Positions 1 to 64,000 of a stretch of DNA of 64,000 nt are shown one piece after another. The stretch comes from Geothermobacter ehrlichii (GTDB lineage Bacteria > Desulfobacterota > Desulfuromonadia > Desulfuromonadales > Geothermobacteraceae), in contig NZ_VNIB01000004.1 of the NCBI RefSeq assembly GCF_008124615.1, positions 124,001 to 188,000 of the forward strand, read 5' to 3'. The stretch's first letter is position 1. The number at the start of each line of letters is the position of its first letter. The translations under genes and the position numbers were made by a program. Below the pieces are notes generated by a model that was given only the letters and a program-made list of their open reading frames with translations, was not told the DNA's origin and did not search any database.

Positions 1-704
1 CTCTGGAAGGCGATGGTCCAGTGCGGATGGCCGACCCGCTGCATGACCCCCTCGACGGTCGCGGTCACATGCCGCAGGTAGGGATCGCCGCGGTCGATGA
101 ATTTCTGCGGCAGGGCATGGGCGGAGAAGAGGATGCGCACCTGGTCGCGGAGCAGTTCGTGGAACTGTTCGAGTCCGGCGGTCACCCGTGCCGCCAGGGC
201 GTCGAGATAACCCGGCCAGTCGTACCACTGCTCGATCAGCGAATACTCGAGTTGGGGATGGACGACCGCCGCCCGGCGGCGAAAATCGTTGATGCTGCTG
301 CCGGTGGTGGCGCCGGTATAGTGCGGATACATGGAAAGAACCACCGCCCGGTCGATGCCCTCCGTCTTCATGCGCTCCAGCGCTTCGTCGGCGAAAGGAT
401 GCCAGTAGCGCATGGCAACAAAGGGGCGGACCTGCTCCCCCAGCCTGGCGGCAATGCCGGCCGCCTGCCTTTCGGTCCACTCGCGCAGCGGCGATGCACC
501 ACCGATGTCGTCGTAGAGCTGCCGGACATGGCGGGCGCGAAAACGGGAAATCAGCCGGGCGAAGGGTTTCTGCAGCAGCGCCCCGCCCGGCAGCCGGATC
601 AGCTCCCGGTCGCTGAACAGGTTGTAGAGAAAGGGCTCGACCGCTTCCAGCGAGTCGGGCCCTCCCATGTTGAGCAGTACCAGTCCGAGTCGGTCAGACA
701 TCAT
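1..704 (-). CDS. hemH: Ferrochelatase, 3' end cut off by window
   Basis: Translating the minus strand from the ATG pair at 704/701 gives a protein starting MSDRLGLVLLNMGGPDSLE, the typical ferrochelatase N-terminus. Further on it has SMYPHYTGATTGSSI and the active-site stretch SAHALPQKFIDRGDPY, which carries the conserved metal-insertion histidine. The enzyme inserts Fe(II) into protoporphyrin or coproporphyrin in the last steps of haem synthesis. About 234 residues are inside the window and the C-terminus lies to the left. It is the last visible gene of a minus-strand haem cluster (radical SAM, hemE, hemH). An in-frame TGA directly precedes the ATG pair, so the start is well fixed. Family identification is secure; the choice between porphyrin substrates is not. 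Confidence 0.93.
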   Translation of the reverse strand, partial: MMSDRLGLVLLNMGGPDSLEAVEPFLYNLFSDRELIRLPGGALLQKPFARLISRFRARHVRQLYDDIGGASPLREWTERQAAGIAARLGEQVRPFVAMRYWHPFADEALERMKTEGIDRAVVLSMYPHYTGATTGSSINDFRRRAAVVHPQLEYSLIEQWYDWPGYLDALAARVTAGLEQFHELLRDQVRILFSAHALPQKFIDRGDPYLRHVTATVEGVMQRVGHPHWTIAFQ

Positions 705-882
705 TCATTCACCACGGAGGCACGGAGAATGCGGTGGTCAAGAGCCCCGCTCCCGGTTCAGGGCACAGCCAGGGGCTTTGCGGCAAGGCTTGCGAGGTCA
801 GGGCCGCGAGGCGTATCGGGCAGATACGTCGAGTGGGCCTGACCGAGCGTAACGCAGTCACAGAGCTCCTGGCGAAGCCCCC
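705..882. repeat. Intergenic region with degenerate dispersed-repeat pieces
   Basis: Between hemH and hemE. Near 710-735 it carries CACCACGGAGGCACGGAGAA, a member of the CACGGAG-type dispersed repeat seen better at 1945-2029. The part around 808-870 (GAGGCGTAT, then TACGTCGAGTG, then GTAACGCAGTC) resembles, with many mismatches, the middle and right end of the repeat at 54575-54697. No coding signal was seen. Confidence 0.4.
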
Positions 883-1908
883 CTACTTGCCGCTCAGTTC
901 ATGCACGCACTCGACCATGTACTTCGCGTGTTCCGGGGCGACCGTCGGCAGGATCCCGTGCCCGAGGTTGAAGATATGCCCGGGGCGGCCGGCGTTCTCG
1001 TCCAGAATCCGCTTCACCTCGGTGCGGATATGCTCCTTCGGCGCGTAGAGCACGGTCGGGTCGAGGTTGCCCTGCACGGCGACATCGGCACCGAGAATGT
1101 CGCGCGCGGCGCCCAGATTGACATGCCAGTCGAGGCCGACCACGTCGGAGCCGGCCAGCTTCACCTTGTCGAGCATGGTGCCGGCGCCCTTGACGAAGTG
1201 GATGATCGGCACGCTCTTGTCAAGACCGGCAATCAGTTTTCTGGTGTAGGGCAGGATGAACTTCTCGTAGTCGAGCGGGGAGACGATTCCGCCCCAGGTG
1301 TCGAAGATCTGGATCGCCTGAGCGCCGGCGGCGACCTGGGCGTTCAGGTAGAGCCGGTCCATTTCGGTCACCTTCTCCATCAGCGCCGCGTAGAGCTCGG
1401 GTGCGCCGTACATCATCCGCTTGATCTGGGCAAAATCCTTGCTCCCCTTCCCCTCGACCATGTAGCAGGCCAGAGTGAAGGGCGCCCCGCCGAAACCGAT
1501 CAGCGGCACCCGGCCGTCCAGTTCGCGGCGCAGGATGCGGATGGTTTCATAGACATAGGGCACATCCTCCTCCACCTGCGGAATCCGCAGCGCCTCGATG
1601 TCGGCTGCGGTGCGCACCGGATTTTCGAACACCGGCCCGGGGACGAAATCGAGCTTCAGTCCCATCGGCTCGACCGGGGTCAGGATGTCGGAAAAGAGAA
1701 TCGCCGCGTCGGCGTTCAGATAGTCGATCGGCTGGATGGTCACCTCGGCCGCCAGCTCCGGCGTCTTGCACAGCTCGAGAAAGCTGACCTTGCGACGGAC
1801 CTCCATGTACTGCGGCAGATAACGGCCGGCCTGGCGCATCAGCCAGACCGGGGTGTAGTCGGTCCGCTCGCCGCGGCAGGCCTTGAGAAAGGTGTAGTCC
1901 TGGGACAT
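883..1908 (-). CDS. hemE: Uroporphyrinogen-III decarboxylase
   Basis: The 341-residue length matches HemE. The N-terminal signature YTPVWLMRQAGRYLPQYME is the conserved substrate-binding arginine motif, and GFGGAPFTLACYMVEGKGSKDF and NLGHGILPTVAPEHA are further family hallmarks. The cytosolic enzyme removes the four acetate carboxyl groups of uroporphyrinogen III to give coproporphyrinogen III. It lies between the upstream radical SAM gene (130 nt away) and hemH downstream, all on the minus strand, forming a haem synthesis cluster. The gap to the radical SAM gene contains a dispersed inverted repeat, so co-transcription is likely but not certain. All expected motifs are present and nothing looks broken. 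Confidence 0.97.
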   Translation of the reverse strand: MSQDYTFLKACRGERTDYTPVWLMRQAGRYLPQYMEVRRKVSFLELCKTPELAAEVTIQPIDYLNADAAILFSDILTPVEPMGLKLDFVPGPVFENPVRTAADIEALRIPQVEEDVPYVYETIRILRRELDGRVPLIGFGGAPFTLACYMVEGKGSKDFAQIKRMMYGAPELYAALMEKVTEMDRLYLNAQVAAGAQAIQIFDTWGGIVSPLDYEKFILPYTRKLIAGLDKSVPIIHFVKGAGTMLDKVKLAGSDVVGLDWHVNLGAARDILGADVAVQGNLDPTVLYAPKEHIRTEVKRILDENAGRPGHIFNLGHGILPTVAPEHAKYMVECVHELSGK

Positions 1909-1944
1909 CGGTGATTGCCTCCTGGTTGGGATATCGGAAAATCG

Positions 1945-2029
1945 TTTTCACCACGGAGACACAGAGAGCACGGAGTCAGGAGCTGGCCAGACCGGCCTTC
2001 TCCGTGACCTCCGTGGCTCTGTGGCAAAC
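1945..2029. repeat. Dispersed CACGGAG-type inverted repeat
   Basis: The left arm TTCACCACGGAGACACAGAG (from 1947) is mirrored by the right arm CTCCGTGGCTCTGTGGCAAA ending near 2029, so the RNA could fold into a long hairpin. A related fragment lies at 710-735 and a variant with the same style at 18113-18227. From general knowledge, sequences of this type are scattered between genes in many environmental deltaproteobacteria; their role is unknown. Confidence 0.6.
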
Positions 2030-2037
2030 ATTCAGGT

Positions 2038-3135
2038 CTATTCCGCCGCTTCCTGCTGCAGCCGTTTGCGGGTGCGGGCCGGAATGTAGTTGCAGAAGGG
2101 TTCTTCGGCCATGTAGTCGCCGTAGACCGCGTCGGCCCGGGCGCGGCAGCCGCCGCAGATGTTGATGAATTCGCACTCGCCGCACTTGCCCTTGTAGGCC
2201 TTGAAATCACGCAAATCCTTGAAGGTCTTGGCGTTGAACCAGAGTTCCTTGAACGGAATCTGCTTGACGTTGCCGACCGACGAGTGGAAGTAGGAGCAGG
2301 GCTTCAGATTGCCGAAACAGTCGATCAGGCAGATGGTCTGGGCGGCGATGCAGCCCTTGCCGCCGCCGGTGGAAAAGGTCAGGCTGCGGCGCTTGAAATC
2401 GACCCCTTCCGCTTTGGCCATCTGCGGTACGATCCGGTAGTAGTGTGGAGCGCAGGTCGGCCGCATGAGAATTTCGTCCTCATGTTTTTCCTGCTCGTAG
2501 TGCCACTTGAGAATCTCTTCGTAGTCCTCCTTGGAGATCAACTCGTTCATGATCTCTTCGCCGCGTCCGGTCGGCACGATCATGAACATGTACCAGGCGG
2601 TGGCACCAAGACTCTTGGCCAGCCGGAAGGTGTTGCCGATGTCGTGCTGGTTGCGCTTGGTGAAGGAGGAGTTGATCAGGAACTTGATGCCGTTGCGCTT
2701 CAGAATTTCGGCACCGCGCACCGTCCCCTCAAAGGCCCCCTCGCAGTTGCGGAAATTGTCGTGCACCTCGGCGGTCGAACCGTCGAGGGAGAGGGAGACC
2801 ATCTTGATGTCGGCCTCCTTCATCTGCCGGCAGACCTCATCGGTGATCAGGGTGCCGTTGGTCGCCATGCACATCCGCAGTCCCTTTTCGGTGCCGTAGC
2901 GGGCGATGTCGAAGATATCGTCCCGCAACAGGGGCTCACCGCCGGAAAGAACCAGCACCGGTTTGGAGACCTCGCAGATATCATCGATCAGCTTGAAGGC
3001 CTCTTCGGTGTTGAAGTCGCCGGCCGCCGCATTCATGTCGGAAGAGCAGCGGCAGTGTACGCAGTTCAGGTTGCAGCGCTGGGTCGTCTCCCAGGCGATC
3101 CACTTGGGAATGAATTTTTCGTCCTGGTCCGCCAT
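2038..3135 (-). CDS. Radical SAM/SPASM protein of the haem cluster (AhbD/NirJ-like)
   Basis: This 365-residue protein has the radical SAM cluster motif C21-x3-C25-x2-C28 ([12 protein letters not shown]), the SGGEPLLR motif, and a C-terminal SPASM-type cysteine set ([25 protein letters not shown]). That architecture matches the AhbC/AhbD/NirJ family of haem-modifying enzymes, and the position directly before hemE supports a porphyrin substrate. AhbD decarboxylates Fe-coproporphyrin propionates; the exact reaction here cannot be read from sequence. The start at 3135 is preferred over 3168 because AAAGGAGATTTC is placed ideally before it. Because hemE and a ferrochelatase are also present, it may act in an alternative or side branch. 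Confidence 0.85.
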
Positions 3136-3354
3136 GAAATCTCCTTTGTCGTCCTGGTCGCAAGACATGAATTTTCATATTACACCAGGGGGCGAAACCA
3201 GACAAGAAACAAGCTCCTTTCACCGCCGGCAGCCGTTGTCAAACCCTCCCCGCCCGGTGTATATTGGCAAACACTGTTTTGCCCGAACCGGGCGTTGCAC
3301 ATCCTCCCGGGTCCGGGTCGCAGTCCGGCTCATCCCGCGGTGCCGAGGAACGGA

Positions 3355-5496
3355 ATGGACACATCTACCATCAAGCCGACAACCAAGTACTGGGTTTTTC
3401 TGCTGGCCATCATCTTCCTTCTCTTTCTGGTCATCTTCGCCAGCTTCACCGCCTCCTGGTTCGCCCTCAGCCCCGAAGAACAGGCCCTGGTCGAGAAGTT
3501 CGCCAGGAAACTCTTCCCCTACCCCCTGATGGGAGCGATCATCCTCTGCCTGATCATCGGCTCGCTGGTCAGCCTGCTTTTCAGGCACTACATCATTCCG
3601 ATCCTGCAGCTGAGCGAGGAGACCAAGCTGATCTCGGTCGCCAACCCGAACTACCGCATCAAGCCGAAGGGGGCGCGGGAAGTGGTCAAGCTGATCGAGG
3701 TCATCAACGAAACCGCCGACGCGTACCAGAAACTGCAGCAGGAAGTGCGCGCCGAGGTCGACAAGGCCCGGGCCGAGTTGCAGGCCGAGCGCAACCGCCT
3801 GGCGGCCCTGATGTCGGAACTGCCCAACGGCGTGCTGGTCTGCAACACCGACGGCCAGATCCTGCTCTACAACGCCCGGGCCCAGGACCTGCTGCAACAG
3901 CCGGGAAAGCTGGTCGGCCTGGGCCGCTCGGTCTTTTCGGTGCTGGAACGGGAACCGATCCTGCACGCCCTGGACGTGCTGCACCATGCCGCACGCAACG
4001 GCCAGAAAAGCCCGAAGACCAACTTCATCATGACAGTCCGGGAAAACCTGAGCCTGCGGGTGAACATGGCGCCGGTTTTCGCCAACGGCAACGGCGATCG
4101 CCACATGACCGGCTTCGTTCTGGCCCTGGAGGACATGACCAGCCAGCTCGAGGCCGAACTCGAACGGGACATGGTCTTCCGCACCCTGACCGAAGCGATG
4201 CGCTTTTCCACCGACGAAATCAGGCAGGCCATTTCCACCATCCTGTCCCGACCGAACCTCGACGCCGGACAGCTGTTCGAGCTGCGCCAGGTGATCGACC
4301 GCGCCTCGCAGGCGCTGGAGGAACAGCTGAAACATGCCCGCAGCGCCTACGCACGCCACCTGAGCAGCCGCAGCCGCACTGACGACATTCTTGCCTCCGA
4401 CCTACTGGAGCTGCTGAAACGCCACCTGCGCCGGCAGTTACGCCGTCCCGTTGCCATGCAGGCGGAGCAGGAGATCTGGCTCAAGACCGACAGCTACAGC
4501 CTGCTGCAGGGGATCGGCCAGCTGGCCAACCGCCTCGCCGAACAGCAGGGACTGGCGGAGATCGCTCTCGAACTGAAGGGGCGGGGTGACAACAGGGCCG
4601 TTCTGGCCATCCACTGGAAAGGCTGCGCCCTCGAACTGAAAGAGCTCCATCGCTGGCAGCGGCGGCCGCTGATCCGCGACGCCCGCGACCAGCTGATCTC
4701 GGTCCTCGACCTGGTACAGAAATGGGACGGGCAGATCACCCCCCGGCTCAACGCCGACAACCTGTGCGAAGGGATCGACATCAGCCTGCGCCGGGGCGAA
4801 CCGGAGGAGCGGTTCGAAACCCTGGAGGGGCCGGAACACCGACCGGTCTACTACGAATTCAACCTCTTTCAGCGCCACGGCTGGGAAGAGCTCGGCCAGG
4901 TGGCGCTGCGCAACCTGACCTATGTCGTCTTCGATACCGAAACCACCGGCCTCAATCCGTCGAAGGGGGACGAAATCATCCAGATCGGCGGCGTGCGGGT
5001 GATAGGCACCCGCATCCTTTACGACGAAACCATCGACCAGCTGGTCGATCCGCAGCGCCACGTGCCGCCCGAATCGGTCGCCATCCACCACATTCAGCCG
5101 GAAATGCTGCGCGGCCAGCCGACCATCGACAAGGTGCTGCCCAATTTCCACCATTTCTGCGAAGGCTCGGTGCTGGTGGCCCACAACGCCGCCTTCGACA
5201 TGCGCTTTCTGCAGATGAAGGAAGAGCTGACCGGCCTCAGGTTCGACCATCCGGTCCTCGACACGCTGCTGCTCTCCTGGGTGGTGCACCCCAACCAGGA
5301 GAACCACAACCTGGACGACATCGCTCGACGCCTCGACATTCCGATCGTCGGCCGCCACACCGCCCTCGGAGACGCCCTGGTCACCGCCGAAGTCCTGGTC
5401 CGGCTCATTCCCCTGCTCGAAGCCAGGGGGATTCACACCCTGGAGGAGGCCCTGATCGCCTCGGCCGCGTCGCCCTACAACAGGATCAAGTTCTAG
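3355..5496 (+). CDS. Membrane HAMP-PAS sensor fused to a DnaQ-type 3'-5' exonuclease
   Basis: A 713-residue protein. Two membrane helices (about residues 12-34 and 57-79) are followed by a HAMP-like linker, a coiled coil, a PAS domain (about 155-265), a long helical part resembling a histidine-kinase core, and a C-terminal DnaQ/epsilon-type exonuclease (about 520-705). The exonuclease keeps all DEDDh residues: D527 and E529 (VFDTETTGL), D615 (HNAAFDMRF), H668 and D673 (GRHTALGDA). The kinase-like middle lacks a recognisable phospho-histidine box and the N and G boxes, so it is probably not a kinase. The start is set by GAGGAACGG before the ATG. It is convergent with the next gene across a strong shared terminator. 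Likely a membrane-tethered nuclease controlled by a sensor; the substrate is unknown. Confidence 0.88.
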   Translation: MDTSTIKPTTKYWVFLLAIIFLLFLVIFASFTASWFALSPEEQALVEKFARKLFPYPLMGAIILCLIIGSLVSLLFRHYIIPILQLSEETKLISVANPNYRIKPKGAREVVKLIEVINETADAYQKLQQEVRAEVDKARAELQAERNRLAALMSELPNGVLVCNTDGQILLYNARAQDLLQQPGKLVGLGRSVFSVLEREPILHALDVLHHAARNGQKSPKTNFIMTVRENLSLRVNMAPVFANGNGDRHMTGFVLALEDMTSQLEAELERDMVFRTLTEAMRFSTDEIRQAISTILSRPNLDAGQLFELRQVIDRASQALEEQLKHARSAYARHLSSRSRTDDILASDLLELLKRHLRRQLRRPVAMQAEQEIWLKTDSYSLLQGIGQLANRLAEQQGLAEIALELKGRGDNRAVLAIHWKGCALELKELHRWQRRPLIRDARDQLISVLDLVQKWDGQITPRLNADNLCEGIDISLRRGEPEERFETLEGPEHRPVYYEFNLFQRHGWEELGQVALRNLTYVVFDTETTGLNPSKGDEIIQIGGVRVIGTRILYDETIDQLVDPQRHVPPESVAIHHIQPEMLRGQPTIDKVLPNFHHFCEGSVLVAHNAAFDMRFLQMKEELTGLRFDHPVLDTLLLSWVVHPNQENHNLDDIARRLDIPIVGRHTALGDALVTAEVLVRLIPLLEARGIHTLEEALIASAASPYNRIKF

Positions 5497-5520
5497 CAGG
5501 ATATCGAACTGTCCATGTAA

Positions 5521-5554
5521 AAAAGCCCCGCCGGCTGCTGCCGGCGGGGCTTTT
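5521..5554. terminator. Bidirectional rho-independent terminator
   Basis: Stem GCCCCGCCGGC (5525-5535), loop TGCT, stem GCCGGCGGGGC (5540-5550), with A residues before and T residues after. It sits between two convergent genes and should serve both. Confidence 0.95.
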
Positions 5555-5585
5555 CAGATCGACATCCCGGAGAAGAACCCGGCGA

Positions 5586-6671
5586 CTACTGATTCACCAC
5601 CTCTTCGCTTTGCAGAGCGAACAGATCGTTGAAAATCTCCTGCACCGTCTCGATGCGGCTGGCCCGCCAGGCGTTGCTGCCGCAGAAGACCAGGCCGGTC
5701 TCTGTGTCGCCGCGCTGGGCCCGGTCAAGGGCACTGATAATGCAGAACCGCTCCCGTGACGCCTGGTAGCTGCACTTGCGCAGACATCCCATGGGGCAGC
5801 TCGTACCTAGACGTCTCTCGCGCTCTTCGAGCGCCGGAACGTTGGCTTTCAGGGCCCGCCCCGGCAACCCGGCGGGCGACATGATCAGGCCGATATCCTC
5901 CGGCCGGCAGTCGATGTAGGCCTGCTTGAAGGCCGGCGAGGCGTCGCATTCCTCGGTGGTGACGAAGCGGGTTCCCATCTGCACACCGTCGGCTCCCGCC
6001 TCCAGCGCCTGCAGCAGATCCGAGCGATCCCAGATGCCGCCGGCGGTAATGACCGGAATGTCGAGCGCGAACTTCTCGGTCAGCATCCGCTTGACGCCGC
6101 GCACCGTGGCCATCTGGTCGTAGGTGCCGGCGCCGATATCCTCCGGCCGGGCACCGAGATGCCCGCCCGCCGTTTCCGGATCCTCGACCACGATGGCGTC
6201 CGGCAGGCGATTGAAGCCCCGCTGCCATTTGCGGCAGATCAGTTCCGCCGCCTTGACCGAGGAAACGATCGGCACCAGGGCGACTTCGGGAAAGTCCTCG
6301 GTCAGTCCGGGCAGATTCAGCGGCAGTCCGGCGCCGCTGACGATCAGCTTGGCCCCGGCCTCGCAGGCCGAACGCACCAGCACGTCGTAGTCGCTGGCGG
6401 CGACCATGCAGTTGACCCCGATCACGCCGTCGGGCGCGATCTCGTAGGCCTTGCGGATCTCCTCCTTCATGGCCAGCGGCTCGGCGACAAAATAGTTGTT
6501 TCCTTCGAAAAAACGGCTGCCCAGACCGATGCCCGCCGAAGCGACCAACCCTATGCCTCCGCAACGAGCGACATGGCCGGCGAGGCTGGCACCGGACACG
6601 CGGACCCCCATACCGCCCTGAATCAGGGGAAAAGGAACTTCGTGTCGTCCGATTTTCAAGGTTGGCACCAT
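5586..6671 (-). CDS. Nitronate monooxygenase / 2-nitropropane dioxygenase family flavoprotein
   Basis: A 361-residue TIM-barrel flavoprotein of the NMO/2-NPD family. Seen in the sequence: the N-terminal PLIQGGMGVRVSG, the central GGHLGARPEDIG region, the FMN phosphate site ITAGGIWDRSDLLQALEAGADGVQMGTRFV, and a C-terminal Cys-rich segment (CPMGCLRKCSYQ) typical of the bacterial subgroup related to enoyl-ACP reductase FabK. The start is supported by GGAGGTGATCC before the ATG. The family oxidises nitronates or reduces enoyl thioesters with FMN; which applies here is undetermined. The extra cysteines CxxxCxxxC could bind a metal or Fe-S cluster, but this is speculative. It is a single gene ending at the shared terminator at 5521-5554. 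Confidence 0.85.
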   Translation of the reverse strand: MVPTLKIGRHEVPFPLIQGGMGVRVSGASLAGHVARCGGIGLVASAGIGLGSRFFEGNNYFVAEPLAMKEEIRKAYEIAPDGVIGVNCMVAASDYDVLVRSACEAGAKLIVSGAGLPLNLPGLTEDFPEVALVPIVSSVKAAELICRKWQRGFNRLPDAIVVEDPETAGGHLGARPEDIGAGTYDQMATVRGVKRMLTEKFALDIPVITAGGIWDRSDLLQALEAGADGVQMGTRFVTTEECDASPAFKQAYIDCRPEDIGLIMSPAGLPGRALKANVPALEERERRLGTSCPMGCLRKCSYQASRERFCIISALDRAQRGDTETGLVFCGSNAWRASRIETVQEIFNDLFALQSEEVVNQ

Positions 6672-6790
6672 GGATCACCTCCGGGTCAATGCTTGTTTCA
6701 ACCTTTTTTAAGGTAGCAAAGCGGCGGGTTTCCTTCTGTCAAACTTCTGTAAAACTTGCCGGATTCGCTCCAGAATGCTAGAAAAACCGC

Positions 6791-7759
6791 ATGAAACTGC
6801 TGCGCGGTCTCTTCAACCCCGTTTTCGCCTTCGTCGGCCTGCAGATCCTGTGGGTGCTGGTCCTGCTCGGCTGGATCAACTGGTTCATGGGCCGCCACCA
6901 GCAGCTCAGAGAGCTGGCGGAACGTTACAGCCCTGAACTGGCCGGCAGCCAGATCGACTGGGTCATCCTGGTCGAGGGAATTCTGCTGCTGGTGGCCATC
7001 CTCGCCGCCGCCTACGTCATCTTCATCTACTGGCGCCGGCAGATCGCGCTCAACCGCGCCCAGCGCAATTTCATCGCCCAGGTCACCCACGAACTGAAGT
7101 CCCCCCTATCCTCGCTGCAGCTGCACATCGAAACCCTGCGCCGCCACCGGGTCGACCCGGAGCGTCTGGCGACCTTTCTCGACACCATGCAGGCCGACGT
7201 CAAGCGGCTCGACATCCTGACCAGCAACCTGCTGACGGTCAACCGCCTGGAGCACAAGGGGCTGAAACTGGCGCTGAAGCCGGGTAATTTCTCCGCCCTG
7301 ACCGAGTCCTACTTCAAGGACATCATGTACGCCCTGCCCAGAGCAGGTCACATGACCCTCGACATCGAGCCCGATCTCCACGCCCACTTCGAGGCCGAGT
7401 CGATGCGCACCGTCTTTCGCAACCTGCTGGAAAATGCCCTGCTCTACAGCGAAGGCACCCCACAGCTGCACGTCAGCCTGAAACGGGAAGGCACGCGCCT
7501 GCATTTCGCTTTTCGGGACAACGGCTGCGGGCTGGCCAGAGACGAGCTGCGCAAGGTCTTCAAGATGTTCTACCGGGTCCAGGGGACCGGCAAGACCATC
7601 CGGGGCTCCGGGCTGGGGCTGTTCATCGTCCGGGCGATCGTCCGCATGCACAAGGGGAAGGTCTGGCTCGAAAGTCCGGGGCCCGGCAAGGGAACGACGG
7701 CCCATGTGCTGCTGCCGGCCTGGAAAGGCCCGGTTCCGTCCGGCGAGGAGATGGGATGA
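6791..7759 (+). CDS. Membrane sensor histidine kinase
   Basis: A 322-residue two-component kinase. Two transmembrane helices (about residues 8-28 and 57-79) enclose a short periplasmic loop of about 30 residues and there is no HAMP domain. The H box FIAQVTHELKSPLSSL carries the phospho-histidine; the N box NLLENALLY, G1 DNGCGLARDE and G2 GSGLGLFIVRAIV form an intact ATPase. It overlaps its response regulator by 4 nt (ATGA), so the two are translationally coupled and almost certainly partners. With so small a periplasmic part it probably senses the membrane or an accessory protein. No good ribosome site is visible before the ATG. Confidence 0.93.
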   Translation: MKLLRGLFNPVFAFVGLQILWVLVLLGWINWFMGRHQQLRELAERYSPELAGSQIDWVILVEGILLLVAILAAAYVIFIYWRRQIALNRAQRNFIAQVTHELKSPLSSLQLHIETLRRHRVDPERLATFLDTMQADVKRLDILTSNLLTVNRLEHKGLKLALKPGNFSALTESYFKDIMYALPRAGHMTLDIEPDLHAHFEAESMRTVFRNLLENALLYSEGTPQLHVSLKREGTRLHFAFRDNGCGLARDELRKVFKMFYRVQGTGKTIRGSGLGLFIVRAIVRMHKGKVWLESPGPGKGTTAHVLLPAWKGPVPSGEEMG

Positions 7760-8463
7760 GTACACCGACGATTCTGCTGATCGAGGACGAACAACATATC
7801 GCCGAAGGCCTGATCTTCAACCTGGAGGCCGAAGGGTACCGGGTGCTGTGGGCACAGAGCGGGGAAGAGGGGCTCGAACTGCTGCAGCGAGAGCAGGTCA
7901 GCCTGCTGGTCCTCGACCTGATGCTGCCGGGCATCTCCGGCTACGAGGTCTGCCGCCGGCTGCGCACCGGCAATCCGCGGCTGCCGGTGCTGATCCTTTC
8001 GGCCCGGGCCGAGGAACGCGACCGGGTCAAGGGACTCGCCCTCGGCGCCGACGACTACCTGATCAAGCCCTTTTCCCTCGACGAGTTCCTGCTGCGGGTG
8101 CGGGGCATGCTGAAACGGGCGGAATGGTACCAGGCGAAAACAGTGAGCGAGCTGGTCTTCGGCGACAACCGGATCGACCTGCGGCAGGGGACCGCGACGA
8201 CGGCCAGGGGCGAGCTGACCCTGACCGAACAGGAACTGAAGCTTCTGCGGGTGCTTGCCGAACGGGCCGGCGAGGTAGTCGACCGGACACTGCTGCTGAA
8301 GGAAGCCTGGGGGATGCGGCCGGAAACGGCGACCCGGACCCTCGACAACTTCATCGTCCGGCTGCGACGCTATTTCGAGCCGGACCCGGCCCGGCCGAGA
8401 CATTTTCTCACCGTCCGCGGCCGCGGCTACCGCCTGGTTCTCGAACCGGAAAAGACGGCCTGA
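7756..8463 (+). CDS. OmpR/PhoB-family response regulator
   Basis: A 235-residue regulator. The receiver domain has acidic residues E10, D11 and E12, phospho-acceptor D54 (VLDLMLPG), the conserved Ser in LILSARA, and the KPF motif. A C-terminal winged-helix DNA-binding domain (about 135-230) ends in HFLTVRGRGYRLV, typical of OmpR/PhoB proteins. It pairs with the kinase that overlaps its start. The TGA stop codon (8461-8463) lies inside the left end of a dispersed MITE-like repeat (8460-8619), so the insertion defines the current C-terminus; the last residues LEPEKTA may be element-adjacent rather than ancestral. Confidence 0.94.
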   Translation: MSTPTILLIEDEQHIAEGLIFNLEAEGYRVLWAQSGEEGLELLQREQVSLLVLDLMLPGISGYEVCRRLRTGNPRLPVLILSARAEERDRVKGLALGADDYLIKPFSLDEFLLRVRGMLKRAEWYQAKTVSELVFGDNRIDLRQGTATTARGELTLTEQELKLLRVLAERAGEVVDRTLLLKEAWGMRPETATRTLDNFIVRLRRYFEPDPARPRHFLTVRGRGYRLVLEPEKTA

Positions 8464-8619
8464 ATCAGTGAACTCATCACCAACGGATAGCACAAGTCAT
8501 TGACCTGCCTGCATTTCCCAGAAATCACCGGTGGACCTGTGGGTGCACCTGAGATTTTTTGAAAACCCATTCAGGCCAGGCACTTGCACTCTCCATCCGG
8601 CATGAACTCACTGATTCAG
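8460..8619. repeat. MITE-like repeat, copy 1 (full length, 160 bp)
   Basis: Begins CTGAATCAGTGAACTCATC and ends GGCATGAACTCACTGATTCAG, which are near-perfect terminal inverted repeats. Very similar to 38871-39031 and 54015-54114. It lies between two convergent genes and contains an inner CCTGA...TCAGG inverted repeat around 8549-8576. No open frame of note and no obvious target-site duplication. Confidence 0.85.
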
Positions 8620-8649
8620 GACGAAAGAAAACCGGGGACGGCTTCCTGA

Positions 8650-9324
8650 TCACTCCTCGCCCAGCGCCACCCGGCGCAAGGTCTCTTCGCCGACCTCGTC
8701 GAGCAACTTGCCCAGCCGGCACTTGCGATTCTGCTTCGCGAACCAGGAGACCAGGCGCTCCAGCATGGCCAGCGCCTCTTCCTCGCCGGGAACATGCTCG
8801 ATCAGCCGCCGGGCCAGACGGGGCGCCGCACCGCCGTTGCCGCCGATCATCAGATGCCAGCCCCGGGCGGTGCCGATCAGGCCCAGATCCTTGAGGCAGA
8901 CCTCGGCGCAGTCGTTGGCGCAGCCCGAAACCCCCATCTTGAACTTCCATGGCAGTTGCCGGCCGTGATAGCGCCGGTCGACCTCGAGCCCCAGCCGGAC
9001 CGAATCCTGCTGCCCGCGCTTGCACCAGTCGTTGCCGGGACAGATCTTGACCGAACGGACACAGAGCCCCAGCGGCGCCCCCGGCTTAATGCCGAGATCC
9101 GCCCAGACCGCATCCAGTTCTTCCTCCGGCAGCCCGAGCAGGGCAATGCGCTGGGCGCTGGTCAGCTTGATCTGACCGACCTGGTACTTTTCGGCGACAT
9201 CGGCGATGCGCCGCAGCACCTCCGGCGTCACGATGCCGGCCGGCGTGTGCGGAGCGATGCCGTAGGTCGTGCGGTCACGCTGCACGATGGCTCCCTTCTC
9301 CGGACGATCCTTGCCTGTAGCCAT
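8650..9324 (-). CDS. Small sirohaem/[4Fe-4S] sulfite reductase-like protein
   Basis: A 224-residue protein made of one ferredoxin-like half and one sirohaem-binding half of the nitrite/sulfite reductase family. The cluster motif is intact: C95-x5-C101 (CPGNDWC) and C135-x3-C139 (CANDC), plus the N-terminal TTYGIAPHTPAGIVTPEVLRRI. Its size matches the monomeric low-spin assimilatory-type sulfite reductase known from Desulfovibrio (about 220 residues) rather than the two-repeat CysI/NirA enzymes. It starts 21 nt after a rubredoxin fusion gene on the same strand, suggesting that protein as electron donor. ATG 9324 is chosen; GTG 9333 is the alternative with the same AAGGAG site. Substrate (sulfite or nitrite) is undetermined. 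Confidence 0.85.
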   Translation of the reverse strand: MATGKDRPEKGAIVQRDRTTYGIAPHTPAGIVTPEVLRRIADVAEKYQVGQIKLTSAQRIALLGLPEEELDAVWADLGIKPGAPLGLCVRSVKICPGNDWCKRGQQDSVRLGLEVDRRYHGRQLPWKFKMGVSGCANDCAEVCLKDLGLIGTARGWHLMIGGNGGAAPRLARRLIEHVPGEEEALAMLERLVSWFAKQNRKCRLGKLLDEVGEETLRRVALGEE

Positions 9325-9345
9325 GAAAACCACCAGCTCCTTCCA

Positions 9346-9906
9346 TCAATGTGGATCGCTCTTGTCAATCGCGACGAACATGAGCTGGCCACCAAGATAT
9401 CCGAGCGCGACGCTGGCGGCAAGCATCCCGAACAGCAGCGTCAGATACAGGGGCCGCAGACCATACCCGCCCAGCAGGCGCAGGGCCAGCGCCACCACTC
9501 CCATCAGGCCCAAAGCGATGCCCAAGGCGATCTTTTTGCGAAAAATCGACGCCTTGATCCCGCCATGGTAGCGCCTCCAGTCGCGAATGCCGGTCAGCAG
9601 GTTCAGAGGCACGACACAGGTGACCAGACCGACCATCCAGACCACCGCCTCTTCGAGCGCAGGGCGGGAAAACAGCCACGAGACCGCCAGCAGGAAGATG
9701 GTCGTCGGCATCAGGCCGTTGGGAAAATGGGCGAGGATCGGATGCAGGTGGTCGGCCACCGAAGGCCCCGGCCCACGAAACGCCGGTTCATCCTCGCGAA
9801 CCACTTCGAACCGGGAACAATCGGCTCCGCAGGCCGGACAGACGGCCGGCGGTTCCGTCCCTTCGTGGATATAGCCGCAAACCGTACAGCGCCATCGTTT
9901 CACCAT
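9346..9906 (-). CDS. Rubredoxin-like domain fused to DUF2231 membrane protein
   Basis: A 186-residue protein. Residues 1-35 form a rubredoxin-type iron site with C7-x2-C10 (CTVCGY) and C23-x2-C26 (CPACGA). The rest is a four-helix membrane domain with the DUF2231 hallmark HPILAHFPNGLMPTTIFLL near residue 55. The start at 9906 is fixed by AAAGGAG six bases upstream. It is transcribed just ahead of the small sirohaem reductase. The rubredoxin head on a membrane anchor suggests electron transfer from the membrane to a cytosolic partner; the DUF2231 part has no established activity. Domain calls are firm; the electron-transfer role is inferred from context. Confidence 0.85.
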   Translation of the reverse strand: MVKRWRCTVCGYIHEGTEPPAVCPACGADCSRFEVVREDEPAFRGPGPSVADHLHPILAHFPNGLMPTTIFLLAVSWLFSRPALEEAVVWMVGLVTCVVPLNLLTGIRDWRRYHGGIKASIFRKKIALGIALGLMGVVALALRLLGGYGLRPLYLTLLFGMLAASVALGYLGGQLMFVAIDKSDPH

Positions 9907-10099
9907 GATCATCTCCTTTCCGGCCCTCACCGGCCTGTCAACAAGCATAGCAGGGCATTGCAAAACGTCATTGGATACAGGCGCGCATGGGCGCAAACCG
10001 CTCTTTTGCCACCGGCGGCGGTAAGACTTGCAACGACCGGACAAACCCCTATAATCGGACCACATCCCGTTTACCGTTTTCGACAAGAGGAGGAGAGAG

Positions 10100-11098
10100 A
10101 TGAAAGCAGTTCTGATGGACGGTTTCGGCGGCGTCGAGGTACTGCGCGTCGGCGAGGCCGAAAAACCGGTTCCCAAGCCCGACCAGGTCCTGGTCAAGGT
10201 CCATGCCAGTTCGATCAGTCGTCCCGACCTGGTACAGCGGGAAGGAAAATATCCGCCGCCTCCCGGCGATTCGGAGATCCTCGGTCTCGAAGTGGCCGGC
10301 ACCATCGAGGAAGTCGGCAGCGAGGTAACCGGCTGGAAAGTCGGCGACCGGGTGATGTCCCTGGTCGGCGGCGGCGGTTACGCCGAATACGCCGTCGCCT
10401 ACGGCTGTCACCTGATTCCCGTTCCGGACAGCATGAGCTTCGAAGAGGCGGCCTGCGTCTGCGAATCGTACATCACCGCCTTTCACAACGTCTTCGTCCT
10501 CGGCCGCTTCAAGGACGGGGAAACGGCCATCTTTCACGGCGGCGGCGGGGGCGTCAACACGGCCGCCATCCAGCTGGCCAAGGCCCTGACCCCCGCCAGC
10601 CGGCTGATCGTCACCACCCATCCGGACAAGGAAGCCAAGGTGAAGGAGCTGGGTGTCGATCTGACCATCGACTTCACCACCACGCCCGACTTTTCGGAAA
10701 TCGTCAAGGAGTGGACCGCCGCCAACACCGGCAAGAAGGGCGTCGACGTCATTCTCGATCATGTCGGCGCCAAGTATCTGAAGCCGAACATGGATTCGCT
10801 CGCCTACGCCGGCCGGCTGGTGATCATCGGCGTCATCAGCGGCATCAAGGCGGAACTGAATCTGGCGTTGATGATGGTCAAGCGCCAGGAGATCATCGGC
10901 TCGGTGCTGCGTTCGCGGCCGGTGCCGGAAAAGGGCGAGATCGTGCGCATGTTCACCGAACGGGCCCTGCCCGCCTTCGCCGACCGGCGGATCGTGCCGA
11001 TCATCGAAAAGGTCTTCCCCATCGAGCAGGTGCAGGACGCGCACCGGATGATGGAAGAGGACCGGCATTTCGGCAAAATCGTCCTGAAAATCCGGTGA
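10100..11098 (+). CDS. NAD(P)H quinone oxidoreductase (PIG3/TP53I3-like, MDR family)
   Basis: A 332-residue medium-chain dehydrogenase/reductase without the catalytic zinc cysteine set. The N-terminal GroES-like fold (MKAVLMDGFGGVEVLRVGE) is followed by a Rossmann domain with AIFHGGGGGVNTAAIQLAK; the end HRMMEEDRHFGKIVLKIR is typical of the PIG3-type quinone oxidoreductases. It reduces quinones or enones with NADPH in the cytosol. GAGGAGAGAG stands directly before the ATG. It is the first gene of a plus-strand run followed after 23 nt by a ChbG/HpnK deacetylase; no functional link between the two is evident. Confidence 0.88.
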   Translation: MKAVLMDGFGGVEVLRVGEAEKPVPKPDQVLVKVHASSISRPDLVQREGKYPPPPGDSEILGLEVAGTIEEVGSEVTGWKVGDRVMSLVGGGGYAEYAVAYGCHLIPVPDSMSFEEAACVCESYITAFHNVFVLGRFKDGETAIFHGGGGGVNTAAIQLAKALTPASRLIVTTHPDKEAKVKELGVDLTIDFTTTPDFSEIVKEWTAANTGKKGVDVILDHVGAKYLKPNMDSLAYAGRLVIIGVISGIKAELNLALMMVKRQEIIGSVLRSRPVPEKGEIVRMFTERALPAFADRRIVPIIEKVFPIEQVQDAHRMMEEDRHFGKIVLKIR

Positions 11099-11121
11099 GT
11101 CCGGACCGGGCTCGAGGCAGG

Positions 11122-11949
11122 ATGCCCCGATTGATCGTCAACGCCGACGATTTCGGTGCCGGTTTCGGCACCGATCGGGGCATCCTGCACGCTTTCACCC
11201 ACGGCATCGTCACCAGCGCCTCGCTGCTGGTCAACGCACCTCACGCGAAAGAAGCGGTCCGGATGGCGCTCGATGCCGGCCTGCCGCTCGGCGTTCATCT
11301 CAACCTGGCCGACGGCTTTGCCCTGAGCGGCCCGATATCCGGGCTGACCCGGGCGAACGGCGCCTTCCCCGGCAAACGGGATCTGCGCCAAATCCTGCAG
11401 ACCGTTCCCGACCTGCGGGCCATCCGTCGCGAACTGGCGGCCCAGATCGACAGGGCCCTGGAGCTGGGCGTCCGTCCCGACCACCTCGACACCCATCAGC
11501 ATTTTTTCCTCTTTCCGCAGATGACGGAGCTGGTTCTCGACCTGGCCGACACCTACCGGATACCGGCCGTGCGTCTGCCGCTGCCGGTGGAGGATCCGGC
11601 CGCCGACCCGGACGGCGAGCTGGGAGAAGAGATGCGGCTCTACCGCCGGCTGGGGCCGAAAGCGGCCAGGGCTATCCGGGCCAGAGAAAAGCGCAGTCCG
11701 CGCGGCCTGTTCGGCATGCCGGCACTCGACCGGCTGGACGAAGCCGTCCTCGGTCGGATCGTCGACCGGATACCGGACGGAGACTGGGAACTGATGGTCC
11801 ATCCCGGCTACCGGGACCTGGACAACCCTTTCGGCGGCGAGGAACGACAGCTCGAGCTGCAGGCGCTGCTCAGCAGGCGCATCCGCGACCGGCTGCAACA
11901 ACGAAACATCCGCCTGATCACCTTTGGAGACCTCACTTGCACCTGCTGA
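11122..11949 (+). CDS. ChbG/HpnK (YdjC) family carbohydrate deacetylase
   Basis: A 275-residue protein of the YdjC superfamily. The metal-binding start RLIVNADDFGAGFGTDRGI, the GVHLNLADG motif and DTHQHFFLFPQM are all present, giving the Asp-His-His metal site of this deacetylase family. Close relatives include ChbG (chitooligosaccharide deacetylase) and HpnK (encoded with hopanoid genes); the substrate here is unknown. The start ATG at 11122 follows the upstream stop by 23 nt. The 3' end overlaps a glycosyltransferase that begins with TTG at 11937, so the pair is probably co-translated and acts on the same sugar or lipid conjugate. Confidence 0.85.
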   Translation: MPRLIVNADDFGAGFGTDRGILHAFTHGIVTSASLLVNAPHAKEAVRMALDAGLPLGVHLNLADGFALSGPISGLTRANGAFPGKRDLRQILQTVPDLRAIRRELAAQIDRALELGVRPDHLDTHQHFFLFPQMTELVLDLADTYRIPAVRLPLPVEDPAADPDGELGEEMRLYRRLGPKAARAIRAREKRSPRGLFGMPALDRLDEAVLGRIVDRIPDGDWELMVHPGYRDLDNPFGGEERQLELQALLSRRIRDRLQQRNIRLITFGDLTCTC

Positions 11950-12965
11950 TCGTCATCCCCCGGCAGTCCCGCGCCACCGGCAATCACGTCACCGCCGCCC
12001 GCTTCGCCGAACAGCTCGACAAGCTGGGCTGGCAGGTGCGGCGCGTCGAAACCGACCCGATTAATACCACCGCCATTGCCGGCGCGCTGCGGCAAAACAG
12101 ACCGGACGTGGCCCTGCTGCTGCACGCCTGGCGCAGCGGACACCCCTGGCTGCAGACGCCGGAAGCAAAAGACATCCCCTTCGCGGTGCTGATGACCGGC
12201 ACCGATCTGAACCGCGATCTGGACATTCCGGAAAAGGCCGCCGTCATTCACCAGGTCCGACAGCGGGCCGCCGCCGTCATCGTGCAGAACCGGCTCGTCT
12301 TCGAACAGCTGCGCCGCGGCGGATCGCCCTGGCGGGAAAAACTGCACCTGCTGCCGCCCGGCACCCGCCTGGGGAGCCAGGATTATCCCCTGCGCGAGCG
12401 GCTCCGGATGACGGACGACAATGTGCTGCTGCTGCTCCATCCGGCCAGCATCCGTCCGGTCAAGGGCAACCTGGAACTGCTGCGCATGAGCGACCATCTG
12501 CTTGGAGCAGACAGCGCCTTCCGGCTGGTCTTCTGCGGCCCGGTTCTCGACCGGTCTTACGCCGAAGCCTTTTTCGCCGCCCTTAAAACCCGTCCCCACG
12601 CCTGCTACCTGGGAGAGATTCCCTGCGCCGCCATGCCGGCGGCGATGTGCCAGGCCGACCTGATCCTCAACAATTCGCTCTCCGAAGGGGTCGCCAACGC
12701 CCTGGTCGAAGCCGCCACCCTCGGCCGGCCGATCCTCGCCCGCGACATCCCCGGCAACCGGGCGGTGGTCATTCCCGAGGTCAACGGCCTGCTCTACGGG
12801 GACGAAACCGGTTTCCACCGCCAGGCCCGGAGGCTGCTGACCGATCCCGATCTGCGGCGTCGCCTCGCCCGGCCCGATCCCTTCAGTTATGCCGCCGAAG
12901 CCGAGGGCAGGCTGCTGGCCGCCATCCTCGAGGCCATCGTCAGTCAACGTGAAGCACGGACGTAA
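11937..12965 (+). CDS. GT4-type glycosyltransferase resembling SenB
   Basis: A 342-residue GT-B fold glycosyltransferase. The start is TTG with GGAGA upstream, overlapping the deacetylase by 13 nt. The N-terminus (ATGNHVTAARFAEQLDKLGW), the LLHAWRSG segment and LMTGTDLNRDL closely recall SenB, the selenosugar synthase of selenoneine synthesis (TIGR04348 family). The C-terminal half has the family donor-site pattern LNNSLSEGVANALVEAATLG. However senA (EgtB-like) and senC (SelD-like) partners are not in this window, so a different thio- or seleno-sugar or an ordinary glycan product is possible. The SenB likeness is from recalled motifs, not an alignment. Confidence 0.8.
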   Translation: MHLLIVIPRQSRATGNHVTAARFAEQLDKLGWQVRRVETDPINTTAIAGALRQNRPDVALLLHAWRSGHPWLQTPEAKDIPFAVLMTGTDLNRDLDIPEKAAVIHQVRQRAAAVIVQNRLVFEQLRRGGSPWREKLHLLPPGTRLGSQDYPLRERLRMTDDNVLLLLHPASIRPVKGNLELLRMSDHLLGADSAFRLVFCGPVLDRSYAEAFFAALKTRPHACYLGEIPCAAMPAAMCQADLILNNSLSEGVANALVEAATLGRPILARDIPGNRAVVIPEVNGLLYGDETGFHRQARRLLTDPDLRRRLARPDPFSYAAEAEGRLLAAILEAIVSQREART

Positions 12966-13065
12966 CGAACCATGCCCCGACAATCACCGGCATGCGCCCC
13001 GCCGCAGGGGCGCCCCGAACTACAAGCCAAAGACACCCCGTCCATTCCGTGCTAATTTTTCCTCC

Positions 13066-13596
13066 ATGACCCGCGAGCGAACCAACATCATCCTCATCGG
13101 CATGCCGGGCGCCGGCAAGAGCACCGTCGGCGTGGTGCTGGCCAAACGCCTCGGGCTCGGCTTCGTCGATACCGACCTGCTGCTCCAGCAGCGCGCCGGC
13201 AAGAAACTGCAGCAGATCATCGACCAGGACGGCACGGCGGCCTTCCGCCGGCTGGAAGAGCGGACCCTGTGCGAGTTCGACGGCTGCAACACCGTGGTCG
13301 CCACCGGCGGCTCGGCGATCTACAGCGAGGCGGCGATGCGCCACCTGGCGGCCATCGGCACCATCGTCTTTCTCGACGTTCCACTGGGTGAACTGGCGCA
13401 ACGACTGCACGACATGCAGAGCCGCGGCCTGGTCATCGGCCCCGGTGCCGGCCTGGCCGACCTGTACACCGAACGGCTGCCGCTCTACCGGCGCTGGGCC
13501 GAAATCACCATCGATGGGCAGGGGAAAAACCTGGAAGAAGTAGTCGACGAGGTTGTCCGGGCAATAAAAAGACACGAAAAAACCGCCGGCGCCTGA
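13066..13596 (+). CDS. Shikimate kinase-like P-loop kinase
   Basis: A 176-residue protein of the AroK fold. Walker A is GMPGAGKST (about residues 12-20), the acceptor-site Asp motif is VDTDLLL, the FRRLEERTL segment carries the usual substrate-binding Arg, and the C-terminal YTERLPLYRRWAEITID is classic for shikimate kinase. The usual GGG motif reads ATGGSAIYS. The enzyme would phosphorylate shikimate, but no other aromatic-pathway gene is nearby, so another small alcohol substrate cannot be excluded. No Shine-Dalgarno is visible before ATG 13066. The stop lies inside the terminator stem that follows. Confidence 0.8.
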   Translation: MTRERTNIILIGMPGAGKSTVGVVLAKRLGLGFVDTDLLLQQRAGKKLQQIIDQDGTAAFRRLEERTLCEFDGCNTVVATGGSAIYSEAAMRHLAAIGTIVFLDVPLGELAQRLHDMQSRGLVIGPGAGLADLYTERLPLYRRWAEITIDGQGKNLEEVVDEVVRAIKRHEKTAGA

Positions 13597-13626
13597 CCAA
13601 ACAGGACACCGGCGGTGTCATTTTTT
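13583..13626 (+). terminator. Rho-independent terminator after the kinase gene
   Basis: Stem CCGCCGG (13583-13589) pairs with CCGGCGG (13609-13615), followed shortly by a run of T residues at 13621. The A-rich flank before it may let it also work for the convergent gene ending at 13647. Confidence 0.75.
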
Positions 13627-13646
13627 GTTCATCCACGCAATCGAAC

Positions 13647-14555
13647 CTACTTCAGAAAGGCCAGATTGCGATAGCGCGGCAACGCCTCGTTCAGCGCCTT
13701 GCGCAGGTCGGGCGGCATCTCCTGCCTGAGTCCCGATGCCGTCTCGAGAAATTCCCTTTCCAGAGCCCCGGCTGCCTGCTCGTAACCATCCGGAGACTCG
13801 GGCCGGGCCATGTTGAGCTGATGGGCCTTCAGATAGATGGCATGAAGCCGGTCAAGCCGCCTTCTGGCCGCCGCGTACTCGTCAGGTGTGTCCTGCAGCC
13901 TGGCCAGCGCCCCGGCCACGGCCGTCCTGATCTTGGCCAGCCTCTTCTTCTCCTTGTCGGGAATCGGCGGCGCAACAGCCCGGGCCGACCCCTGCTGATG
14001 TCTCCAGGCTTCCGCCCGATCGCGCGCCACCTTCAGGTTCTGGTCGAGCCCCGACTTGACACCATAGAGAGCGACCACGTAATTGCGGCTGTACTCGCTG
14101 CCGACCTGCCTGTCCTGCAGCAGCATGATGCCCCCCGCCACCAGCACCACCACCAGCGCCGCCGCGGCGAGATACCAGAGCCAGCGCAGATTGACAGGTT
14201 CGCGCGCTGGAGTATCCGCCACGATGACCGGAGCGTGTCGGCGGCTGCGCCCACCGAATTCCAGACTAAAACCGCCCCCGCGCGCCTTGCGTACCGCCGG
14301 CTTCTCCTTCTGCACCAGAACATAGTCGGGATAGAGCCGGCCGCAATGCAGACAGAGATCTTCATGACCGAGCGCAGAGCCGCAGCCGGCACAATAGATG
14401 GGACCATCCTTCTTGTAGACCCGCAGGGTGAAATCCTCACGGCCGAGCCAGTACTTGTCACCGCATTCCGGGCATTTCCGGTAACCGCCCTGACCGGAGA
14501 TCTCCCCGACGGCAATGTCGATGGTCGCTTCACATTTGGGACAGGGACAATGCAT
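13647..14555 (-). CDS. Zinc-ribbon, single-pass membrane protein of unknown function
   Basis: A 302-residue protein. The N-terminus has several CxxC pairs (CPCPKC, CPEC, CAGC, CLHC) forming two or three zinc ribbons within about the first 75 residues. After a basic linker, one transmembrane helix lies at about residues 128-148 (WLWYLAAAALVVVLVAGGIMLL), followed by a helical, charged domain. The layout implies a cytosolic zinc-ribbon head and a periplasmic helical tail. The following gene on this strand side is an orphan pseudopilin whose end lies 50 nt upstream, so the two may be co-transcribed. No named family was recognised. Confidence 0.75.
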   Translation of the reverse strand: MHCPCPKCEATIDIAVGEISGQGGYRKCPECGDKYWLGREDFTLRVYKKDGPIYCAGCGSALGHEDLCLHCGRLYPDYVLVQKEKPAVRKARGGGFSLEFGGRSRRHAPVIVADTPAREPVNLRWLWYLAAAALVVVLVAGGIMLLQDRQVGSEYSRNYVVALYGVKSGLDQNLKVARDRAEAWRHQQGSARAVAPPIPDKEKKRLAKIRTAVAGALARLQDTPDEYAAARRRLDRLHAIYLKAHQLNMARPESPDGYEQAAGALEREFLETASGLRQEMPPDLRKALNEALPRYRNLAFLK

Positions 14556-14605
14556 CGTCGCTACACCTTGCTGAACGGAGCTACGGCTCCGAAAGAGTCA
14601 GACCG

Positions 14606-15133
14606 CTAGAAATTCGCTCCCTTGCCGACCCAGCCGCCATCGGAAACCCGTATCACGTCATCGAGACTGGCCGGGTCGGAGATGACCTGGGCACTCTGGC
14701 CATCCTGTCCGAGACTGTAGAGATCGTAGTCACTGTTCAGGTCGATAAAAAACGTACTCTGCCGCGGCGGTGCGCCGGACGACAGGTTGACATACTGGTA
14801 GGGATGCCCCCAGGGATCACGCAACCCGTCCCGATGGATGTCACTCAGGGAATTGGGATACCGGTCATAGTCGAGGGCATAGGAAGTGATGTCCTTCTCG
14901 ATGGCCCTGATATCGGCGGCGGCCCGGGAAACCCTGGCCCGCTCGACAAAACTTCTGAAAGTCGGTATGGCGATCATCATGAGAATGCCAAGAAAACTGA
15001 CAACCAGCACCAGCTCGACAAGGGAAAAGCCCCGCTGTCCGGATCCGCCAACCGGCCACCATTCCTTCAATCGACTCGACACGGTCCTGCCGGGCATCCG
15101 AGTCTGCCACAAGTGCTTCGATGAAATCTTCAT
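14606..15133 (-). CDS. GspG-like pseudopilin (orphan)
   Basis: A 175-residue type IV pilin-like protein. The prepilin peptidase site is G|FSLVELVLVVSFLGILMMIA, with Glu at +5 of the mature protein, followed by an extended helix. The C-terminal DPWGHPYQYVN and SLGQDGQ are hallmarks of the major pseudopilin of type II secretion. ATG 15133 is preferred over the upstream 15172 because GAAGGGATC precedes it. The leader before the cleavage site is unusually long (about 35 residues instead of 6-15). No other type II secretion genes are adjacent, so it probably serves a machine encoded elsewhere. Confidence 0.85.
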   Translation of the reverse strand: MKISSKHLWQTRMPGRTVSSRLKEWWPVGGSGQRGFSLVELVLVVSFLGILMMIAIPTFRSFVERARVSRAAADIRAIEKDITSYALDYDRYPNSLSDIHRDGLRDPWGHPYQYVNLSSGAPPRQSTFFIDLNSDYDLYSLGQDGQSAQVISDPASLDDVIRVSDGGWVGKGANF

Positions 15134-15407
15134 GATCCCTTCAAAACCTAGCTCGCTGTTTCCCCTGGCCAAGAATCTGCGTATCTATTCCGAGAAAAAG
15201 CGTAACGGTTGACCTTTTGCGGCTCGAAATGCCGCATTCGACAGGCGTCCAGTCGACAGGTCGTTTTCCATCTAGCCTGAATGCGCGAAAGCAGAGATTG
15301 TGCCAAAAAACACAGCAAAACATGTATATTGTCAGCAGGATGATATTCTGGCAAGAGTGTCATATGTCCCCAATGGGGGCAACCCACAACATGCCCACGA
15401 GGCCATC

Positions 15408-17555
15408 ATGACCGGAAAACATGCCCGTATCGCCATCGTATTCACCTTTCTGCTGCTGATCGCGGCTTTCTTCGTTTTCGACCTTGGCCGCTACCTGACT
15501 CTCGACTACCTGAAATCGCAGAAAGCGGCGTTCGATGCCTATTACGCCGAACACACCGGACAGACCCTGCTGCTCTACTTCACGCTCTACATCCTGGCCA
15601 CCGCCCTCTCCCTGCCGGGAGCGGCGGTGATGACCCTGGCCGGCGGGGCGCTGTTCGGTTTCTGGACGGCCCTGCTGGTGGTCTCCTTCGCCAGCAGCAT
15701 CGGCGCCACCCTGGCCTTCGTCGTCTCCCGCTTTCTGCTGCGCGACTGGGTCCAGGCCCGGTTCGGCGACAAGCTCGGGGCCATCAACACCGGCATCGAG
15801 CGGGAAGGCGCCCTCTACCTCTTCTCCCTGCGCCTGGTGCCGCTCTTCCCCTTCTTCGTCATCAACCTGGTGATGGGCCTGACCCCGATGAAGGTCCGCA
15901 CCTTCTACTGGGTCAGCCAGGTCGGCATGCTGGCCGGCACCGCGGTCTACGTCAACGCCGGCACCCAGCTCGGCCGGCTCGAATCGGCGGCGGGGATTCT
16001 CTCCCCCGGCATCATCATCTCCTTCGTCATCCTCGGCATCTTCCCTCTTGTCGCCAAAAAAATACTGGAGATTGTCAAGACCCGCAAGGCCATGAAGAAA
16101 TTCCCCAGGCCGGAGGGCTTCGACTACAACCTGGTGGTCCTCGGCGCCGGCTCCGCCGGACTGGTCACCGCCTACATCGCCGCCGCGGTCAAGGCCAAGG
16201 TGGCGCTGATCGAAAGACACAAAATGGGCGGTGACTGTCTGAACACTGGCTGCGTGCCGAGCAAGGCGCTGATCCGCACGGCGAAGATGCTCGGCTACGC
16301 ACGCCGGGCCAAGGAATTCGGACTGAAAAAGATGGAGGTGGAATTCGACTTCGCCGAAGTGATGGAGCGGGTGCAGCGGATCATCGCCGAGATCGAACCC
16401 CACGATTCAGCCGAGCGCTACCGCGAACTCGGCGTCGACTGCATCCTGGGCGAGGCGCGCGTCACCTCCCCCTGGACGGTCGAAGTCGACGGCCGCACCC
16501 TGACCACCCGGGCGATCGTGGTCGCCACAGGCGCCACTCCCTTCGTGCCGCCGATCAAGGGGATCGAACAGGTCGACTACCTGACATCCGACACGATCTG
16601 GGAACTGCGTGAACTGCCGCAAAAACTGGTGGTGCTCGGCGGCGGCCCGATCGGCTGCGAAATGACCCAGGCCTTCACCCGCCTCGGTGCGAAGGTCACC
16701 CTGGTGGAAAAAGGTCCGCAAATCATGGGACGCGAGGATGCCGACGCCGCCGATTTCATTCGCCAGCGCTTCGAGGCCGAGGGGGCCAGGGTGCTGACCG
16801 GGCACCGGGCCCGGGAAGTGCTGGTCGAAGACGGCCGGCAGATCCTGCTCTGCGAGCACCGGGGCGAAGAGGTACAGATCGAGTTCGACCGCCTGCTGGT
16901 CGCCCTCGGCCGCCGTCCCAACGTCACAGGCTTCGGACTGGAGGAACTCGGCGTGCGCCTGAACGACCGGAGAAGCCTCGAAACCGATCCCTTTTTGCGC
17001 ACCAACATCCCCACAATCTTCTGCGCCGGGGACGTCACCGGTCCCTACCAGTTCACCCACACCGCCGGACACCAGGCATGGTACGCCGCGGTCAACGCCC
17101 TGTTCGGCGACTTCAAGAAATTCAAGGTCGACTACCGGGTCATCCCCTGGTGTACCTTCACCGACCCCGAAGTCGCCCGGGTGGGTTTGAACGAAACCGA
17201 GGCCAGGGAGCTGGGGCTGGCCTTCGAGGTGACCCGTTACGGGCTGGATGATCTCGACCGGGCCATCGCCGACTCGGAAGATCATGGATGGGTAAAAGTA
17301 CTGACCCGCAGGGGATCGGACAAGATCCTCGGCGTCACCATCGTCGCCCCCCATGCCGGCGACCTGCTGGCCGAATATGTTCTGGCCATTAAACACGGGC
17401 TGGGGCTGAACAAGATCCTCGGCACCATCCACATCTATCCGACTCTCGCCGAAGCAAACAAGATGGCAGCTGGGCTGTGGAAAAAGGAACACGCCCCCGA
17501 AAGACTGCTGCGCTGGGTCGAGAAATTCCATGCCTGGCGCCGCAACAAAGCATGA
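15408..17555 (+). CDS. TVP38/TMEM64 membrane domain fused to MerA-like FAD disulfide oxidoreductase
   Basis: A 715-residue fusion. Residues 1-235 are a DedA/TVP38-type (SNARE-associated) membrane domain with about five or six helices. The rest is a pyridine nucleotide-disulfide oxidoreductase: FAD site VLGAGSAGLVTAY, redox pair C277 and C282 (GGDCLNTGCVPSKAL), NAD site VLGGGPIGCEM, and the second FAD site TIFCAGDV. The C-terminal interface reads IHIYPTLAEANK, with Tyr where lipoamide dehydrogenases have the His of HPT. It would be a membrane-anchored thiol or metal reductase. Such fusions occur in other proteobacteria. The start is ATG 15408 after GAGGCC; an open frame extends further upstream but lacks a better start. 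Mercury reduction is not implied: the N-terminal metal-binding domain and C-terminal Cys pair of MerA are absent. Confidence 0.88.
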   Translation: MTGKHARIAIVFTFLLLIAAFFVFDLGRYLTLDYLKSQKAAFDAYYAEHTGQTLLLYFTLYILATALSLPGAAVMTLAGGALFGFWTALLVVSFASSIGATLAFVVSRFLLRDWVQARFGDKLGAINTGIEREGALYLFSLRLVPLFPFFVINLVMGLTPMKVRTFYWVSQVGMLAGTAVYVNAGTQLGRLESAAGILSPGIIISFVILGIFPLVAKKILEIVKTRKAMKKFPRPEGFDYNLVVLGAGSAGLVTAYIAAAVKAKVALIERHKMGGDCLNTGCVPSKALIRTAKMLGYARRAKEFGLKKMEVEFDFAEVMERVQRIIAEIEPHDSAERYRELGVDCILGEARVTSPWTVEVDGRTLTTRAIVVATGATPFVPPIKGIEQVDYLTSDTIWELRELPQKLVVLGGGPIGCEMTQAFTRLGAKVTLVEKGPQIMGREDADAADFIRQRFEAEGARVLTGHRAREVLVEDGRQILLCEHRGEEVQIEFDRLLVALGRRPNVTGFGLEELGVRLNDRRSLETDPFLRTNIPTIFCAGDVTGPYQFTHTAGHQAWYAAVNALFGDFKKFKVDYRVIPWCTFTDPEVARVGLNETEARELGLAFEVTRYGLDDLDRAIADSEDHGWVKVLTRRGSDKILGVTIVAPHAGDLLAEYVLAIKHGLGLNKILGTIHIYPTLAEANKMAAGLWKKEHAPERLLRWVEKFHAWRRNKA

Positions 17556-17596
17556 CGAGGCCAACCGAAACGAACCTTTCAGCCAGGGAGACAGCC

Positions 17597-18007
17597 ATGA
17601 GCGAACCACTCACCGGACGCTGCGCCTGCGGCGCCGTCAGCTACACCCTCCGTCGCCGGCCGCGGTCGGTCGTCAACTGCCACTGCTCCATGTGCCGCCG
17701 GCACAACGGTGCGGCCTTCAGCAGCTACGCCGTGATCCCGGAACGGTTTTTCGAGCTGCAGGATGCCCGGGGCGCGCTCGCCGGCTACGGCTATTCCGAG
17801 CGGGTGCACAAGCATTTCTGCCGGCACTGCGGCACGCCGCTGTTCAACACCAACAGCCGCTATCCGCAATTTCGCATGCTCTTTCTCGGCACCCTCGACA
17901 CCCCGCAAACGCTCCGCCCGACCGCCAACATCTTCTGCTCCAGCCAGCTCGACTGGGTTCGCGGTATCGATGCCATCACCAGTTACCCCGAGGTGCTCGG
18001 GGAGTAA
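17597..18007 (+). CDS. GFA/CENP-V family zinc protein
   Basis: A 136-residue protein of the Gfa (glutathione-dependent formaldehyde-activating enzyme-like) family. The zinc ligands are visible: CACG near residue 9, CHCSMC near 31, and CRHCGTPLF near 75. These form the two zinc sites of the fold. Members are small cytosolic proteins, sometimes linked to glutathione-adduct chemistry, but most have no proven activity. GGGAGA precedes the ATG. It starts 41 nt after the flavoprotein reductase and may share its transcript; the 270-nt gap behind it carries an inverted repeat. Confidence 0.85.
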   Translation: MSEPLTGRCACGAVSYTLRRRPRSVVNCHCSMCRRHNGAAFSSYAVIPERFFELQDARGALAGYGYSERVHKHFCRHCGTPLFNTNSRYPQFRMLFLGTLDTPQTLRPTANIFCSSQLDWVRGIDAITSYPEVLGE

Positions 18008-18112
18008 CCAGAGCTCCGCACGGCTTGTTTATCCCGAGCTGGTTGGTGTATAAGTCCGGTTCAACAGTTGCAACCTATTCCGCCGCCAAGACATTCAAAA
18101 GCGAAATTCCTT

Positions 18113-18227
18113 GACGCTGAGGCGGAGAGGGGCAGAGACGGAGAGAAAATCTTTGTTTGAAACCAAAATCCCTATTGGGTTTTTCTCTGCGGCCTCTCCC
18201 TCTCTCGCGTCTCCGCGTTAAAAAAGG
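18113..18227. repeat. Large imperfect inverted repeat of the CGGAGA type
   Basis: The left arm (GAGGCGGAGAGGGGCAGAGA) and the right arm (CTCTCCCTCTCTCGCGTCTC, then CGCGTTAA) are imperfectly complementary around a central AT-rich loop. It fills the gap between the Gfa-like gene and ettA. Related in style to the repeat at 1945-2029; a short piece (CGCGCAGACGCAGAGAGAAAAG) recurs near 39552. Confidence 0.55.
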
Positions 18228-18281
18228 TTTTCTTGTCGTCCCTGGCGTCTTGGCGGCCGCTTTTCAACCAGAGGTTTTTCC

Positions 18282-19958
18282 ATGAGCGAAGACAGCAAAA
18301 AAGTCATCTACACCATGATGCGGGTGAGCAAGTACTACAACAAGCAGCCCGTTCTCAGGGATATCTCCCTCTCCTACTTCTACGGCGCCAAGATCGGCGT
18401 CCTCGGCCTGAACGGCTCGGGCAAATCGACCCTGCTGCGGATCATGGCCGGGATGGACAAGGATTTCAACGGCGAGGCGGTCCTCTCCGAGGGCTACACG
18501 GTCGGCTATCTCGAGCAGGAACCGCAACTGGACGAAACCAAGACCGTGCGCGAAGTGGTGCAGGAAGGCGTCCAGGAAATCGTCGACCTGCTGGCGGAAT
18601 TCGAGCAGATCAACAACGCCTTCGCCGATCCCGACGCCGACATGGACAAGCTGCTCGCGCGACAGGGAGAAGTGCAGGAAAAGCTCGACGCCCTCGACGC
18701 CTGGGACCTCGATTCACGGCTCGACCTGGCCGAAGAAGCCCTGCGCTGCCCGCCGCCCGACACGCCGATCAAGGTTCTCTCCGGCGGGGAACGCCGCCGG
18801 GTGGCGCTCTGCCGCCTGCTGCTGCAAAAGCCCGACATCCTGCTCCTGGATGAGCCGACCAACCACCTCGACGCCGAGACCGTCGCCTGGCTGGAGCAAC
18901 ACCTGCAGCGCTACGAAGGAACGGTCATCGCCGTCACCCATGACCGCTACTTTCTCGACAATGTCGCCGGCTGGATACTTGAGCTGGACCGCGGCCACGG
19001 CATCCCCTGGAAGGGGAACTATTCGAGCTGGCTCGAGCAGAAACAGGAACGCCTGCGCCGGGAAGAAAAGGCCGAAAGCGCCCGCCAGAAGACCCTGCAG
19101 CGCGAGCTGGAATGGATCCGCATGTCGCCCAGGGGCCGCCACGCCAAAAGCCAGGCCCGCATCAACGCCTACGAAAAACTGCTCGGCCAGGAAGCGGTTC
19201 AGCGTGAAAAAGATCTCGAACTCTTCATCCCGCCGGGGCCTCGCCTGGGCAGCCTGGTCATCGAGGCGGAAAACGTGCGGAAAAGCTTCGGCGACAAGCT
19301 TCTCATCGACAACATGAGTTTCCGCCTGCCGCCCGGCGGCATCGTCGGGGTCATCGGCCCCAACGGGGCCGGCAAGACCACCCTGTTCCGGATGATCACC
19401 GGCCAGGAGCAGCCCGATTCCGGCACCATCCGGATCGGCGAAACGGTCAAGCTCGCCTACGTCGACCAGTCCCGGGAGACCCTCGATCCGAACAAGACCA
19501 TCTGGGAGGAAATCAGCGGCGGGCAGGAACAGATCGATCTCGGCGGCCGGCTGATCAACTCGCGCGGCTATGTCGCCCGTTTCAACTTCTCCGGCTCGGA
19601 CCAGCAGAAAAAGGTCGGCTCCCTCTCCGGCGGCGAACGCAACCGGGTTCATCTGGCCAAGATGCTGCACTCGAGGGCCAACGTGCTGCTGCTGGACGAG
19701 CCGACCAACGACCTCGACGTCAACACCCTGCGGGCCCTGGAAGAAGCCCTGGAGAACTTCGGCGGCTGCGCCGTGGTCATCAGCCACGACCGCTGGTTTC
19801 TCGACCGCATCGCCACCCACATCCTCGCCTTTGAGGGCGATTCACAGGTGGTCTGGTTCGAGGGCAACTATTCCGAATACGAGGAAGATTACCGCAAGCG
19901 CCACGGCCGGGACGCCGATCAGCCACACCGCATCCGCTACCGGAACCTGACCCGCTGA
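18282..19958 (+). CDS. ettA: Energy-dependent translational throttle protein EttA (ABC-F)
   Basis: A 558-residue ABC-F ATPase; EttA is about 555 residues. The N-terminus YTMMRVSKYYNKQPVLRDIS is EttA-specific. There are two ATPase domains: Walker A GLNGSGKST at residues 42-50 and GPNGAGKTT near 362, signatures LSGGERRRVALCRL and LSGGERNRVHLAKML, and two LLLDEPTN Walker B motifs. The arm and linker between them are present and no membrane domain exists. It binds the ribosomal E site and gates elongation according to ADP/ATP ratio. Its TGA overlaps the ATG of a methyltransferase (TGATG), so the two are coupled. Confidence 0.96.
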   Translation: MSEDSKKVIYTMMRVSKYYNKQPVLRDISLSYFYGAKIGVLGLNGSGKSTLLRIMAGMDKDFNGEAVLSEGYTVGYLEQEPQLDETKTVREVVQEGVQEIVDLLAEFEQINNAFADPDADMDKLLARQGEVQEKLDALDAWDLDSRLDLAEEALRCPPPDTPIKVLSGGERRRVALCRLLLQKPDILLLDEPTNHLDAETVAWLEQHLQRYEGTVIAVTHDRYFLDNVAGWILELDRGHGIPWKGNYSSWLEQKQERLRREEKAESARQKTLQRELEWIRMSPRGRHAKSQARINAYEKLLGQEAVQREKDLELFIPPGPRLGSLVIEAENVRKSFGDKLLIDNMSFRLPPGGIVGVIGPNGAGKTTLFRMITGQEQPDSGTIRIGETVKLAYVDQSRETLDPNKTIWEEISGGQEQIDLGGRLINSRGYVARFNFSGSDQQKKVGSLSGGERNRVHLAKMLHSRANVLLLDEPTNDLDVNTLRALEEALENFGGCAVVISHDRWFLDRIATHILAFEGDSQVVWFEGNYSEYEEDYRKRHGRDADQPHRIRYRNLTR

Positions 19959-20677
19959 TGTGCACCCGGCCCGGAAGACTGCAAAACAGTTACCGGCGCC
20001 TGTTCGCCGCCGTCTACGATCGGGCCATGGCCAGCGCCGAACGCCGCTGCCTCGGCGCCTGGCGCCGGGAACTGCTCGAACAGGCGCAGGGCGCGGTGCT
20101 GGAAATCGGCAGCGGCACCGGAAGCAACCTGCCCCACTATCCGCCGGGGCTGACCCGGCTGGTGCTCGGCGAACCCGATCCCTTCATGTGCCAGCAGCTG
20201 CAGAAAAAGCTGACGGCTGCCCCGCTGCCGGCGGTCATCTGCACTCACGGCGCCGAACAGCTCCCCTTCCCCGCCGCCAGCTTCGACACCGTCGTCTCGA
20301 CCCTGGTGCTCTGCTCGGTCGACAGCCCGCAGGCCGCCTTGGAGGAGATCCGCCGGGTGCTGCGCCCCGGAGGCTGCCTGCTCTTTCTGGAGCACGTCCT
20401 CTCCGACCAGCCCGCCACCCGCCGCTGGCAACGGTTCTGGGAACCGCTCTGGAAACAGGTCGCCTGCAACTGCCACCTGACCCGTGACACCGCCGCGACC
20501 ATCCGTTCCGGCGGCTTTGTTCTCGAACAGCTCGACGAACTGCAGATCGCCGGAGCCCCGGCCATCCTCCGCCGCGTCCTGCGGGGGATGGCGGTCAAGT
20601 GTGGCTGGAAAATTCTATCCCCAGACACATTACTTCGAGGTGAGGTTACAAAACACGGGAATTTTACTTGTATTTAA
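19958..20677 (+). CDS. Class I SAM-dependent methyltransferase (METTL7/UbiE-like)
   Basis: A 239-residue protein with the SAM-binding motif VLEIGSGTGSNLPHY (about residues 47-61), motif II/III region FDTVVSTLVLCSV, and the post-motif RRVLRPGGCLLFLEHV. The fold matches UbiE/METTL7-type methyltransferases acting on small molecules or lipids. The start overlaps the ettA stop by one base. The last ten or so codons (TKHGNFTCI) run into the AT-rich glycan island and overlap the end of the convergent gene at 20664, so the original C-terminus may have been replaced at the island boundary. Substrate unknown. Confidence 0.85.
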   Translation: MCTRPGRLQNSYRRLFAAVYDRAMASAERRCLGAWRRELLEQAQGAVLEIGSGTGSNLPHYPPGLTRLVLGEPDPFMCQQLQKKLTAAPLPAVICTHGAEQLPFPAASFDTVVSTLVLCSVDSPQAALEEIRRVLRPGGCLLFLEHVLSDQPATRRWQRFWEPLWKQVACNCHLTRDTAATIRSGGFVLEQLDELQIAGAPAILRRVLRGMAVKCGWKILSPDTLLRGEVTKHGNFTCI

Positions 20678-22031
20678 AAACACTTAGATGGTTCAACTTC
20701 AGAAATTGGACCTTTTCCTGACAAAGACTCTTGTCAGGGCAAACCCACCTTGGAGCCGCAGAAAAGTCTCCCGACAAGATAATGGCCGCCATTTTTTCCT
20801 GCGACTTTTTCACTATTTTCATTCTCTGCAAACTGTTCACCATCACGATCAACTGAATCACAAAAATTCCAGAAACAAAAAAGAAGGCGATTCGCCTCAG
20901 TAACATGAAGGACGATTTGTCCTGCAGATAAATTGCCGTGACAATCAGCAGACCAACTGTCAACATCTGGATGTCGAAAACATATCTTGGCGAAGCACCA
21001 TTAGTTATTGGAAATCCTTTGCCAAATCGTCCTACCAGAATCTCAAACACAAACATGAAAGAGTAAATTACAAATATCAGAGGAACAACTGTTTTTTCAT
21101 ACAGCCTATACCTGAAAAACAGATAAAGAATGAATATAGTAGTAAACACCAAAAAAGCACCAACCAACGCCATTATGTCTTCAGATATTCCTCGCTTCAA
21201 CATCCAGGAGGTTGGCATAACGGCTGCAGACAATGAAATCAAAACATATTTAACCGAATCAAAGGGATGACCAAGAACGAACATGATACTGCTATCGGCG
21301 GAAACCTTTTTGCCCGTCTTGAGCAAGCTCCAATAGCCAAGCTGTACCAGTGCAAGTCCGAAAATGAAAAATACGATTCTCCTCCAGTGAACTGCCGGCT
21401 TGCGGGCCATGATCCAAAAAAACAGGGTCAACACCAAAGCAACCAAGGCGGCCAGGGAACGTGCCCCGTGAAACAGCAGGCTACAGCCTGCGTAGCCGAA
21501 CAAGGCGGCAGTCATCCAGCGATAGGAGAGATTTTCCTTCAGCGCCCTGTCGAACAAGCAGCAGTAGAAAACCATCAGAAAGGTACCTACGAAACCACCG
21601 AACGAAAGCAGGCTGTAGGTAAAATTGGCAACCTGGTTGAAACTGAACCAAGTCAAGCACAGGGTAACGTAGCAAAGGGAATTGAACTGATCCTCTTGAC
21701 TGCCGAAAACCGTAGCCCGGATCAAAAGCAGGGAAAGCAGGTGGACGACAATGCCCAACAAAAGTTCCAGTTTCAGATTCAGATGGAACAATATTGCGTT
21801 GAGAATGAAGAGGATCTTGTAGCCTGGCTTGACATGATGCGAATGCGACATGAAAAGGTCGTTCCACGACAGGCTGCCGTCCATGAATCTTTCGATCAGA
21901 AACAAGAACCGCCACTGGTCGGCCCGGACGACATCCTTATTCACGTATAAGGCATACGCAAAAACGATCAGAAAACAAACATAGGGGGCTCCTCGCAAGG
22001 CAATGGATTTACTTGTCTTGATAAAATTCAT
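20664..22031 (-). CDS. Polytopic membrane protein, probable GT-C-type glycan transferase
   Basis: A 455-residue protein with about ten to twelve hydrophobic helices. Near the N-terminus the sequence RADQWRFLFLIERFMDGSLSW and the HSHHVKPGY loop form a hydrophilic periplasmic loop after the first helix, as in GT-C transferases that use polyprenyl-phosphate sugars. The start at 22031 (GAGG upstream) overlaps the aminotransferase stop by 23 nt. It is the last gene of the AT-richer glycan operon. The family was not recognised by name; the GT-C assignment rests on topology and on neighbouring polyprenyl-sugar genes. An O-antigen ligase- or GtrC-like role is also possible. Confidence 0.7.
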   Translation of the reverse strand: MNFIKTSKSIALRGAPYVCFLIVFAYALYVNKDVVRADQWRFLFLIERFMDGSLSWNDLFMSHSHHVKPGYKILFILNAILFHLNLKLELLLGIVVHLLSLLLIRATVFGSQEDQFNSLCYVTLCLTWFSFNQVANFTYSLLSFGGFVGTFLMVFYCCLFDRALKENLSYRWMTAALFGYAGCSLLFHGARSLAALVALVLTLFFWIMARKPAVHWRRIVFFIFGLALVQLGYWSLLKTGKKVSADSSIMFVLGHPFDSVKYVLISLSAAVMPTSWMLKRGISEDIMALVGAFLVFTTIFILYLFFRYRLYEKTVVPLIFVIYSFMFVFEILVGRFGKGFPITNGASPRYVFDIQMLTVGLLIVTAIYLQDKSSFMLLRRIAFFFVSGIFVIQLIVMVNSLQRMKIVKKSQEKMAAIILSGDFSAAPRWVCPDKSLCQEKVQFLKLNHLSVFKYK

Positions 22032-23145
22032 AAACAGCCTCGACGCATCGATCCTGCTCTTCATCGGTCATTTCGTAGTAAAGGGGCAAACGCAGCAAGG
22101 ATCCTGCCGCCCTGAGCGTTTCCTTCATCGTCCCATGGACTCTGCACACCTGCTTACCAAAAGGGGAATCATGCAGGGGAACATAATGAAACACGCCGCC
22201 GATGCCTCTCTGTTTCAAAAAGGCGAGCAGAGCGTCCCGATCCTCTAAAGAACGGCACAGCAGGTAGAAGATATGTCCGCTGGAAGACTCCAGGGTCTCC
22301 CTGGCGGGGAGTTGACACATGCCCCGGCACTCCAGATCCTCCAGCTTCTCCCGATAGGAAATGAGCAGCTCTTTCCGGCGCGTCACGATCTCTTCGGCGT
22401 GCTCGAGCTGGGCGTAGAGAAATGCCGCAATGATGTCGCTCGGCAGAAAAGATGAGCCGACATCGACCCAAGTGTACTTGTCAACCTCCCCACGGAAGAA
22501 CTTGCTGCGATTGGTCCCCTTCTCCCGGATGATCTCGGCCCGTTCGATGAATTGCTCGTTGTTGACGAACAGTGCCCCACCCTCGCCGCTGATAATGTTC
22601 TTGGTCTCGTGGAAACTCACGCAGCCGAAATCCCCACGGGCACCGGCGAACCCAGTCTCATCCTTCGAAAGCAGAGCTTGGGCTGCATCCTCGATCACGA
22701 ACAGACCCTTGTCTCGGGCGACCTCGAGAATGGTGTCCATATCGCAGGGGACACCTGCGTAATGGACCGGTACAACGGCCCGGGTTTTTTCCGTAACCGC
22801 GGAGGCAAGCAGCTTCTCGTCGATATTCAGGGTGTCTGGGCGGATATCAACAAAAACAGGGGTCGCCCCACGTAGCACGAAAGCGTTGGCGGTCGAGACA
22901 AAGGTAAAGGAAGGCATGATGACTTCATCGCCCGGCCGTATATCACACAGCAACGCGGCCATTTCAAGCGCGGCCGTACAGGAATGAGTCAGCAACGCCT
23001 TCTTGCAGCCAAGAGTCTCCTCAAACCACCGCTGGCATTTCCTGGTAAATTCGCCATCGCCTGAAATATGTGAATATTTCATGACGGCCTGACTGATGTA
23101 GTAAAGCTCCTTGCCCGCAATAAAGGGCCTGTTGAACTTGATCAC
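22009..23145 (-). CDS. wecE: dTDP-4-amino-4,6-dideoxygalactose transaminase (WecE/RffA-like)
   Basis: A 378-residue PLP-dependent sugar aminotransferase of the DegT/DnrJ/EryC1 fold. It matches WecE throughout: FNRPFIAGKELYYI, LTHSCTAALEMAALL, MPSFTFVSTANAFVLRG, VIEDAAQ and the PLP lysine motif FHETKNIISGEGGA. WecE converts dTDP-4-keto-6-deoxyglucose to dTDP-4-amino-4,6-dideoxygalactose (fucosamine), using glutamate. In the same operon lies a left-handed helix acyltransferase that could N-acetylate this sugar. The cluster lacks rmlA/rmlB, so the dTDP-sugar precursor must come from elsewhere. Confidence 0.9.
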   Translation of the reverse strand: MIKFNRPFIAGKELYYISQAVMKYSHISGDGEFTRKCQRWFEETLGCKKALLTHSCTAALEMAALLCDIRPGDEVIMPSFTFVSTANAFVLRGATPVFVDIRPDTLNIDEKLLASAVTEKTRAVVPVHYAGVPCDMDTILEVARDKGLFVIEDAAQALLSKDETGFAGARGDFGCVSFHETKNIISGEGGALFVNNEQFIERAEIIREKGTNRSKFFRGEVDKYTWVDVGSSFLPSDIIAAFLYAQLEHAEEIVTRRKELLISYREKLEDLECRGMCQLPARETLESSSGHIFYLLCRSLEDRDALLAFLKQRGIGGVFHYVPLHDSPFGKQVCRVHGTMKETLRAAGSLLRLPLYYEMTDEEQDRCVEAVYEFYQDK

Positions 23146-23155
23146 TCGGCCTCCC

Positions 23156-23470
23156 TCAGAAAAAGAGATAGACAGCCATCCCCAAGATGATTATGCCGAT
23201 TGCACATACCTTCTGGAACTGTATTGTTTCATTGAGTCCGAACTTCGACAGCAGTACGATTATGACCTGGGTTACCGCCGTGCTCATGTAGACGATATTG
23301 AGATCGATCGCCCTGAGAGCATAATAGGAGAACAAGGGAACGTTGACAAAAATCAGCAGAGTCAAAAAGAGATATTTTTTCTCTCTCTTGACGAAATAGA
23401 CCTTGTAAAAAAACTGCGCAAATGCCGTCCCCAGCAAGGCGGCAAGCAGAGAAAGCCAGTACAGCACCAT
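23156..23470 (-). CDS. Small EamA/SMR-like membrane protein (ArnE/ArnF type), subunit 2
   Basis: A 104-residue protein of four transmembrane helices with the usual small-multidrug-resistance layout. Its size and the closing AIGIIILGMAVYLFF resemble ArnE/ArnF, the two-subunit flippase for undecaprenyl-phosphate aminoarabinose. Its ATG overlaps the acyltransferase stop by one base, and wecE follows after 10 nt. A second protein of the same kind lies at 23981-24367, so the two may form a heterodimer that flips a polyprenyl-linked sugar. Assignment to flipping is by context. Confidence 0.75.
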   Translation of the reverse strand: MVLYWLSLLAALLGTAFAQFFYKVYFVKREKKYLFLTLLIFVNVPLFSYYALRAIDLNIVYMSTAVTQVIIVLLSKFGLNETIQFQKVCAIGIIILGMAVYLFF

Positions 23471-24012
23471 CAGTTGTTCCTGCTCTTCACAAAACGCGCC
23501 GGAACTCCGGCGACAATAGCATTTTCGGGAACATCTTTGGTCACCACACTGCCGGCACCAATAACAGCTCCATTACCAATGGTTACACCCGGCAGAATAA
23601 TTGACGCAGCACCAATCCAGACATTGTCACCGACAATGATTTCGTCACCAGTGTGGACAAAATTATCATCCGAATAGTCATGACCGGCAGCATGAAATTT
23701 TACATTAGGAGCTATTCTGACATTTGATCCTATAATGATTCTTTTTTTGTTCAGACCATCACTGTAAAACTCGACTCCACGATTGACACTTACATTGTCA
23801 CCGAAATGAACAAGCCATGGGAACTTCATGTAGACGCGGTAGTCAAAGTAGACATTCTTTCCACATTTTCCCGCAGCAAGGCGCAGAACAGGATTTCGAA
23901 TGAACCCTGGCACGACCTCAAGCACAACATGAAAAAGATTAATAAAATAGACGTAAAGGTTGTTGATTATCAACTTCAGTCTATTGTTTTTCAGCAGAGC
24001 CTGCCTCAACAT
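23470..24012 (-). CDS. Left-handed beta-helix (hexapeptide) acyltransferase
   Basis: A 180-residue protein with hexapeptide repeats, for example [64 protein letters not shown], of the CysE/LacA/WbbJ type. The catalytic His lies in AAGHDYS. An N-terminal amphipathic stretch of about 40 residues may touch the membrane. ATG 24012 is chosen because GGGAGG lies nine bases before it; TTG 24021 is an alternative. It sits between the two SMR-like genes and near wecE, so N- or O-acetylation of the amino sugar is likely. Confidence 0.88.
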
Positions 24013-24367
24013 CGGACTCAACCTCCCTGATCCAGGCTATCCAGAACACCCCGATGGTAACAATCGCTCCGCCCAGGATTTGTCCTGAACGGATCTCCTC
24101 GCCGTAAAAGTAGGAAACAATTAAAATCATTGGAAAAAACAGGCTGCTGAGAGGATAGGTCTTACTCAGAGGATACTTTTTGTGCGCCAATCCCCAGACC
24201 AGAAACCGAAGGATGTTGACTGCCGCGACCAAAACCACACCACCAATCAGCAGCCACAGACTAAGATCGGGCCTCGACGCCATCGTCTTCAACAACACGG
24301 CTCCAATGATATTGAGAAGGATGGCAAAAAATACGACCAAGAGAGGACCGAACCGTTCCATCGTCAC
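23981..24367 (-). CDS. Small EamA/SMR-like membrane protein (ArnE/ArnF type), subunit 1
   Basis: A 128-residue, four-helix membrane protein ([44 protein letters not shown] and two more) with a charged C-terminal tail. The start GTG 24367 overlaps the sulfotransferase stop (GTGA); ATG 24361 is an alternative. Its 3' end overlaps the acyltransferase by 32 nt. Together with 23156-23470 it resembles the ArnE/ArnF pair, here unusually separated by an acyltransferase gene. The slightly longer tail distinguishes it from its partner. Confidence 0.75.
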
Positions 24368-25119
24368 ATCAACCAGAGATCAGTGTTTACCTGAAATTCA
24401 TCCTTCAGACGTTGATTCCATGGAAGAAAAAAGCTCGTCAACTCGCGTCGCAGTTCTTCGGACAGGCCGATGTCGTGCTTTTCCGAAGCGTTGACCGGCC
24501 CCAAGCCATCCGGCAAGTCTTCTGTCGGTGCAAGCCCCAGAAATGACAACAGATCAGCATAGACAACACCACCTCCTGCGACCATCTCTTCGAAAAGGAC
24601 GATTTTCAACTGCTCCGCCGGAAAGTACTTCCGGTAGACATTGAGGTAGTCGACATATTTCCCGCGACCGAGATAATTGTAGGGCGAGGCGGAAAGGCCC
24701 GATCCCTCTACCGTGAATGCTTTCTGGCCGCCCACGGCAAGGGCCTCGTTTATCGGTCTGTTCTCCAGGCCATTGTTGACGGAAAACCAGTAATTGGAGA
24801 TCGCCCGTTCGACAGGGTTTCGTAGCACGAAAATCAGCTTGACCTCGGGCAGGATCGCCCGGATTCGCCGGGCGCAAGATTCATATTCGATGTAGCTCGT
24901 ACTCTTCTCGCCCCGAACCCTGATCCGAGGATCCGGGGGGCCGAAACAGGTCTCTTCGTAGAGTTTCCGCCCTCCCTGAAAAAGATCGTCTTTCAGAAAA
25001 AATTTGGGCTCGGGCCGAACCGGCTTAGCCATCTGGATTTCAGGATGCGCATCAAGCATGCGATAAAGAAACGTCGTGCCGCTTCTCTGGGCTCCTCCGA
25101 TGATGAAATGATCAATCAC
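24364..25119 (-). CDS. PAPS-dependent sulfotransferase domain protein
   Basis: A 251-residue sulfotransferase. The 5'-phosphosulfate loop FIIGGAQRSGTTFLYRML is at residues 5-22 and the 3'-phosphate motif IFVLRNPVERAISNYWFSV near 95-115; the family's later YVDYLNVYRKYFPAEQLKIVLFEEM is also clear. It resembles heparan/carbohydrate sulfotransferases and would move a sulfo group from PAPS onto a sugar or lipid. The location in a polyprenyl-sugar operon suggests a sulfated surface glycan. It overlaps the GT2 gene by 8 nt upstream and the SMR-like gene by 4 nt downstream. Confidence 0.88.
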   Translation of the reverse strand: MIDHFIIGGAQRSGTTFLYRMLDAHPEIQMAKPVRPEPKFFLKDDLFQGGRKLYEETCFGPPDPRIRVRGEKSTSYIEYESCARRIRAILPEVKLIFVLRNPVERAISNYWFSVNNGLENRPINEALAVGGQKAFTVEGSGLSASPYNYLGRGKYVDYLNVYRKYFPAEQLKIVLFEEMVAGGGVVYADLLSFLGLAPTEDLPDGLGPVNASEKHDIGLSEELRRELTSFFLPWNQRLKDEFQVNTDLWLM

Positions 25120-26110
25120 AATTCACGCTCTCCTTGATCTGATAAGGGGATGAACTGCTGGTCTGATTGACCAAGCGGATCAAGTACTCTCCCAACATGC
25201 CAAGGACAAGCAGGGCGATACCATTGAAAAAAGAAAGAAGCACAACGACCGTCGTCCAACCCGGAACAGCCGCTTTGTGGAAAAATGCTTTCAGGAGGTA
25301 AAAACCGCCGAGCAGAAAACTTGCCAGGGAGACACCGATACCACAGAAGGCAACCAACCGCAGTGGGTAGGACGAATAGTTGAAGAGGATCCGCATGACG
25401 AGCTCTGCGATCTTGAAAAGAGTGTAACCGCTCTTGCCAACCTTACGCTCGTGATGCTCCACCAGCACATTCCCCTGTTTGGAAGAAAACATAAGGACCA
25501 GGCCTGGAATATAGGGGTAGCCCGTCTTGTACTGACAGATACGGTCGACAACATCCCGCCGGATAATGCGAAAATTGGACAGGATCAGGTCCTTTGGCTT
25601 GCCAAAAATCTTGCGGTTGACAAATGAGATGATTCTTGTGCCTATTTTACGGTAACCTGCGTGTTTCTTCTCACGAAAGACTCCGAAGACGACGTCATAG
25701 CCATCCTTAACCGCATTGATCAGTTTGGCGATTTCCTCTGGAGGATTTTGCAGGTCATCGTCCATGGTGATCAGATAATCACCTGTTGATTTTTTGAACC
25801 CGCAGAAATTGGCCGTGTGCTGCCCGTAGTTCTTCAATAGATCGACAGCGATAATATTCTTGTTCAGGCGTGCCTTCTCTTTAAGAATTTCAAAACTGTT
25901 ATCCGAGCTGCCGTCATTGACCAGGATGATCTCGTAATCGAGTTTCTCCCTTTCGAAGAAATCGACTGTTCTGTCAATCGTTTCCCCGACAATCCGCTCG
26001 CTGTTGTATACTGGTATGACTACACTGTATTTTAGGCCATCCTGTCCCAATTGATCCCCCTGCTCGTTCATCTCGAGAGAAAATGCTTCTCGGTTGGCAT
26101 ACAAAAACAT
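25112..26110 (-). CDS. GT2 polyprenyl-phosphate glycosyltransferase (ArnC/GtrB-like)
   Basis: A 332-residue inverting GT2 transferase. The nucleotide-sugar fold has YSVVIPVYNSERIV, VNDGSSDNS and the metal motif MDDDLQNPPEEI; two C-terminal transmembrane helices (about 245-300) match ArnC, GtrB and other enzymes that load a sugar onto undecaprenyl phosphate on the cytosolic face. It is the first gene of the operon and starts in the 100-bp gap next to the EamA genes. ATG 26110 gives a long N-terminus; ATG 26071 would give a more usual one, and neither has a clear ribosome site. Confidence 0.88.
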   Translation of the reverse strand: MFLYANREAFSLEMNEQGDQLGQDGLKYSVVIPVYNSERIVGETIDRTVDFFEREKLDYEIILVNDGSSDNSFEILKEKARLNKNIIAVDLLKNYGQHTANFCGFKKSTGDYLITMDDDLQNPPEEIAKLINAVKDGYDVVFGVFREKKHAGYRKIGTRIISFVNRKIFGKPKDLILSNFRIIRRDVVDRICQYKTGYPYIPGLVLMFSSKQGNVLVEHHERKVGKSGYTLFKIAELVMRILFNYSSYPLRLVAFCGIGVSLASFLLGGFYLLKAFFHKAAVPGWTTVVVLLSFFNGIALLVLGMLGEYLIRLVNQTSSSSPYQIKESVNCD

Positions 26111-26212
26111 TCACGAAATGATGACGCAAAAGAAAAAAAACCACAACGTTGCCATTCGGCCATAGTAGCGGAAATGATAAAATCAATCTCACACGCAAAG
26201 CAACTTTGAATA

Positions 26213-27100
26213 TTATCCCCCCTTCCTCCCCGGCCACTGCTGCACGATCAGCCCGGCGACGATCAGCACCAGCCCGACCAGAGTCGAGGACAGAATCTCC
26301 TCCCCAACCAGAAAGTGAATCAGTACCAGCGACAGAAAGGGTGAAAGAAAGATCAGGTTGCTGACCCGCGCCGTGCTCTCGGCGTACTTCATGGCCAGCA
26401 GCCAGAAAACGAAGCAGGCCCCCATCTCGAAGGTGCCTACATAGACAGCGCCCAGCAGCCCCGGCAGCGGCGGCCAGCTCAGGTCGGTGAAAAGCAGACA
26501 ATAGCCGAACACAAAAGGCAGACCGAACAGAAAGTTGGCCAGCAGGGCCACCACCGGATCACGCCGGTCACGGGTATTGAAAATCCAGTAGAGCGCCCAG
26601 ATCACCGTACTCGCCAGGGCCAGAGCGACACCAAGCGGGTTGGAGAAGTGCAGGCCGAGCAGATCGCCCTCGGTCGAGATCACCACCACCCCGCAATAAC
26701 TGAGCAACAGGGCGGCGAACTCCTTCCACTTGAATTTCTGGCCCAAAAGCGGAATCGCCAGCAGGCTGAGGGTGATGGCCCAGGTGTAGTTGAGCGGCTG
26801 GGCCTGCTGCGCCGGCAGCAGATCGTAAGCCTTGAAGAGAACCTGGTAATAGAGAAAGGGATTGAGCAGGCCGAGCAGCAGCGACATGCCGTACTCTCCG
26901 CGGCTGCAGCGGAAGACCCGCCCGAATTTTCCCTGGCAGGCGAGGATGACCGCCAGCAGCAGGGTGGAAAAGGATCCGGAATAGAGCAGCAGGTGGGCCG
27001 GTTCGAGATACCGAAGCGAAAGCTTGAAAGCCGAAGCGACGGTCGACCAGAGCAGAACCGTGACAAGCCCGTACGCCATCGCCTTGCGCTGGTTCTTCAC
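26213..27100 (-). CDS. EamA-type drug/metabolite transporter, second of a pair
   Basis: A 295-residue inner-membrane protein of ten predicted helices in two EamA repeats (AYGLVTVLLWSTVASAFKLSL; ALALASTVIWALYWIFNTRDRRD). The start is GTG 27100, preceded by GAGGAGG and overlapping the stop of the preceding EamA gene by GTGA. That coupling shows that three membrane-transport genes (MATE-like, EamA, EamA) form one operon. EamA proteins export metabolites, amino acids or drugs; no substrate can be assigned. The two EamA genes are clearly different and not a recent tandem copy. Confidence 0.88.
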   Translation of the reverse strand: MKNQRKAMAYGLVTVLLWSTVASAFKLSLRYLEPAHLLLYSGSFSTLLLAVILACQGKFGRVFRCSRGEYGMSLLLGLLNPFLYYQVLFKAYDLLPAQQAQPLNYTWAITLSLLAIPLLGQKFKWKEFAALLLSYCGVVVISTEGDLLGLHFSNPLGVALALASTVIWALYWIFNTRDRRDPVVALLANFLFGLPFVFGYCLLFTDLSWPPLPGLLGAVYVGTFEMGACFVFWLLAMKYAESTARVSNLIFLSPFLSLVLIHFLVGEEILSSTLVGLVLIVAGLIVQQWPGRKGG

Positions 27101-28002
27101 CGAATGTTCCTCCTCTTTGCACGCGCCGCCAGTCCGGCCGGCAGGGCGAGAATCATCAGGCCTGAAAAAATCAGGCCGATGCCGCTGAAAGCCCGCAGGG
27201 TCAACACCTCGCCGAGAACGAAAATCCCCAGCAGACTGGCGGTCATCGGCTCGGCCAGGGACAGGGTCACCGCCGTGGCAACCGGCACCGTCCGCAGCCC
27301 GCGGGCGAACAGCCAGTAAGAGAGCGCCATGGTCGCCAGCCCCAGGTGCAGGACAACGGCAATGGCTCGCGGCTGCAGCACCCAAGAAAGGTCGCGGCCG
27401 AGCAGCAGCGGCGACAGCATCAGCGCACCGGCGCAGACCACCAGCGCCATCACCGCGTTGGGGGAATGCTCCTCCAGCAGCCCCTTGATCGCCAGGGTGT
27501 AGGCGGCATAGGAAGCGCCGGCTCCCAGAGCCAGCAGAATGCCGAGCGGATCGACCTGGACCCGGCCACCGCCGAGGCTCAGCAGGGAACAGCCGATGAT
27601 CGCCAGAACCGTCGCCAGCGCCCAGCGCCGCCCCGGTCGCTCGCCGCGAAACAGAAAGCCGAGAATGCCGGCGGCGATCGGCGAACTGCCGATGCCGACA
27701 ATGGTGCCGACGGCAACCCCGGTGCGGGCGACGGCGGCGAAGAAACAGAGCTGGTAGCCGGCGGTAAAGAGTCCGGCCAGAAGCAGCGGCAAGATCCTCC
27801 ATTCCCGCAAGGGAGCGATTTCCCTCCGGGTGCCGGCCAGGGCCAGCAGCGCCACGCCGCCGACCACCAGGCGCAGAGTGCCGATCACCGTCGGATCGAA
27901 CCCGGCCGGAGCGAAAGCCTGGGCGGTGCCGGTCGTACCCCAGAGCAGGGCGGCGCCGAGCACGAAGAAGACGCCGGCGGTGCGGCTGGACGATGTGTTC
28001 AT
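27097..28002 (-). CDS. EamA-type drug/metabolite transporter, first of a pair
   Basis: A 301-residue protein with ten helices and two EamA repeats (GVFFVLGAALLWGTTGTAQAFA; GILLALGAGASYAAYTLAIKGLLEEHSP), of the RhaT/YdcZ-like type. GGAGGAG precedes ATG 28002, which overlaps the stop of the MATE-like gene by ATGA; the stop in turn overlaps the next EamA gene. Probably exports a small metabolite; direction and substrate are unknown. Confidence 0.88.
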   Translation of the reverse strand: MNTSSSRTAGVFFVLGAALLWGTTGTAQAFAPAGFDPTVIGTLRLVVGGVALLALAGTRREIAPLREWRILPLLLAGLFTAGYQLCFFAAVARTGVAVGTIVGIGSSPIAAGILGFLFRGERPGRRWALATVLAIIGCSLLSLGGGRVQVDPLGILLALGAGASYAAYTLAIKGLLEEHSPNAVMALVVCAGALMLSPLLLGRDLSWVLQPRAIAVVLHLGLATMALSYWLFARGLRTVPVATAVTLSLAEPMTASLLGIFVLGEVLTLRAFSGIGLIFSGLMILALPAGLAARAKRRNIR

Positions 28003-29309
28003 GACGGCAGACTCCTCCTCCGGCAATAGGGCATCAGGTAAAAAATGGCCAGGAAACGCCCGGCGGTCAGGGCCAGGGCGGCGATGCTGATGCCCGGCCA
28101 GGGCATCCGGGGAATCAGCAGCGTCAACAGCAGCAGGATCGCCGCCGCCTCCACCGCTGTGGCGATGGAAACCGGCGTGGTGCGCTTGGCCAGCACCAGC
28201 AGCGAACGCTGCCAGGTGATCCAGACCGTCAGGCCCGGCAGCAGCACCATCAGTCCCAGCGGCCAGCGGGCGAACCGCGCCAGCTCCGGCGCCAGCCCGG
28301 AAACGCCCCGCAGCCAGAGATCGGCCAGCGGCGTCAGGGCGATCAAGCCGAGCAGCCCGACGCAGGCGCCGCCCAGGGCGAGCGCGAAACGCCCCGCTTC
28401 GCGGCGGTGCTCCATCTTCCGTCCGACCAGGGCGATGGCCGCCTCCTGGTAGCTGAGTCCGAGGGCCCGAAAAATGAAGGTCAGGCCGTACAGGACCGGC
28501 AGCACCGCCAGCGACTCGATGGCGTTTTGCCCGCGACCGAGAAAAAAGGTCACCACCGGCTGAATACTCAGGCCGATGAGAGGCGTCATGGCCAGGGGCA
28601 GATAAAACCGCAGGATGGCACGGAAATCCGGCGTTTCCGCCTCCCCGGCCAGCCGCAGCAGGCGCCGGACCGACGGCCGCGTCAGCCGCAGCGCCACCAG
28701 CATCTCCGCCACGACCCCGGCCGAAAGCGCCAGTCCACCGGCCGCCGCCCCGGAAAGCATCTCCGTGCCGGCCAGCAGAAAGCCGCTCAGGGCCATCAGC
28801 CCGACCCGCGCCAGGGTGCCGACCGTCACCCGCCGGGTGCGGCCGTCGGCGATCAGCACCCCCTGGTAGAAACGCCGCAGGCCGATCGCGCCGGGCCAGG
28901 GAAGCAGCCAGAACAGCGCCTGCCGGGTCGGCCCGGCGATCTGACACGGCAGACCGACCCAGCGCTCGATGACCAGGGTGAAAACCTGCGGGACCAGCAG
29001 CAGGACCAGCAGCAGCGTCACCCCGCCGCTGAGCAGCAAAGTGAAGATGCGCAGTCGCCGGTAGGATTCCGCGTCGCGACAGAGCGCCGTGGCTGCGCTC
29101 ATCAGCATGATCACCGGCGCTTCGGCCACCAGGGCAAAGGCATAGGCCACCCCGAAAGCCGCCAGATTGGTCACCGGGTCGGCCATCCGGGCGATCAGCG
29201 CCGCCAGCAGCGGCCCCTCGACCGCCATCAACAGCCAGGTCAATGCCAGTGGTGACCAGAAACGGAAGATGCGGGAAAAGGTCAGGGATTCGTCAACGCG
29301 GATCGACAT
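27999..29309 (-). CDS. MATE/MVF-like multi-helix transporter
   Basis: A 436-residue protein with about twelve hydrophobic helices arranged as two similar halves, as in the MOP (MATE, MurJ, Wzx) superfamily. The first helices (FRFWSPLALTWLLMAVEGPLLAALIARM and NLAAFGVAYAFALVAEAPVIMLM) resemble MATE exporters. ATG 29309 is taken because the open frame above it begins only with TTG at 29318. It is the first gene of a coupled operon with two EamA transporters. It could export lipids or drugs. Confidence 0.75.
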   Translation of the reverse strand: MSIRVDESLTFSRIFRFWSPLALTWLLMAVEGPLLAALIARMADPVTNLAAFGVAYAFALVAEAPVIMLMSAATALCRDAESYRRLRIFTLLLSGGVTLLLVLLLVPQVFTLVIERWVGLPCQIAGPTRQALFWLLPWPGAIGLRRFYQGVLIADGRTRRVTVGTLARVGLMALSGFLLAGTEMLSGAAAGGLALSAGVVAEMLVALRLTRPSVRRLLRLAGEAETPDFRAILRFYLPLAMTPLIGLSIQPVVTFFLGRGQNAIESLAVLPVLYGLTFIFRALGLSYQEAAIALVGRKMEHRREAGRFALALGGACVGLLGLIALTPLADLWLRGVSGLAPELARFARWPLGLMVLLPGLTVWITWQRSLLVLAKRTTPVSIATAVEAAAILLLLTLLIPRMPWPGISIAALALTAGRFLAIFYLMPYCRRRSLPS

Positions 29310-29503
29310 GCAGCACAATCAAGGGTCTCGGAGCAAGCGGGCACGGAATTCGACCGGAAGCCGAAGCGTTCGTGCGGGTGAAATGTTCGGCCGCGACGGC
29401 GTCCATCTCCCCGCCGGTTGTGCCAGGCATGAACTCACCGGTTCAGGCCAAGAATACAGAAGTTCACTCTCCGGAACCAGCGGAAAAGAACGGTCCTCGT
29501 CGC
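29310..29503. other. Intergenic region with possible repeat remnant
   Basis: No gene was seen. At 29421-29446 the sequence GCCAGGCATGAACTCACCGGTTCAGG resembles the right end of the MITE-like element (GGCATGAACTCACTGATTCAG), suggesting a decayed copy; the rest of the element is not recognisable here. Confidence 0.35.
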
Positions 29504-30010
29504 TCACCAGCGCGGCACGCCCGCCGCCTCGAGGTATTCGCGAATCCGCCCGCGGTCGCCGGCCGACATCGCCTGGGCGGGAATGAAAAAGAAGGCGTCG
29601 TGGTCGTGGTAGAGAAGCAGACCGGGATCGAGCTGACGGTATCCGGCAAAATTGTCCCACGGCTGGCTGTATCCTTCGTTGCCGCTGCGGACGGCAAGCT
29701 CTTCCGGCCCGGCCGAAACGGTCAGTTCGCGCCCGAAAAAGGGGTGTCGACCGGCCCGACGCAGGGAACGGACGACCAGAAGCGGCTTCGACAGCACACC
29801 GTAAAAACCGGTGACCAGCAGCAGCGCGGCAAGGGTCCCCGACTCGTAGAAACCGCCGAATCCGAGGCAGCCAATGACGATACAGCATACGCCCCACAGG
29901 TAACGCCACTTCAGCGACCTGTCGCAGGCGTAATGCGCCTCCAGAAAACGCCGCCAGAGCTCGGCGGTCAGTTCATAGCTCAGCAGAACCGGCCTCGACA
30001 TGGGGGACAT
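29504..30010 (-). CDS. YcxB-like membrane protein
   Basis: A 168-residue protein. Two hydrophobic helices (about residues 35-70, WGVCCIVIGCLGFGGF and TLAALLLVTGFYGVLS) precede a C-terminal YcxB-like domain with WDNFAGYRQLDPGLLLYHDHDAFFFIPAQAM, the typical PH-like pattern of this family. Function unknown. Starts at 30010 or 30001 are equally possible. The frame stays open upstream as far as 30223, but that stretch runs through the strong terminator of the acyl-CoA synthetase, so the gene must begin after it. Confidence 0.75.
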   Translation of the reverse strand: MSPMSRPVLLSYELTAELWRRFLEAHYACDRSLKWRYLWGVCCIVIGCLGFGGFYESGTLAALLLVTGFYGVLSKPLLVVRSLRRAGRHPFFGRELTVSAGPEELAVRSGNEGYSQPWDNFAGYRQLDPGLLLYHDHDAFFFIPAQAMSAGDRGRIREYLEAAGVPRW

Positions 30011-30067
30011 GGTGCCAGAAGACAAAAGCCCGGAAAAGAAAAAATGTCCGCCGACACCGCCGCCGAA

Positions 30068-30105
30068 AAAAAATCGGCCGTCCCCCTTGTGGGGGACGGC
30101 CATCT
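30068..30105 (-). terminator. Strong rho-independent terminator
   Basis: Stem GGCCGTCCCCC (30076-30086), loop TTGT, stem GGGGGACGGCC (30091-30101). On the minus strand it is followed by a T run, placing it downstream of the acyl-CoA synthetase gene. Confidence 0.92.
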
Positions 30106-30226
30106 CACGGTTGCCGACAGAGTCGGGGGGACCATGAGGGGAGGAGGAAACAGACCTGAAACACTGCGATACGAAGCGTCTTGTGAGCGAACGCGGCGCG
30201 AGCGGAGGCACCGGCAAGGCCACGTT

Positions 30227-31927
30227 TCAGCTGCTGCCTTCCCGCTTCCGCCGCTCCTCGCGCTGCCGCAGCTCGACCCGGCGGATCTTGCCGGAGATGG
30301 TCTTCGGCAGCTCGGTCACGAACTCGATCTCCCGCGGGTACTTGTAGGGCGCCGTCTCCTGCTTGACGTGCTCCTGCAGCTGCGTCACCAGCTCGTCGCT
30401 CGGCTCGAAGCCGGGGGCGAGAATTACAAAAGCCTTGACGATGGTCCCGCGCAGCGGATCGGGCGAGCCGACGACGGCGCTCTCGGCGACTGCGGGATGG
30501 CTCTGCAGGGCGCTTTCGACCTCGAAGGGGCCGATGCGGTAACCCGAAGCGTTGATCACGTCGTCGGCCCGGCCGACGAACCAGAAATAGCCATCCTCGT
30601 CCTTGTAGGCCCTGTCCCCGGTGTAATACCAGTCGCCGATAAAGGACTCGCGGGTCGCCTCATCGTTGCGCCAGTACTCCTTCAACAGACCAACCGGCGG
30701 TTCGGGCTTGATCTTGACGGCGATGTTGCCCTCCTCCCCCTGCGGAACCGGATTGCCGTCGTCATCGATCAGTTCGACCACAAAGCCCGGAGTCGGCTTG
30801 CCCATCGAACCGGGACGAATCTCCATGCATGGGTAGTTGGCGATCAGGTTGACCGACTCGGTCTGACCGAAACCGTCGTAGATGGTGGTGCCGGTGTGTT
30901 CCTTCCAGACCTTGATGATCTCCGGATTGAGCGGTTCGCCGGCAGCCATCGAATGGCGGATGCCGGAGAGATCGTACTGACTCAGATCCTCCAGCACCAG
31001 CATCCGGTAGACGGTCGGCGGTGCACAGAAGGTGGTCACGCCGCATCTTTCCAGCAGTTTGAGATGGGTCCTGGCGTTGAACTTGGCGTCGGCGTCGTGC
31101 ACCATCACCGCGCAGCCGATCTGCCACTGGCCGAACAGCTTGCCCCAGGCCGCCTTGGCCCAGCCGGTGTCGGAGAGGGTCCAGTGCAGGTCGGTCGGCT
31201 TGAGGTCCTGCCAGAACTTGGCGGTGATGATGTGGCCGATGCCGTAGGACGCCTGGGTGTGCGGCACCATTTTCGGGAACCTGGTGGTCCCGGAGGTGAA
31301 ATAGATCAGCATCACGTCATCGGAGCGGGTCGGTTCGACCTCTTCGCGCGAAAGCCGCGGCGACGCCTGCTCCATCAGCTCGGAGAAGGAATGCCAACCC
31401 TGTCGCTCGGCGCCGAGACTGATCAGATGCCGCAAACTCGGGCAATTCCCTTTGGCCGCATCCAGCTTTTCGGCGTTTTCGTGCCAGACCACCGCCCCGA
31501 CCGCCTCGGCCTGGTTGATCCGGTATTCGATATCCTTGGGCACCAGAATGTTCGGCGCCGGCAGCGGAATCACCCCCAGCTTGATGCTGCCGAGCATCAC
31601 CGCGTACCACTCCACCAGCCGCGGCACCATCACGAACAGACGATCGCCCTTCTTGAAACCGAGCCCGCGCAGGGCGTTGGCGAAGCGGTTGGAAAGACTC
31701 TGCAGATCGTAGAAGCTGTACTTGCGGATCTCCTCGCCGCTGCGATCCGCCCACACCAGCGCCAGCTTGGTCCGGTCCTGGGCCCAGCGGTCGATGACAT
31801 CGAAGCCGTAGTTGAAAAACTCGGGAACGTGCAGCTGGTAACCGGCGACCGTCTCCTCGTAGTCGTGCATGTTCGGGCCATGCAGGTTGACCGGCATGTT
31901 GTCGTAGGCATGTGCTGACATCTTCAT
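30227..31927 (-). CDS. AMP-forming acyl-CoA synthetase (medium-chain type)
   Basis: A 566-residue adenylate-forming enzyme. The P-loop is YFTSGTTRFPKMVPHT, the A5 motif YDGFGQTES, the A7/A8 region YYTGDRAYKDEDGYFWFVGRADDVINASGYRIGPFEVESAL, and the catalytic Lys is in LPKTISGKIRRVELR. It is closer to medium-chain and acetoacetyl-type synthetases than to acetyl-CoA synthetase. The reaction is acid + ATP + CoA to acyl-CoA + AMP + PPi. The start 31927 is supported by AGGGAAAGGGGAATAGCC. A good sigma-54 promoter lies about 95 bp upstream, and a strong terminator follows, so it is a single-gene unit under sigma-54 control. Confidence 0.92.
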   Translation of the reverse strand: MKMSAHAYDNMPVNLHGPNMHDYEETVAGYQLHVPEFFNYGFDVIDRWAQDRTKLALVWADRSGEEIRKYSFYDLQSLSNRFANALRGLGFKKGDRLFVMVPRLVEWYAVMLGSIKLGVIPLPAPNILVPKDIEYRINQAEAVGAVVWHENAEKLDAAKGNCPSLRHLISLGAERQGWHSFSELMEQASPRLSREEVEPTRSDDVMLIYFTSGTTRFPKMVPHTQASYGIGHIITAKFWQDLKPTDLHWTLSDTGWAKAAWGKLFGQWQIGCAVMVHDADAKFNARTHLKLLERCGVTTFCAPPTVYRMLVLEDLSQYDLSGIRHSMAAGEPLNPEIIKVWKEHTGTTIYDGFGQTESVNLIANYPCMEIRPGSMGKPTPGFVVELIDDDGNPVPQGEEGNIAVKIKPEPPVGLLKEYWRNDEATRESFIGDWYYTGDRAYKDEDGYFWFVGRADDVINASGYRIGPFEVESALQSHPAVAESAVVGSPDPLRGTIVKAFVILAPGFEPSDELVTQLQEHVKQETAPYKYPREIEFVTELPKTISGKIRRVELRQREERRKREGSS

Positions 31928-32032
31928 GGCTATTCCCCTTTCCCTCACTGAAATACCGTCACGGCGAACCCGCCCGGCACGAGCGCGGATTCGGACCGGA
32001 ACAGACGACGGAATCAACGCATCAAGGAAATG

Positions 32033-32049
32033 GCAAGGAAGATGCCAAA
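32033..32049 (-). promoter_or_regulatory. Sigma-54 (-24/-12) promoter of the acyl-CoA synthetase gene
   Basis: On the minus strand the sequence reads TTTGGCATCTTCCTTGC, matching TGGCAC-N5-TTGC with exactly ten bases between the GG and GC. Transcription would start near 32021, about 95 bases before the start codon. Confidence 0.75.
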
Positions 32050-32117
32050 CGTCGTTCTACAATGCTGCAAAAAGGTAAGATACTGATATGACAGGAGATT
32101 GGAGCGGATGCCAAAAC

Positions 32118-32145
32118 AGGGTGACAGCCAGGACGCTGTCACCCT
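32118..32145 (-). terminator. Rho-independent terminator of the QueG-like operon
   Basis: Stem AGGGTGACAGC (32118-32128) and GCTGTCACCCT (32135-32145), followed on the minus strand by GTTTT. It lies just behind the end of the gene at 32189. Confidence 0.85.
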
Positions 32146-32188
32146 CATTTACACTGCCGATAATGCCGGGAGACGGTTGGGATGTTTT

Positions 32189-33031
32189 TCACGCCTTTGC
32201 TTCCGGGATGCGAAACTCGCAGGGCACCTTTGTCTGGCACAGTCCGCAGCCGATGGCCTTGACCCCGTACTTCTCCGCCATCCTGTCCGGAACGGTGCCA
32301 TACACATAGGCCCGGCATTTGAACTTGTCGTGCCCCTCGGCAGAAAGCGCTCCCACCGGACAGCGCTCGATACACAAACCACAGTCGCCGGTACGGAAAT
32401 GGAGGCAGTTTGCCCTGTAGTCGGAATCATTTCGCGGAGTCGGGGAGAGAATGCAGTCGGTGACCACGCTTCCCAGCCGGTGGGCGATCCCCCTGGGAGT
32501 AATCAGGGCATCGTTGAGGCTGAAGGTCCCCAGTCCGGCAGCGTAGGCGGCATGGCGCTCGGACCAGCTGGAGGCCGGCCCGCTGTCCGGCACCTCGATC
32601 TGATGCCAGCGGTCGGAAAGTTGCGGCGCCAGGGCCCGGTATCCCCGCTCGCCGAGCCAGGCCACCAGGTGACGCCGCAGCATCACGTTGAAGGCCTCTC
32701 CCCTGTCGCGGGTACGGGCCCAGGCCCGCGAGGGAAACTGCCGCTCGCGGCGGTTGCTCAGGCGGGTCGGTTCCGCCACCGGCAAAACCCAGCAGATGAC
32801 CGTCCCGCCTCTTTCCGGAGCCGTTCCGGGCAGCGACGCCAGAAATTCCTGCGGCGTCAGGTGAAACTCACCGATGATGGTCTTGTAGCGGGCAAACAGG
32901 GGATCATCGGCCGCGGCGAAACCGACCAGCGGCTCCTCGAAATACGGGGTGACACCGTCTTCCTGAAGGTTGGCGGGACTTTGACGGACAAACCGTCTGA
33001 TCTCGTCGACGATTTCATTTCGCATCGGCAT
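32189..33031 (-). CDS. QueG-like Fe-S/corrinoid-type reductase
   Basis: A 280-residue protein related to epoxyqueuosine reductase. Towards the C-terminus it has two ferredoxin-like sets, CGLCIERCPVGAL and CGLCQTKVPCEF, and the central VVTDCILSPTPRND resembles the QueG core. Compared with QueG (about 350-380 residues) it lacks the C-terminal HEAT-like part and the N-terminus differs, so it probably belongs to the QueG-like family of unknown substrate rather than tRNA modification. It follows the AhpD-like gene by 52 nt and ends at a clear terminator, so the two form an operon. ATG 33031 or 33025 could be the start. Confidence 0.8.
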   Translation of the reverse strand: MPMRNEIVDEIRRFVRQSPANLQEDGVTPYFEEPLVGFAAADDPLFARYKTIIGEFHLTPQEFLASLPGTAPERGGTVICWVLPVAEPTRLSNRRERQFPSRAWARTRDRGEAFNVMLRRHLVAWLGERGYRALAPQLSDRWHQIEVPDSGPASSWSERHAAYAAGLGTFSLNDALITPRGIAHRLGSVVTDCILSPTPRNDSDYRANCLHFRTGDCGLCIERCPVGALSAEGHDKFKCRAYVYGTVPDRMAEKYGVKAIGCGLCQTKVPCEFRIPEAKA

Positions 33032-33083
33032 GGGCTCCCGGTCGAAAACCGCTGCGCCGGCCGGTTGCCGGCGCCGGTCCGCG

Positions 33084-33614
33084 TCAGAAGTCGATCTCCA
33101 CATCCAGGGAATCGAGAAACTTGTTGAAGGCGGTGAAAAGTTCCATGACGCCCAGGGCCTCGACGATCTCGGCGTCGGTGGCGCCGGCCCTGCGGAGGGC
33201 CTCGAACTCGTCATCGGAAATCCGCAGGGGATCCCGGTTGGCCTTGCGGGCGAAACCGATCAGGGCCTTTTCCCTGGCGCTGAAGTCGGCCTGGTCCAGG
33301 TTCTCCTCAATGGCCTGAAGCTCCTCATCCGTCACCCCGATGGCCCGCAAGGCGCTGGTATGTGCTGCCACGCAGTAAGAGCAACCGTTGTCCCTGGAGA
33401 CCAGCACCGCGATGGTTTCCTTGACCTTGCGGTCGAGGCTTCCTTCCATCATGACCGCCTTGACCTTGTTCCAGTTGGCCCGCAACAGGGGAGGATGATG
33501 GGCATAGGTCCTGAAGAGATTCGGCACCATGCCGAAGGCGTCTTCGATCTCCCGGAAAACGGCCTCCACCTCCTGGGCGGGGGATTCGGTTCCTGCAGGG
33601 ATGATTCGTGCCAT
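33084..33614 (-). CDS. AhpD/carboxymuconolactone decarboxylase-like peroxidase-related protein
   Basis: A 176-residue protein with the CMD/AhpD fold. The redox motif CSYCVAAHTSAL (CxxC followed by His) is present, as is the typical N-terminal VEAVFREIEDAFGMVPNLFRTYAHHPPLLRANW. Members act as alkylhydroperoxidases or thiol reductants. AAAGGAG lies eight bases before ATG 33614. It is first in a two-gene operon with the QueG-like Fe-S protein. A stem-loop with a minus-strand T run at 33670-33711 lies just upstream. Confidence 0.88.
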   Translation of the reverse strand: MARIIPAGTESPAQEVEAVFREIEDAFGMVPNLFRTYAHHPPLLRANWNKVKAVMMEGSLDRKVKETIAVLVSRDNGCSYCVAAHTSALRAIGVTDEELQAIEENLDQADFSAREKALIGFARKANRDPLRISDDEFEALRRAGATDAEIVEALGVMELFTAFNKFLDSLDVEIDF

Positions 33615-33659
33615 GGCCATAACTCCTTTTTTCCAGACCGACCGTTCGTCTTTGCCCGA

Positions 33660-33711
33660 CCAAAAAACAGGGGCCGTCCTGAACAACTGAAGTACCGTTC
33701 AGGACAGCCCC
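33660..33711 (-). terminator. Stem-loop with T run upstream of the AhpD-like gene
   Basis: Arms GGGGCCGTCCTGAAC (33670-33684) and GTTCAGGACAGCCCC (33697-33711); on the minus strand GTTTTTTGG follows at once. It precedes the AhpD-like gene on the same strand, so it may be a terminator for transcripts entering from the right or an attenuator in the gene's leader. Confidence 0.7.
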
Positions 33712-33719
33712 TAAATCAT

Positions 33720-34140
33720 CATCGGAATGGGGAACAAGTCAAGCCCCTTGCTGTTCAGCAACCTGATTCAGAAAAAAAAGAGAACTGATTCACCCGCCCT
33801 TCAGCATTGTTTACCGTCGCGACAGCCGGAAAATATCAATCGTTCGTATCTGGCGCAACGAACGGTTGATGCGACTCCCCTGACAGGTTGTTGGCAAACC
33901 GTTTGAGGGGATTTCGTGACGGCAGAAAATGGTGCCATATCTCCGGAATTCAAGCTTTTTCCTTATCCGCGTCCATCCGCGTTCATCTGCGGCCAAACCA
34001 GAAAGCAAAAGCTACAGGCCGCTGATTTCGCAGATGAACGCCGATCAAACCCCTAAAACCTGAAAGACTTTTCAAGCCTTTGCCTTATCAGCGTCCCCAA
34101 AATGGTACTGTGTCCCCGGAATTTCCGCGTTGCTTGAATC
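33720..34140. repeat. Gene-free stretch with two dispersed repeat types
   Basis: At 33959-34096 a CCTTATCCGCGTCCATCCGC / TTCATCTGCGGCC segment and its partly inverted counterpart (GCAGATGAACGCCGAT, then CCTTATCAGCGTCC) form a known-looking dispersed repeat. It is bracketed by two copies of a 25-bp motif: 33926-33950 (AAAATGGTGCCATATCTCCG) and 34099-34127 (AAAATGGTACTGTGTCCCCG). A third, inverted copy is at 36621-36646 on the far side of the AT-rich island. No coding signal. Confidence 0.6.
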
Positions 34141-34151
34141 ATGATGAGCGC

Positions 34152-34595
34152 TCAAGAGTCCTCTTTTCCAAAAACTAGCCGATCCAAATTTGGCCATTTT
34201 TGGTCCTTATTTTTGATTAACCACTCAGAAAACCTTCTATCTACACGCCTCGTTATTTCCTTCAATTTAATCAACAACCCAACAACGGCATATTCAAAAT
34301 TTTTTGATCTTGTTTTTCCTTTCTTAAAGTCTGTCATGTACGTTGTTATGCACACAAACACTATGGCGCTATACTCAAATCCAAAATCGTTAATTATTGC
34401 TTTTATACTACTAGACATTCCCGACGACTTATACCCACTCCTTATGTTGTGTTCAGTTTTTGACAGTTCATCACCGCTATACTTAATAAATTCTCCAACA
34501 TATGGCTCTAGCATGTCAAAATCTCTTCGCAGAATTGCTTGATAATCCAAACTTTTATCCTTATATGCTGTCCTTTTTTTGAAAAAACCAAACAT
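34152..34595 (-). CDS. Hypothetical protein of AT-rich island
   Basis: A 147-residue soluble protein beginning MFGFFKKRTAYKDKSLDY. It is rich in Lys, Phe and Tyr, has one moderately hydrophobic stretch (FEYSAIVFVCITTYM) and a basic C-terminal half (KLKEITRRVDRRFSEWLIKNKDQ). The codons are strongly AT-rich, unlike the surrounding chromosome, so the gene was probably acquired. TTTAACAGGAGGGG-like sequence (AGGAGGGGCT on the minus strand) stands before the start, a good ribosome site. The next gene begins 15 nt upstream, so the two form an operon. No family recognised. Confidence 0.65.
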   Translation of the reverse strand: MFGFFKKRTAYKDKSLDYQAILRRDFDMLEPYVGEFIKYSGDELSKTEHNIRSGYKSSGMSSSIKAIINDFGFEYSAIVFVCITTYMTDFKKGKTRSKNFEYAVVGLLIKLKEITRRVDRRFSEWLIKNKDQKWPNLDRLVFGKEDS

Positions 34596-34610
34596 AGCCC
34601 CTCCTGTTAA

Positions 34611-35087
34611 TTATTTTTGTACAACAATTTGCCTAATCGCCTCTATATGTCTAAACAAAGATTTACACTTTGTATTAGTTCCTATGTTGGCTATTTGTTC
34701 AACGAATCGTCCTCTATAACGGCAGCCGACAAAAGGGGCTTGGCAGGACTGAAGTTCAAATGGGATAATAGCTATTTCTGGTCGATTCAAATCCCTCGCT
34801 CTTTTTTCTAGCAAGTCATATATCGCAATTTCTGCCTGCCTCAAACCTTCCTCGATGGCGGAGCTTGCATCGGCAGCACCAAGATCCTGCGTGATGTCAG
34901 ATATAACAATTTTGATGCTGTCAAACAGCAAAGACTCTTGAGGCCTTTGTGTTAGTATATAGTACTCTACATAAAAGGCTTCTTCATTAACACTAGTTGC
35001 AGAAACAACAACATAAGTTTCGCCAAATATGGTATTTGGTAGACCTCGAAGAGTATAAAAATTTATTTTTTCTTCTGAACCATCCAT
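34611..35087 (-). CDS. Hypothetical protein of AT-rich island
   Basis: A 158-residue soluble protein (MDGSEEKINFYTLRGLPNTI...) with alternating beta-like segments (TYVVVSATSVNEEAFYVEYYIL) and a central helix (ASSAIEEGLRQAEIAIYDLLEKRARDL). Four cysteines are scattered in the last third. It is encoded upstream of the 147-residue gene with a 15-nt gap. A transcription terminator lies just before it, so the promoter must be within 35090-35155. No family recognised, and no toxin, immunity or nuclease motif seen. Confidence 0.65.
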   Translation of the reverse strand: MDGSEEKINFYTLRGLPNTIFGETYVVVSATSVNEEAFYVEYYILTQRPQESLLFDSIKIVISDITQDLGAADASSAIEEGLRQAEIAIYDLLEKRARDLNRPEIAIIPFELQSCQAPFVGCRYRGRFVEQIANIGTNTKCKSLFRHIEAIRQIVVQK

Positions 35088-35158
35088 GGTTTAAATATTT
35101 TTTGGCAGGAAAGCACAACAACTCGCCCCTCCCCGAGAAGTGCGACGGTACGAAGCAA

Positions 35159-35191
35159 AAAGGCCACCTGCTACACTCGCAGATGGCCTTT
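35159..35191. terminator. Bidirectional terminator inside the AT-rich island
   Basis: Arms AAAGGCCACCTGC (35159-35171) and GCAGATGGCCTTT (35179-35191), flanked by A and T runs. It separates the two island genes on the left from those on the right. Confidence 0.85.
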
Positions 35192-35245
35192 AATCTTTTT
35201 TGTTCATCGCAGCCCCCCTCACACAATAAGTTGATACCTTCTAAC

Positions 35246-35383
35246 CTACTTAAACATTTTCTCCTCGTCAAGCCATGTTCCAGCCATGTTCCAGATTTGC
35301 TGCTTACGGCTTTTTCCTCTCCGAATATCATAAGCGATGGCCCTGATCCGCTCGACCTGCCTCCGTTCAAGCTCAACACCCAT
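35246..35383 (-). CDS. Possible 45-residue protein
   Basis: The minus strand reads MGVELERRQVERIRAIAYDI and continues to a Lys-rich end (GTWLDEEKMFK) before TAG at 35246. The composition (charged, helical, Glu/Arg/Ile pattern) looks more like real coding sequence than chance. The frame is open upstream to the stop of the nuclease gene at 35450, so it might instead be the tail of a larger damaged gene. No good ribosome site precedes the ATG. Flagged as uncertain. Confidence 0.35.
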   Translation of the reverse strand: MGVELERRQVERIRAIAYDIRRGKSRKQQIWNMAGTWLDEEKMFK

Positions 35384-35449
35384 ATAGTCGTGATAACTGC
35401 TCTGTACACCCTTTCCTTTTGGTCTTAAGACAAATTCACGCTGTTTATG

Positions 35450-36154
35450 TTATTTTCTCGTGCGAAGAGGGGCACAGACTTCTTCTGCATGCATTTCTGC
35501 CATAATTTTCAGTGTTCCAAAATATAAAGGACTTTTCACTCCCTTCAAGGCTTTGTTTCTTTCAGTGACATAACATTCTCTATAATTTGAATAGAGCGAT
35601 TCTATATAGCTGTTGCGTTTGTTTTCACCCCCGATGTTCCCAAGATTTACATTGGGCTTTCTCCAGTCTCCTTCGTTGTCTACAATATTGTAACGTTTTC
35701 GGAACTCCCAAGGTGGCATTTTATTTGACTTAGACCAAAGACCAAGCTTTTGTTTTTTTGCAAGTTTTTCTAATTTTTTTAAGTATGTATTTGGTGTTTT
35801 GACTTTCGCGTTTACCCAGGCACATCCTTGTGAAATGAGTCTACTTGAAACCTTGTAGCCATTATAAGATATTACTTCACCCCTTTTTGTTCTTAAGTCG
35901 ATTTGTTTTACAAATATTTTTGAGTCTACAGGAGTTAATTTCTCCAGACATTTTCTTGATTCGGTGCCATATTCTTGCCCAATTTCAGGTGCATCTACAC
36001 CAACTATACCTAGTATTCCTTCATATGTTTGGCAAGAAACAATTAAGCTGTCACCATCGATAACGTTCAACACCTTGCAGGTGTCTGCATTCGAAAGTGT
36101 AGAAAGAGACAAAAAAATCAAAATAGCTAATAATTGCAACCTCCGGATACACAT
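35450..36154 (-). CDS. Secreted thermonuclease (SNase) family protein
   Basis: A 234-residue protein. A signal peptide covers about residues 1-23 (LLAILIFLSLSTLSNA). The nuclease fold follows: VLNVIDGDSLIV with the calcium Asp pair, GVDAPEIGQEYGTESRKCLEKL with the catalytic Arg region, and a later GCAWVNAK in place of the usual GLA-Y segment. The second catalytic Arg (usually in an R-Y-xR context near D-x-Y-x-R) is less clear, with EVISYNGYKVSS in that place, so activity is uncertain. A further 90 residues without a known domain follow. AT-rich codons point to acquisition with its island neighbours. Confidence 0.8.
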   Translation of the reverse strand: MCIRRLQLLAILIFLSLSTLSNADTCKVLNVIDGDSLIVSCQTYEGILGIVGVDAPEIGQEYGTESRKCLEKLTPVDSKIFVKQIDLRTKRGEVISYNGYKVSSRLISQGCAWVNAKVKTPNTYLKKLEKLAKKQKLGLWSKSNKMPPWEFRKRYNIVDNEGDWRKPNVNLGNIGGENKRNSYIESLYSNYRECYVTERNKALKGVKSPLYFGTLKIMAEMHAEEVCAPLRTRK

Positions 36155-36176
36155 AATTAATATATTTATCCTTTTG

Positions 36177-36425
36177 TCAGTGTTGTTTTAGTTTTTTTGT
36201 TTTCCCGCTAGGATCTAAAAGCTTGCCGTTTTGGCATTGTTCTATGAGACAATTCATTCTTAATTCGTTTTTGTATATTTTTATCCAATAATAATTGTTA
36301 ATTTGCTTTCTTGCCTCGCCTTGAGCTTCATTTATGGTTGAAAATTCTTCTATTATTGTAGGCTCTGGTGTTGCGTGTTTTAATGATGGATTTATATTGT
36401 ACATAACCACAAAAAATTTTGTCAT
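36177..36425 (-). CDS. Small hypothetical protein of AT-rich island
   Basis: An 82-residue protein (MTKFFVVMYNINPSLKHATPEPTII...) containing YYWIKIYKNELRMNCLIEQ and a basic tail. It lies 22 nt ahead of the secreted nuclease on the same strand, so the two are probably co-transcribed, raising the possibility that it is a cytosolic partner or inhibitor; nothing in its sequence proves this. AT-rich codons. Confidence 0.6.
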   Translation of the reverse strand: MTKFFVVMYNINPSLKHATPEPTIIEEFSTINEAQGEARKQINNYYWIKIYKNELRMNCLIEQCQNGKLLDPSGKTKKLKQH

Positions 36426-36473
36426 ATAATATCCTTCAGTTGTTTTTTGAGTTAGAAGCTAGAATAAAACAAA

Positions 36474-36512
36474 AAGCCGTCCAGCAAGGTTACACTCCGG
36501 ACGGCTTTTTTC
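36474..36512. terminator. Rho-independent terminator at the right edge of the AT-rich island
   Basis: Arms GCCGTCC (36476-36482) and GGACGGC (36499-36505) with A residues before and TTTTTT after on the plus strand. On the minus strand it is followed by TTTTTG, so it can end the hydrolase transcript that enters from the right. Confidence 0.85.
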
Positions 36513-36653
36513 ATTGTGTCATAATCCCCCCTCCCGTATAACAATTTTTGTTAGCTCGTTTTCATCGCATTGTCAAGGCGTCATCCTCGCACCACTCACC
36601 CCATAAGCCCCAAGACGTATTGGGAATTCCAGGGACACAATACCCCTTCTCCG

Positions 36654-37820
36654 TCAACCCAAATCCTTCCCCATCCCCAAAAACCTCCCCGCAAAATCCG
36701 CATACATCGGCACATGCTCCCAGTAGGCGACATGCGCCACGCCCCAGGGCTTGCCGAGCTTGAGTTCGATGTTGTCTTCCGGAGCGATCCGGTAGAGGTT
36801 GAGCCGGCCGCTGACCGGGTCCTGGCGGTCCCAGTAGTTGACCCAGGGCAGGTCGGCGAAGACGTGCTTCACCGGGTCGTCGATGGTCACCGGCGGATCG
36901 ACAAAACAGAGCGGTTTCGACTTGAAGGAGTGCAGCTGGCCGAGAATCTGGCCGCGCAGCCACTGATCCCTGCCGGCGTGCTGGCGGAAGAAGAAGGCGA
37001 TCTTGTCGAGCGGTGAGCCGAAGGTGACCAGGCCCTTGATTTTGTCTAGCGGCAGGTCCTCGGCATCGGGCAGGGAGGCTTCGATCTGCAGCCGATTGAG
37101 GGTGTCGTAGGCGATGACGCTGCCGAGGGAGTGGCCGCAGAGAATCACCCGCTCGACGTCCCCGTCGGCGAGCACCGCCCTGAGCATGGCAAGGCTGTCG
37201 CGCAGGATCTGCTGCCGCAGGTTGAAGAACTTCGACTTGCGGTCGGTGGTGGTGTAGATGGCGACGTCGCCGAGGTAGCCGGTCAGGTAGGGACTGGCCT
37301 TCTCCTCAAGCCATTTCAGCATCGTCTCGCCCCAACCGCCGGTCAGCCTGCTGAGCGGATCGAGCAGCTGCAGCGCGGCGCTGAGCGGCTTGTAGAGACG
37401 GGCTCCCCAGAGCAGCTTCTTGTTGAGCTTCTGCAGCTGCTCGACCTGGTCGGCCTGCTCGTACTCGCGGATCAGCTGCTGGTTTTCGTCGAAGAACTTC
37501 TTCACCCCGGCCAGCGTGTCCTCGAGCCACCGGCGGATCTCGGCGGTCGAGATCTGCTCTTCGGTCAGGTAGGCCCAGTAGACCTCGTGCAGGTCGATGA
37601 AGCTCTTGCCGCCGCCCTTCGGCGTGATGCGCAGGTAGCTCTCGGTCCAGCCGCCCTGCCGGTGCCGCCGCAACCGGTGGGCGAGCCGGTAGCGGATTCC
37701 CTGCTGGTCGAACAGCTGCACCATCCCCCGCCCGAACCCGTCAAGGGTGTCGAACGGATTCTGCTCACCGATGCCGTGAATCACCACGAAGGCCGTGCGG
37801 CCGGTCGGGAAACGCGCCAT
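36654..37820 (-). CDS. Alpha/beta hydrolase, lipase-like
   Basis: A 388-residue protein. The N-terminal FVVIHGIGEQNPFDTLDGFGRG carries the oxyanion-type HGIGEQ motif, the nucleophile elbow is VILCGHSLGSVIAYDTLNRL (Ser near residue 230), and the late HVPMY segment may hold the catalytic His. A long helical insert (about 95-175) sits between. It resembles bacterial lipase/esterase proteins of unknown substrate. No signal peptide. GGAGG lies before the ATG. It is a single gene on the minus strand between two terminators. Confidence 0.85.
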   Translation of the reverse strand: MARFPTGRTAFVVIHGIGEQNPFDTLDGFGRGMVQLFDQQGIRYRLAHRLRRHRQGGWTESYLRITPKGGGKSFIDLHEVYWAYLTEEQISTAEIRRWLEDTLAGVKKFFDENQQLIREYEQADQVEQLQKLNKKLLWGARLYKPLSAALQLLDPLSRLTGGWGETMLKWLEEKASPYLTGYLGDVAIYTTTDRKSKFFNLRQQILRDSLAMLRAVLADGDVERVILCGHSLGSVIAYDTLNRLQIEASLPDAEDLPLDKIKGLVTFGSPLDKIAFFFRQHAGRDQWLRGQILGQLHSFKSKPLCFVDPPVTIDDPVKHVFADLPWVNYWDRQDPVSGRLNLYRIAPEDNIELKLGKPWGVAHVAYWEHVPMYADFAGRFLGMGKDLG

Positions 37821-37857
37821 CCCCCCTCCTCCCTGCGGAACTTCCGTTACAAACGCA

Positions 37858-37897
37858 AAAACCGCCCGGTCAGTCCATGCTGACCAAGGCGGTTTCC
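37858..37897. terminator. Stem-loop terminator, either direction
   Basis: Arms ACCGCC...GGTCA (37861-37872) and TGACC...GGCGGT (37881-37893), with A residues before and T residues after. Probably ends transcripts from the winged-helix gene on the right. Confidence 0.75.
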
Positions 37898-38356
37898 TGT
37901 CGAGAACATCCTTCCCTGTACCCCCTCCTCAGGATGACAATTAAAACATTTCAATCGGTTATAGCGTCAGGCCTCCTTGCCGTCAAGAAATTAATAAGAA
38001 ACCGCTTGGGAAACGCCCCTCCCGCTGTCGCTTAAGAATTGTCTGGTTCGGGCCCTGATTTGATCTCTTTCCCGTGGAAGCCACTGACCGCAGGGCGCCC
38101 CCGCCGGCTTTCAGGGCCGGGACAAATCCGTCTCCAGCCGACAAACCTGCACCTGCACGGGGCAATTTGAATACCAGAAACACCAGCCACGACCGAACCT
38201 TGCAACCAGCGAAAACAACAGGAATTTCCACTCTGATGCGGTCACAGCCCCGGCATCCGGAGCACAACTCTGATTTACAGGAGAATATTTGATTCATTCA
38301 CGAAGCCGACGTAGTCGAATCCGCATGAAAAGGAACGTGGAGGCACAAGGGCGGGT
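37898..38356. other. Gene-free stretch of about 460 bases
   Basis: No convincing gene, structured RNA or repeat was recognised. Short open frames on both strands have no ribosome sites and read as low-complexity protein. Confidence 0.5.
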
Positions 38357-38809
38357 TCAGACCTCCAGAATGCTGGGAATGAAGCCCTGTGCGACAGCGA
38401 ATTCATGTCCCTTGCGGGAGAGCATGAAGTGCGTTCCGAACGGCAGAACCCGGACCTCGACCACCAGCTCACGCATCTGCAGCGTCCGCAGGGCCTGGCT
38501 GACGACCGGCGGTTCCAGATGCAGCTCGGCGATCAGCCGCCGCCGCGACAGCCCTTTGCCGTCGCCCTGGGCCAGGCGACGCAAGATGATGATTTCAAAA
38601 TCGTCCAGCTGCCGGGACGGCCTGGCGGCCGAATCCTCCGCCGGCATGGCCGCGACACCCGGCCCGCCCTTCTGCCGTTTGCCACGCGCCTCGCGCAGAC
38701 GGCGGAACTTCGCTGCGGCCCGCTTCCAGGCTGGATAGAAACCGATCAGTATGAACAGCCAGAGAAAAAGCAGAAACAGAATCGACATGGGCAGATCGAA
38801 CAGCGGCAC
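38357..38809 (-). CDS. Membrane-anchored winged-helix protein
   Basis: A 150-residue protein. The likely start is GTG 38809, since GGGAGG lies six bases before it; it then reads MPLFDLPMSILFLLFLWLFI, a single N-terminal transmembrane helix. After a basic linker (WKRAAAKFRRLREARGKRQKG), residues about 70-150 form a MarR-like winged helix (FEIIILRRLAQGDGKGLSRR, then ELHLEPPVVSQALRTLQMRELVVE, then FMLSRKGHEFAV). This is a DNA-binding-type fold fixed to the inner membrane. A full-length MITE-like repeat lies just upstream. Target and signal are unknown. Confidence 0.75.
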   Translation of the reverse strand: MPLFDLPMSILFLLFLWLFILIGFYPAWKRAAAKFRRLREARGKRQKGGPGVAAMPAEDSAARPSRQLDDFEIIILRRLAQGDGKGLSRRRLIAELHLEPPVVSQALRTLQMRELVVEVRVLPFGTHFMLSRKGHEFAVAQGFIPSILEV

Positions 38810-38870
38810 GGCGGGCCTCCCGGCGATCCGGAACGGCCGCAACGCCGTCCCGGGCCACGCAAAGGTTCAC

Positions 38871-39031
38871 CTGAATCAGCGAGCTCATCACCTGCGGATG
38901 GCACAAGTCATTGACCTGTCTGCGTTTTCCAAAAATCGCCGGCGAACCTGTGGGTGCGCCTTGCGACTTTTGAAAAACCCATTCAGGCCAAGCACATGCA
39001 CTCTTCATCCGGCATGAACTCACTGATTCAG
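38871..39031. repeat. MITE-like repeat, copy 2 (full length, 161 bp)
   Basis: Begins CTGAATCAGCGAGCTCATC and ends GGCATGAACTCACTGATTCAG. Colinear with copy 1 at 8460-8619 and differing by scattered substitutions. Lies between divergent genes (winged-helix protein and CGGC protein). Confidence 0.85.
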
Positions 39032-39162
39032 GGTCCAGCGACTACTGAAACGTTAGATGCTGGTGGCGGGATGTCAACAGTTCGAACCGCATCCCGGCTT
39101 GATCCAGGTCATAAACTTTCCGCTCCACAGCGGCTAGACTGGATGGAATGACGGGAGGGAAC

Positions 39163-39525
39163 ATGAAGATCGCCATCATCGTGCGCAGGGAAACCCTCGA
39201 CAAGTGCACCGGCAAGGGCTGCCTCAACGCCTTCTTCCGGCGGATCGACGCCTTTGCCCGCTACGGCGATGACGCCGAGCTGGTCGCCTTCACCCAGGAC
39301 GGCGGCGACCTGGAGCACAAGATCGCCAGGCTGAAGCAGCTCGGCGTCGACGTGGTTCACCTGTCCAGCTGCATCCGGGGCAAGAGCCCCCACTACGAAG
39401 ACCTGGCAAAAAAACTGGCGAAGGATTTCGCGGTCGTCGGTTACACCCACGGCCCGTACCGGGGACGGACCCGGGACGCGATCTGCCTGCCGCGTGGTGA
39501 CAGGAAAACAGCGCCAATCCCATAA
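39163..39525 (+). CDS. CGGC-domain protein
   Basis: A 120-residue protein starting MKIAIIVRRETLDKCTGKGC, followed by LNAFFRRIDAFARYGDDAELVAFTQDGGDLEHKI and VDVVHLSSCIRGKSPHYEDL. These are the marks of the CGGC family (conserved Cys and Gly residues proposed to bind a metal or ligand). GGGAGGGAAC precedes ATG 39163. Small cytosolic protein of unknown role, in a single-gene unit. The last 20 residues (RGRTRDAICLPRGDRKTAPIP) look unlike the family and may be a replaced tail. Confidence 0.8.
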   Translation: MKIAIIVRRETLDKCTGKGCLNAFFRRIDAFARYGDDAELVAFTQDGGDLEHKIARLKQLGVDVVHLSSCIRGKSPHYEDLAKKLAKDFAVVGYTHGPYRGRTRDAICLPRGDRKTAPIP

Positions 39526-39684
39526 AAGAGGTCGGCCGCCTGGAAATCTTTTTCGCGCAGACGCAGAGAGAAAAGCCAAGGCCGCTATTACCTGCGGCTC
39601 TGTGTCCTGCGTGAGCGCCAGCGAACGGGCACGAGACAGTTTTTGGTGAGGGCCACGCCGCAGATGGGCGTTTTCATCAGCCCG

Positions 39685-40400
<716 letters not shown>

Positions 40401-40404
<4 letters not shown>

Positions 40405-41174
40405 TCGTCATCCTCGCTTCCCAGGTAGGCCTCGATGACCGCCGGATTCTGCTGAATCTCCTCCGGCGTTCCCTCGGCGATCTTCTTGCCGAAGTTGAGC
40501 ACCGTCAGATAGTCGGTCGCCTCCATCACCATGTCCATGTCGTGCTCGATCAGCAGAATCGTGACCCCTTTGTCACGGATACGGAAAATGGTTTCCAGCA
40601 GCTGCAGGGTTTCGGCATCGTTGAGGCCGGCGGCCGGCTCGTCGAGAATCAGCAGGGTCGGATCGACCGCCATCGCCCGCGCCATCTCCACCCGCCGCTG
40701 GATGCCGTAGGGCAGACTGCCGGCCGGCATGGCGGCGTACTCGCCGAGATCGAAGAACTCGAGCTGCTCCTCGACCTTCTTCCAGTTCTCGCGCTCGTCC
40801 CGGCGGGAACCGGGGGTGTGGACGATGCCGTGCCACCAGCCCTGGCTGCTGCGGATGTGCCGGCCGCTCATGATGTTCTCGGCCACCGACATCTCACCGA
40901 ACAGGCGAATGGTCTGAAAGGTGCGAACGATGCCGCGGGCAACGATCTTGTGCGGCGGCAGGCCGACCAGCTCTTCGCCCCGCCAGCGGATGGAACCTTC
41001 TTCCGGCCGGTAGATGCCGGTGATGTTGTTGAAAACGGTGGTCTTGCCGGCGCCGTTGGGGCCGATCAGGCCGTAGATCTGTCCCGGCGCGACGGTCATG
41101 CTCAGATCGTCGACCGCCACCAGGCCGCCGAATCGCTTGGTGACATTCTTCAGAATCAGCTCGTTAGGCGCCAT
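40401..41174 (-). CDS. livG: Branched-chain amino acid ABC transporter ATPase LivG
   Basis: A 257-residue ATPase with Walker A GPNGAGKTT, the LivG-specific insert ARGIVRTFQTIRLFGEMSVAENIMSG, signature LPYGIQRRVEMARAMA, Walker B LLILDEPAAGLND and switch IEHDMDMVM. Pairs with LivF as the nucleotide-binding dimer. The start overlaps the livM end by 11 nt and the stop overlaps livF, so all are translated together. Confidence 0.95.
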
Positions 41175-42119
41175 GCTTCGACTCCTTGACCAGATATGCC
41201 GGAATGCGGCCGAACTTGGCGGGCCAGATGCCGCGCGGGCGCAGGATCATCGCCAGGATCATGGCGAAGCCGAAGATGAAGAAGCGCCAGGTGGCGAACT
41301 CGCGGAAGATCTCCGGCAGCACGAACATCACGAAAACCCCCAGCAGCACCCCCGGCACCGAGGAACCGCCGACGATGACGATGCTGAAGAAGAGCACCGA
41401 CTGGATGAAGTCGAAGGCCTCGGGGCTGACGGCGGAATACTGGGTGGCGTAGACCGTTCCGGCCAGCCCGGCGATGCCCGCCGACAGGCCGAAGGCGAAA
41501 ATCTTGTAGACCCGGGCGTTGATGCCGATGCTCTCGGCGGCCAGCTGGTCCTCGCGCAGGTAGTGCAGCGCCCGGCCGGCCTTGCTGGTTTCGAGGTTGT
41601 GCATCAGCCAGAGGGTGAACAGCAGCACGGCGAAGGCGAAGTAGTAGACCGACACCTGGCTGGCGAGCCTGAGACCAAACAGGTTCATGGCGTCGAGGCC
41701 GAAGATGCCGTTGGGCCCGCCGGTCAGACCGCCGAGATCGTTCTGCAGCACCTGCACGAAGACGATGTTGAAGCCGATGGTGGTCACCAGCAGATAGTCG
41801 CCGCGCAGGTGGACGATCGGGCCAGCCAGCAGGATGCCGAACAGCGCCGGCACCAGGATGGCCACCGGGATGGTCGCCAGCATCGGCCAGCCGAACTTGC
41901 TGTTGAGGATGGCGGTGGCATAGGCGCCCAGCCCGAAGAAGAGCGCCTGGCCCATGTTGAACATGCCGCACTTGCCCAGGACGATGTCCTGCGACAGGGC
42001 GACGACGGCAAAGATCAGGAAGGTGATGGCCACCGCCTGCCAGCGCGGATTGAGCAGGTGCGGCAGCACCGCCATCACCGCGAAAAAGACCGGGTAGCCA
42101 AAGCGTTGCAGTTTCTCCA

Positions 42120-42120
<1 letters not shown>
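41164..42120 (-). CDS. livM: Branched-chain amino acid ABC transporter permease LivM
   Basis: A 318-residue inner-membrane permease with about eight to ten helices; the LivM motif GGLTGGPNGIFGL and the EAA-like FFSIVIVGGSSVPGVLLGVFV are present, as is the conserved C-terminal FGFAMILAMILRPRGIWP. Partner of LivH. The start is immediately at the livH stop (shared base at 42120). Confidence 0.94.
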
Positions 42121-43016
<896 letters not shown>

Positions 43017-43184
43017 GAAACTCCACTCCCGCGTTGCTTGACGAGCTTCTGCGGACCTGCCGTCCAGAAGCCAGGACAGGACACCAGCGTCCTGCCCTCG
43101 CCTCTGGGGGGGCAGCCAGGTATCTGTTTTCGGGGAAAGGCGGAGGGGAGCGGAAACTCCCCCCCACCCGTTCAGGCAATGATC
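43017..43184 (-). promoter_or_regulatory. livK-livH intergenic stem-loop
   Basis: GGAGGGGAGCGG (43141-43152) and CTCCCCCCCACCC (from 43158) can pair, giving a GC-rich hairpin just behind the livK stop. It probably stabilises livK mRNA or reduces read-through to livHMGF. Confidence 0.5.
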
Positions 43185-44312
43185 TTACTGGACGTACACG
43201 TGCTTGTAGCTGCCGTCGGCCTGGATCATCTTGACCACGTAGGAACCGCCCTTGCGATTACCGTCCTCGGCAAAGGCGATCGGGCCGGTGATGCCCGGCA
43301 GGGGCTCCTTCATGTTCTTCAGGTACTCGACGACCTTCTTGGTGTCAAAGCTCTTGGTCTGCTCCATGCCATGAATGATGGCGCGCATGCCGTCGATGTT
43401 CATCAGACCCCAGATCGAGGCCGGCATGATGCCGTACTTCTTCTTGTAGGCGGCGATGAAAGACTTGGCGATGTCATAGGGCAGCACGTCCGGCGAGGGG
43501 ACGTTGACGATGTAGGCGCCCTTGGCGGCGGAACCGGCCAGCTTGGCGAAGTCGGGGTTGTCGTTGGCGTCGCCGCCGATGAAGTCGGCCTTGATGCCGA
43601 GGGCCACCTGCTGGGCGCGCAGCTGGCCGCCGTCGGTGTAATAGCCGGCGAAGAAGATCACGTCCGGATTCTTGGCCTTGATGCGGGTCAGCACCGGGGT
43701 GAAGTTCTGCGAGTCGGCCTTGATCTTGTCACGCGAGACGACGTTGCCGCCGAGCTTCTTGACCGCCGCCTCGGTGGCGTTGGCCAGCCCGTCGGCGTAG
43801 GTCGAGAAGTCGGAGATGATGACGATGCGCTTGTACTTCTTGACCTTGACCATGTAGTTGGCGGCGAACTCGGCCTCGGCGCTGTTGGGGAACGAGTTGC
43901 GCAGGAAGGTCCAGTAGCCCTTCTCGGTCAGGCTGTCGGCGGTGCCGTCCGAAGTCTGGATGACGCCGGCGTCGAAGTAGGTCTTCTGAGCCGCCTCGGC
44001 GCAGGTCGAGGTGTAGGAGCCGATGACCATCTTGACTCCCTGGTTGACCAGGTCCTTGGCGCAGATGGCCGCGGCCATGGCGGTCCCCTGGTCGTCACAG
44101 GTGATCACTTCGATCTTCTTGCCCAGCACACCGCCTTTGGCGTTGATCTGCTCGGCGAGCAGGCGGACACCGTTGTCGATCCCCTGGCCTTCGTTGGCAT
44201 AGGAACCGGTGATCGGGGCCTGGACACCGACCTTGAGGGTGTCGGCCAGAGCGGGCGCCGCCAGCAGGCAGACGGCCGCCAGGGCCAGCATCAGTCGATT
44301 CAGTCTCTTCAT
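43185..44312 (-). CDS. livK: Branched-chain amino acid ABC transporter substrate-binding protein
   Basis: A 375-residue periplasmic protein with signal peptide RLNRLMLALAAVCLLAAPALA|DTLKVG. The Leu/Ile/Val-binding fold is clear (VGVQAPITGSYANEGQGIDNGVRLLAEQINAKGGVLGKKIEVITCDDQ, broken here into its known segments; VIGSYTSTCAEAAQKTY; SDFSTYADGLANA). GGGAGGTAAGAG stands before the ATG. First gene of the liv operon. The ligand may be branched-chain amino acids or another amino acid or amide, since this family's specificity drifts. Confidence 0.93.
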   Translation of the reverse strand: MKRLNRLMLALAAVCLLAAPALADTLKVGVQAPITGSYANEGQGIDNGVRLLAEQINAKGGVLGKKIEVITCDDQGTAMAAAICAKDLVNQGVKMVIGSYTSTCAEAAQKTYFDAGVIQTSDGTADSLTEKGYWTFLRNSFPNSAEAEFAANYMVKVKKYKRIVIISDFSTYADGLANATEAAVKKLGGNVVSRDKIKADSQNFTPVLTRIKAKNPDVIFFAGYYTDGGQLRAQQVALGIKADFIGGDANDNPDFAKLAGSAAKGAYIVNVPSPDVLPYDIAKSFIAAYKKKYGIMPASIWGLMNIDGMRAIIHGMEQTKSFDTKKVVEYLKNMKEPLPGITGPIAFAEDGNRKGGSYVVKMIQADGSYKHVYVQ

Positions 44313-44482
44313 CTCTTACCTCCCTTGTGTTGGTGATTGCACGGCGGCCTCCGTCTTGTTCCGCCGCACCTCGTGAACCGGCTCGGTTTGGCTCAATCAA
44401 ACAATGGTTGACAGATACTACATGTTCTGCGTCCGCATTCCAAGTTCCCGTTGCCCGGCAAGACGCAACCGGGCGGCGGAAT

Positions 44483-45391
44483 TCAAACCTTGCGCATGTT
44501 CAGCATCTGCCGCAGGGCATGCTCGGCGATGCTCGGATTCTCCTTCAGCCGCCGCCGCGAGTAGGGCAGCCAGGATTCGCCGTAGGGGACATAGACCCGC
44601 AGCCGGTGACCGGCGGCGACGATGATGTCGCGCAGCTCCTCGTCGACCCCGAGCAGCATCTGGAACTCGTACTGCTCCGGCTTCAGCCCCTGCTCGTCGA
44701 CCAGGCGCATCGCCTCGAAGACCAGCTTCTCGTCGTGGGTGGCGATGCCGACATAGGCGCCGGCGGCCAGCATCTTCTCAAGGATGTGGACGAAACTGCG
44801 GTTGATGGTTTCCTGATTCTTCCAGGCGGCGGTACGCGGTTCGTTGTAGATACCCTTGCAGAGCCGGAAGTTCATCGGCGCATCGGCCAGGGCGGCGACA
44901 TCCGCCGGCGTGCGGCGCAGATAGGCCTGCAGCACCACCCCGACGTGACCGGGAAACTCCTCGCGCAACGCCCGGTAGAAATCGAGGGTGGCGTCGGTGC
45001 AGGAGATGTCCTCCATGTCGATGCGGACGAAGTTGCCCAGATCCGCCGCCCGCGCCACGATCTCGCGGATGTTGGCCAGCGCCTGCTCCCGGTCCAGGAG
45101 CAGGCCCATCTGACTCGGTTTCAGCGACAGGTTGGCGTCCAGCTTTTCGCGGTCGATGGTGTCGAGAATCCCGAGGCACTCCCGCTTGAAATTTTCGGCC
45201 TGGTCGAGGGTGGTGATGAACTCGCCGAGCACGTCGATGGTGGTCATGATGCCCCGGCCGTTCAGTTCGCGACTCACCCGCACCGCGTCCTCGAGCCGCT
45301 CACCGGCGATGTAGCCCTTGGCGAAGAAGCGCACCACCGGCGCCGGGATGTGCATGATGGTGCGCGATACCAGCTGGTTGAAGAGCGACAT
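44483..45391 (-). CDS. Proline dehydrogenase (FAD)
   Basis: A 302-residue single-domain proline dehydrogenase, the size of the Thermus-type PRODH. The barrel motifs are present: DVLGEFITT, LSLKPSQMGL (flavin Lys), RIDMEDI, VLQAYLRRT, LCKGIYNEP, ATHDEKLV and the C-terminal YVPYGESWLPYSRRRL whose double Arg binds the proline carboxylate. It oxidises proline to P5C and passes electrons to quinone. It starts 15 nt behind the P5C dehydrogenase stop, so the two proline-oxidation steps form an operon. Confidence 0.94.
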   Translation of the reverse strand: MSLFNQLVSRTIMHIPAPVVRFFAKGYIAGERLEDAVRVSRELNGRGIMTTIDVLGEFITTLDQAENFKRECLGILDTIDREKLDANLSLKPSQMGLLLDREQALANIREIVARAADLGNFVRIDMEDISCTDATLDFYRALREEFPGHVGVVLQAYLRRTPADVAALADAPMNFRLCKGIYNEPRTAAWKNQETINRSFVHILEKMLAAGAYVGIATHDEKLVFEAMRLVDEQGLKPEQYEFQMLLGVDEELRDIIVAAGHRLRVYVPYGESWLPYSRRRLKENPSIAEHALRQMLNMRKV

Positions 45392-45406
45392 GGCGACCCC
45401 CTGCCC

Positions 45407-47056
<1,650 letters not shown>

Positions 47057-47144
47057 TTTCACCTCGCGCTGAAATGGAATTGGCGATCAGGTACGGAGCA
47101 GGAAGATAACGACAATCGTATCACTCCGGCGGCAAGAGGGAACA

Positions 47145-47160
47145 GCAAGAGAAATGCCAA
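47145..47160 (-). promoter_or_regulatory. Sigma-54 promoter of the pruA-proline dehydrogenase operon
   Basis: On the minus strand it reads TTGGCATTTCTCTTGC: GG (-24) and GC (-12) separated by exactly ten bases, matching the sigma-54 consensus. The predicted start site is near 47133, about 77 bases before the pruA ATG. Confidence 0.8.
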
Positions 47161-47407
47161 ATACTGTTCTGCTCTTTCAAACAGAGAGCGCGGCAACCAC
47201 GGAACCCGGCGCCGACAGCACGAAAACCAAAGTGATTCAAGATAGATAGGGAACAGAAAGCAAAGAAAGACGCCGCCTGACAGCGGCTGCCGAAGGGCCG
47301 GACGCGGGGAGGCGCAAGCCGTTGACGGCAAAGGGAAAATTGAAAATCAGGGATGGCGCCGACAAAAACAAACAGGGTTCGCCAAACAGGGCGCGCCTGG
47401 CGACTTT

Positions 47408-47425
47408 TTATTCAATATTGAATAA
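47408..47425. promoter_or_regulatory. Palindromic upstream activator site for pruA
   Basis: TTATTCAATATTGAATAA is a perfect 18-bp palindrome about 255 bp upstream of the pruA sigma-54 promoter and just behind the activator gene's stop. A near-identical site at 48894-48911 precedes the activator gene. Likely binding sites of that activator. Confidence 0.75.
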
Positions 47426-47435
47426 ACCGCGTCCG

Positions 47436-48854
47436 CTAGCCGCAACTCAAACCGTACTTCTTCAGCTTGCGGGCGATGGTCGGCTGGCTGACTCCGAGAG
47501 CGGCGGCGATGCGCGCCTGGCTGCGGTAACGCTCGCAGGCCCGGCGCAGCACCTGCCGCTCGACGCTGGCGACGATCTGCTCCAGCCCCATCTGCGTCGG
47601 CCAGTCGCCGTTCAGTTCATCGTCGGCCGCCTCTTTTCCGAGCACGACGGCCGGCAGGTCGGAGACGTCGATGAGATTGGTTTCGCTCATCACCACCAGC
47701 CGTTCGCAGATGTTCATCAGCTCCCGCACGTTGCCGGGGAAATCGTAGGCCTCGAGGCGGTCGGAGGCCGCCGTGGTCAACCGCTTCTGCGCGCCGATCC
47801 TGCCGCCGAAATGCTCGAGATAGTGCCGCACCAGCGGCAGGATGCATTCCCGGCGCTCCCGCAGCGGCGGCACGTTGAGGGGAATGACGTTGAGGCGGTA
47901 GAAGAGATCGAACCGGAAACGCCCCTCGTCGACCATCTTCTGCAGATCCTGGTGGGTGGCGGCGATGATGCGCACGTCGACCTGCACCGTCCGAGTGCCG
48001 CCAAGACGGGTGATGCGGCCGTCCTCGAGAAAGCGGAGCAGCTTGACCTGCGAGGCCAGCGGCAGCTCGGCGATTTCGTCGAGGAAGAGAATGCCGCCAT
48101 TGGCCAGCTCCAGGTGCCCCGGCTTGCCGGAGCTGCGGGCGCCGGTAAAAGCCCCCTTCTCGTAGCCGAACAGTTCCGATTCGATCAGGGTTTCGGGAAT
48201 GGCGCCGCAGTTCAGCTTGATCAGCGGCTTGTCGGCGCGGGCGGAATGCTGGTGAATGATGTCGGCCAGCAGCCCCTTGCCGGTGCCCGATTCGCCTGTG
48301 ATCAGCACCGAGGAATCGGCGGCGGCCACCTTCAGCGCCTGGCGCAGCACCCGGGCAAAGGCCGGGCTGCGGGCGATGATCGGCTGGTTGCGCAGTTCCA
48401 GCTGCTGCATCTGCAGCATCTGGTCGCGGTAGCTCTCCTCCATCGCCTGCTGCTCCTCGAGCTGCCGCTGCAACCGTTCGGTCTCGGTGATGTCCCGCTC
48501 GCTGACCACCACCCGGATGACTTCGCCCGCCTCGTCGAACACCGGCGTGCCGGTGGAGATCAGGCGCCGGCCGTTGTGGTTGGTCTGCAGCAGGCTGACC
48601 ACCCGCTTCTCCTTCAGCGCCTCGAGGGCCGCCGAACGGTCGACGAAACCGGCTGCCAGCAGCTCGTCCATCCGCTTGCCGACCACCTCCTCGGCGCGGA
48701 TGTTGTTGATCCGCTCCGACGCCGGATTGATGCGGATCACCCTCCCCTCGGCGTCACAGATCCACAGCCCGTCGGACGACGAATCGATGATGGCGTCGAG
48801 CTCCCGGACCAGCGCCTCGAGCCGCCGGGTCGCGCTCTCGTTTGAAAGGTTCAT
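47436..48854 (-). CDS. PAS-AAA+-Fis sigma-54-dependent activator of proline catabolism
   Basis: A 472-residue enhancer-binding protein. An N-terminal PAS domain (about 12-125) and coiled coil are followed by the AAA+ domain with Walker A GESGTGKG, the sigma-54 loop GAFTGA, Walker B ILFLDEIAELP and the Arg finger region FRFDLFYRLNVIPL, ending in a Fis-type helix-turn-helix (ARIAAALGVSQPTIARKLKKYG). GGGAGGGAGG precedes ATG 48854. Its 3' end faces the pruA promoter. Matching palindromes lie before it and before pruA, so it probably controls both. The PAS domain may bind proline or P5C, or sense redox; this is inference. Confidence 0.93.
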   Translation of the reverse strand: MNLSNESATRRLEALVRELDAIIDSSSDGLWICDAEGRVIRINPASERINNIRAEEVVGKRMDELLAAGFVDRSAALEALKEKRVVSLLQTNHNGRRLISTGTPVFDEAGEVIRVVVSERDITETERLQRQLEEQQAMEESYRDQMLQMQQLELRNQPIIARSPAFARVLRQALKVAAADSSVLITGESGTGKGLLADIIHQHSARADKPLIKLNCGAIPETLIESELFGYEKGAFTGARSSGKPGHLELANGGILFLDEIAELPLASQVKLLRFLEDGRITRLGGTRTVQVDVRIIAATHQDLQKMVDEGRFRFDLFYRLNVIPLNVPPLRERRECILPLVRHYLEHFGGRIGAQKRLTTAASDRLEAYDFPGNVRELMNICERLVVMSETNLIDVSDLPAVVLGKEAADDELNGDWPTQMGLEQIVASVERQVLRRACERYRSQARIAAALGVSQPTIARKLKKYGLSCG

Positions 48855-48893
48855 GCTCGCCTCCCTCCCGCCACTATACATTTATGAATTGAC

Positions 48894-48911
48894 TTATTCA
48901 ATAATGAATGA
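48894..48911. promoter_or_regulatory. Palindromic site in front of the activator gene (autoregulation)
   Basis: TTATTCAATAATGAATGA, 40 bp before the activator's ATG, shares the half-site TTATTCA-N4-TGAAT with the site at 47408-47425. A further half-like TTATGAATTGA lies at 48882-48892. Confidence 0.7.
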
Positions 48912-48981
48912 AATCGCCGACAAAAAAAGCCGGCAGATGCCGGCCACAGATTGCTGACAAAGCAGGGTGGTCACGAAAAGG

Positions 48982-49794
48982 TCACTCCCGACCCAGTTCT
49001 TCGGAGCGCCGGGTGGCCACCGCCACCGCCTCCATGAGGCTGGCGCGCAGCCCCCGCTCCTCGAGAGTGCGGATGGCGGCGATGGTAGTGCCGCCGGGAG
49101 AACAGACCTTCTCCCGCAGCAGGGCCGGATGCTCGCCCGTTTCCTTGACCAGCTTGGCGGCACCGTAGACCGTCTGCAGCGCCAGTTCGTGAGCGACATC
49201 GAGACGCAGCCCCTGCTGCACGCCGGCCGCAGCCAGCGCCTCGATGACGGTAAAGACATAGGCGGGGCCGGAACCGGACAGGCCGGTGACAGCGTCCATC
49301 TGGTCCTCGGCCACCTCGTGCACCGTCCCCACCGAACGGAAGAGGCCGGCAGCGTGCTCCATGTCCCCCTCCTCGACGTACGAGCCGCGACAGATGGCCG
49401 AAGCGGCGGCATCGACCAGGGCCGGGGTGTTGGGCATGGCCCGCACCACCCGCGGCTCGCCGCCCAGCAGCCCCTCGATGGTCCGGGTCGAAACGCCGGC
49501 GAGAATGGAAATCAGCAGCTTGTCGCGGGTGAAAATGCCGTGCAGCGGCCGCAGCACCTCCTTGACGATCTGCGGCTTGATGGCCAGCACCACGGCGCCG
49601 GCCCACTCGACCAGCTCGCGGTTGTCGTCCGCCGCCTGCACGCCGTAGGTTTCGGCAATGTGCTGCCGCCGATCGTGGTTGGGCTCGAAAAAGCGGATGT
49701 TCTCCGTCCGGGCGCCGGCGTTGAGCAGACCGTTGATGAACGCCTCGGCCATGTTGCCGCCGCCGATGAAACCGATCTTTTCTCCGTTGACCAT
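48982..49794 (-). CDS. proC: Pyrroline-5-carboxylate reductase
   Basis: A 270-residue protein, the normal ProC length. The NADP site is IGFIGGGNMAEAFINGLL; then AIKPQIV, ILAGVS, VRAMPNTPALV and the C-terminal active site SGSGPAYVF...SPGGTTIAAI are all present. It makes proline from P5C, opposite to the oxidative genes next door. ATG 49794 is chosen on length; ATG 49809 lies too close to AAAGG. The start region faces the speE promoter; transcription is divergent. Whether proC shares regulation with the proline-oxidation genes is unclear. Confidence 0.95.
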   Translation of the reverse strand: MVNGEKIGFIGGGNMAEAFINGLLNAGARTENIRFFEPNHDRRQHIAETYGVQAADDNRELVEWAGAVVLAIKPQIVKEVLRPLHGIFTRDKLLISILAGVSTRTIEGLLGGEPRVVRAMPNTPALVDAAASAICRGSYVEEGDMEHAAGLFRSVGTVHEVAEDQMDAVTGLSGSGPAYVFTVIEALAAAGVQQGLRLDVAHELALQTVYGAAKLVKETGEHPALLREKVCSPGGTTIAAIRTLEERGLRASLMEAVAVATRRSEELGRE

Positions 49795-49883
49795 CGACTG
49801 TCGCATCCTTTCATGAAGAATCCGTCCCAGTAAATCGGGAAGAGCCCGAAAAGTCAAGGATTGGCGCACGCCGCCAAATTCGA

Positions 49884-49912
49884 TTGACACCCCCCACAAG
49901 GGGCGTTATAAG
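49884..49912 (+). promoter_or_regulatory. Sigma-70 promoter of speE
   Basis: TTGACA at 49884-49889 and TATAAG at 49907-49912, separated by 17 bases. Transcription would start near 49919, leaving a leader of about 160 bases before speE. Confidence 0.75.
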
Positions 49913-49961
49913 GCGATTCATCCCGGCCGCCAAAACGGCGGGAATCCGCACGTCCGGCAGG

Positions 49962-50084
49962 ATGGTGAAAGCGTGGCGGCCCCAGGGTCCCGCCACGGTC
50001 CGGCCCGCCGGTCGCCGACAGCCCGGTTCCCTTTCGCCGGACGGCCTTCCGTTCGTCCGTCCACATCCAACGGAGTTGGCATGA
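49962..50084 (+). CDS. Possible 40-codon leader peptide overlapping the speE start
   Basis: In the long speE leader an ATG at 49962 opens a frame MVKAWRPQGPATVRPAGRRQ (and 20 more residues) whose TGA overlaps the speE ATG (ATGA). It is rich in Pro and Arg. The same leader can fold: GTGGCGG near 49972 pairs with CCGCCAC near 49989. There is no clear Shine-Dalgarno, so translation is uncertain. Confidence 0.3.
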   Translation: MVKAWRPQGPATVRPAGRRQPGSLSPDGLPFVRPHPTELA

Positions 50085-50929
50085 GCATCTGGTACACTGA
50101 AAAGCACACCCCGCACGCCGGCATCACCCTCGAGATCAGGCGCACCCTCTTTTCCGGCAAGAGCGAATTCCAGCAGCTTGACATCGTCGAGACCGAAGAG
50201 TACGGCCGCATGATGCTGCTCGACGGCCTGGTCATGTGCACCGAGCGGGATGAGTTCGTCTACCACGACATGATCGTGCATCCTGCCCTGTTCGTGCATC
50301 CGGATCCGAAACAGGTGCTGGTCATCGGCGGCGGCGACGGCGGCACCATCCGCGAGGTGGTCCGGCATCCCGAAGTCGAACTGGCCACACTCTGTGAAAT
50401 CGACGGCCTGGTGGTGGAAAAATCGGTCGAATATCTGCCGAGCCTGGCCTGCGCCATCGACGGCAGCCACCCGAAGGTCAAACTGCACATCGACGACGGG
50501 CTGGCCTACATCCGGGAAAACCGGGACAGCTTCGATGTTATCCTGGTCGACTCCACCGATCCCATCGGCCCGGCGGTCGGCCTGTTCGAAAAAGACTTCT
50601 ACCAGCTGGTTCACGGCGCCCTGAAAGAGGACGGCATCATGGTCGCCCAGAGCGAATCCCCCTTCTACCACGCCGAGATCCAGAAAAACATGTACCAGGC
50701 CCTGCGCGAGGTCTTTCCCATCGTCGAGATGTACCAGGCCTTCATCCCCACCTATCCGTCCGGCCTGTGGAGCTTCGCCTTCGCCAGCAAGAAGTACCAC
50801 CCGGTCCGGGATTTCGACCGTGAGCGGGCGGCGAACCGGGCCTTCCGCACCCGGTATTATAACGAGGACCTGCACCTCGGCGCCTTCATGCTGCCGACCT
50901 TTGCGAAGGAGAATATCGAACAGCAGTAG
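50081..50929 (+). CDS. speE: Spermidine synthase
   Basis: A 282-residue aminopropyltransferase. The start SIWYTEKHTPHAGITLEI, the SAM-product site VIGGGDGGTIREVVRH, CEIDGLVVEKS, and the catalytic VDSTDPIGPAVGLF and AQSESPFYH segments are all conserved. It adds aminopropyl from decarboxylated SAM to putrescine. AACGGAG precedes ATG 50081. It is followed after 80 nt by arginine decarboxylase, so polyamine synthesis genes are together; speD and agmatine-processing genes are not in the window. Confidence 0.96.
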   Translation: MSIWYTEKHTPHAGITLEIRRTLFSGKSEFQQLDIVETEEYGRMMLLDGLVMCTERDEFVYHDMIVHPALFVHPDPKQVLVIGGGDGGTIREVVRHPEVELATLCEIDGLVVEKSVEYLPSLACAIDGSHPKVKLHIDDGLAYIRENRDSFDVILVDSTDPIGPAVGLFEKDFYQLVHGALKEDGIMVAQSESPFYHAEIQKNMYQALREVFPIVEMYQAFIPTYPSGLWSFAFASKKYHPVRDFDRERAANRAFRTRYYNEDLHLGAFMLPTFAKENIEQQ

Positions 50930-51009
50930 TCAGAAGACAGGATTCAGGAGCCAGGAGATGGTCAAATATCCTGACCTTTGAATTCTGCATTGATTCTTGG
51001 AGCCGCACC

Positions 51010-52917
51010 ATGCCGTCCATCCCGAAAAACTGGACCCCGGACGATTCCGCCGAGCTCTACGGCATCCGCCGCTGGGGAAACGGCTACTTCGACGTCGATC
51101 CCGATGGTGCGCTGACCGTCAGGGTGCCGTTCGACGGCGGGGATGTCCGGGTGGCGCTGCCGGCGATCCTCGACGGGCTGCGCCGGCGGGGGCTGCGGCT
51201 GCCGCTGCTGCTGCGCATCGAAAACCTGCTCGACGCCCAGATCGCCCGCCTGAACAAGGCGTTTCACCAGGCCATTCGCGAACGGGGCTACGGCGGCAGC
51301 TACCAGGGGGTCTTCCCGATCAAGGTCAACCAGCAGCGGCAGGTGATCGAGGAGATCACCCGCTTCGGCACACCCTGGCGGCACGGGCTGGAGGCCGGCA
51401 GCAAGGCCGAACTGGCCATCGCCATGGCCAGCCTGCCGGCCGACGGACGGCTGATCGTCTGCAACGGCTACAAGGACCGCACCTTCATCGAGCTGGGGCT
51501 GGAAGCCAGGCGGCTCGGCCACAACTGTGTCTTCGTGCTGGAAACTCCGGGCGAGCTCGACCTGATCCTCGACTGCTCCGACCGGCTGGGCGTTACGCCC
51601 GTACTCGGCATCCGCGCCAAGCTCTCGACCCGGGTCGACGGCCACTGGAACCTGACCAGCGGCGAGCGGAGCATCTTCGGCCTCTCCATCAGCCAGATCG
51701 TCGGCGTCGTCGACCGGCTGAAACAGGCGGGTCGGCTCGAGACGCTGCGGCTTTTGCACTGCCACCTCGGTTCGCAGATCCCGGTCCTCGACCAGATCGG
51801 CCAGGCGGCGCAGGAAGCCTGCCGCTTCTACCGGGAACTGCGGCAGGAAGGCGCCCCCATGGGCATGATCGATTTCGGCGGCGGCCTGGCCGTCGACTAT
51901 CTCGGTGACCGCTCGCAGAACAGCCAGTCGCGCGACTACAGCCTGCGGCAATACGCCGACCGCCTGGTGGCGACGGTTCAGCGACAGCTGGCGGATGACG
52001 ATCCGCCGCTCATCATCACCGAATCGGGGCGTCCGACCGTCGCCTACTACTCCCTGCTGCTGTTCGACATCTTCGACGTCACCCGTTTCGAGGCCGAACC
52101 GGACCAGCTGCGGCCCGCAGCGGACGATCCGGACGAGCTGCGCCGGATGCATGACCTGCTCGCGGCCCTCGACGGCGAAGATCCGGCGACCGCCTACCGG
52201 CAAATCGTCGAGTTGCGCGACCGGCTGCACCAGGCCTTCACCCGGGGCGAGTTGTCCCTGCGGCGGCGGGCGCGGGTCCAGAACCTGCTGCTGGCGGCCG
52301 GCCACAGGCTGGTGGCAAGGTTCGGCGGCATGGATCGGCGGCCGAAGGAGCTGGACCGGCTGCGCGACGAGCTGGCCGACATCTGCTACGGCAACCTCAG
52401 CGTCTTCCAGTCGCTGCCCGACCACTGGGCGATCGGCCAGCTCTTTCCGGTGGCGCCGATCCACCGGCTCGACGAAAGGCCGGATCGCGAGGCGATCATC
52501 GCCGACATCACCTGCGACAGCGACGGGCGCATCTCGCATTTCATCGGTGACGGGGCGACCCGCAGCACCCTGCCGGTGCACGCACTGAAGACCGGCGAGG
52601 ACTATGTGCTCGGCGTGTTCCTGGTCGGTGCCTACCAGGAGACCCTCGGCGATCTGCACAACCTGTTCGGAGACACCGACGTGGCGAGCGTGCGCATCGA
52701 TCCCGACGGTGGCTTCCAGGTCACGCGCGAAGACCGGGGCGACCGGGTGGAGGACATTCTGCAGCTGATGCAGTACCGGGTGGAGGATCTGCGCGACCGG
52801 CTGCGGCGGCAGGCCGAGCAGGCGGTCGGCGAGGGCCGGATCAGCCTGACCGACCGCCAGGCGATCCTCGCCCGCTTCGACCGCTGCCTGCAGGAAACGA
52901 CCTACTTCTGCTCCTGA
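51010..52917 (+). CDS. speA: Biosynthetic arginine decarboxylase
   Basis: A 635-residue fold-III PLP enzyme, the normal SpeA length. The PLP Lys is K105 in VFPIKVNQQRQV; the phosphate-binding Gly stretch is FGGGLAVDY, and LRLLHCHLGSQI, ESGRPTVAYYSLLLFDIFD and the late ADITCDSDGRI are typical of SpeA. It makes agmatine from arginine, feeding putrescine and spermidine. ATG 51010 follows TTGGAG. Convergent with the ExeA-like gene, with only 18 nt between. Confidence 0.96.
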   Translation: MPSIPKNWTPDDSAELYGIRRWGNGYFDVDPDGALTVRVPFDGGDVRVALPAILDGLRRRGLRLPLLLRIENLLDAQIARLNKAFHQAIRERGYGGSYQGVFPIKVNQQRQVIEEITRFGTPWRHGLEAGSKAELAIAMASLPADGRLIVCNGYKDRTFIELGLEARRLGHNCVFVLETPGELDLILDCSDRLGVTPVLGIRAKLSTRVDGHWNLTSGERSIFGLSISQIVGVVDRLKQAGRLETLRLLHCHLGSQIPVLDQIGQAAQEACRFYRELRQEGAPMGMIDFGGGLAVDYLGDRSQNSQSRDYSLRQYADRLVATVQRQLADDDPPLIITESGRPTVAYYSLLLFDIFDVTRFEAEPDQLRPAADDPDELRRMHDLLAALDGEDPATAYRQIVELRDRLHQAFTRGELSLRRRARVQNLLLAAGHRLVARFGGMDRRPKELDRLRDELADICYGNLSVFQSLPDHWAIGQLFPVAPIHRLDERPDREAIIADITCDSDGRISHFIGDGATRSTLPVHALKTGEDYVLGVFLVGAYQETLGDLHNLFGDTDVASVRIDPDGGFQVTREDRGDRVEDILQLMQYRVEDLRDRLRRQAEQAVGEGRISLTDRQAILARFDRCLQETTYFCS

Positions 52918-52935
52918 GCGATCGCAGAAGGCCGC

Positions 52936-53853
52936 CTACCATCCCCCCTTGAGCAGCCAGGTGACCAGTGCCAGTTCGACCAGGGTGACGACGCCGATGC
53001 CCCACAGAAGCGTCGGCCGGTCGCGCCAGCTGAACGGAGCCTGGACTTCGGCGGTATCCCTGGCAGCGGCGACGGCATGGCGCCGTTCGACCCGCGGATC
53101 GCCCTGGGCGTAGGCCGTCAGCAGCGCCTTGTGACAGAGGATGTTGACCAGGCGCGGCACGCCCCGGCTGGCACGGGCAATCAGTCGGCAGGCCGCCGGG
53201 GTAAAGAGCGGTCCGAGCTTCCGGCCGGCGATCTGCACCCGGTGTGCGATGTAGTCGCACACTCCCTGCCGGTCGAGCGGAACGAGATGATGGGCGAAGC
53301 CGATCCGCTGCCGCAGCTGCCGCAGGTGGGGCTGTTCGAGCCGCACGTCGAGTTCCGGCTGGGCAAAGAGAACGATCTGCAGCAGCTTCCGCTTTTCGGT
53401 TTCGAGATTGCTCAGCAGCCGCAGCGCCTCGAGACTGACATCGGACATGGCCTGCGCCTCGTCGAGACAGACGACCACCCGTTTTCCCTGCTCGCCGAGT
53501 TCGAGACAGCGGGCCAGAATCAGCCGCTGCAGCTCGTGCAGCGACTCGGTGCCGCCAAGCGGTCCGGCGCCGATCTCCTCGGCAATGGCCCGGTGCAGTT
53601 CGAGCGGCCCGAGCAGGGGATTGGGCAGGTAGGCCGCCTGGTGCGAGGGCTGCAGCAGATCGAGCAGCTTGCGGCACAGCAGGGTCTTGCCGGTCCCCAC
53701 CTCGCCGGTGATCTTGATGAAACCCTCCCCCTCCTCGATGGCCAGCTGCAGCACGTTCAGTGCCTGCCGATGACCGGGACAGCTGAAATAGAAATCGAGG
53801 TCTGGAGTCAGCGAAAAGGGAGTCTGGTTCAGTCCGAAATGACTCAGGTACAT
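52936..53853 (-). CDS. ExeA/MshM-like AAA+ ATPase
   Basis: A 305-residue protein. The start MYLSHFGLNQTPFSLTPDLDFYF is the hallmark of ExeA/GspA and MshM ATPases. Walker A is GEVGTGKTLL, Walker B VVVCLDEAQAM, and SNLETEKRKLLQIVLFAQPEL follows. One transmembrane helix at the C-terminus (LLWGIGVVTLVELALVTWLL) anchors it. ExeA-type proteins help secretin or pilus assembly with a peptidoglycan-binding partner; the peptidoglycan-binding domain is absent here, as in MshM. No pilus or secretion genes are adjacent. Confidence 0.9.
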   Translation of the reverse strand: MYLSHFGLNQTPFSLTPDLDFYFSCPGHRQALNVLQLAIEEGEGFIKITGEVGTGKTLLCRKLLDLLQPSHQAAYLPNPLLGPLELHRAIAEEIGAGPLGGTESLHELQRLILARCLELGEQGKRVVVCLDEAQAMSDVSLEALRLLSNLETEKRKLLQIVLFAQPELDVRLEQPHLRQLRQRIGFAHHLVPLDRQGVCDYIAHRVQIAGRKLGPLFTPAACRLIARASRGVPRLVNILCHKALLTAYAQGDPRVERRHAVAAARDTAEVQAPFSWRDRPTLLWGIGVVTLVELALVTWLLKGGW

Positions 53854-54014
53854 GGGAGTGCAACCTTGTCTGGCCAGGCCCCTCCATCAGACCAGGGCAC
53901 ATGATGCGGGAAAACGACGAAAGAATCAGGATAAATTAATACACCATGCGCCGCCCGATTGCCAACCCCGGCGGCAGCAGCTTGTATCGCGGACGCGAAG
54001 GGGTACCCTTGAAC

Positions 54015-54114
54015 CTGAATCGCCGGCGAACCTATGGGTGGGGCCTCAGATTTTTTAAAAACCCATTCAGGCCAGGCACTTGCACTCTCCATCCGGCATG
54101 ACACGCTGATTCAG
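54015..54114. repeat. MITE-like repeat, copy 3 (internal deletion, 100 bp)
   Basis: CTGAATC of the left end joins directly to GCCGGCGAACCTATGGGTG, missing about 60 bp relative to copies 1 and 2; the break falls at an AATC shared by both sides. The right end reads CATGACACGCTGATTCAG. Lies between divergent genes. Confidence 0.8.
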
Positions 54115-54141
54115 GTTGGAGAAAAAAACGAGGAACAGACC

Positions 54142-54471
54142 ATGACCCGTGAAGAACTCGCCCGTCACGACGGCCGTGAAGGACGAAAGGCCTATGTCGC
54201 GGTCAACGGCAAGATCTACGATGTCAGCACCAGCCCGCTGTGGGCCGAAGGGAACCACCAGGACATCCATCAGGCGGGAGCCGACCTGACGGAAGAACTG
54301 AAATCGGCGCCGCACGTCCGGGCGGTGATGGAGCGCTTTCCGGTGGTGGGCAGACTGGAAGAGGCGGTGACCGGTTCGTCACCGAAAGCGGCCGGCCTGA
54401 TCGGCGCCACCATCGTCGCCGTCATCGCCCTGGCCGCCGTCGCGCTCTGGCTGCTTCTTTGTCAGGATTGA
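54142..54471 (+). CDS. Cytochrome b5-like haem-binding domain protein with C-terminal anchor
   Basis: A 109-residue protein. Residues 1-75 form a cytochrome b5-like fold (ELARHDGREGRKAYVAVNGKIYDVS, PLWAEGNHQDIHQAGADLT); the His residues in NHQDIHQ and APHVRAVMERFPVVGRL could ligate haem, though the classic HPGG is replaced. A C-terminal helix (AAGLIGATIVAVIALAAVALWLLL) anchors it in the membrane. GAGGAACAGACC precedes ATG 54142. The MITE-like copy 3 ends 27 bases before the start and may have brought or displaced its promoter. Confidence 0.85.
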   Translation: MTREELARHDGREGRKAYVAVNGKIYDVSTSPLWAEGNHQDIHQAGADLTEELKSAPHVRAVMERFPVVGRLEEAVTGSSPKAAGLIGATIVAVIALAAVALWLLLCQD

Positions 54472-54507
54472 AAAACCGAAACGGTTGGCAATACGACTTC
54501 AGGAGGT

Positions 54508-54697
54508 TCATTCAAACCGATCGTCGAATGCGCAAGGAGGGAGGATAACGCTGCAGACAGGCCTTTTTTCGGCAGGCCGCTCAAAAAGGTCTGGATGTAA
54601 GGCATCCGAAATCTCGAGGCATGAGGCGTACTTCAAGCCGTACGTCGAGTGCCGGACAGATGAGGATAACGCCGCAGACAGGCCTTTTTCAGCGGCC
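54508..54697. repeat. Dispersed repeat with terminal inverted ends plus a partial tandem copy
   Basis: The complete element is 54575-54697: GGCCGCTCAAAAAGGTCTG at the left and CAGACAGGCCTTTTTCAGCG at the right are inverted versions of each other, with an inner GAGGCGTAC...GTACGTCGAG. The preceding 54508-54574 repeats only the right part (CGTCGAATGC...GATAACGCTGCAGACAGGCC). Elements of this look are widespread between genes in Desulfuromonadales. Confidence 0.7.
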
Positions 54698-54699
54698 CT

Positions 54700-54724
54700 G
54701 GGCCCCGCGCAACGCGCGGGGCCC
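54700..54724 (-). terminator. GC-rich hairpin behind the TRAP gene
   Basis: GGGCCCCGCG (54700-54709) pairs with CGCGGGGCCC (54715-54724). No T run follows, so it is a weak or rho-assisted terminator, or a stabilising 3' hairpin. Confidence 0.55.
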
Positions 54725-54732
54725 TCCATCCG

Positions 54733-55830
54733 TCAGCCGATGGAGAGATAGGCCATCTCGGAAATCTTGTTCCAGTCGGTCACCATCTTCTGGAACTTGC
54801 CGTAGCTGGCATAAACCTTCTTGCTCATCGCGTCCTTGGCGGTGACTTCCGCAATCACCTCGGCGGCGTAGGTCTTGAGCTGCCTGAGGACCTCGCTGGG
54901 GAACTTCTTCAGCTTCACCCCGTGGTCGTTGATCAGCTTCTGCAGGTACTTGTTGTTCTGGGCGTCGAATTCGGCCAGCATCCAGTTGCAGGAGAACTGC
55001 GCCGCCGCCTCGACGATCTGCTGCAGGTCCCTGGGCAGGCTTTCGAAGGCCTTCTTGTTGACGAACATCTCGATGGCGGTTCCCGGCTCGTGCCAGCCCG
55101 GATAGTAGTAGTACTTGGCGACCTTGTAGAAGCCCATCTTGTAGTCGTGGTAGGGGCCGACCCACTCGGTGGCGTCGATGACGCCGCGCTCGAGATTGGT
55201 GTAGATCTCGCCGCCGGCGGAGAGAACCGCCGTACCTCCGGCCTTGGCGATGACCTTGCCGCCAAGACCCGGAATCCGCATCTTCAGTCCCTTGAGATCT
55301 TTGAGGGTGTTAATTTCACGGTTGAACCAGCCGCCCATCTGCACGCCGCAGAACCCGACCGAGAAGGGAACCAAATTGAAATTGCCATACAGCTCGCGCC
55401 ACAGGTCCATCCCCTGGTCCTGCAGCCAGGAATTCATCTGCTGGGAATTCATGCCGAAGGGCACCGCACCGAAAAACTGGGCGGCCGGGGCCTTGCCGGC
55501 CCAGTAGTAGGCGCAGCCGTGCCCCATCTCGACCATCCCCTGGCTGACGGCGTCGAAAGCCTGCAGCGCCGGAACCAGCTCACCGCCACCGTAGACGGAG
55601 ATCTTCATCCGGCCCTCCGACATCCGCTCGACCAGCTTGGCGATCAGGTTGGCGCTCTCGCCGAAAACCGGGAAATTGGGCGGCCAGGTGGTAACCATTT
55701 TCCAGTGATAGGTCTTCTTGGCGTGAACGGCGGGCGCCCCCACCGCCACCGCCGCACCGGCCGCGGCGGCTGACAACGGTTCTCGAACAGCTCGGCCTGA
55801 GCGACCGGGTGAAGGTAACACAGGGCACAC
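54733..55830 (-). CDS. TRAP transporter substrate-binding protein (DctP family), N-terminus disrupted
   Basis: From about residue 40 on it is a normal DctP-type binding protein (KMVTTWPPNFPVFGESANLIAKLVERMSEGRMKISVYGGGELVPALQAF, given here in family segments; MRIPGLGGKVIAKAGG; ATEWVGPYHDYKMGFYKVAKYYYYPGWHEPG) of the mannitol/chloroaromatic-type subfamily. The stretch LSAAAAGAAVAVGAPAVHA is the second half of a Tat-type signal peptide, but the Arg-Arg part is replaced by unrelated sequence that reads back on the other strand as the end of a different gene. The only starts available are GTG codons. No TRAP membrane genes are nearby. Probably a decaying orphan. Confidence 0.75.
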   Translation of the reverse strand: MCPVLPSPGRSGRAVREPLSAAAAGAAVAVGAPAVHAKKTYHWKMVTTWPPNFPVFGESANLIAKLVERMSEGRMKISVYGGGELVPALQAFDAVSQGMVEMGHGCAYYWAGKAPAAQFFGAVPFGMNSQQMNSWLQDQGMDLWRELYGNFNLVPFSVGFCGVQMGGWFNREINTLKDLKGLKMRIPGLGGKVIAKAGGTAVLSAGGEIYTNLERGVIDATEWVGPYHDYKMGFYKVAKYYYYPGWHEPGTAIEMFVNKKAFESLPRDLQQIVEAAAQFSCNWMLAEFDAQNNKYLQKLINDHGVKLKKFPSEVLRQLKTYAAEVIAEVTAKDAMSKKVYASYGKFQKMVTDWNKISEMAYLSIG

Positions 55831-55886
55831 CGCCGCGACTGACGGCCAGAATCCGGACCGCCGGCGGGACGATCATCCTGGACTGA
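55770..55886 (+). pseudogene. Fragment: C-terminal end of an unidentified plus-strand gene
   Basis: Reads LTTVLEQLGLSDRVKVTQGT, PPRLTARIRTAGGTIILD and then TGA at 55884. It ends exactly where the antisense TRAP gene loses its normal signal peptide. It looks like the tail of a conserved protein, perhaps a transposase, but the family was not recognised. Confidence 0.35.
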
Positions 55887-55893
55887 GGAAAAG

Positions 55894-57912
55894 TCAGATA
55901 CGGTCGGCAGCCGCCATCTGCCGCCGCAGACAGGCGGAAAAATCCTCGGCGCTCATCGGCTTGCCGAAATAGTATCCCTGGATTTCGTCACAGCCGCGCT
56001 CGCGCAGAAAGGCGAGCTGCCCCTCGGTCTCGACCCCCTCGGCGACCACCGCCAGTCCGAGACTGTGCGACATGGCGATGATGGCGCCGGCGATGGCGGC
56101 ACTGTCCGGATCGGTTTCCAGGTCCTTGATGAAGGAGCGGTCGATCTTCACCCGGTCGATGGGAAAATGCTTCAGGTAGCTGAGAGACGAATAGCCGGTA
56201 CCGAAATCGTCGATCGCAAGCCGTACCCCCAGCCGGCGCAGCCGGTGCAGCAACTCGGCCGCTCCCGCCGCGTCATCCATCAGCATGCTCTCGGTCAGTT
56301 CCAGCTCGACCAGTCGGGGATCGATGCCGGTCTGCCGCAAAATCGACTCGACACTCTCCACCAGTCCCGGCGTGGCGAACTGCCGGGCGGAAAGGTTGAT
56401 CCCGATATGCAACGCCGGCAGGCCCTGCCGCTGCCAGGCCACGCCCTGCCGGCAGGCCTCGGCCAGTACCCAGGCACCGATTTCGGTAATCAGGCCGCAT
56501 TCCTCGGCGACCGGAATGAACTTGACCGGCGGCACCTGTCCCAGATAGGGGTGCCGCCAGCGGCAGAGGGCTTCGGCCCCCACCCAGACGCCGTCGACGG
56601 TGCGCACCTGCGGCTGGAAATGCAGAAAGATCTCCTGCCGCTCCAGGGCATGCCGCAACCCGGTCTCGAGCACCAGCCGTTCCACCGCCCCGGCATTGGT
56701 CTCCAGCGAGAAACGCTGCCAGGTGTTGCGCCCCTTCTCCTTGGCCTGGTACATGGCGAATTCGGCGTTCTTCAGCAGCGATTCTTCGTCCTGGCCATCG
56801 TCGGGGAAGTAGGCCAGACCGATGCTGACGGTGCTGAAGACCTCCTGTCCCTCGATGTCGAACGCCTCGGCCAGCCGGGCCAGGCAGCGCTCGGCAACCG
56901 CTTCCGCCTCCCCTTCCGCCTTCAGGTCGGGCAGGATGACCACGAACTCGTCACCGCCCACCCGCGCCACCACGTCGACCCGGCGCAGGCATTCGCCCAG
57001 CCGTCCGCTCATGCCGAGCAGCAGCATGTCGCCGATGTTGTGTCCCAGGGTGTCATTGATGCTCTTGAAGCGGTCGAGATCGAGGAACATCACCGCCACC
57101 CTGCTCCGTTCCAGGCTCGCCCGCTCAAGCACCGTCCCCAGCCGCTTGACGAACAGAACCCGGTTGGGCAGGCCGGTTAAAGGATCGTAATTGGAAAGCT
57201 GCCGGATCTCCTCCCGCGAGCGCCGGGCTTCGGTCACGTCCCGCAGGCAGTAGAGCACCTTGTCAACCCGGCCGCCAGAGCCGGCCAGCGGCTGGGCGAT
57301 CGCCTCGAAGAACCGTTCCCCGCAAACATCGTCCGGATGGACATGCTCGGCCCGGGCCCGCTGCCCTGTGCCGATCGCCCGGCGCACGGCGCAGTGTCCT
57401 CTGGCATCGGCGCAGGGAAAGACGCTGTCGTGGGTGATTTCGTGGCAGGTGCAGCCGATCGGGTCACCCTTTTCGGCAAAAGCCTCCCGAAAAACCTGGT
57501 TGGCGTGGACAATGCGGAGAGTTTTCGCTTCGATCACGCAGACCGGATCGGGCAGACCTTCGAGCAGGGTGGTGATATCGGCATCGCTGGCAGGCGTGAA
57601 GCGGACGTTCTCGTCCGGAAGAAGGAGCAGCCAGCCGCCGCCGGCCTCATCCGGCAGCCGGCAGGCCAGTACGGGATCCGCCACCGGCAGCTGCAGCGAA
57701 ACCGGCTGGCCGGGAAGAGCGACGCGGGCGGCGAGCTCCTCCGGCAGCTTTTCCAGCCAGGACGGAAGTCCGGCCAGACCGTCGTCGCGACAAGCATCCG
57801 GAAAGCATTCCCCGAAACGCCGGTTTCCGGCGACCGGCCGGCCCCTGACATCCAGCAGCAGGGCCGGCAGTGGCAACCAGTCGAAAGTCGTCTCTGTGGC
57901 AGGTTGTGACAT
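55894..57912 (-). CDS. PAS-GGDEF-EAL c-di-GMP protein
   Basis: A 672-residue cytosolic protein. Two PAS-like domains (about 8-110 and 115-240) are followed by a GGDEF domain with intact motif (ARVGGDEFVVIL) and an EAL domain with EAL (GAEALCRWRHPYLG), DDFGTGYSSLSYL and the later EGVETEGQ. Both synthesis and breakdown of c-di-GMP are possible. The second PAS has an unusual cysteine-rich insert (GCTCHEITHDSVFPCADARGHC). No I-site RxxD is obvious before GGDEF. GAGGCGACGGCC supports ATG 57912. Single gene. Confidence 0.93.
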   Translation of the reverse strand: MSQPATETTFDWLPLPALLLDVRGRPVAGNRRFGECFPDACRDDGLAGLPSWLEKLPEELAARVALPGQPVSLQLPVADPVLACRLPDEAGGGWLLLLPDENVRFTPASDADITTLLEGLPDPVCVIEAKTLRIVHANQVFREAFAEKGDPIGCTCHEITHDSVFPCADARGHCAVRRAIGTGQRARAEHVHPDDVCGERFFEAIAQPLAGSGGRVDKVLYCLRDVTEARRSREEIRQLSNYDPLTGLPNRVLFVKRLGTVLERASLERSRVAVMFLDLDRFKSINDTLGHNIGDMLLLGMSGRLGECLRRVDVVARVGGDEFVVILPDLKAEGEAEAVAERCLARLAEAFDIEGQEVFSTVSIGLAYFPDDGQDEESLLKNAEFAMYQAKEKGRNTWQRFSLETNAGAVERLVLETGLRHALERQEIFLHFQPQVRTVDGVWVGAEALCRWRHPYLGQVPPVKFIPVAEECGLITEIGAWVLAEACRQGVAWQRQGLPALHIGINLSARQFATPGLVESVESILRQTGIDPRLVELELTESMLMDDAAGAAELLHRLRRLGVRLAIDDFGTGYSSLSYLKHFPIDRVKIDRSFIKDLETDPDSAAIAGAIIAMSHSLGLAVVAEGVETEGQLAFLRERGCDEIQGYYFGKPMSAEDFSACLRRQMAAADRI

Positions 57913-58022
57913 GGCCGTCGCCTCGCAAACAAGGTTTCGGAGAAAAATCTCGTCTCCCTCCTCGCTTCTCATCGGCGATCGGCCGCGCAAGCTTTATCAG
58001 AGATTGCCGCCAGAGTGGACGC

Positions 58023-60065
58023 TCAGTCCCCGAGCAGCGACTGGATGTCGGAGAAGAAGGATTTCGCCCGCCGGTCCTTCTCCTCCTCCCGTTCCGGCGA
58101 CGGGCCCGAAACCGCCCCGCCGGTGAACAGCCGTTCGGGAATCTCCTGCAGAAAGCGGCTCGGCTCCCGCATCTCCGGCCGGCCCCTCTTGCGACGACTG
58201 GCAGCCCGGGTCAGAACCAGCTTCTCGCGGGCGCGGGTGATGCCGACATAGCAGAGCCGCCGTTCCTCCTCAAGATGGGGATCGAAGCCGCCCTCGACCT
58301 CGAGGGCATCGACCGATTTGCGGTGGGGCAGGCAGCCCTCCTCCATGCCGACCAGAAAGACCAGGGGAAATTCCAGCCCCTTGCTGCTGTGCAGGCTCAT
58401 CAGGGTGACGGCGTCTTCTGCATCCTCCTCGTCCTCCCGACGATCGTCGTCGAGCAGGGAGACCTTTTCCAGAAAACCGGCCAGACTCGGCGCGGTTTCG
58501 CGATTCTGATAGGCGCCGACGGCATTGAGCACATCCTGCAGGAACTCGCAGCGCCGATCCCCCTGCTCCCGGCTACCGGCCGTACGCCGGATTTCGGCCT
58601 CGAGCCCGAGCTCGTCGAACAGCTGCCGCACCGTCTGCTGCAGATCGTCGGCCTGCTCGAAGCGGTAGCGCCAGGTGTCGATCAGCCGCACGAACAGGGC
58701 GATTTCGCCCCGCACCTGGTCGGTGAGGCCGGCTTCGTCCGGATCGCGCAACACCTCCCAGAGCGAGACGTCTCGCCGGTTGCACAGCGCGATCAGCTTT
58801 TCGACGCTGGTCGGGCCGATGCCCCGCCGCGGATAGTTGAGAATCCGCAGCAGGCTGATTTCGTCGCGCGGATTGTAGAGCACCTTGAGATAGGCGACGG
58901 CGTCCTTGACCTCCTTGCGGTCGAAGAACTGCTGGCCGCCGACCAGCCGGTAGGGGATGTCGAGATAGCGCAGCTGCTCCTCGAAGGGGCGCGACTGAAC
59001 ATTGGTGCGGTAGAGAATGGCCATCTCCCGCCAGCGCCGCCCCCGGTAGCGTTCCGCCTGGATGCGCTCGGCGACCAGCCGGGCTTCTTCCTCCTCGTCC
59101 GGTGCCTCGATCAGCTCCAGCGGCTCGCCGGCGCCGCCGGCGGTCCAGAGGGCCTTCTCCTTGCGGCGGCTGTTGCGGCGGATCACGGCGTTGGCGGCTT
59201 CGAGAATGGTTCCGGTCGACCGGTAGTTCTGTTCCAGGCGGATGGTGCGGGTACCGGGAAAGTCCTTTTCGAAATCGAGAATGTTGCCGAGGTTGGCCCC
59301 CCGCCAGCCGTAGATCGACTGGTCGTCGTCGCCGACGACGCAGAGATTGCCGTGGCTGGCCAGCAGACGCAGCAGCTGGTACTGGGCGGTGTTGGTGTCC
59401 TGGTATTCGTCGACCAGGATATGCCGGAACCGCTGCCGGCATTGCTCCAGGACATCCTCGTGCTCGAGAAAAAGCCGGTGGGTCAGCAGCAGCAGGTCGT
59501 CGAAATCGACGGCGTTGCAGGCCCGCAGCCCCTGCTGGTAGTCGGGGTAGATGACGGCCGCCGCCTGCTGCAGAGGGTCATTAACGGCGGGGTGGAAATC
59601 CTCGGGCGCGAGCAGCCGGTTCTTGCAGTCGGAAATGACCCAGAGAATCTGTTCGGCGGCAAAGCCGCGGCCGGCGAAATCGTGACGGGCCAGCAGATCG
59701 CGCACCAGCCTGAGCTGGTCGGCGGCATCGTAGATGGTGAAATTGCGCCGGTAGCCGAGGCGCTGGATGTGCTGGCGCAGAATCGCTGAACAGAGCGCGT
59801 GAAAGGTGGAGATGGTCATCTTCCGCGCCTGCCCGGAGCCGATGAGCTCCGCAACCCGTTCGCGCATCTCCCGCGCCGCCTTGTTGGTGAAGGTGACCGC
59901 CAGAATCTGTTCGGCGGCCACCCCGCGGGCCTGGACCAGCCAGGCGATGCGAAAGGTGATGACCCGGGTCTTGCCGGAACCGGCGCCGGCCAGAAGCAGC
60001 AGCGGGCCCTCGCCATGTTCCACCGCCGCGCGCTGCTGGGGATTGAGAGTAGCCAGATCGATCAT
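58023..60065 (-). CDS. Rep/UvrD-type superfamily 1 DNA helicase
   Basis: A 680-residue SF1A helicase, Rep-sized. Motifs: Q motif LNPQQRAAVEHGEGP, I AGAGSGKTRVI, Ia TFTNKAAREMRERV, II VDEYQDTN, III VVGDDDQSIYGWRGA, IV LEQNYRST, V VTLMSLHSSKGLEFPLVFL, VI RRLCYVGITRAREKL. It unwinds DNA 3' to 5' in repair or replication restart. Compared with UvrD it has the shorter C-terminal tail seen in Rep and PcrA. ATG 60065 is chosen from the family N-terminus; no strong ribosome site. Named rep or pcrA only by likeness. Confidence 0.94.
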   Translation of the reverse strand: MIDLATLNPQQRAAVEHGEGPLLLLAGAGSGKTRVITFRIAWLVQARGVAAEQILAVTFTNKAAREMRERVAELIGSGQARKMTISTFHALCSAILRQHIQRLGYRRNFTIYDAADQLRLVRDLLARHDFAGRGFAAEQILWVISDCKNRLLAPEDFHPAVNDPLQQAAAVIYPDYQQGLRACNAVDFDDLLLLTHRLFLEHEDVLEQCRQRFRHILVDEYQDTNTAQYQLLRLLASHGNLCVVGDDDQSIYGWRGANLGNILDFEKDFPGTRTIRLEQNYRSTGTILEAANAVIRRNSRRKEKALWTAGGAGEPLELIEAPDEEEEARLVAERIQAERYRGRRWREMAILYRTNVQSRPFEEQLRYLDIPYRLVGGQQFFDRKEVKDAVAYLKVLYNPRDEISLLRILNYPRRGIGPTSVEKLIALCNRRDVSLWEVLRDPDEAGLTDQVRGEIALFVRLIDTWRYRFEQADDLQQTVRQLFDELGLEAEIRRTAGSREQGDRRCEFLQDVLNAVGAYQNRETAPSLAGFLEKVSLLDDDRREDEEDAEDAVTLMSLHSSKGLEFPLVFLVGMEEGCLPHRKSVDALEVEGGFDPHLEEERRLCYVGITRAREKLVLTRAASRRKRGRPEMREPSRFLQEIPERLFTGGAVSGPSPEREEEKDRRAKSFFSDIQSLLGD

Positions 60066-60190
60066 CGAATGAAGTCCGGAATGCTGAATCGGTATCTGTC
60101 GGTCGCAGGGAAGGAGGCGAAAAATACCACAGCGCCCCGTCCCGGACAAGCGCTTGATTTCGACCGGCGGATGGGCTAGATTGCGCAACC

Positions 60191-60319
60191 ATGAAAGCGC
60201 GCCTCTTCGTTCTTCTGATCGGCATCATCTGGGCCTCCCTGCTCTTCATCTCCTGGGGCACGGGACCGGCCGGCCAGGCCACCGCCGTGTCCCCGCCGCC
60301 GGCGACCGCCAGCCGCTGA
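60191..60319 (+). CDS. Possible 42-residue membrane peptide
   Basis: Reads MKARLFVLLIGIIWASLLFI followed by a short Gly/Pro/Ala tail and TGA. One hydrophobic helix. TTGATT (60151-60156) and TAGATT (60174-60179), 17 bases apart, stand just upstream, leaving almost no leader, so a leaderless mRNA would be needed. It lacks a ribosome site. Uncertain. Confidence 0.35.
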   Translation: MKARLFVLLIGIIWASLLFISWGTGPAGQATAVSPPPATASR

Positions 60320-60375
60320 GCGACCCGTCTCTTTCCGCAACGCCATTTTCCACCCCCGGCAGCCGTATTTTCCAT

Positions 60376-60405
60376 TTGACAAGCCCCCTGTCCCTGCCGT
60401 ATAGA
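60376..60405 (+). promoter_or_regulatory. Sigma-70 promoter of the aapJQM operon
   Basis: TTGACA (60376-60381) and TATAGA (60400-60405) with an 18-base spacer. The leader to the first gene is about 180 bases. Confidence 0.7.
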
Positions 60406-60423
60406 ATCAAACTCTGTTTGATT
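60405..60423. promoter_or_regulatory. Palindromic operator at the aapJ transcription start
   Basis: AATCAAAC-TCT-GTTTGATT is a perfect inverted repeat overlapping the predicted start site. A bound repressor would block transcription. Confidence 0.6.
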
Positions 60424-60593
60424 TTGCCGAACATCCTTTTTTTGCCGGACAAATAAGCGCTTCGACCTGCCCCCTCAAGATGTTCAATGTCGGCCGCCGG
60501 CCCTTTTCGAAAGGCGAAAAGCGGCTAAGCTTGCTGAATGAATCCGGCCATTTGCGCCGGATACCCATCACAGACAATGGAGGAGACAAAGAG

Positions 60594-61613
60594 ATGAAAC
60601 TGACGAGACTGATCGCCCTGGTTGTCGGAATGTCCCTGCTCATGGCCGGCGTCGCCTTCGCCGGCAAGGACCTCGATGCGGTCCGGAAGAAAGGCTTCAT
60701 CCAGGTCGGCGTCAACGGCGACCTGTTCGGCTTCGGCATGCCGGACGAAAAAGGGGTCTGGCGCGGCCTCGACGTCGACACCGCCCGTGCCGTGGCCGCC
60801 GCCATCTTCGGCGACGCCAGCAAGGTCAAGTTCACCCCGCTGACCGCCCAGCAGCGCTTCACCGCCCTGCAGTCGGGCGAAATCGACATCCTGACCCGCA
60901 ACGCCACCCGCACCCTGAGCCGCGAAACCCAGCTCGGCCTCAATTTCGTGCACGTCAACTACTACGACGGCCAGGGCTTCATGGTGCCGAAGAAACTCGG
61001 CGTCAAGAGCGCCAAGGAGCTGGACGGCGCCACCATCTGCGTTCTGCCCGGCACCACCACCGAGCAGAACGTGGCCGACTACTTCCGCAGCAACGGTATG
61101 TCCTGGAAACCGGTGGTCATCGAATCGACCGCCGAACTGTCCAAGACCTTCTTCGCCGGCCGCTGCGACGTGATGACCTCCGACGCCTCGCAGCTCGCCG
61201 GCATCCGCGCCGTCGCCCCCAATCCGAAGGATTACGTCATCCTGCCGGAAATCATCTCCAAGGAGCCCCTGGCGCCGGCCGTCCGCCACGGTGACGACCA
61301 GTTCCGCGACATCGTCGACTTCGCCGTCATGGCCATGATCCAGGCCGAGGAGTTCGGCATCACCTCGAAGAACGTCGACCAGATGCTCAAGAGCAAGGAC
61401 CCGGCCATCCAGCGCTTCCTCGGCGTCACTCCCGGCAACGGCAAGGCCCTGGGCCTGGACGAGAAGTGGGCCTACAACATCATCAAGCAGGTCGGCAACT
61501 ACGGCGAGGTCTTCGAGCGCAACGTCGGCGTCAACACCAAGCTCGGCCTCGAGCGCGGCCTGAACGCCCTGTGGACCAAAGGCGGCTTGATGTACACGCC
61601 CCCCTTCAAGTAA
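60594..61613 (+). CDS. aapJ: General L-amino acid ABC transporter substrate-binding protein (AapJ-like)
   Basis: A 339-residue periplasmic protein with signal peptide LTRLIALVVGMSLLMAGVAFA|GKDL. The fold matches AapJ/BztA: KKGFIQVGVNGDLFGFGMPDEKG, WRGLDVDTARAVAAAIFGD, SGEIDILTRNATRTLSRETQLGLNF, CVLPGTTTEQNVADYF and the late WAYNIIKQVGNYGEVFERN. GGAGGAG is eight bases before ATG 60594. First gene of an aapJQM(P) operon for polar and general L-amino acids. A stable hairpin follows the stop. Confidence 0.94.
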   Translation: MKLTRLIALVVGMSLLMAGVAFAGKDLDAVRKKGFIQVGVNGDLFGFGMPDEKGVWRGLDVDTARAVAAAIFGDASKVKFTPLTAQQRFTALQSGEIDILTRNATRTLSRETQLGLNFVHVNYYDGQGFMVPKKLGVKSAKELDGATICVLPGTTTEQNVADYFRSNGMSWKPVVIESTAELSKTFFAGRCDVMTSDASQLAGIRAVAPNPKDYVILPEIISKEPLAPAVRHGDDQFRDIVDFAVMAMIQAEEFGITSKNVDQMLKSKDPAIQRFLGVTPGNGKALGLDEKWAYNIIKQVGNYGEVFERNVGVNTKLGLERGLNALWTKGGLMYTPPFK

Positions 61614-61629
61614 ACTGTCGTCCTTTGCG

Positions 61630-61655
61630 GGGGAGGCACCGCCCGGTGCCTCCCC
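61630..61655 (+). terminator. Stem-loop between aapJ and aapQ
   Basis: GGGGAGGCACC (61630-61640), loop GCCC, GGTGCCTCCCC (61645-61655), followed by ATTT. Likely a partial terminator or mRNA-stabilising hairpin that makes the binding protein more abundant than the permease. Confidence 0.75.
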
Positions 61656-61697
61656 ATTTCTCGCAATATCACGTTATCCGTTTTGAACACTCCTGAC

Positions 61698-62873
61698 ATG
61701 GCAACAACCGAATACCGGAGCAAGGTCCCCTTCTGGCGCGACCCGGTGAAACGGGGACACCTCTTTCAGGCGGCGGTCCTGCTGACGGCTCTGGCCATCG
61801 GCTACACCCTCTTCGTCAACACCCAGGCCAACCTGCAGCGCCAGTCGATCGCCACCGGCTTCGGCTTTCTGGAGCGCGAGGCCGGCTTCGAAATCGCCGA
61901 GCCGCCCATCCCCTATTCGGCGGCGGACACCTACGGCAGGGCCCTGCTGGTCGGCGCCCTCAACACCCTGAAGGTCTCTTCCGTCGGCATCTTCTTCTCG
62001 CTGATTCTCGGCACCATCATCGGCATCTCGCGGCTGTCGCACAACTGGCTGGTTTCCCGGCTTTCGGTGGCCTTCATCGAAGTGATGCAGAACATTCCGG
62101 TGCTGCTGCAGCTCTTCTTCTGGTACGCCATCTTCTACGAGGCCTTCCCCTCGCCGCGCCAGGCGCTGAACCCGCTGCCGGGGCTCTTTCTCTGCAACCG
62201 CGGCCTCATCTTCGCCGTCCCGGCCGCGCACCCGTCCCATGTCTGGATGCTGGCCGCCGCCGGCGTCGGCATCGTCGGCTGGTTTCTGCTGGTCCGCTGG
62301 GGACACCGGGTGCAGGACCGCACCGGCAGGCTGCTGCCGGTGCACCGGATGGGGATGGCCCTCACCGTTCTGCTGCCGCTTGCGGTCTGGCTGCTGGCCG
62401 GCGCGCCGACGGCAATGGACGTTCCGGTGCTGCGCGGTTTCAACTTTCGCGGCGGGCTGACCGTCAGTCCCGAGTTCAGCGCCCTGCTCATCGGCCTGAT
62501 CCTCTACACCTCGGCCTTCGTGGCCGAAATCGTGCGTGCCGGCATCCAGGCCGTGAGCAAGGGACAGATCGAGGCGGCCATGTCGATCGGCCTGAAGCCG
62601 GGACAGGTCTTGCGGCTGGTGGTGCTGCCGCAGGCGCTGCGGGTGATCATCCCACCGGTCACCAGCCAGATGCTCAATCTGACCAAGAACAGTTCGCTGG
62701 CCATCGCCATCGGCTACGCCGATTTCGTTTCGGTGGCCAACACCACTATCAACCAGACCGGACAGGCGATCGAGGGCGTGGCACTGATCATGCTGGTCTA
62801 TCTCTTCTTCAGCCTGTCCACCTCGCTGTTCATGAACTGGTACAACAAGAAAATGGCCCTGGTAGAGCGTTGA
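61698..62873 (+). CDS. aapQ: Amino acid ABC transporter permease AapQ
   Basis: A 391-residue inner-membrane permease, the size of AapQ/BztB. N-terminal helix near 27-45, the TLKVSSVGIFFSLILGTIIGISRLS start of the transport core, the long periplasmic insert, and the EAA loop EAAMSIGLKPGQVLRLVVLPQALRVIIPPVTSQMLN. ATG 61698 chosen; TTG 61683 is in frame upstream. Partner of the next gene. Confidence 0.94.
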   Translation: MATTEYRSKVPFWRDPVKRGHLFQAAVLLTALAIGYTLFVNTQANLQRQSIATGFGFLEREAGFEIAEPPIPYSAADTYGRALLVGALNTLKVSSVGIFFSLILGTIIGISRLSHNWLVSRLSVAFIEVMQNIPVLLQLFFWYAIFYEAFPSPRQALNPLPGLFLCNRGLIFAVPAAHPSHVWMLAAAGVGIVGWFLLVRWGHRVQDRTGRLLPVHRMGMALTVLLPLAVWLLAGAPTAMDVPVLRGFNFRGGLTVSPEFSALLIGLILYTSAFVAEIVRAGIQAVSKGQIEAAMSIGLKPGQVLRLVVLPQALRVIIPPVTSQMLNLTKNSSLAIAIGYADFVSVANTTINQTGQAIEGVALIMLVYLFFSLSTSLFMNWYNKKMALVER

Positions 62874-62875
62874 CC

Positions 62876-63961
62876 ATGAGCGACCTGATCCGTGACAATG
62901 AAGAGATCCGGCCTCCGGTCACCAAGGTCGGTGTCCTCGGCTGGCTGCGGGAGAACCTGTTCAATGGCTGGTTCAACTCGCTGCTCACCCTGGCGACCCT
63001 CTATCTGCTCTGGCTGACGATACCGCCCCTGGTCAAATGGGCTTTCATCGAAAGCCACTGGTACACCGATCCCGGCGTCTGCCGCGAGGGCGGCGGCGCC
63101 TGCTGGTCGATCATCCCGAAGAACGTCCGCTTCATCTTCTTCGGCTTCTTCCCCGAGGACCAGCAATGGCGGCCGGCCCTGACCATGATCCTGCTGGTGG
63201 GACTGGCCTTCTATTCCAAGGACCGCCGCCGCTGGAAAAAATCCCTCGCCGTCATCTGGCTGGTCGGCATCCTGCTGATGGGCTGGCTGATGCACGGCGG
63301 CCTGGGGCTGCCGGTGGTCGAGACCGGCAAGTGGAGCGGCCTGCCGCTGACCCTGCTCCTCTCCTTCTTCGGCATGGTCTTCGCCTATCCCCTCGGCGTC
63401 CTGCTCGCCTTGGGACGGCGCTCGAAGCTGGCGGCCATCAAGTCGATGTGCGTGGTCTACATCGAGCTGATCCGCGGCGTGCCCCTGATCAGTCTGCTCT
63501 TCATGTCGTCGGTCATGTTCCCCCTCTTTCTGCCGGAAGGGGTGACCTTCGACAAGGTGCTGCGCGCGCAGGTGGCGATCATCCTCTTCACCGCCGCCTA
63601 CATCGCCGAGGTGGTGCGCGGCGGCCTGCAGGCCATCCCCAAGGGGCAGTACGAGGCGGCCGACTCGCTGGGACTGAACTACGGCAAGACCATGCGGCTG
63701 ATCATCCTGCCGCAAGCCCTGAAAATCGTCATCCCGCCGACGGTCGGCATTCTGATCTCGGCTTTCAAGGATACCTCGCTGGTGGTCATCATCGCCCTCT
63801 ACGACGTGCTGAAGACCACCAAGGTCACCCTCTCGAACCCGGAATGGATGGGCTTTTCCACCGAGGCCTATCTCTTTCTGGCCGCGCTCTACTTCGTCTG
63901 CTGCTACGCCATGTCGAGCTACAGCCGCCGGCTGGAAAAGGAACTGAACACCGGACGCTGA
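62876..63961 (+). CDS. aapM: Amino acid ABC transporter permease AapM
   Basis: A 361-residue permease. The N-terminal NLFNGWFNSLLTLATLYLLWLTIPPLVKWAFIESHW matches AapM/BztC, with the EAA loop YEAADSLGLNYGKTMRLIILPQALKIVIPPTVGILIS. It starts two bases after the aapQ stop and forms the heterodimeric membrane channel with it. TTG 62870 is a less likely start. Confidence 0.94.
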   Translation: MSDLIRDNEEIRPPVTKVGVLGWLRENLFNGWFNSLLTLATLYLLWLTIPPLVKWAFIESHWYTDPGVCREGGGACWSIIPKNVRFIFFGFFPEDQQWRPALTMILLVGLAFYSKDRRRWKKSLAVIWLVGILLMGWLMHGGLGLPVVETGKWSGLPLTLLLSFFGMVFAYPLGVLLALGRRSKLAAIKSMCVVYIELIRGVPLISLLFMSSVMFPLFLPEGVTFDKVLRAQVAIILFTAAYIAEVVRGGLQAIPKGQYEAADSLGLNYGKTMRLIILPQALKIVIPPTVGILISAFKDTSLVVIIALYDVLKTTKVTLSNPEWMGFSTEAYLFLAALYFVCCYAMSSYSRRLEKELNTGR

Positions 63962-63975
63962 ACGGACAGGACACC

Positions 63976-64000
63976 ATGAACGGACAGACTTCCGCCACCT
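63976..64000 (+). CDS. Start of the operon's next gene, probably the AapP ATPase
   Basis: ATG at 63976 opens MNGQTSAT before the window ends. The position 14 nt after aapM and the operon order predict the ATP-binding subunit; nothing more can be seen. Confidence 0.5.

Follow-up and report, generated by a model that had tools for sequence, protein, structure and literature searches.

Sensor histidine kinases of the WalK/VicK type are built in the order HAMP-PAS-DHp-CA, and the protein reported here resembles them in domain order and fold up to residue 487, but it lacks their catalytic motifs and has a DEDDh exonuclease added. The DEDDh domains of bacterial DNA polymerases, DinG and epsilon share the fold and the five catalytic residues of this exonuclease; in contrast to them, it forms the terminal part of a membrane sensor, belongs to a clade of its own and is preceded by a junction motif of its own. 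In Pseudomonas putida, PP_0353 is an RNase_T exonuclease encoded in an operon with the CBS protein PP_0354 and linked to actP-type uptake (PMC9927547, PMC5715377, PMC9765439). The available description of PP_0353 mentions no sensor part, and it is by this description, not by sequence, that PP_0353 is set against the protein studied here. PP_0354 is reported as a target of MxtR/ErdR (CrbS/CrbR), the counterpart cluster in P. aeruginosa being PA3232-PA3235, and Pflu5625 of P. fluorescens is annotated with cAMP-binding, CBS and nucleotidyltransferase domains (PMC9927547, PMC5715377, PMC9765439). Pflu5625 is predicted to act by nucleotidylation, and the pflu5625 mutant is reported to have no phenotype (PMC5715377). 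According to the published summary of the P. putida genetics, growth on pyruvate is slowed when the exonuclease gene (pp_0353) or the transporter gene is lost but not when pp_0354 is, and none of these deletions, pp_0353 and pp_0354 included, affected growth on 20 mM acetate (PMC9927547). In the literature searched, which found these Pseudomonas genes and covered few subscription journals, no title or abstract describes a sensor-exonuclease architecture and no role is given for it, in keeping with the preliminary description of this DNA, which regarded the role as not established. The parts are thus of known kinds; the combination, its sequence signature and the gene cassette around it are not described in that literature.

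The window, that is, the whole stretch of 64,000 nucleotides of Geothermobacter ehrlichii DNA that was analysed, carries the gene as a unit of its own. The reported architecture of a membrane-anchored PAS sensor, a kinase-shaped module and a DEDDh exonuclease is almost certainly correct, and its features are as follows.

3355..5496, + strand: sensor-exonuclease gene, 713 residues, a single-gene unit flanked by two genes on the - strand
3388..3465, + strand: membrane helix 1 (residues ~12-37; hydropathy scan, AF2 helix 8-37)
3517..3588, + strand: membrane helix 2 (residues ~55-78; hydropathy scan, AF2 helix 55-96)
3592..3732, + strand: HAMP-like region (residues ~80-126; WalK model match, HAMP in relatives)
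3793..4140, + strand: PAS domain (residues ~147-262; Pfam PAS_8 at 147-192, alignment)
4138..4359, + strand: DHp-like helical hairpin (residues 262-335) without the phospho-acceptor histidine (alignment, structure prediction and fold comparison)
4381..4800, + strand: CA-like (GHKL-fold) domain (residues 343-482) without N and G boxes (Pfam, pattern scans, predicted fold)
4852..4869, + strand: junction motif YEFNLF (residues 500-505; family pattern [YF][DEN][FY][DNSG][LF][FLM])
4918..5469, + strand: DEDDh (DnaQ/RNase_T) exonuclease domain (residues 522-705; Pfam RNase_T at 524-681, 134.5 bits; AF2 model and fold match)
4933..4941, + strand: catalytic D527 and E529 (sequence, alignments)
5197..5199, + strand: catalytic D615 (alignments)
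5356..5358, + strand: catalytic H668 (alignments)
5371..5373, + strand: catalytic D673 (alignments)
5525..5554, + strand: GC-rich hairpin followed by four T, a probable terminator between the convergent genes (seen directly in the sequence; absent from the list of the consensus scan)

The open reading frame runs from ATG 3355 to the stop at 5496. The same frame extends upstream to GTG 2284 (1070 aa), the extension being antisense to a radical-SAM gene, and the starts of the orthologues, chosen by length, lie mostly within a few residues of ATG 3355. That radical-SAM gene, of heme synthesis, is divergent from the sensor-exonuclease gene, and a nitronate-monooxygenase-like gene is convergent with it. 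The radical-SAM protein (2038-3168, - strand) is near the heme b synthase AhbD (TIGR04545, 450 bits, cut-off 500) and its gene adjoins hemE. A histidine kinase and an OmpR-type regulator are encoded two genes downstream (6791-8463, + strand), an arrangement kept in the close relatives G001, G003 and G004.

The loop between the two membrane helices spans only about 17-20 residues by hydropathy and in the AlphaFold model, and the protein therefore has no extracellular sensing domain. The sensor had been described as made of HAMP and PAS domains, and this is borne out: Pfam recognises the PAS domain as PAS_8, and the HAMP region, not scored by Pfam in the window protein, is indicated by the match of residues 59-272 to the NCBIfam WalK model (E 7.7e-13), by a Foldseek match of the protein's model to a full-length WalK model and by HAMP scores in 14 of the 36 wider relatives. 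The sequence GLGRS at 188-192, in the PAS domain, is invariant across 28 aligned orthologues. In the full-length AlphaFold model (pTM 0.44) the placement of the domains relative to each other is not fixed.

The region that follows had been called kinase-like but without histidine or ATP motifs, and the wider comparison agrees. Neither HisKA nor HATPase_c is matched by Pfam in the window protein at E<=1; among the 36 wider members, HATPase_c is matched in none (E<=0.01) and HisKA in a single one, weakly (E 0.0087). Patterns for the H, N and G1 boxes have no match in 61 members, in which there are three stray GxGLG matches (L131, L010, L011), and in the alignment the position of the phospho-acceptor histidine is taken in the relatives by D, E, G, Q, L and others; no functional kinase core emerges. 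A structure prediction, as proposed in the preliminary description, was run on residues 262-487 alone (pLDDT 83, pTM 0.62) and gave a DHp-CA fold, which matched histidine kinases or their close kin (LvrB, DivL) in all 50 of the matches listed. The best match (Z 13.4, rmsd 2.6, 128 residues aligned) covers the CA part only, and matches that span both DHp and CA have Z 11.4-13.3 at an rmsd of ~8-14. A profile of the region aligns to the real kinase at 6791-7759 with a probability of 19% and finds two PDB sequences, both histidine kinases, at E 0.36 and 0.47; sequence alone is no proof of kinship with histidine kinases, and the predicted fold supports it. Conservation is lowest here (0.42-0.49, against 0.67 in the PAS domain and 0.79 in the exonuclease). 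Both DHp and CA are absent in six of the 36 wider rows (L004, from Pelotalea chapellei, L005, L006, L129, L130 and L150) and the CA half alone in two (L127, L149). Since the motifs are gone, the conservation is the lowest in the protein and the region is lost in some rows, it is most likely a dead and dispensable connector.

The eight wider rows that lack all of the kinase-like region or its CA half still hold sensor and nuclease, and the predicted nuclease is therefore very probably the output of the sensor, as had been suggested when nucleotide or nucleic acid cleavage rather than phosphorylation was proposed. The five DEDDh residues, complete and correctly numbered in the preliminary description, are identical in 33 of the 33 rows that cover them in the order-level alignment (34 rows, 33 of them distinct and one truncated at a contig end) and in 35 of the 35 rows that hold the exonuclease in the wider alignment (36 rows; L128 is cut), so that no loss across the family was seen. 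The exonuclease model has the RNase H-like exonuclease fold, matching the DNA polymerase 9qpc with Z 24.6 (rmsd 1.8, 192 residues aligned), DinG with Z 21.9 and epsilon with Z 21.1. The domain is very likely to be an active phosphodiesterase.

The exonuclease is preceded by the junction motif, which is present in 58 of the 61 members, 26-29 residues ahead of the exonuclease start, and in none of 47 other DnaQ proteins (23 DUF294-linked and 24 other), for a pattern composed after inspecting the member sequences. The three members without a score had no recognised exonuclease start, L128 and L036 being cut by contig ends. The motif borders a stretch in which the model confidence is very low (483-502), a position that might fit a docking or switch motif. 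The sliding-clamp motif is QL[SD]LF; YEFNLF resembles it but lacks the Q at the first residue, which makes the likeness a weak lead. The genome's other DnaQ (L002) has QPSLF ahead of its exonuclease domain.

The sensor-exonuclease occurs in 30 of the 58 genomes of the order, its own included. Of these proteins 28 are near full length (the window protein among them), one is cut by a contig end and that of G014 is distant, with 30% identity where the others have 46-76%; this recurrence is far beyond chance. In a sample of the phylum it is found in 27 of 395 genomes, members being those with a row of at least 238 bits; one genome, G287, has the sensor half alone at a contig end, and the next rows under the cut-off are a second match in G308 (181 bits) and a standalone DnaQ (150 bits). 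Relatives lie on plasmid records of Cupriavidus, Paracoccus, Ciceribacter, Rhizobium, Marivivens and Ruegeria: 825 records matched, 17 of them with at least 80% cover, and eight, picked for different organisms, were examined, six annotated and two without annotation read by tblastn. The earlier statement that the family occurs in other proteobacteria thus holds, the family being present in Desulfobacterota, Alpha- and Betaproteobacteria. In a tree of 92 exonuclease domains, all 45 sensor-linked ones fall on one side of one branch (97/92), and 23 standalone DnaQ proteins linked to DUF294, with two others, fall on one side of another (97/86); L157-L159 are labelled "other" in this tree though they lie 4-5 kb from a DUF294 gene. 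A nesting of the sensor-exonucleases within the DUF294-linked standalone clade was considered and rejected, as the tree has two separate supported groups. One contig, L005, comes from a MAG named Planctomycetes (GWF2_50_10); its protein is very close to that of Pelotalea, and the contig is probably misplaced. The sensor-exonuclease is a real, widespread and uncharacterised signalling family, and a class of membrane sensor with a very probable, predicted nuclease output and its own sequence signature can now be named.

The preliminary description had proposed to look for conserved neighbours of the orthologues. Inside the order none is fixed across families by ORF clustering of 33 regions, while outside it recurring cassettes were found. 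The commonest real neighbours in the order are ORFs resembling histidine kinases (in 11 of 33 regions) and response regulators (in 10 of 33), groups that are large families joined by general similarity; in G008 a kinase-regulator pair lies just upstream of the gene. Another ORF group (c22), near the gene in four genomes, was dropped as non-coding frames by eye. A DUF294 gene lies near the sensor-exonuclease in two of the 30 order members, the window locus not being one of them. In G027, DUF294 and symporter genes adjoin it, and G014 has the run DUF4212, symporter, receiver, sensor-exonuclease, kinase, DUF294. At the level of whole genomes DUF294 is present in 29 of the 30 members of the order and in 21 of 28 others (p 0.02), a weak test in which genomes without a match above 50 bits were counted as lacking it.

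Outside the order the cassettes contain a DUF294 nucleotidyltransferase, a sodium:solute symporter, a receiver protein and a symporter-kinase. In 19 wider phylum regions, several on short contigs, the receiver gene lies beside the sensor-exonuclease in 16, a symporter/kinase is present in 12 (four of which match the kinase half only) and DUF294 in eight; in the plasmid regions DUF294 is found in eight of eight and the receiver in five of eight. The Marivivens order is acs, DUF4212, symporter, DUF294, a hypothetical gene, receiver, sensor-exonuclease; acs was not among the references of the tblastn cassette search of the regions. Unlike the sensor-exonuclease, the symporter/kinases score Pfam HisKA and HATPase_c in three of three scanned, and a kinase-box pattern is seen in four of 16 symporter/kinase regions. 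Of 23 regions scanned, 16 show the NTase motif pattern; the misses are L045, L145, L147-L150 and L154. Across the phylum sample, DUF294_C is over the cut-off in 27 of 27 member genomes, which come from 14 families, and in 149 of the 368 others, counts that are uncorrected for shared ancestry. The sensor-exonuclease class is thereby tied to a recurring and unexplained gene set around monocarboxylate uptake.

In G. ehrlichii itself the partners are unlinked. DUF4212, the symporter and a cNMP-CBS-DUF294 protein are encoded near each other on contig C7 (L152, 130000-149000), and no exonuclease was found beside them there; DUF294 and symporter are thus in the same genome as the sensor-exonuclease and do not adjoin it at the window locus. 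The DUF294 protein of this genome has cNMP-binding and CBS domains and an intact GS...DQDN NTase motif. Between the symporter and DUF294 genes (L152, 5565-8066) lie five direct repeats with a period of ~506 bases, 60-98% alike.

We propose that a membrane PAS sensor would signal through a catalytically dead histidine-kinase core as connector to a DEDDh phosphodiesterase as output, and that the protein would work with a DUF294 nucleotidyltransferase (cNMP-binding, CBS and NTase domains) to control a sodium:solute symporter of the acetate/pyruvate type. We consider it likely that the sensor-exonuclease works with DUF294 in monocarboxylate uptake; for its own genome, where the genes are unlinked, we infer the pairing. 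In the chemistry that we tentatively favour, DUF294 would add a nucleotide to a target and the exonuclease would take it off, under the control of the sensor and, in many relatives, probably of the receiver protein as well. Of the two possible sites for the nucleotide, a protein hydroxyl in the style of GlnD is favoured over the 3' end of an RNA.

Standalone DnaQ genes also adjoin DUF294, within 2 kb at at least 25 of the first 60 places, and since these proteins form a clade separate from the sensor-exonucleases, two separate exonuclease lineages have the same DUF294 partner; the standalone proteins differ also in lacking the junction motif. The pairing of a nucleotidyltransferase with two lineages of a type of enzyme that cleaves off terminal nucleotides suggests that a nucleotide is added and taken off again. 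The likeness to GlnD and GlnE lies in the grouping of DUF294_C with GlnD domains (PMC3710099), in the match of one partner DUF294 protein to the GlnE model as well, and in the idea of writer and eraser; in contrast to GlnD and GlnE, writer and eraser would here be separate proteins, and the proposed eraser a DEDDh enzyme. The epsilon subunit is reported to split the p-nitrophenyl ester of TMP (Hamdan 2002, cited in PMC4822814), and the aryl-O-nucleotide bond of that substrate would be comparable to that of a nucleotidylated tyrosine. The P. putida genetics summarised above are suggestive and fit the add-and-remove chemistry in part, through the pyruvate phenotypes; growth on acetate and pflu5625 are silent. 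Weighed against our explanation are the two of 30 order members with DUF294 nearby, the window gene standing alone, the uncorrected co-occurrence, the unaffected growth on acetate and the lack of a phenotype in the pflu5625 mutant. RNA and DNA are the ordinary substrates of DEDDh enzymes, and the sequence of this exonuclease has nothing that would exclude them, which counts against the add-and-remove chemistry. That phosphotransfer has been replaced by nucleotidyl removal, with the dead core relaying to a DEDDh eraser of a DUF294 mark on the symporter or a partner, is the more specific and doubtful form of the proposal. If true, DEDDh exonucleases would be protein de-nucleotidylases, a function not found for them in the literature searched, and two DnaQ lineages would have arrived at this role independently of each other; two puzzles would be joined, namely what DUF294 proteins transfer and why an exonuclease adjoins acetate permease genes.

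Nearly as likely as the add-and-remove chemistry, though still tentative, is a sensor-controlled decay of RNA, in which 3' ends of mRNA, small RNA or nanoRNA would be trimmed at the membrane, for instance in transcripts of carboxylate metabolism, and DUF294 might tail the same RNAs. Many RNases and DNases share this fold, and an RNase_T search of the own genome (G000) found two proteins only, so that no separate Orn-like enzyme of the RNase_T family is seen; the genome may have just one DnaQ besides and no Orn. The authors of the P. putida study suggest mRNA decay, as a speculation, for PP_0353 (PMC9927547), and the missing phenotype of the pp_0354 deletion, as reported there, is neutral for it. 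Pfam, however, scores no RNA-binding domain in the window protein, and the pairing with DUF294 would require a GlnD-type enzyme to tail RNA, an activity for which no support was found. It is unlikely that the exonuclease instead hydrolyses a small nucleotide signal, a linear dinucleotide or a derivative, and so lowers a signal read by the cNMP-binding and CBS domains of DUF294. The DUF294 protein of the own genome does have such domains, and some DEDDh enzymes, Orn for example, cleave dinucleotides; but cyclic nucleotides would not be opened by DEDDh enzymes, whose substrates must offer a free 3' end, and the cassette genes in the six plasmid regions with annotation include none named as a cyclase.

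If the protein were a sensor-bearing DNA exonuclease, tethered to the membrane and used in repair or proofreading, this would agree with the top-scoring solved folds, which come from the exonuclease domains of DNA polymerases, DinG and epsilon. We regard this role as improbable, given that the cassettes of the six annotated plasmid regions hold uptake and signalling genes, not repair genes, and that the clade is separate from the other DnaQ proteins sampled. Scarcely credible is a working histidine kinase with an incidental exonuclease: the DHp-CA fold is kept and one member gives the weak HisKA match, but the H, N and G1 boxes are missing from all 61 members, HATPase_c is absent from all 36, and the region is poorly conserved beside the exonuclease and lost wholly or partly in eight rows.

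In three of the regions outside the order a further protein, of 162-174 residues and with a hydrophobic start, is encoded after DUF294 (L148 5844-6329, L149 5524-6048, L150 5742-6260). That of L148 has no Pfam match, and these proteins are possible candidates for the target.
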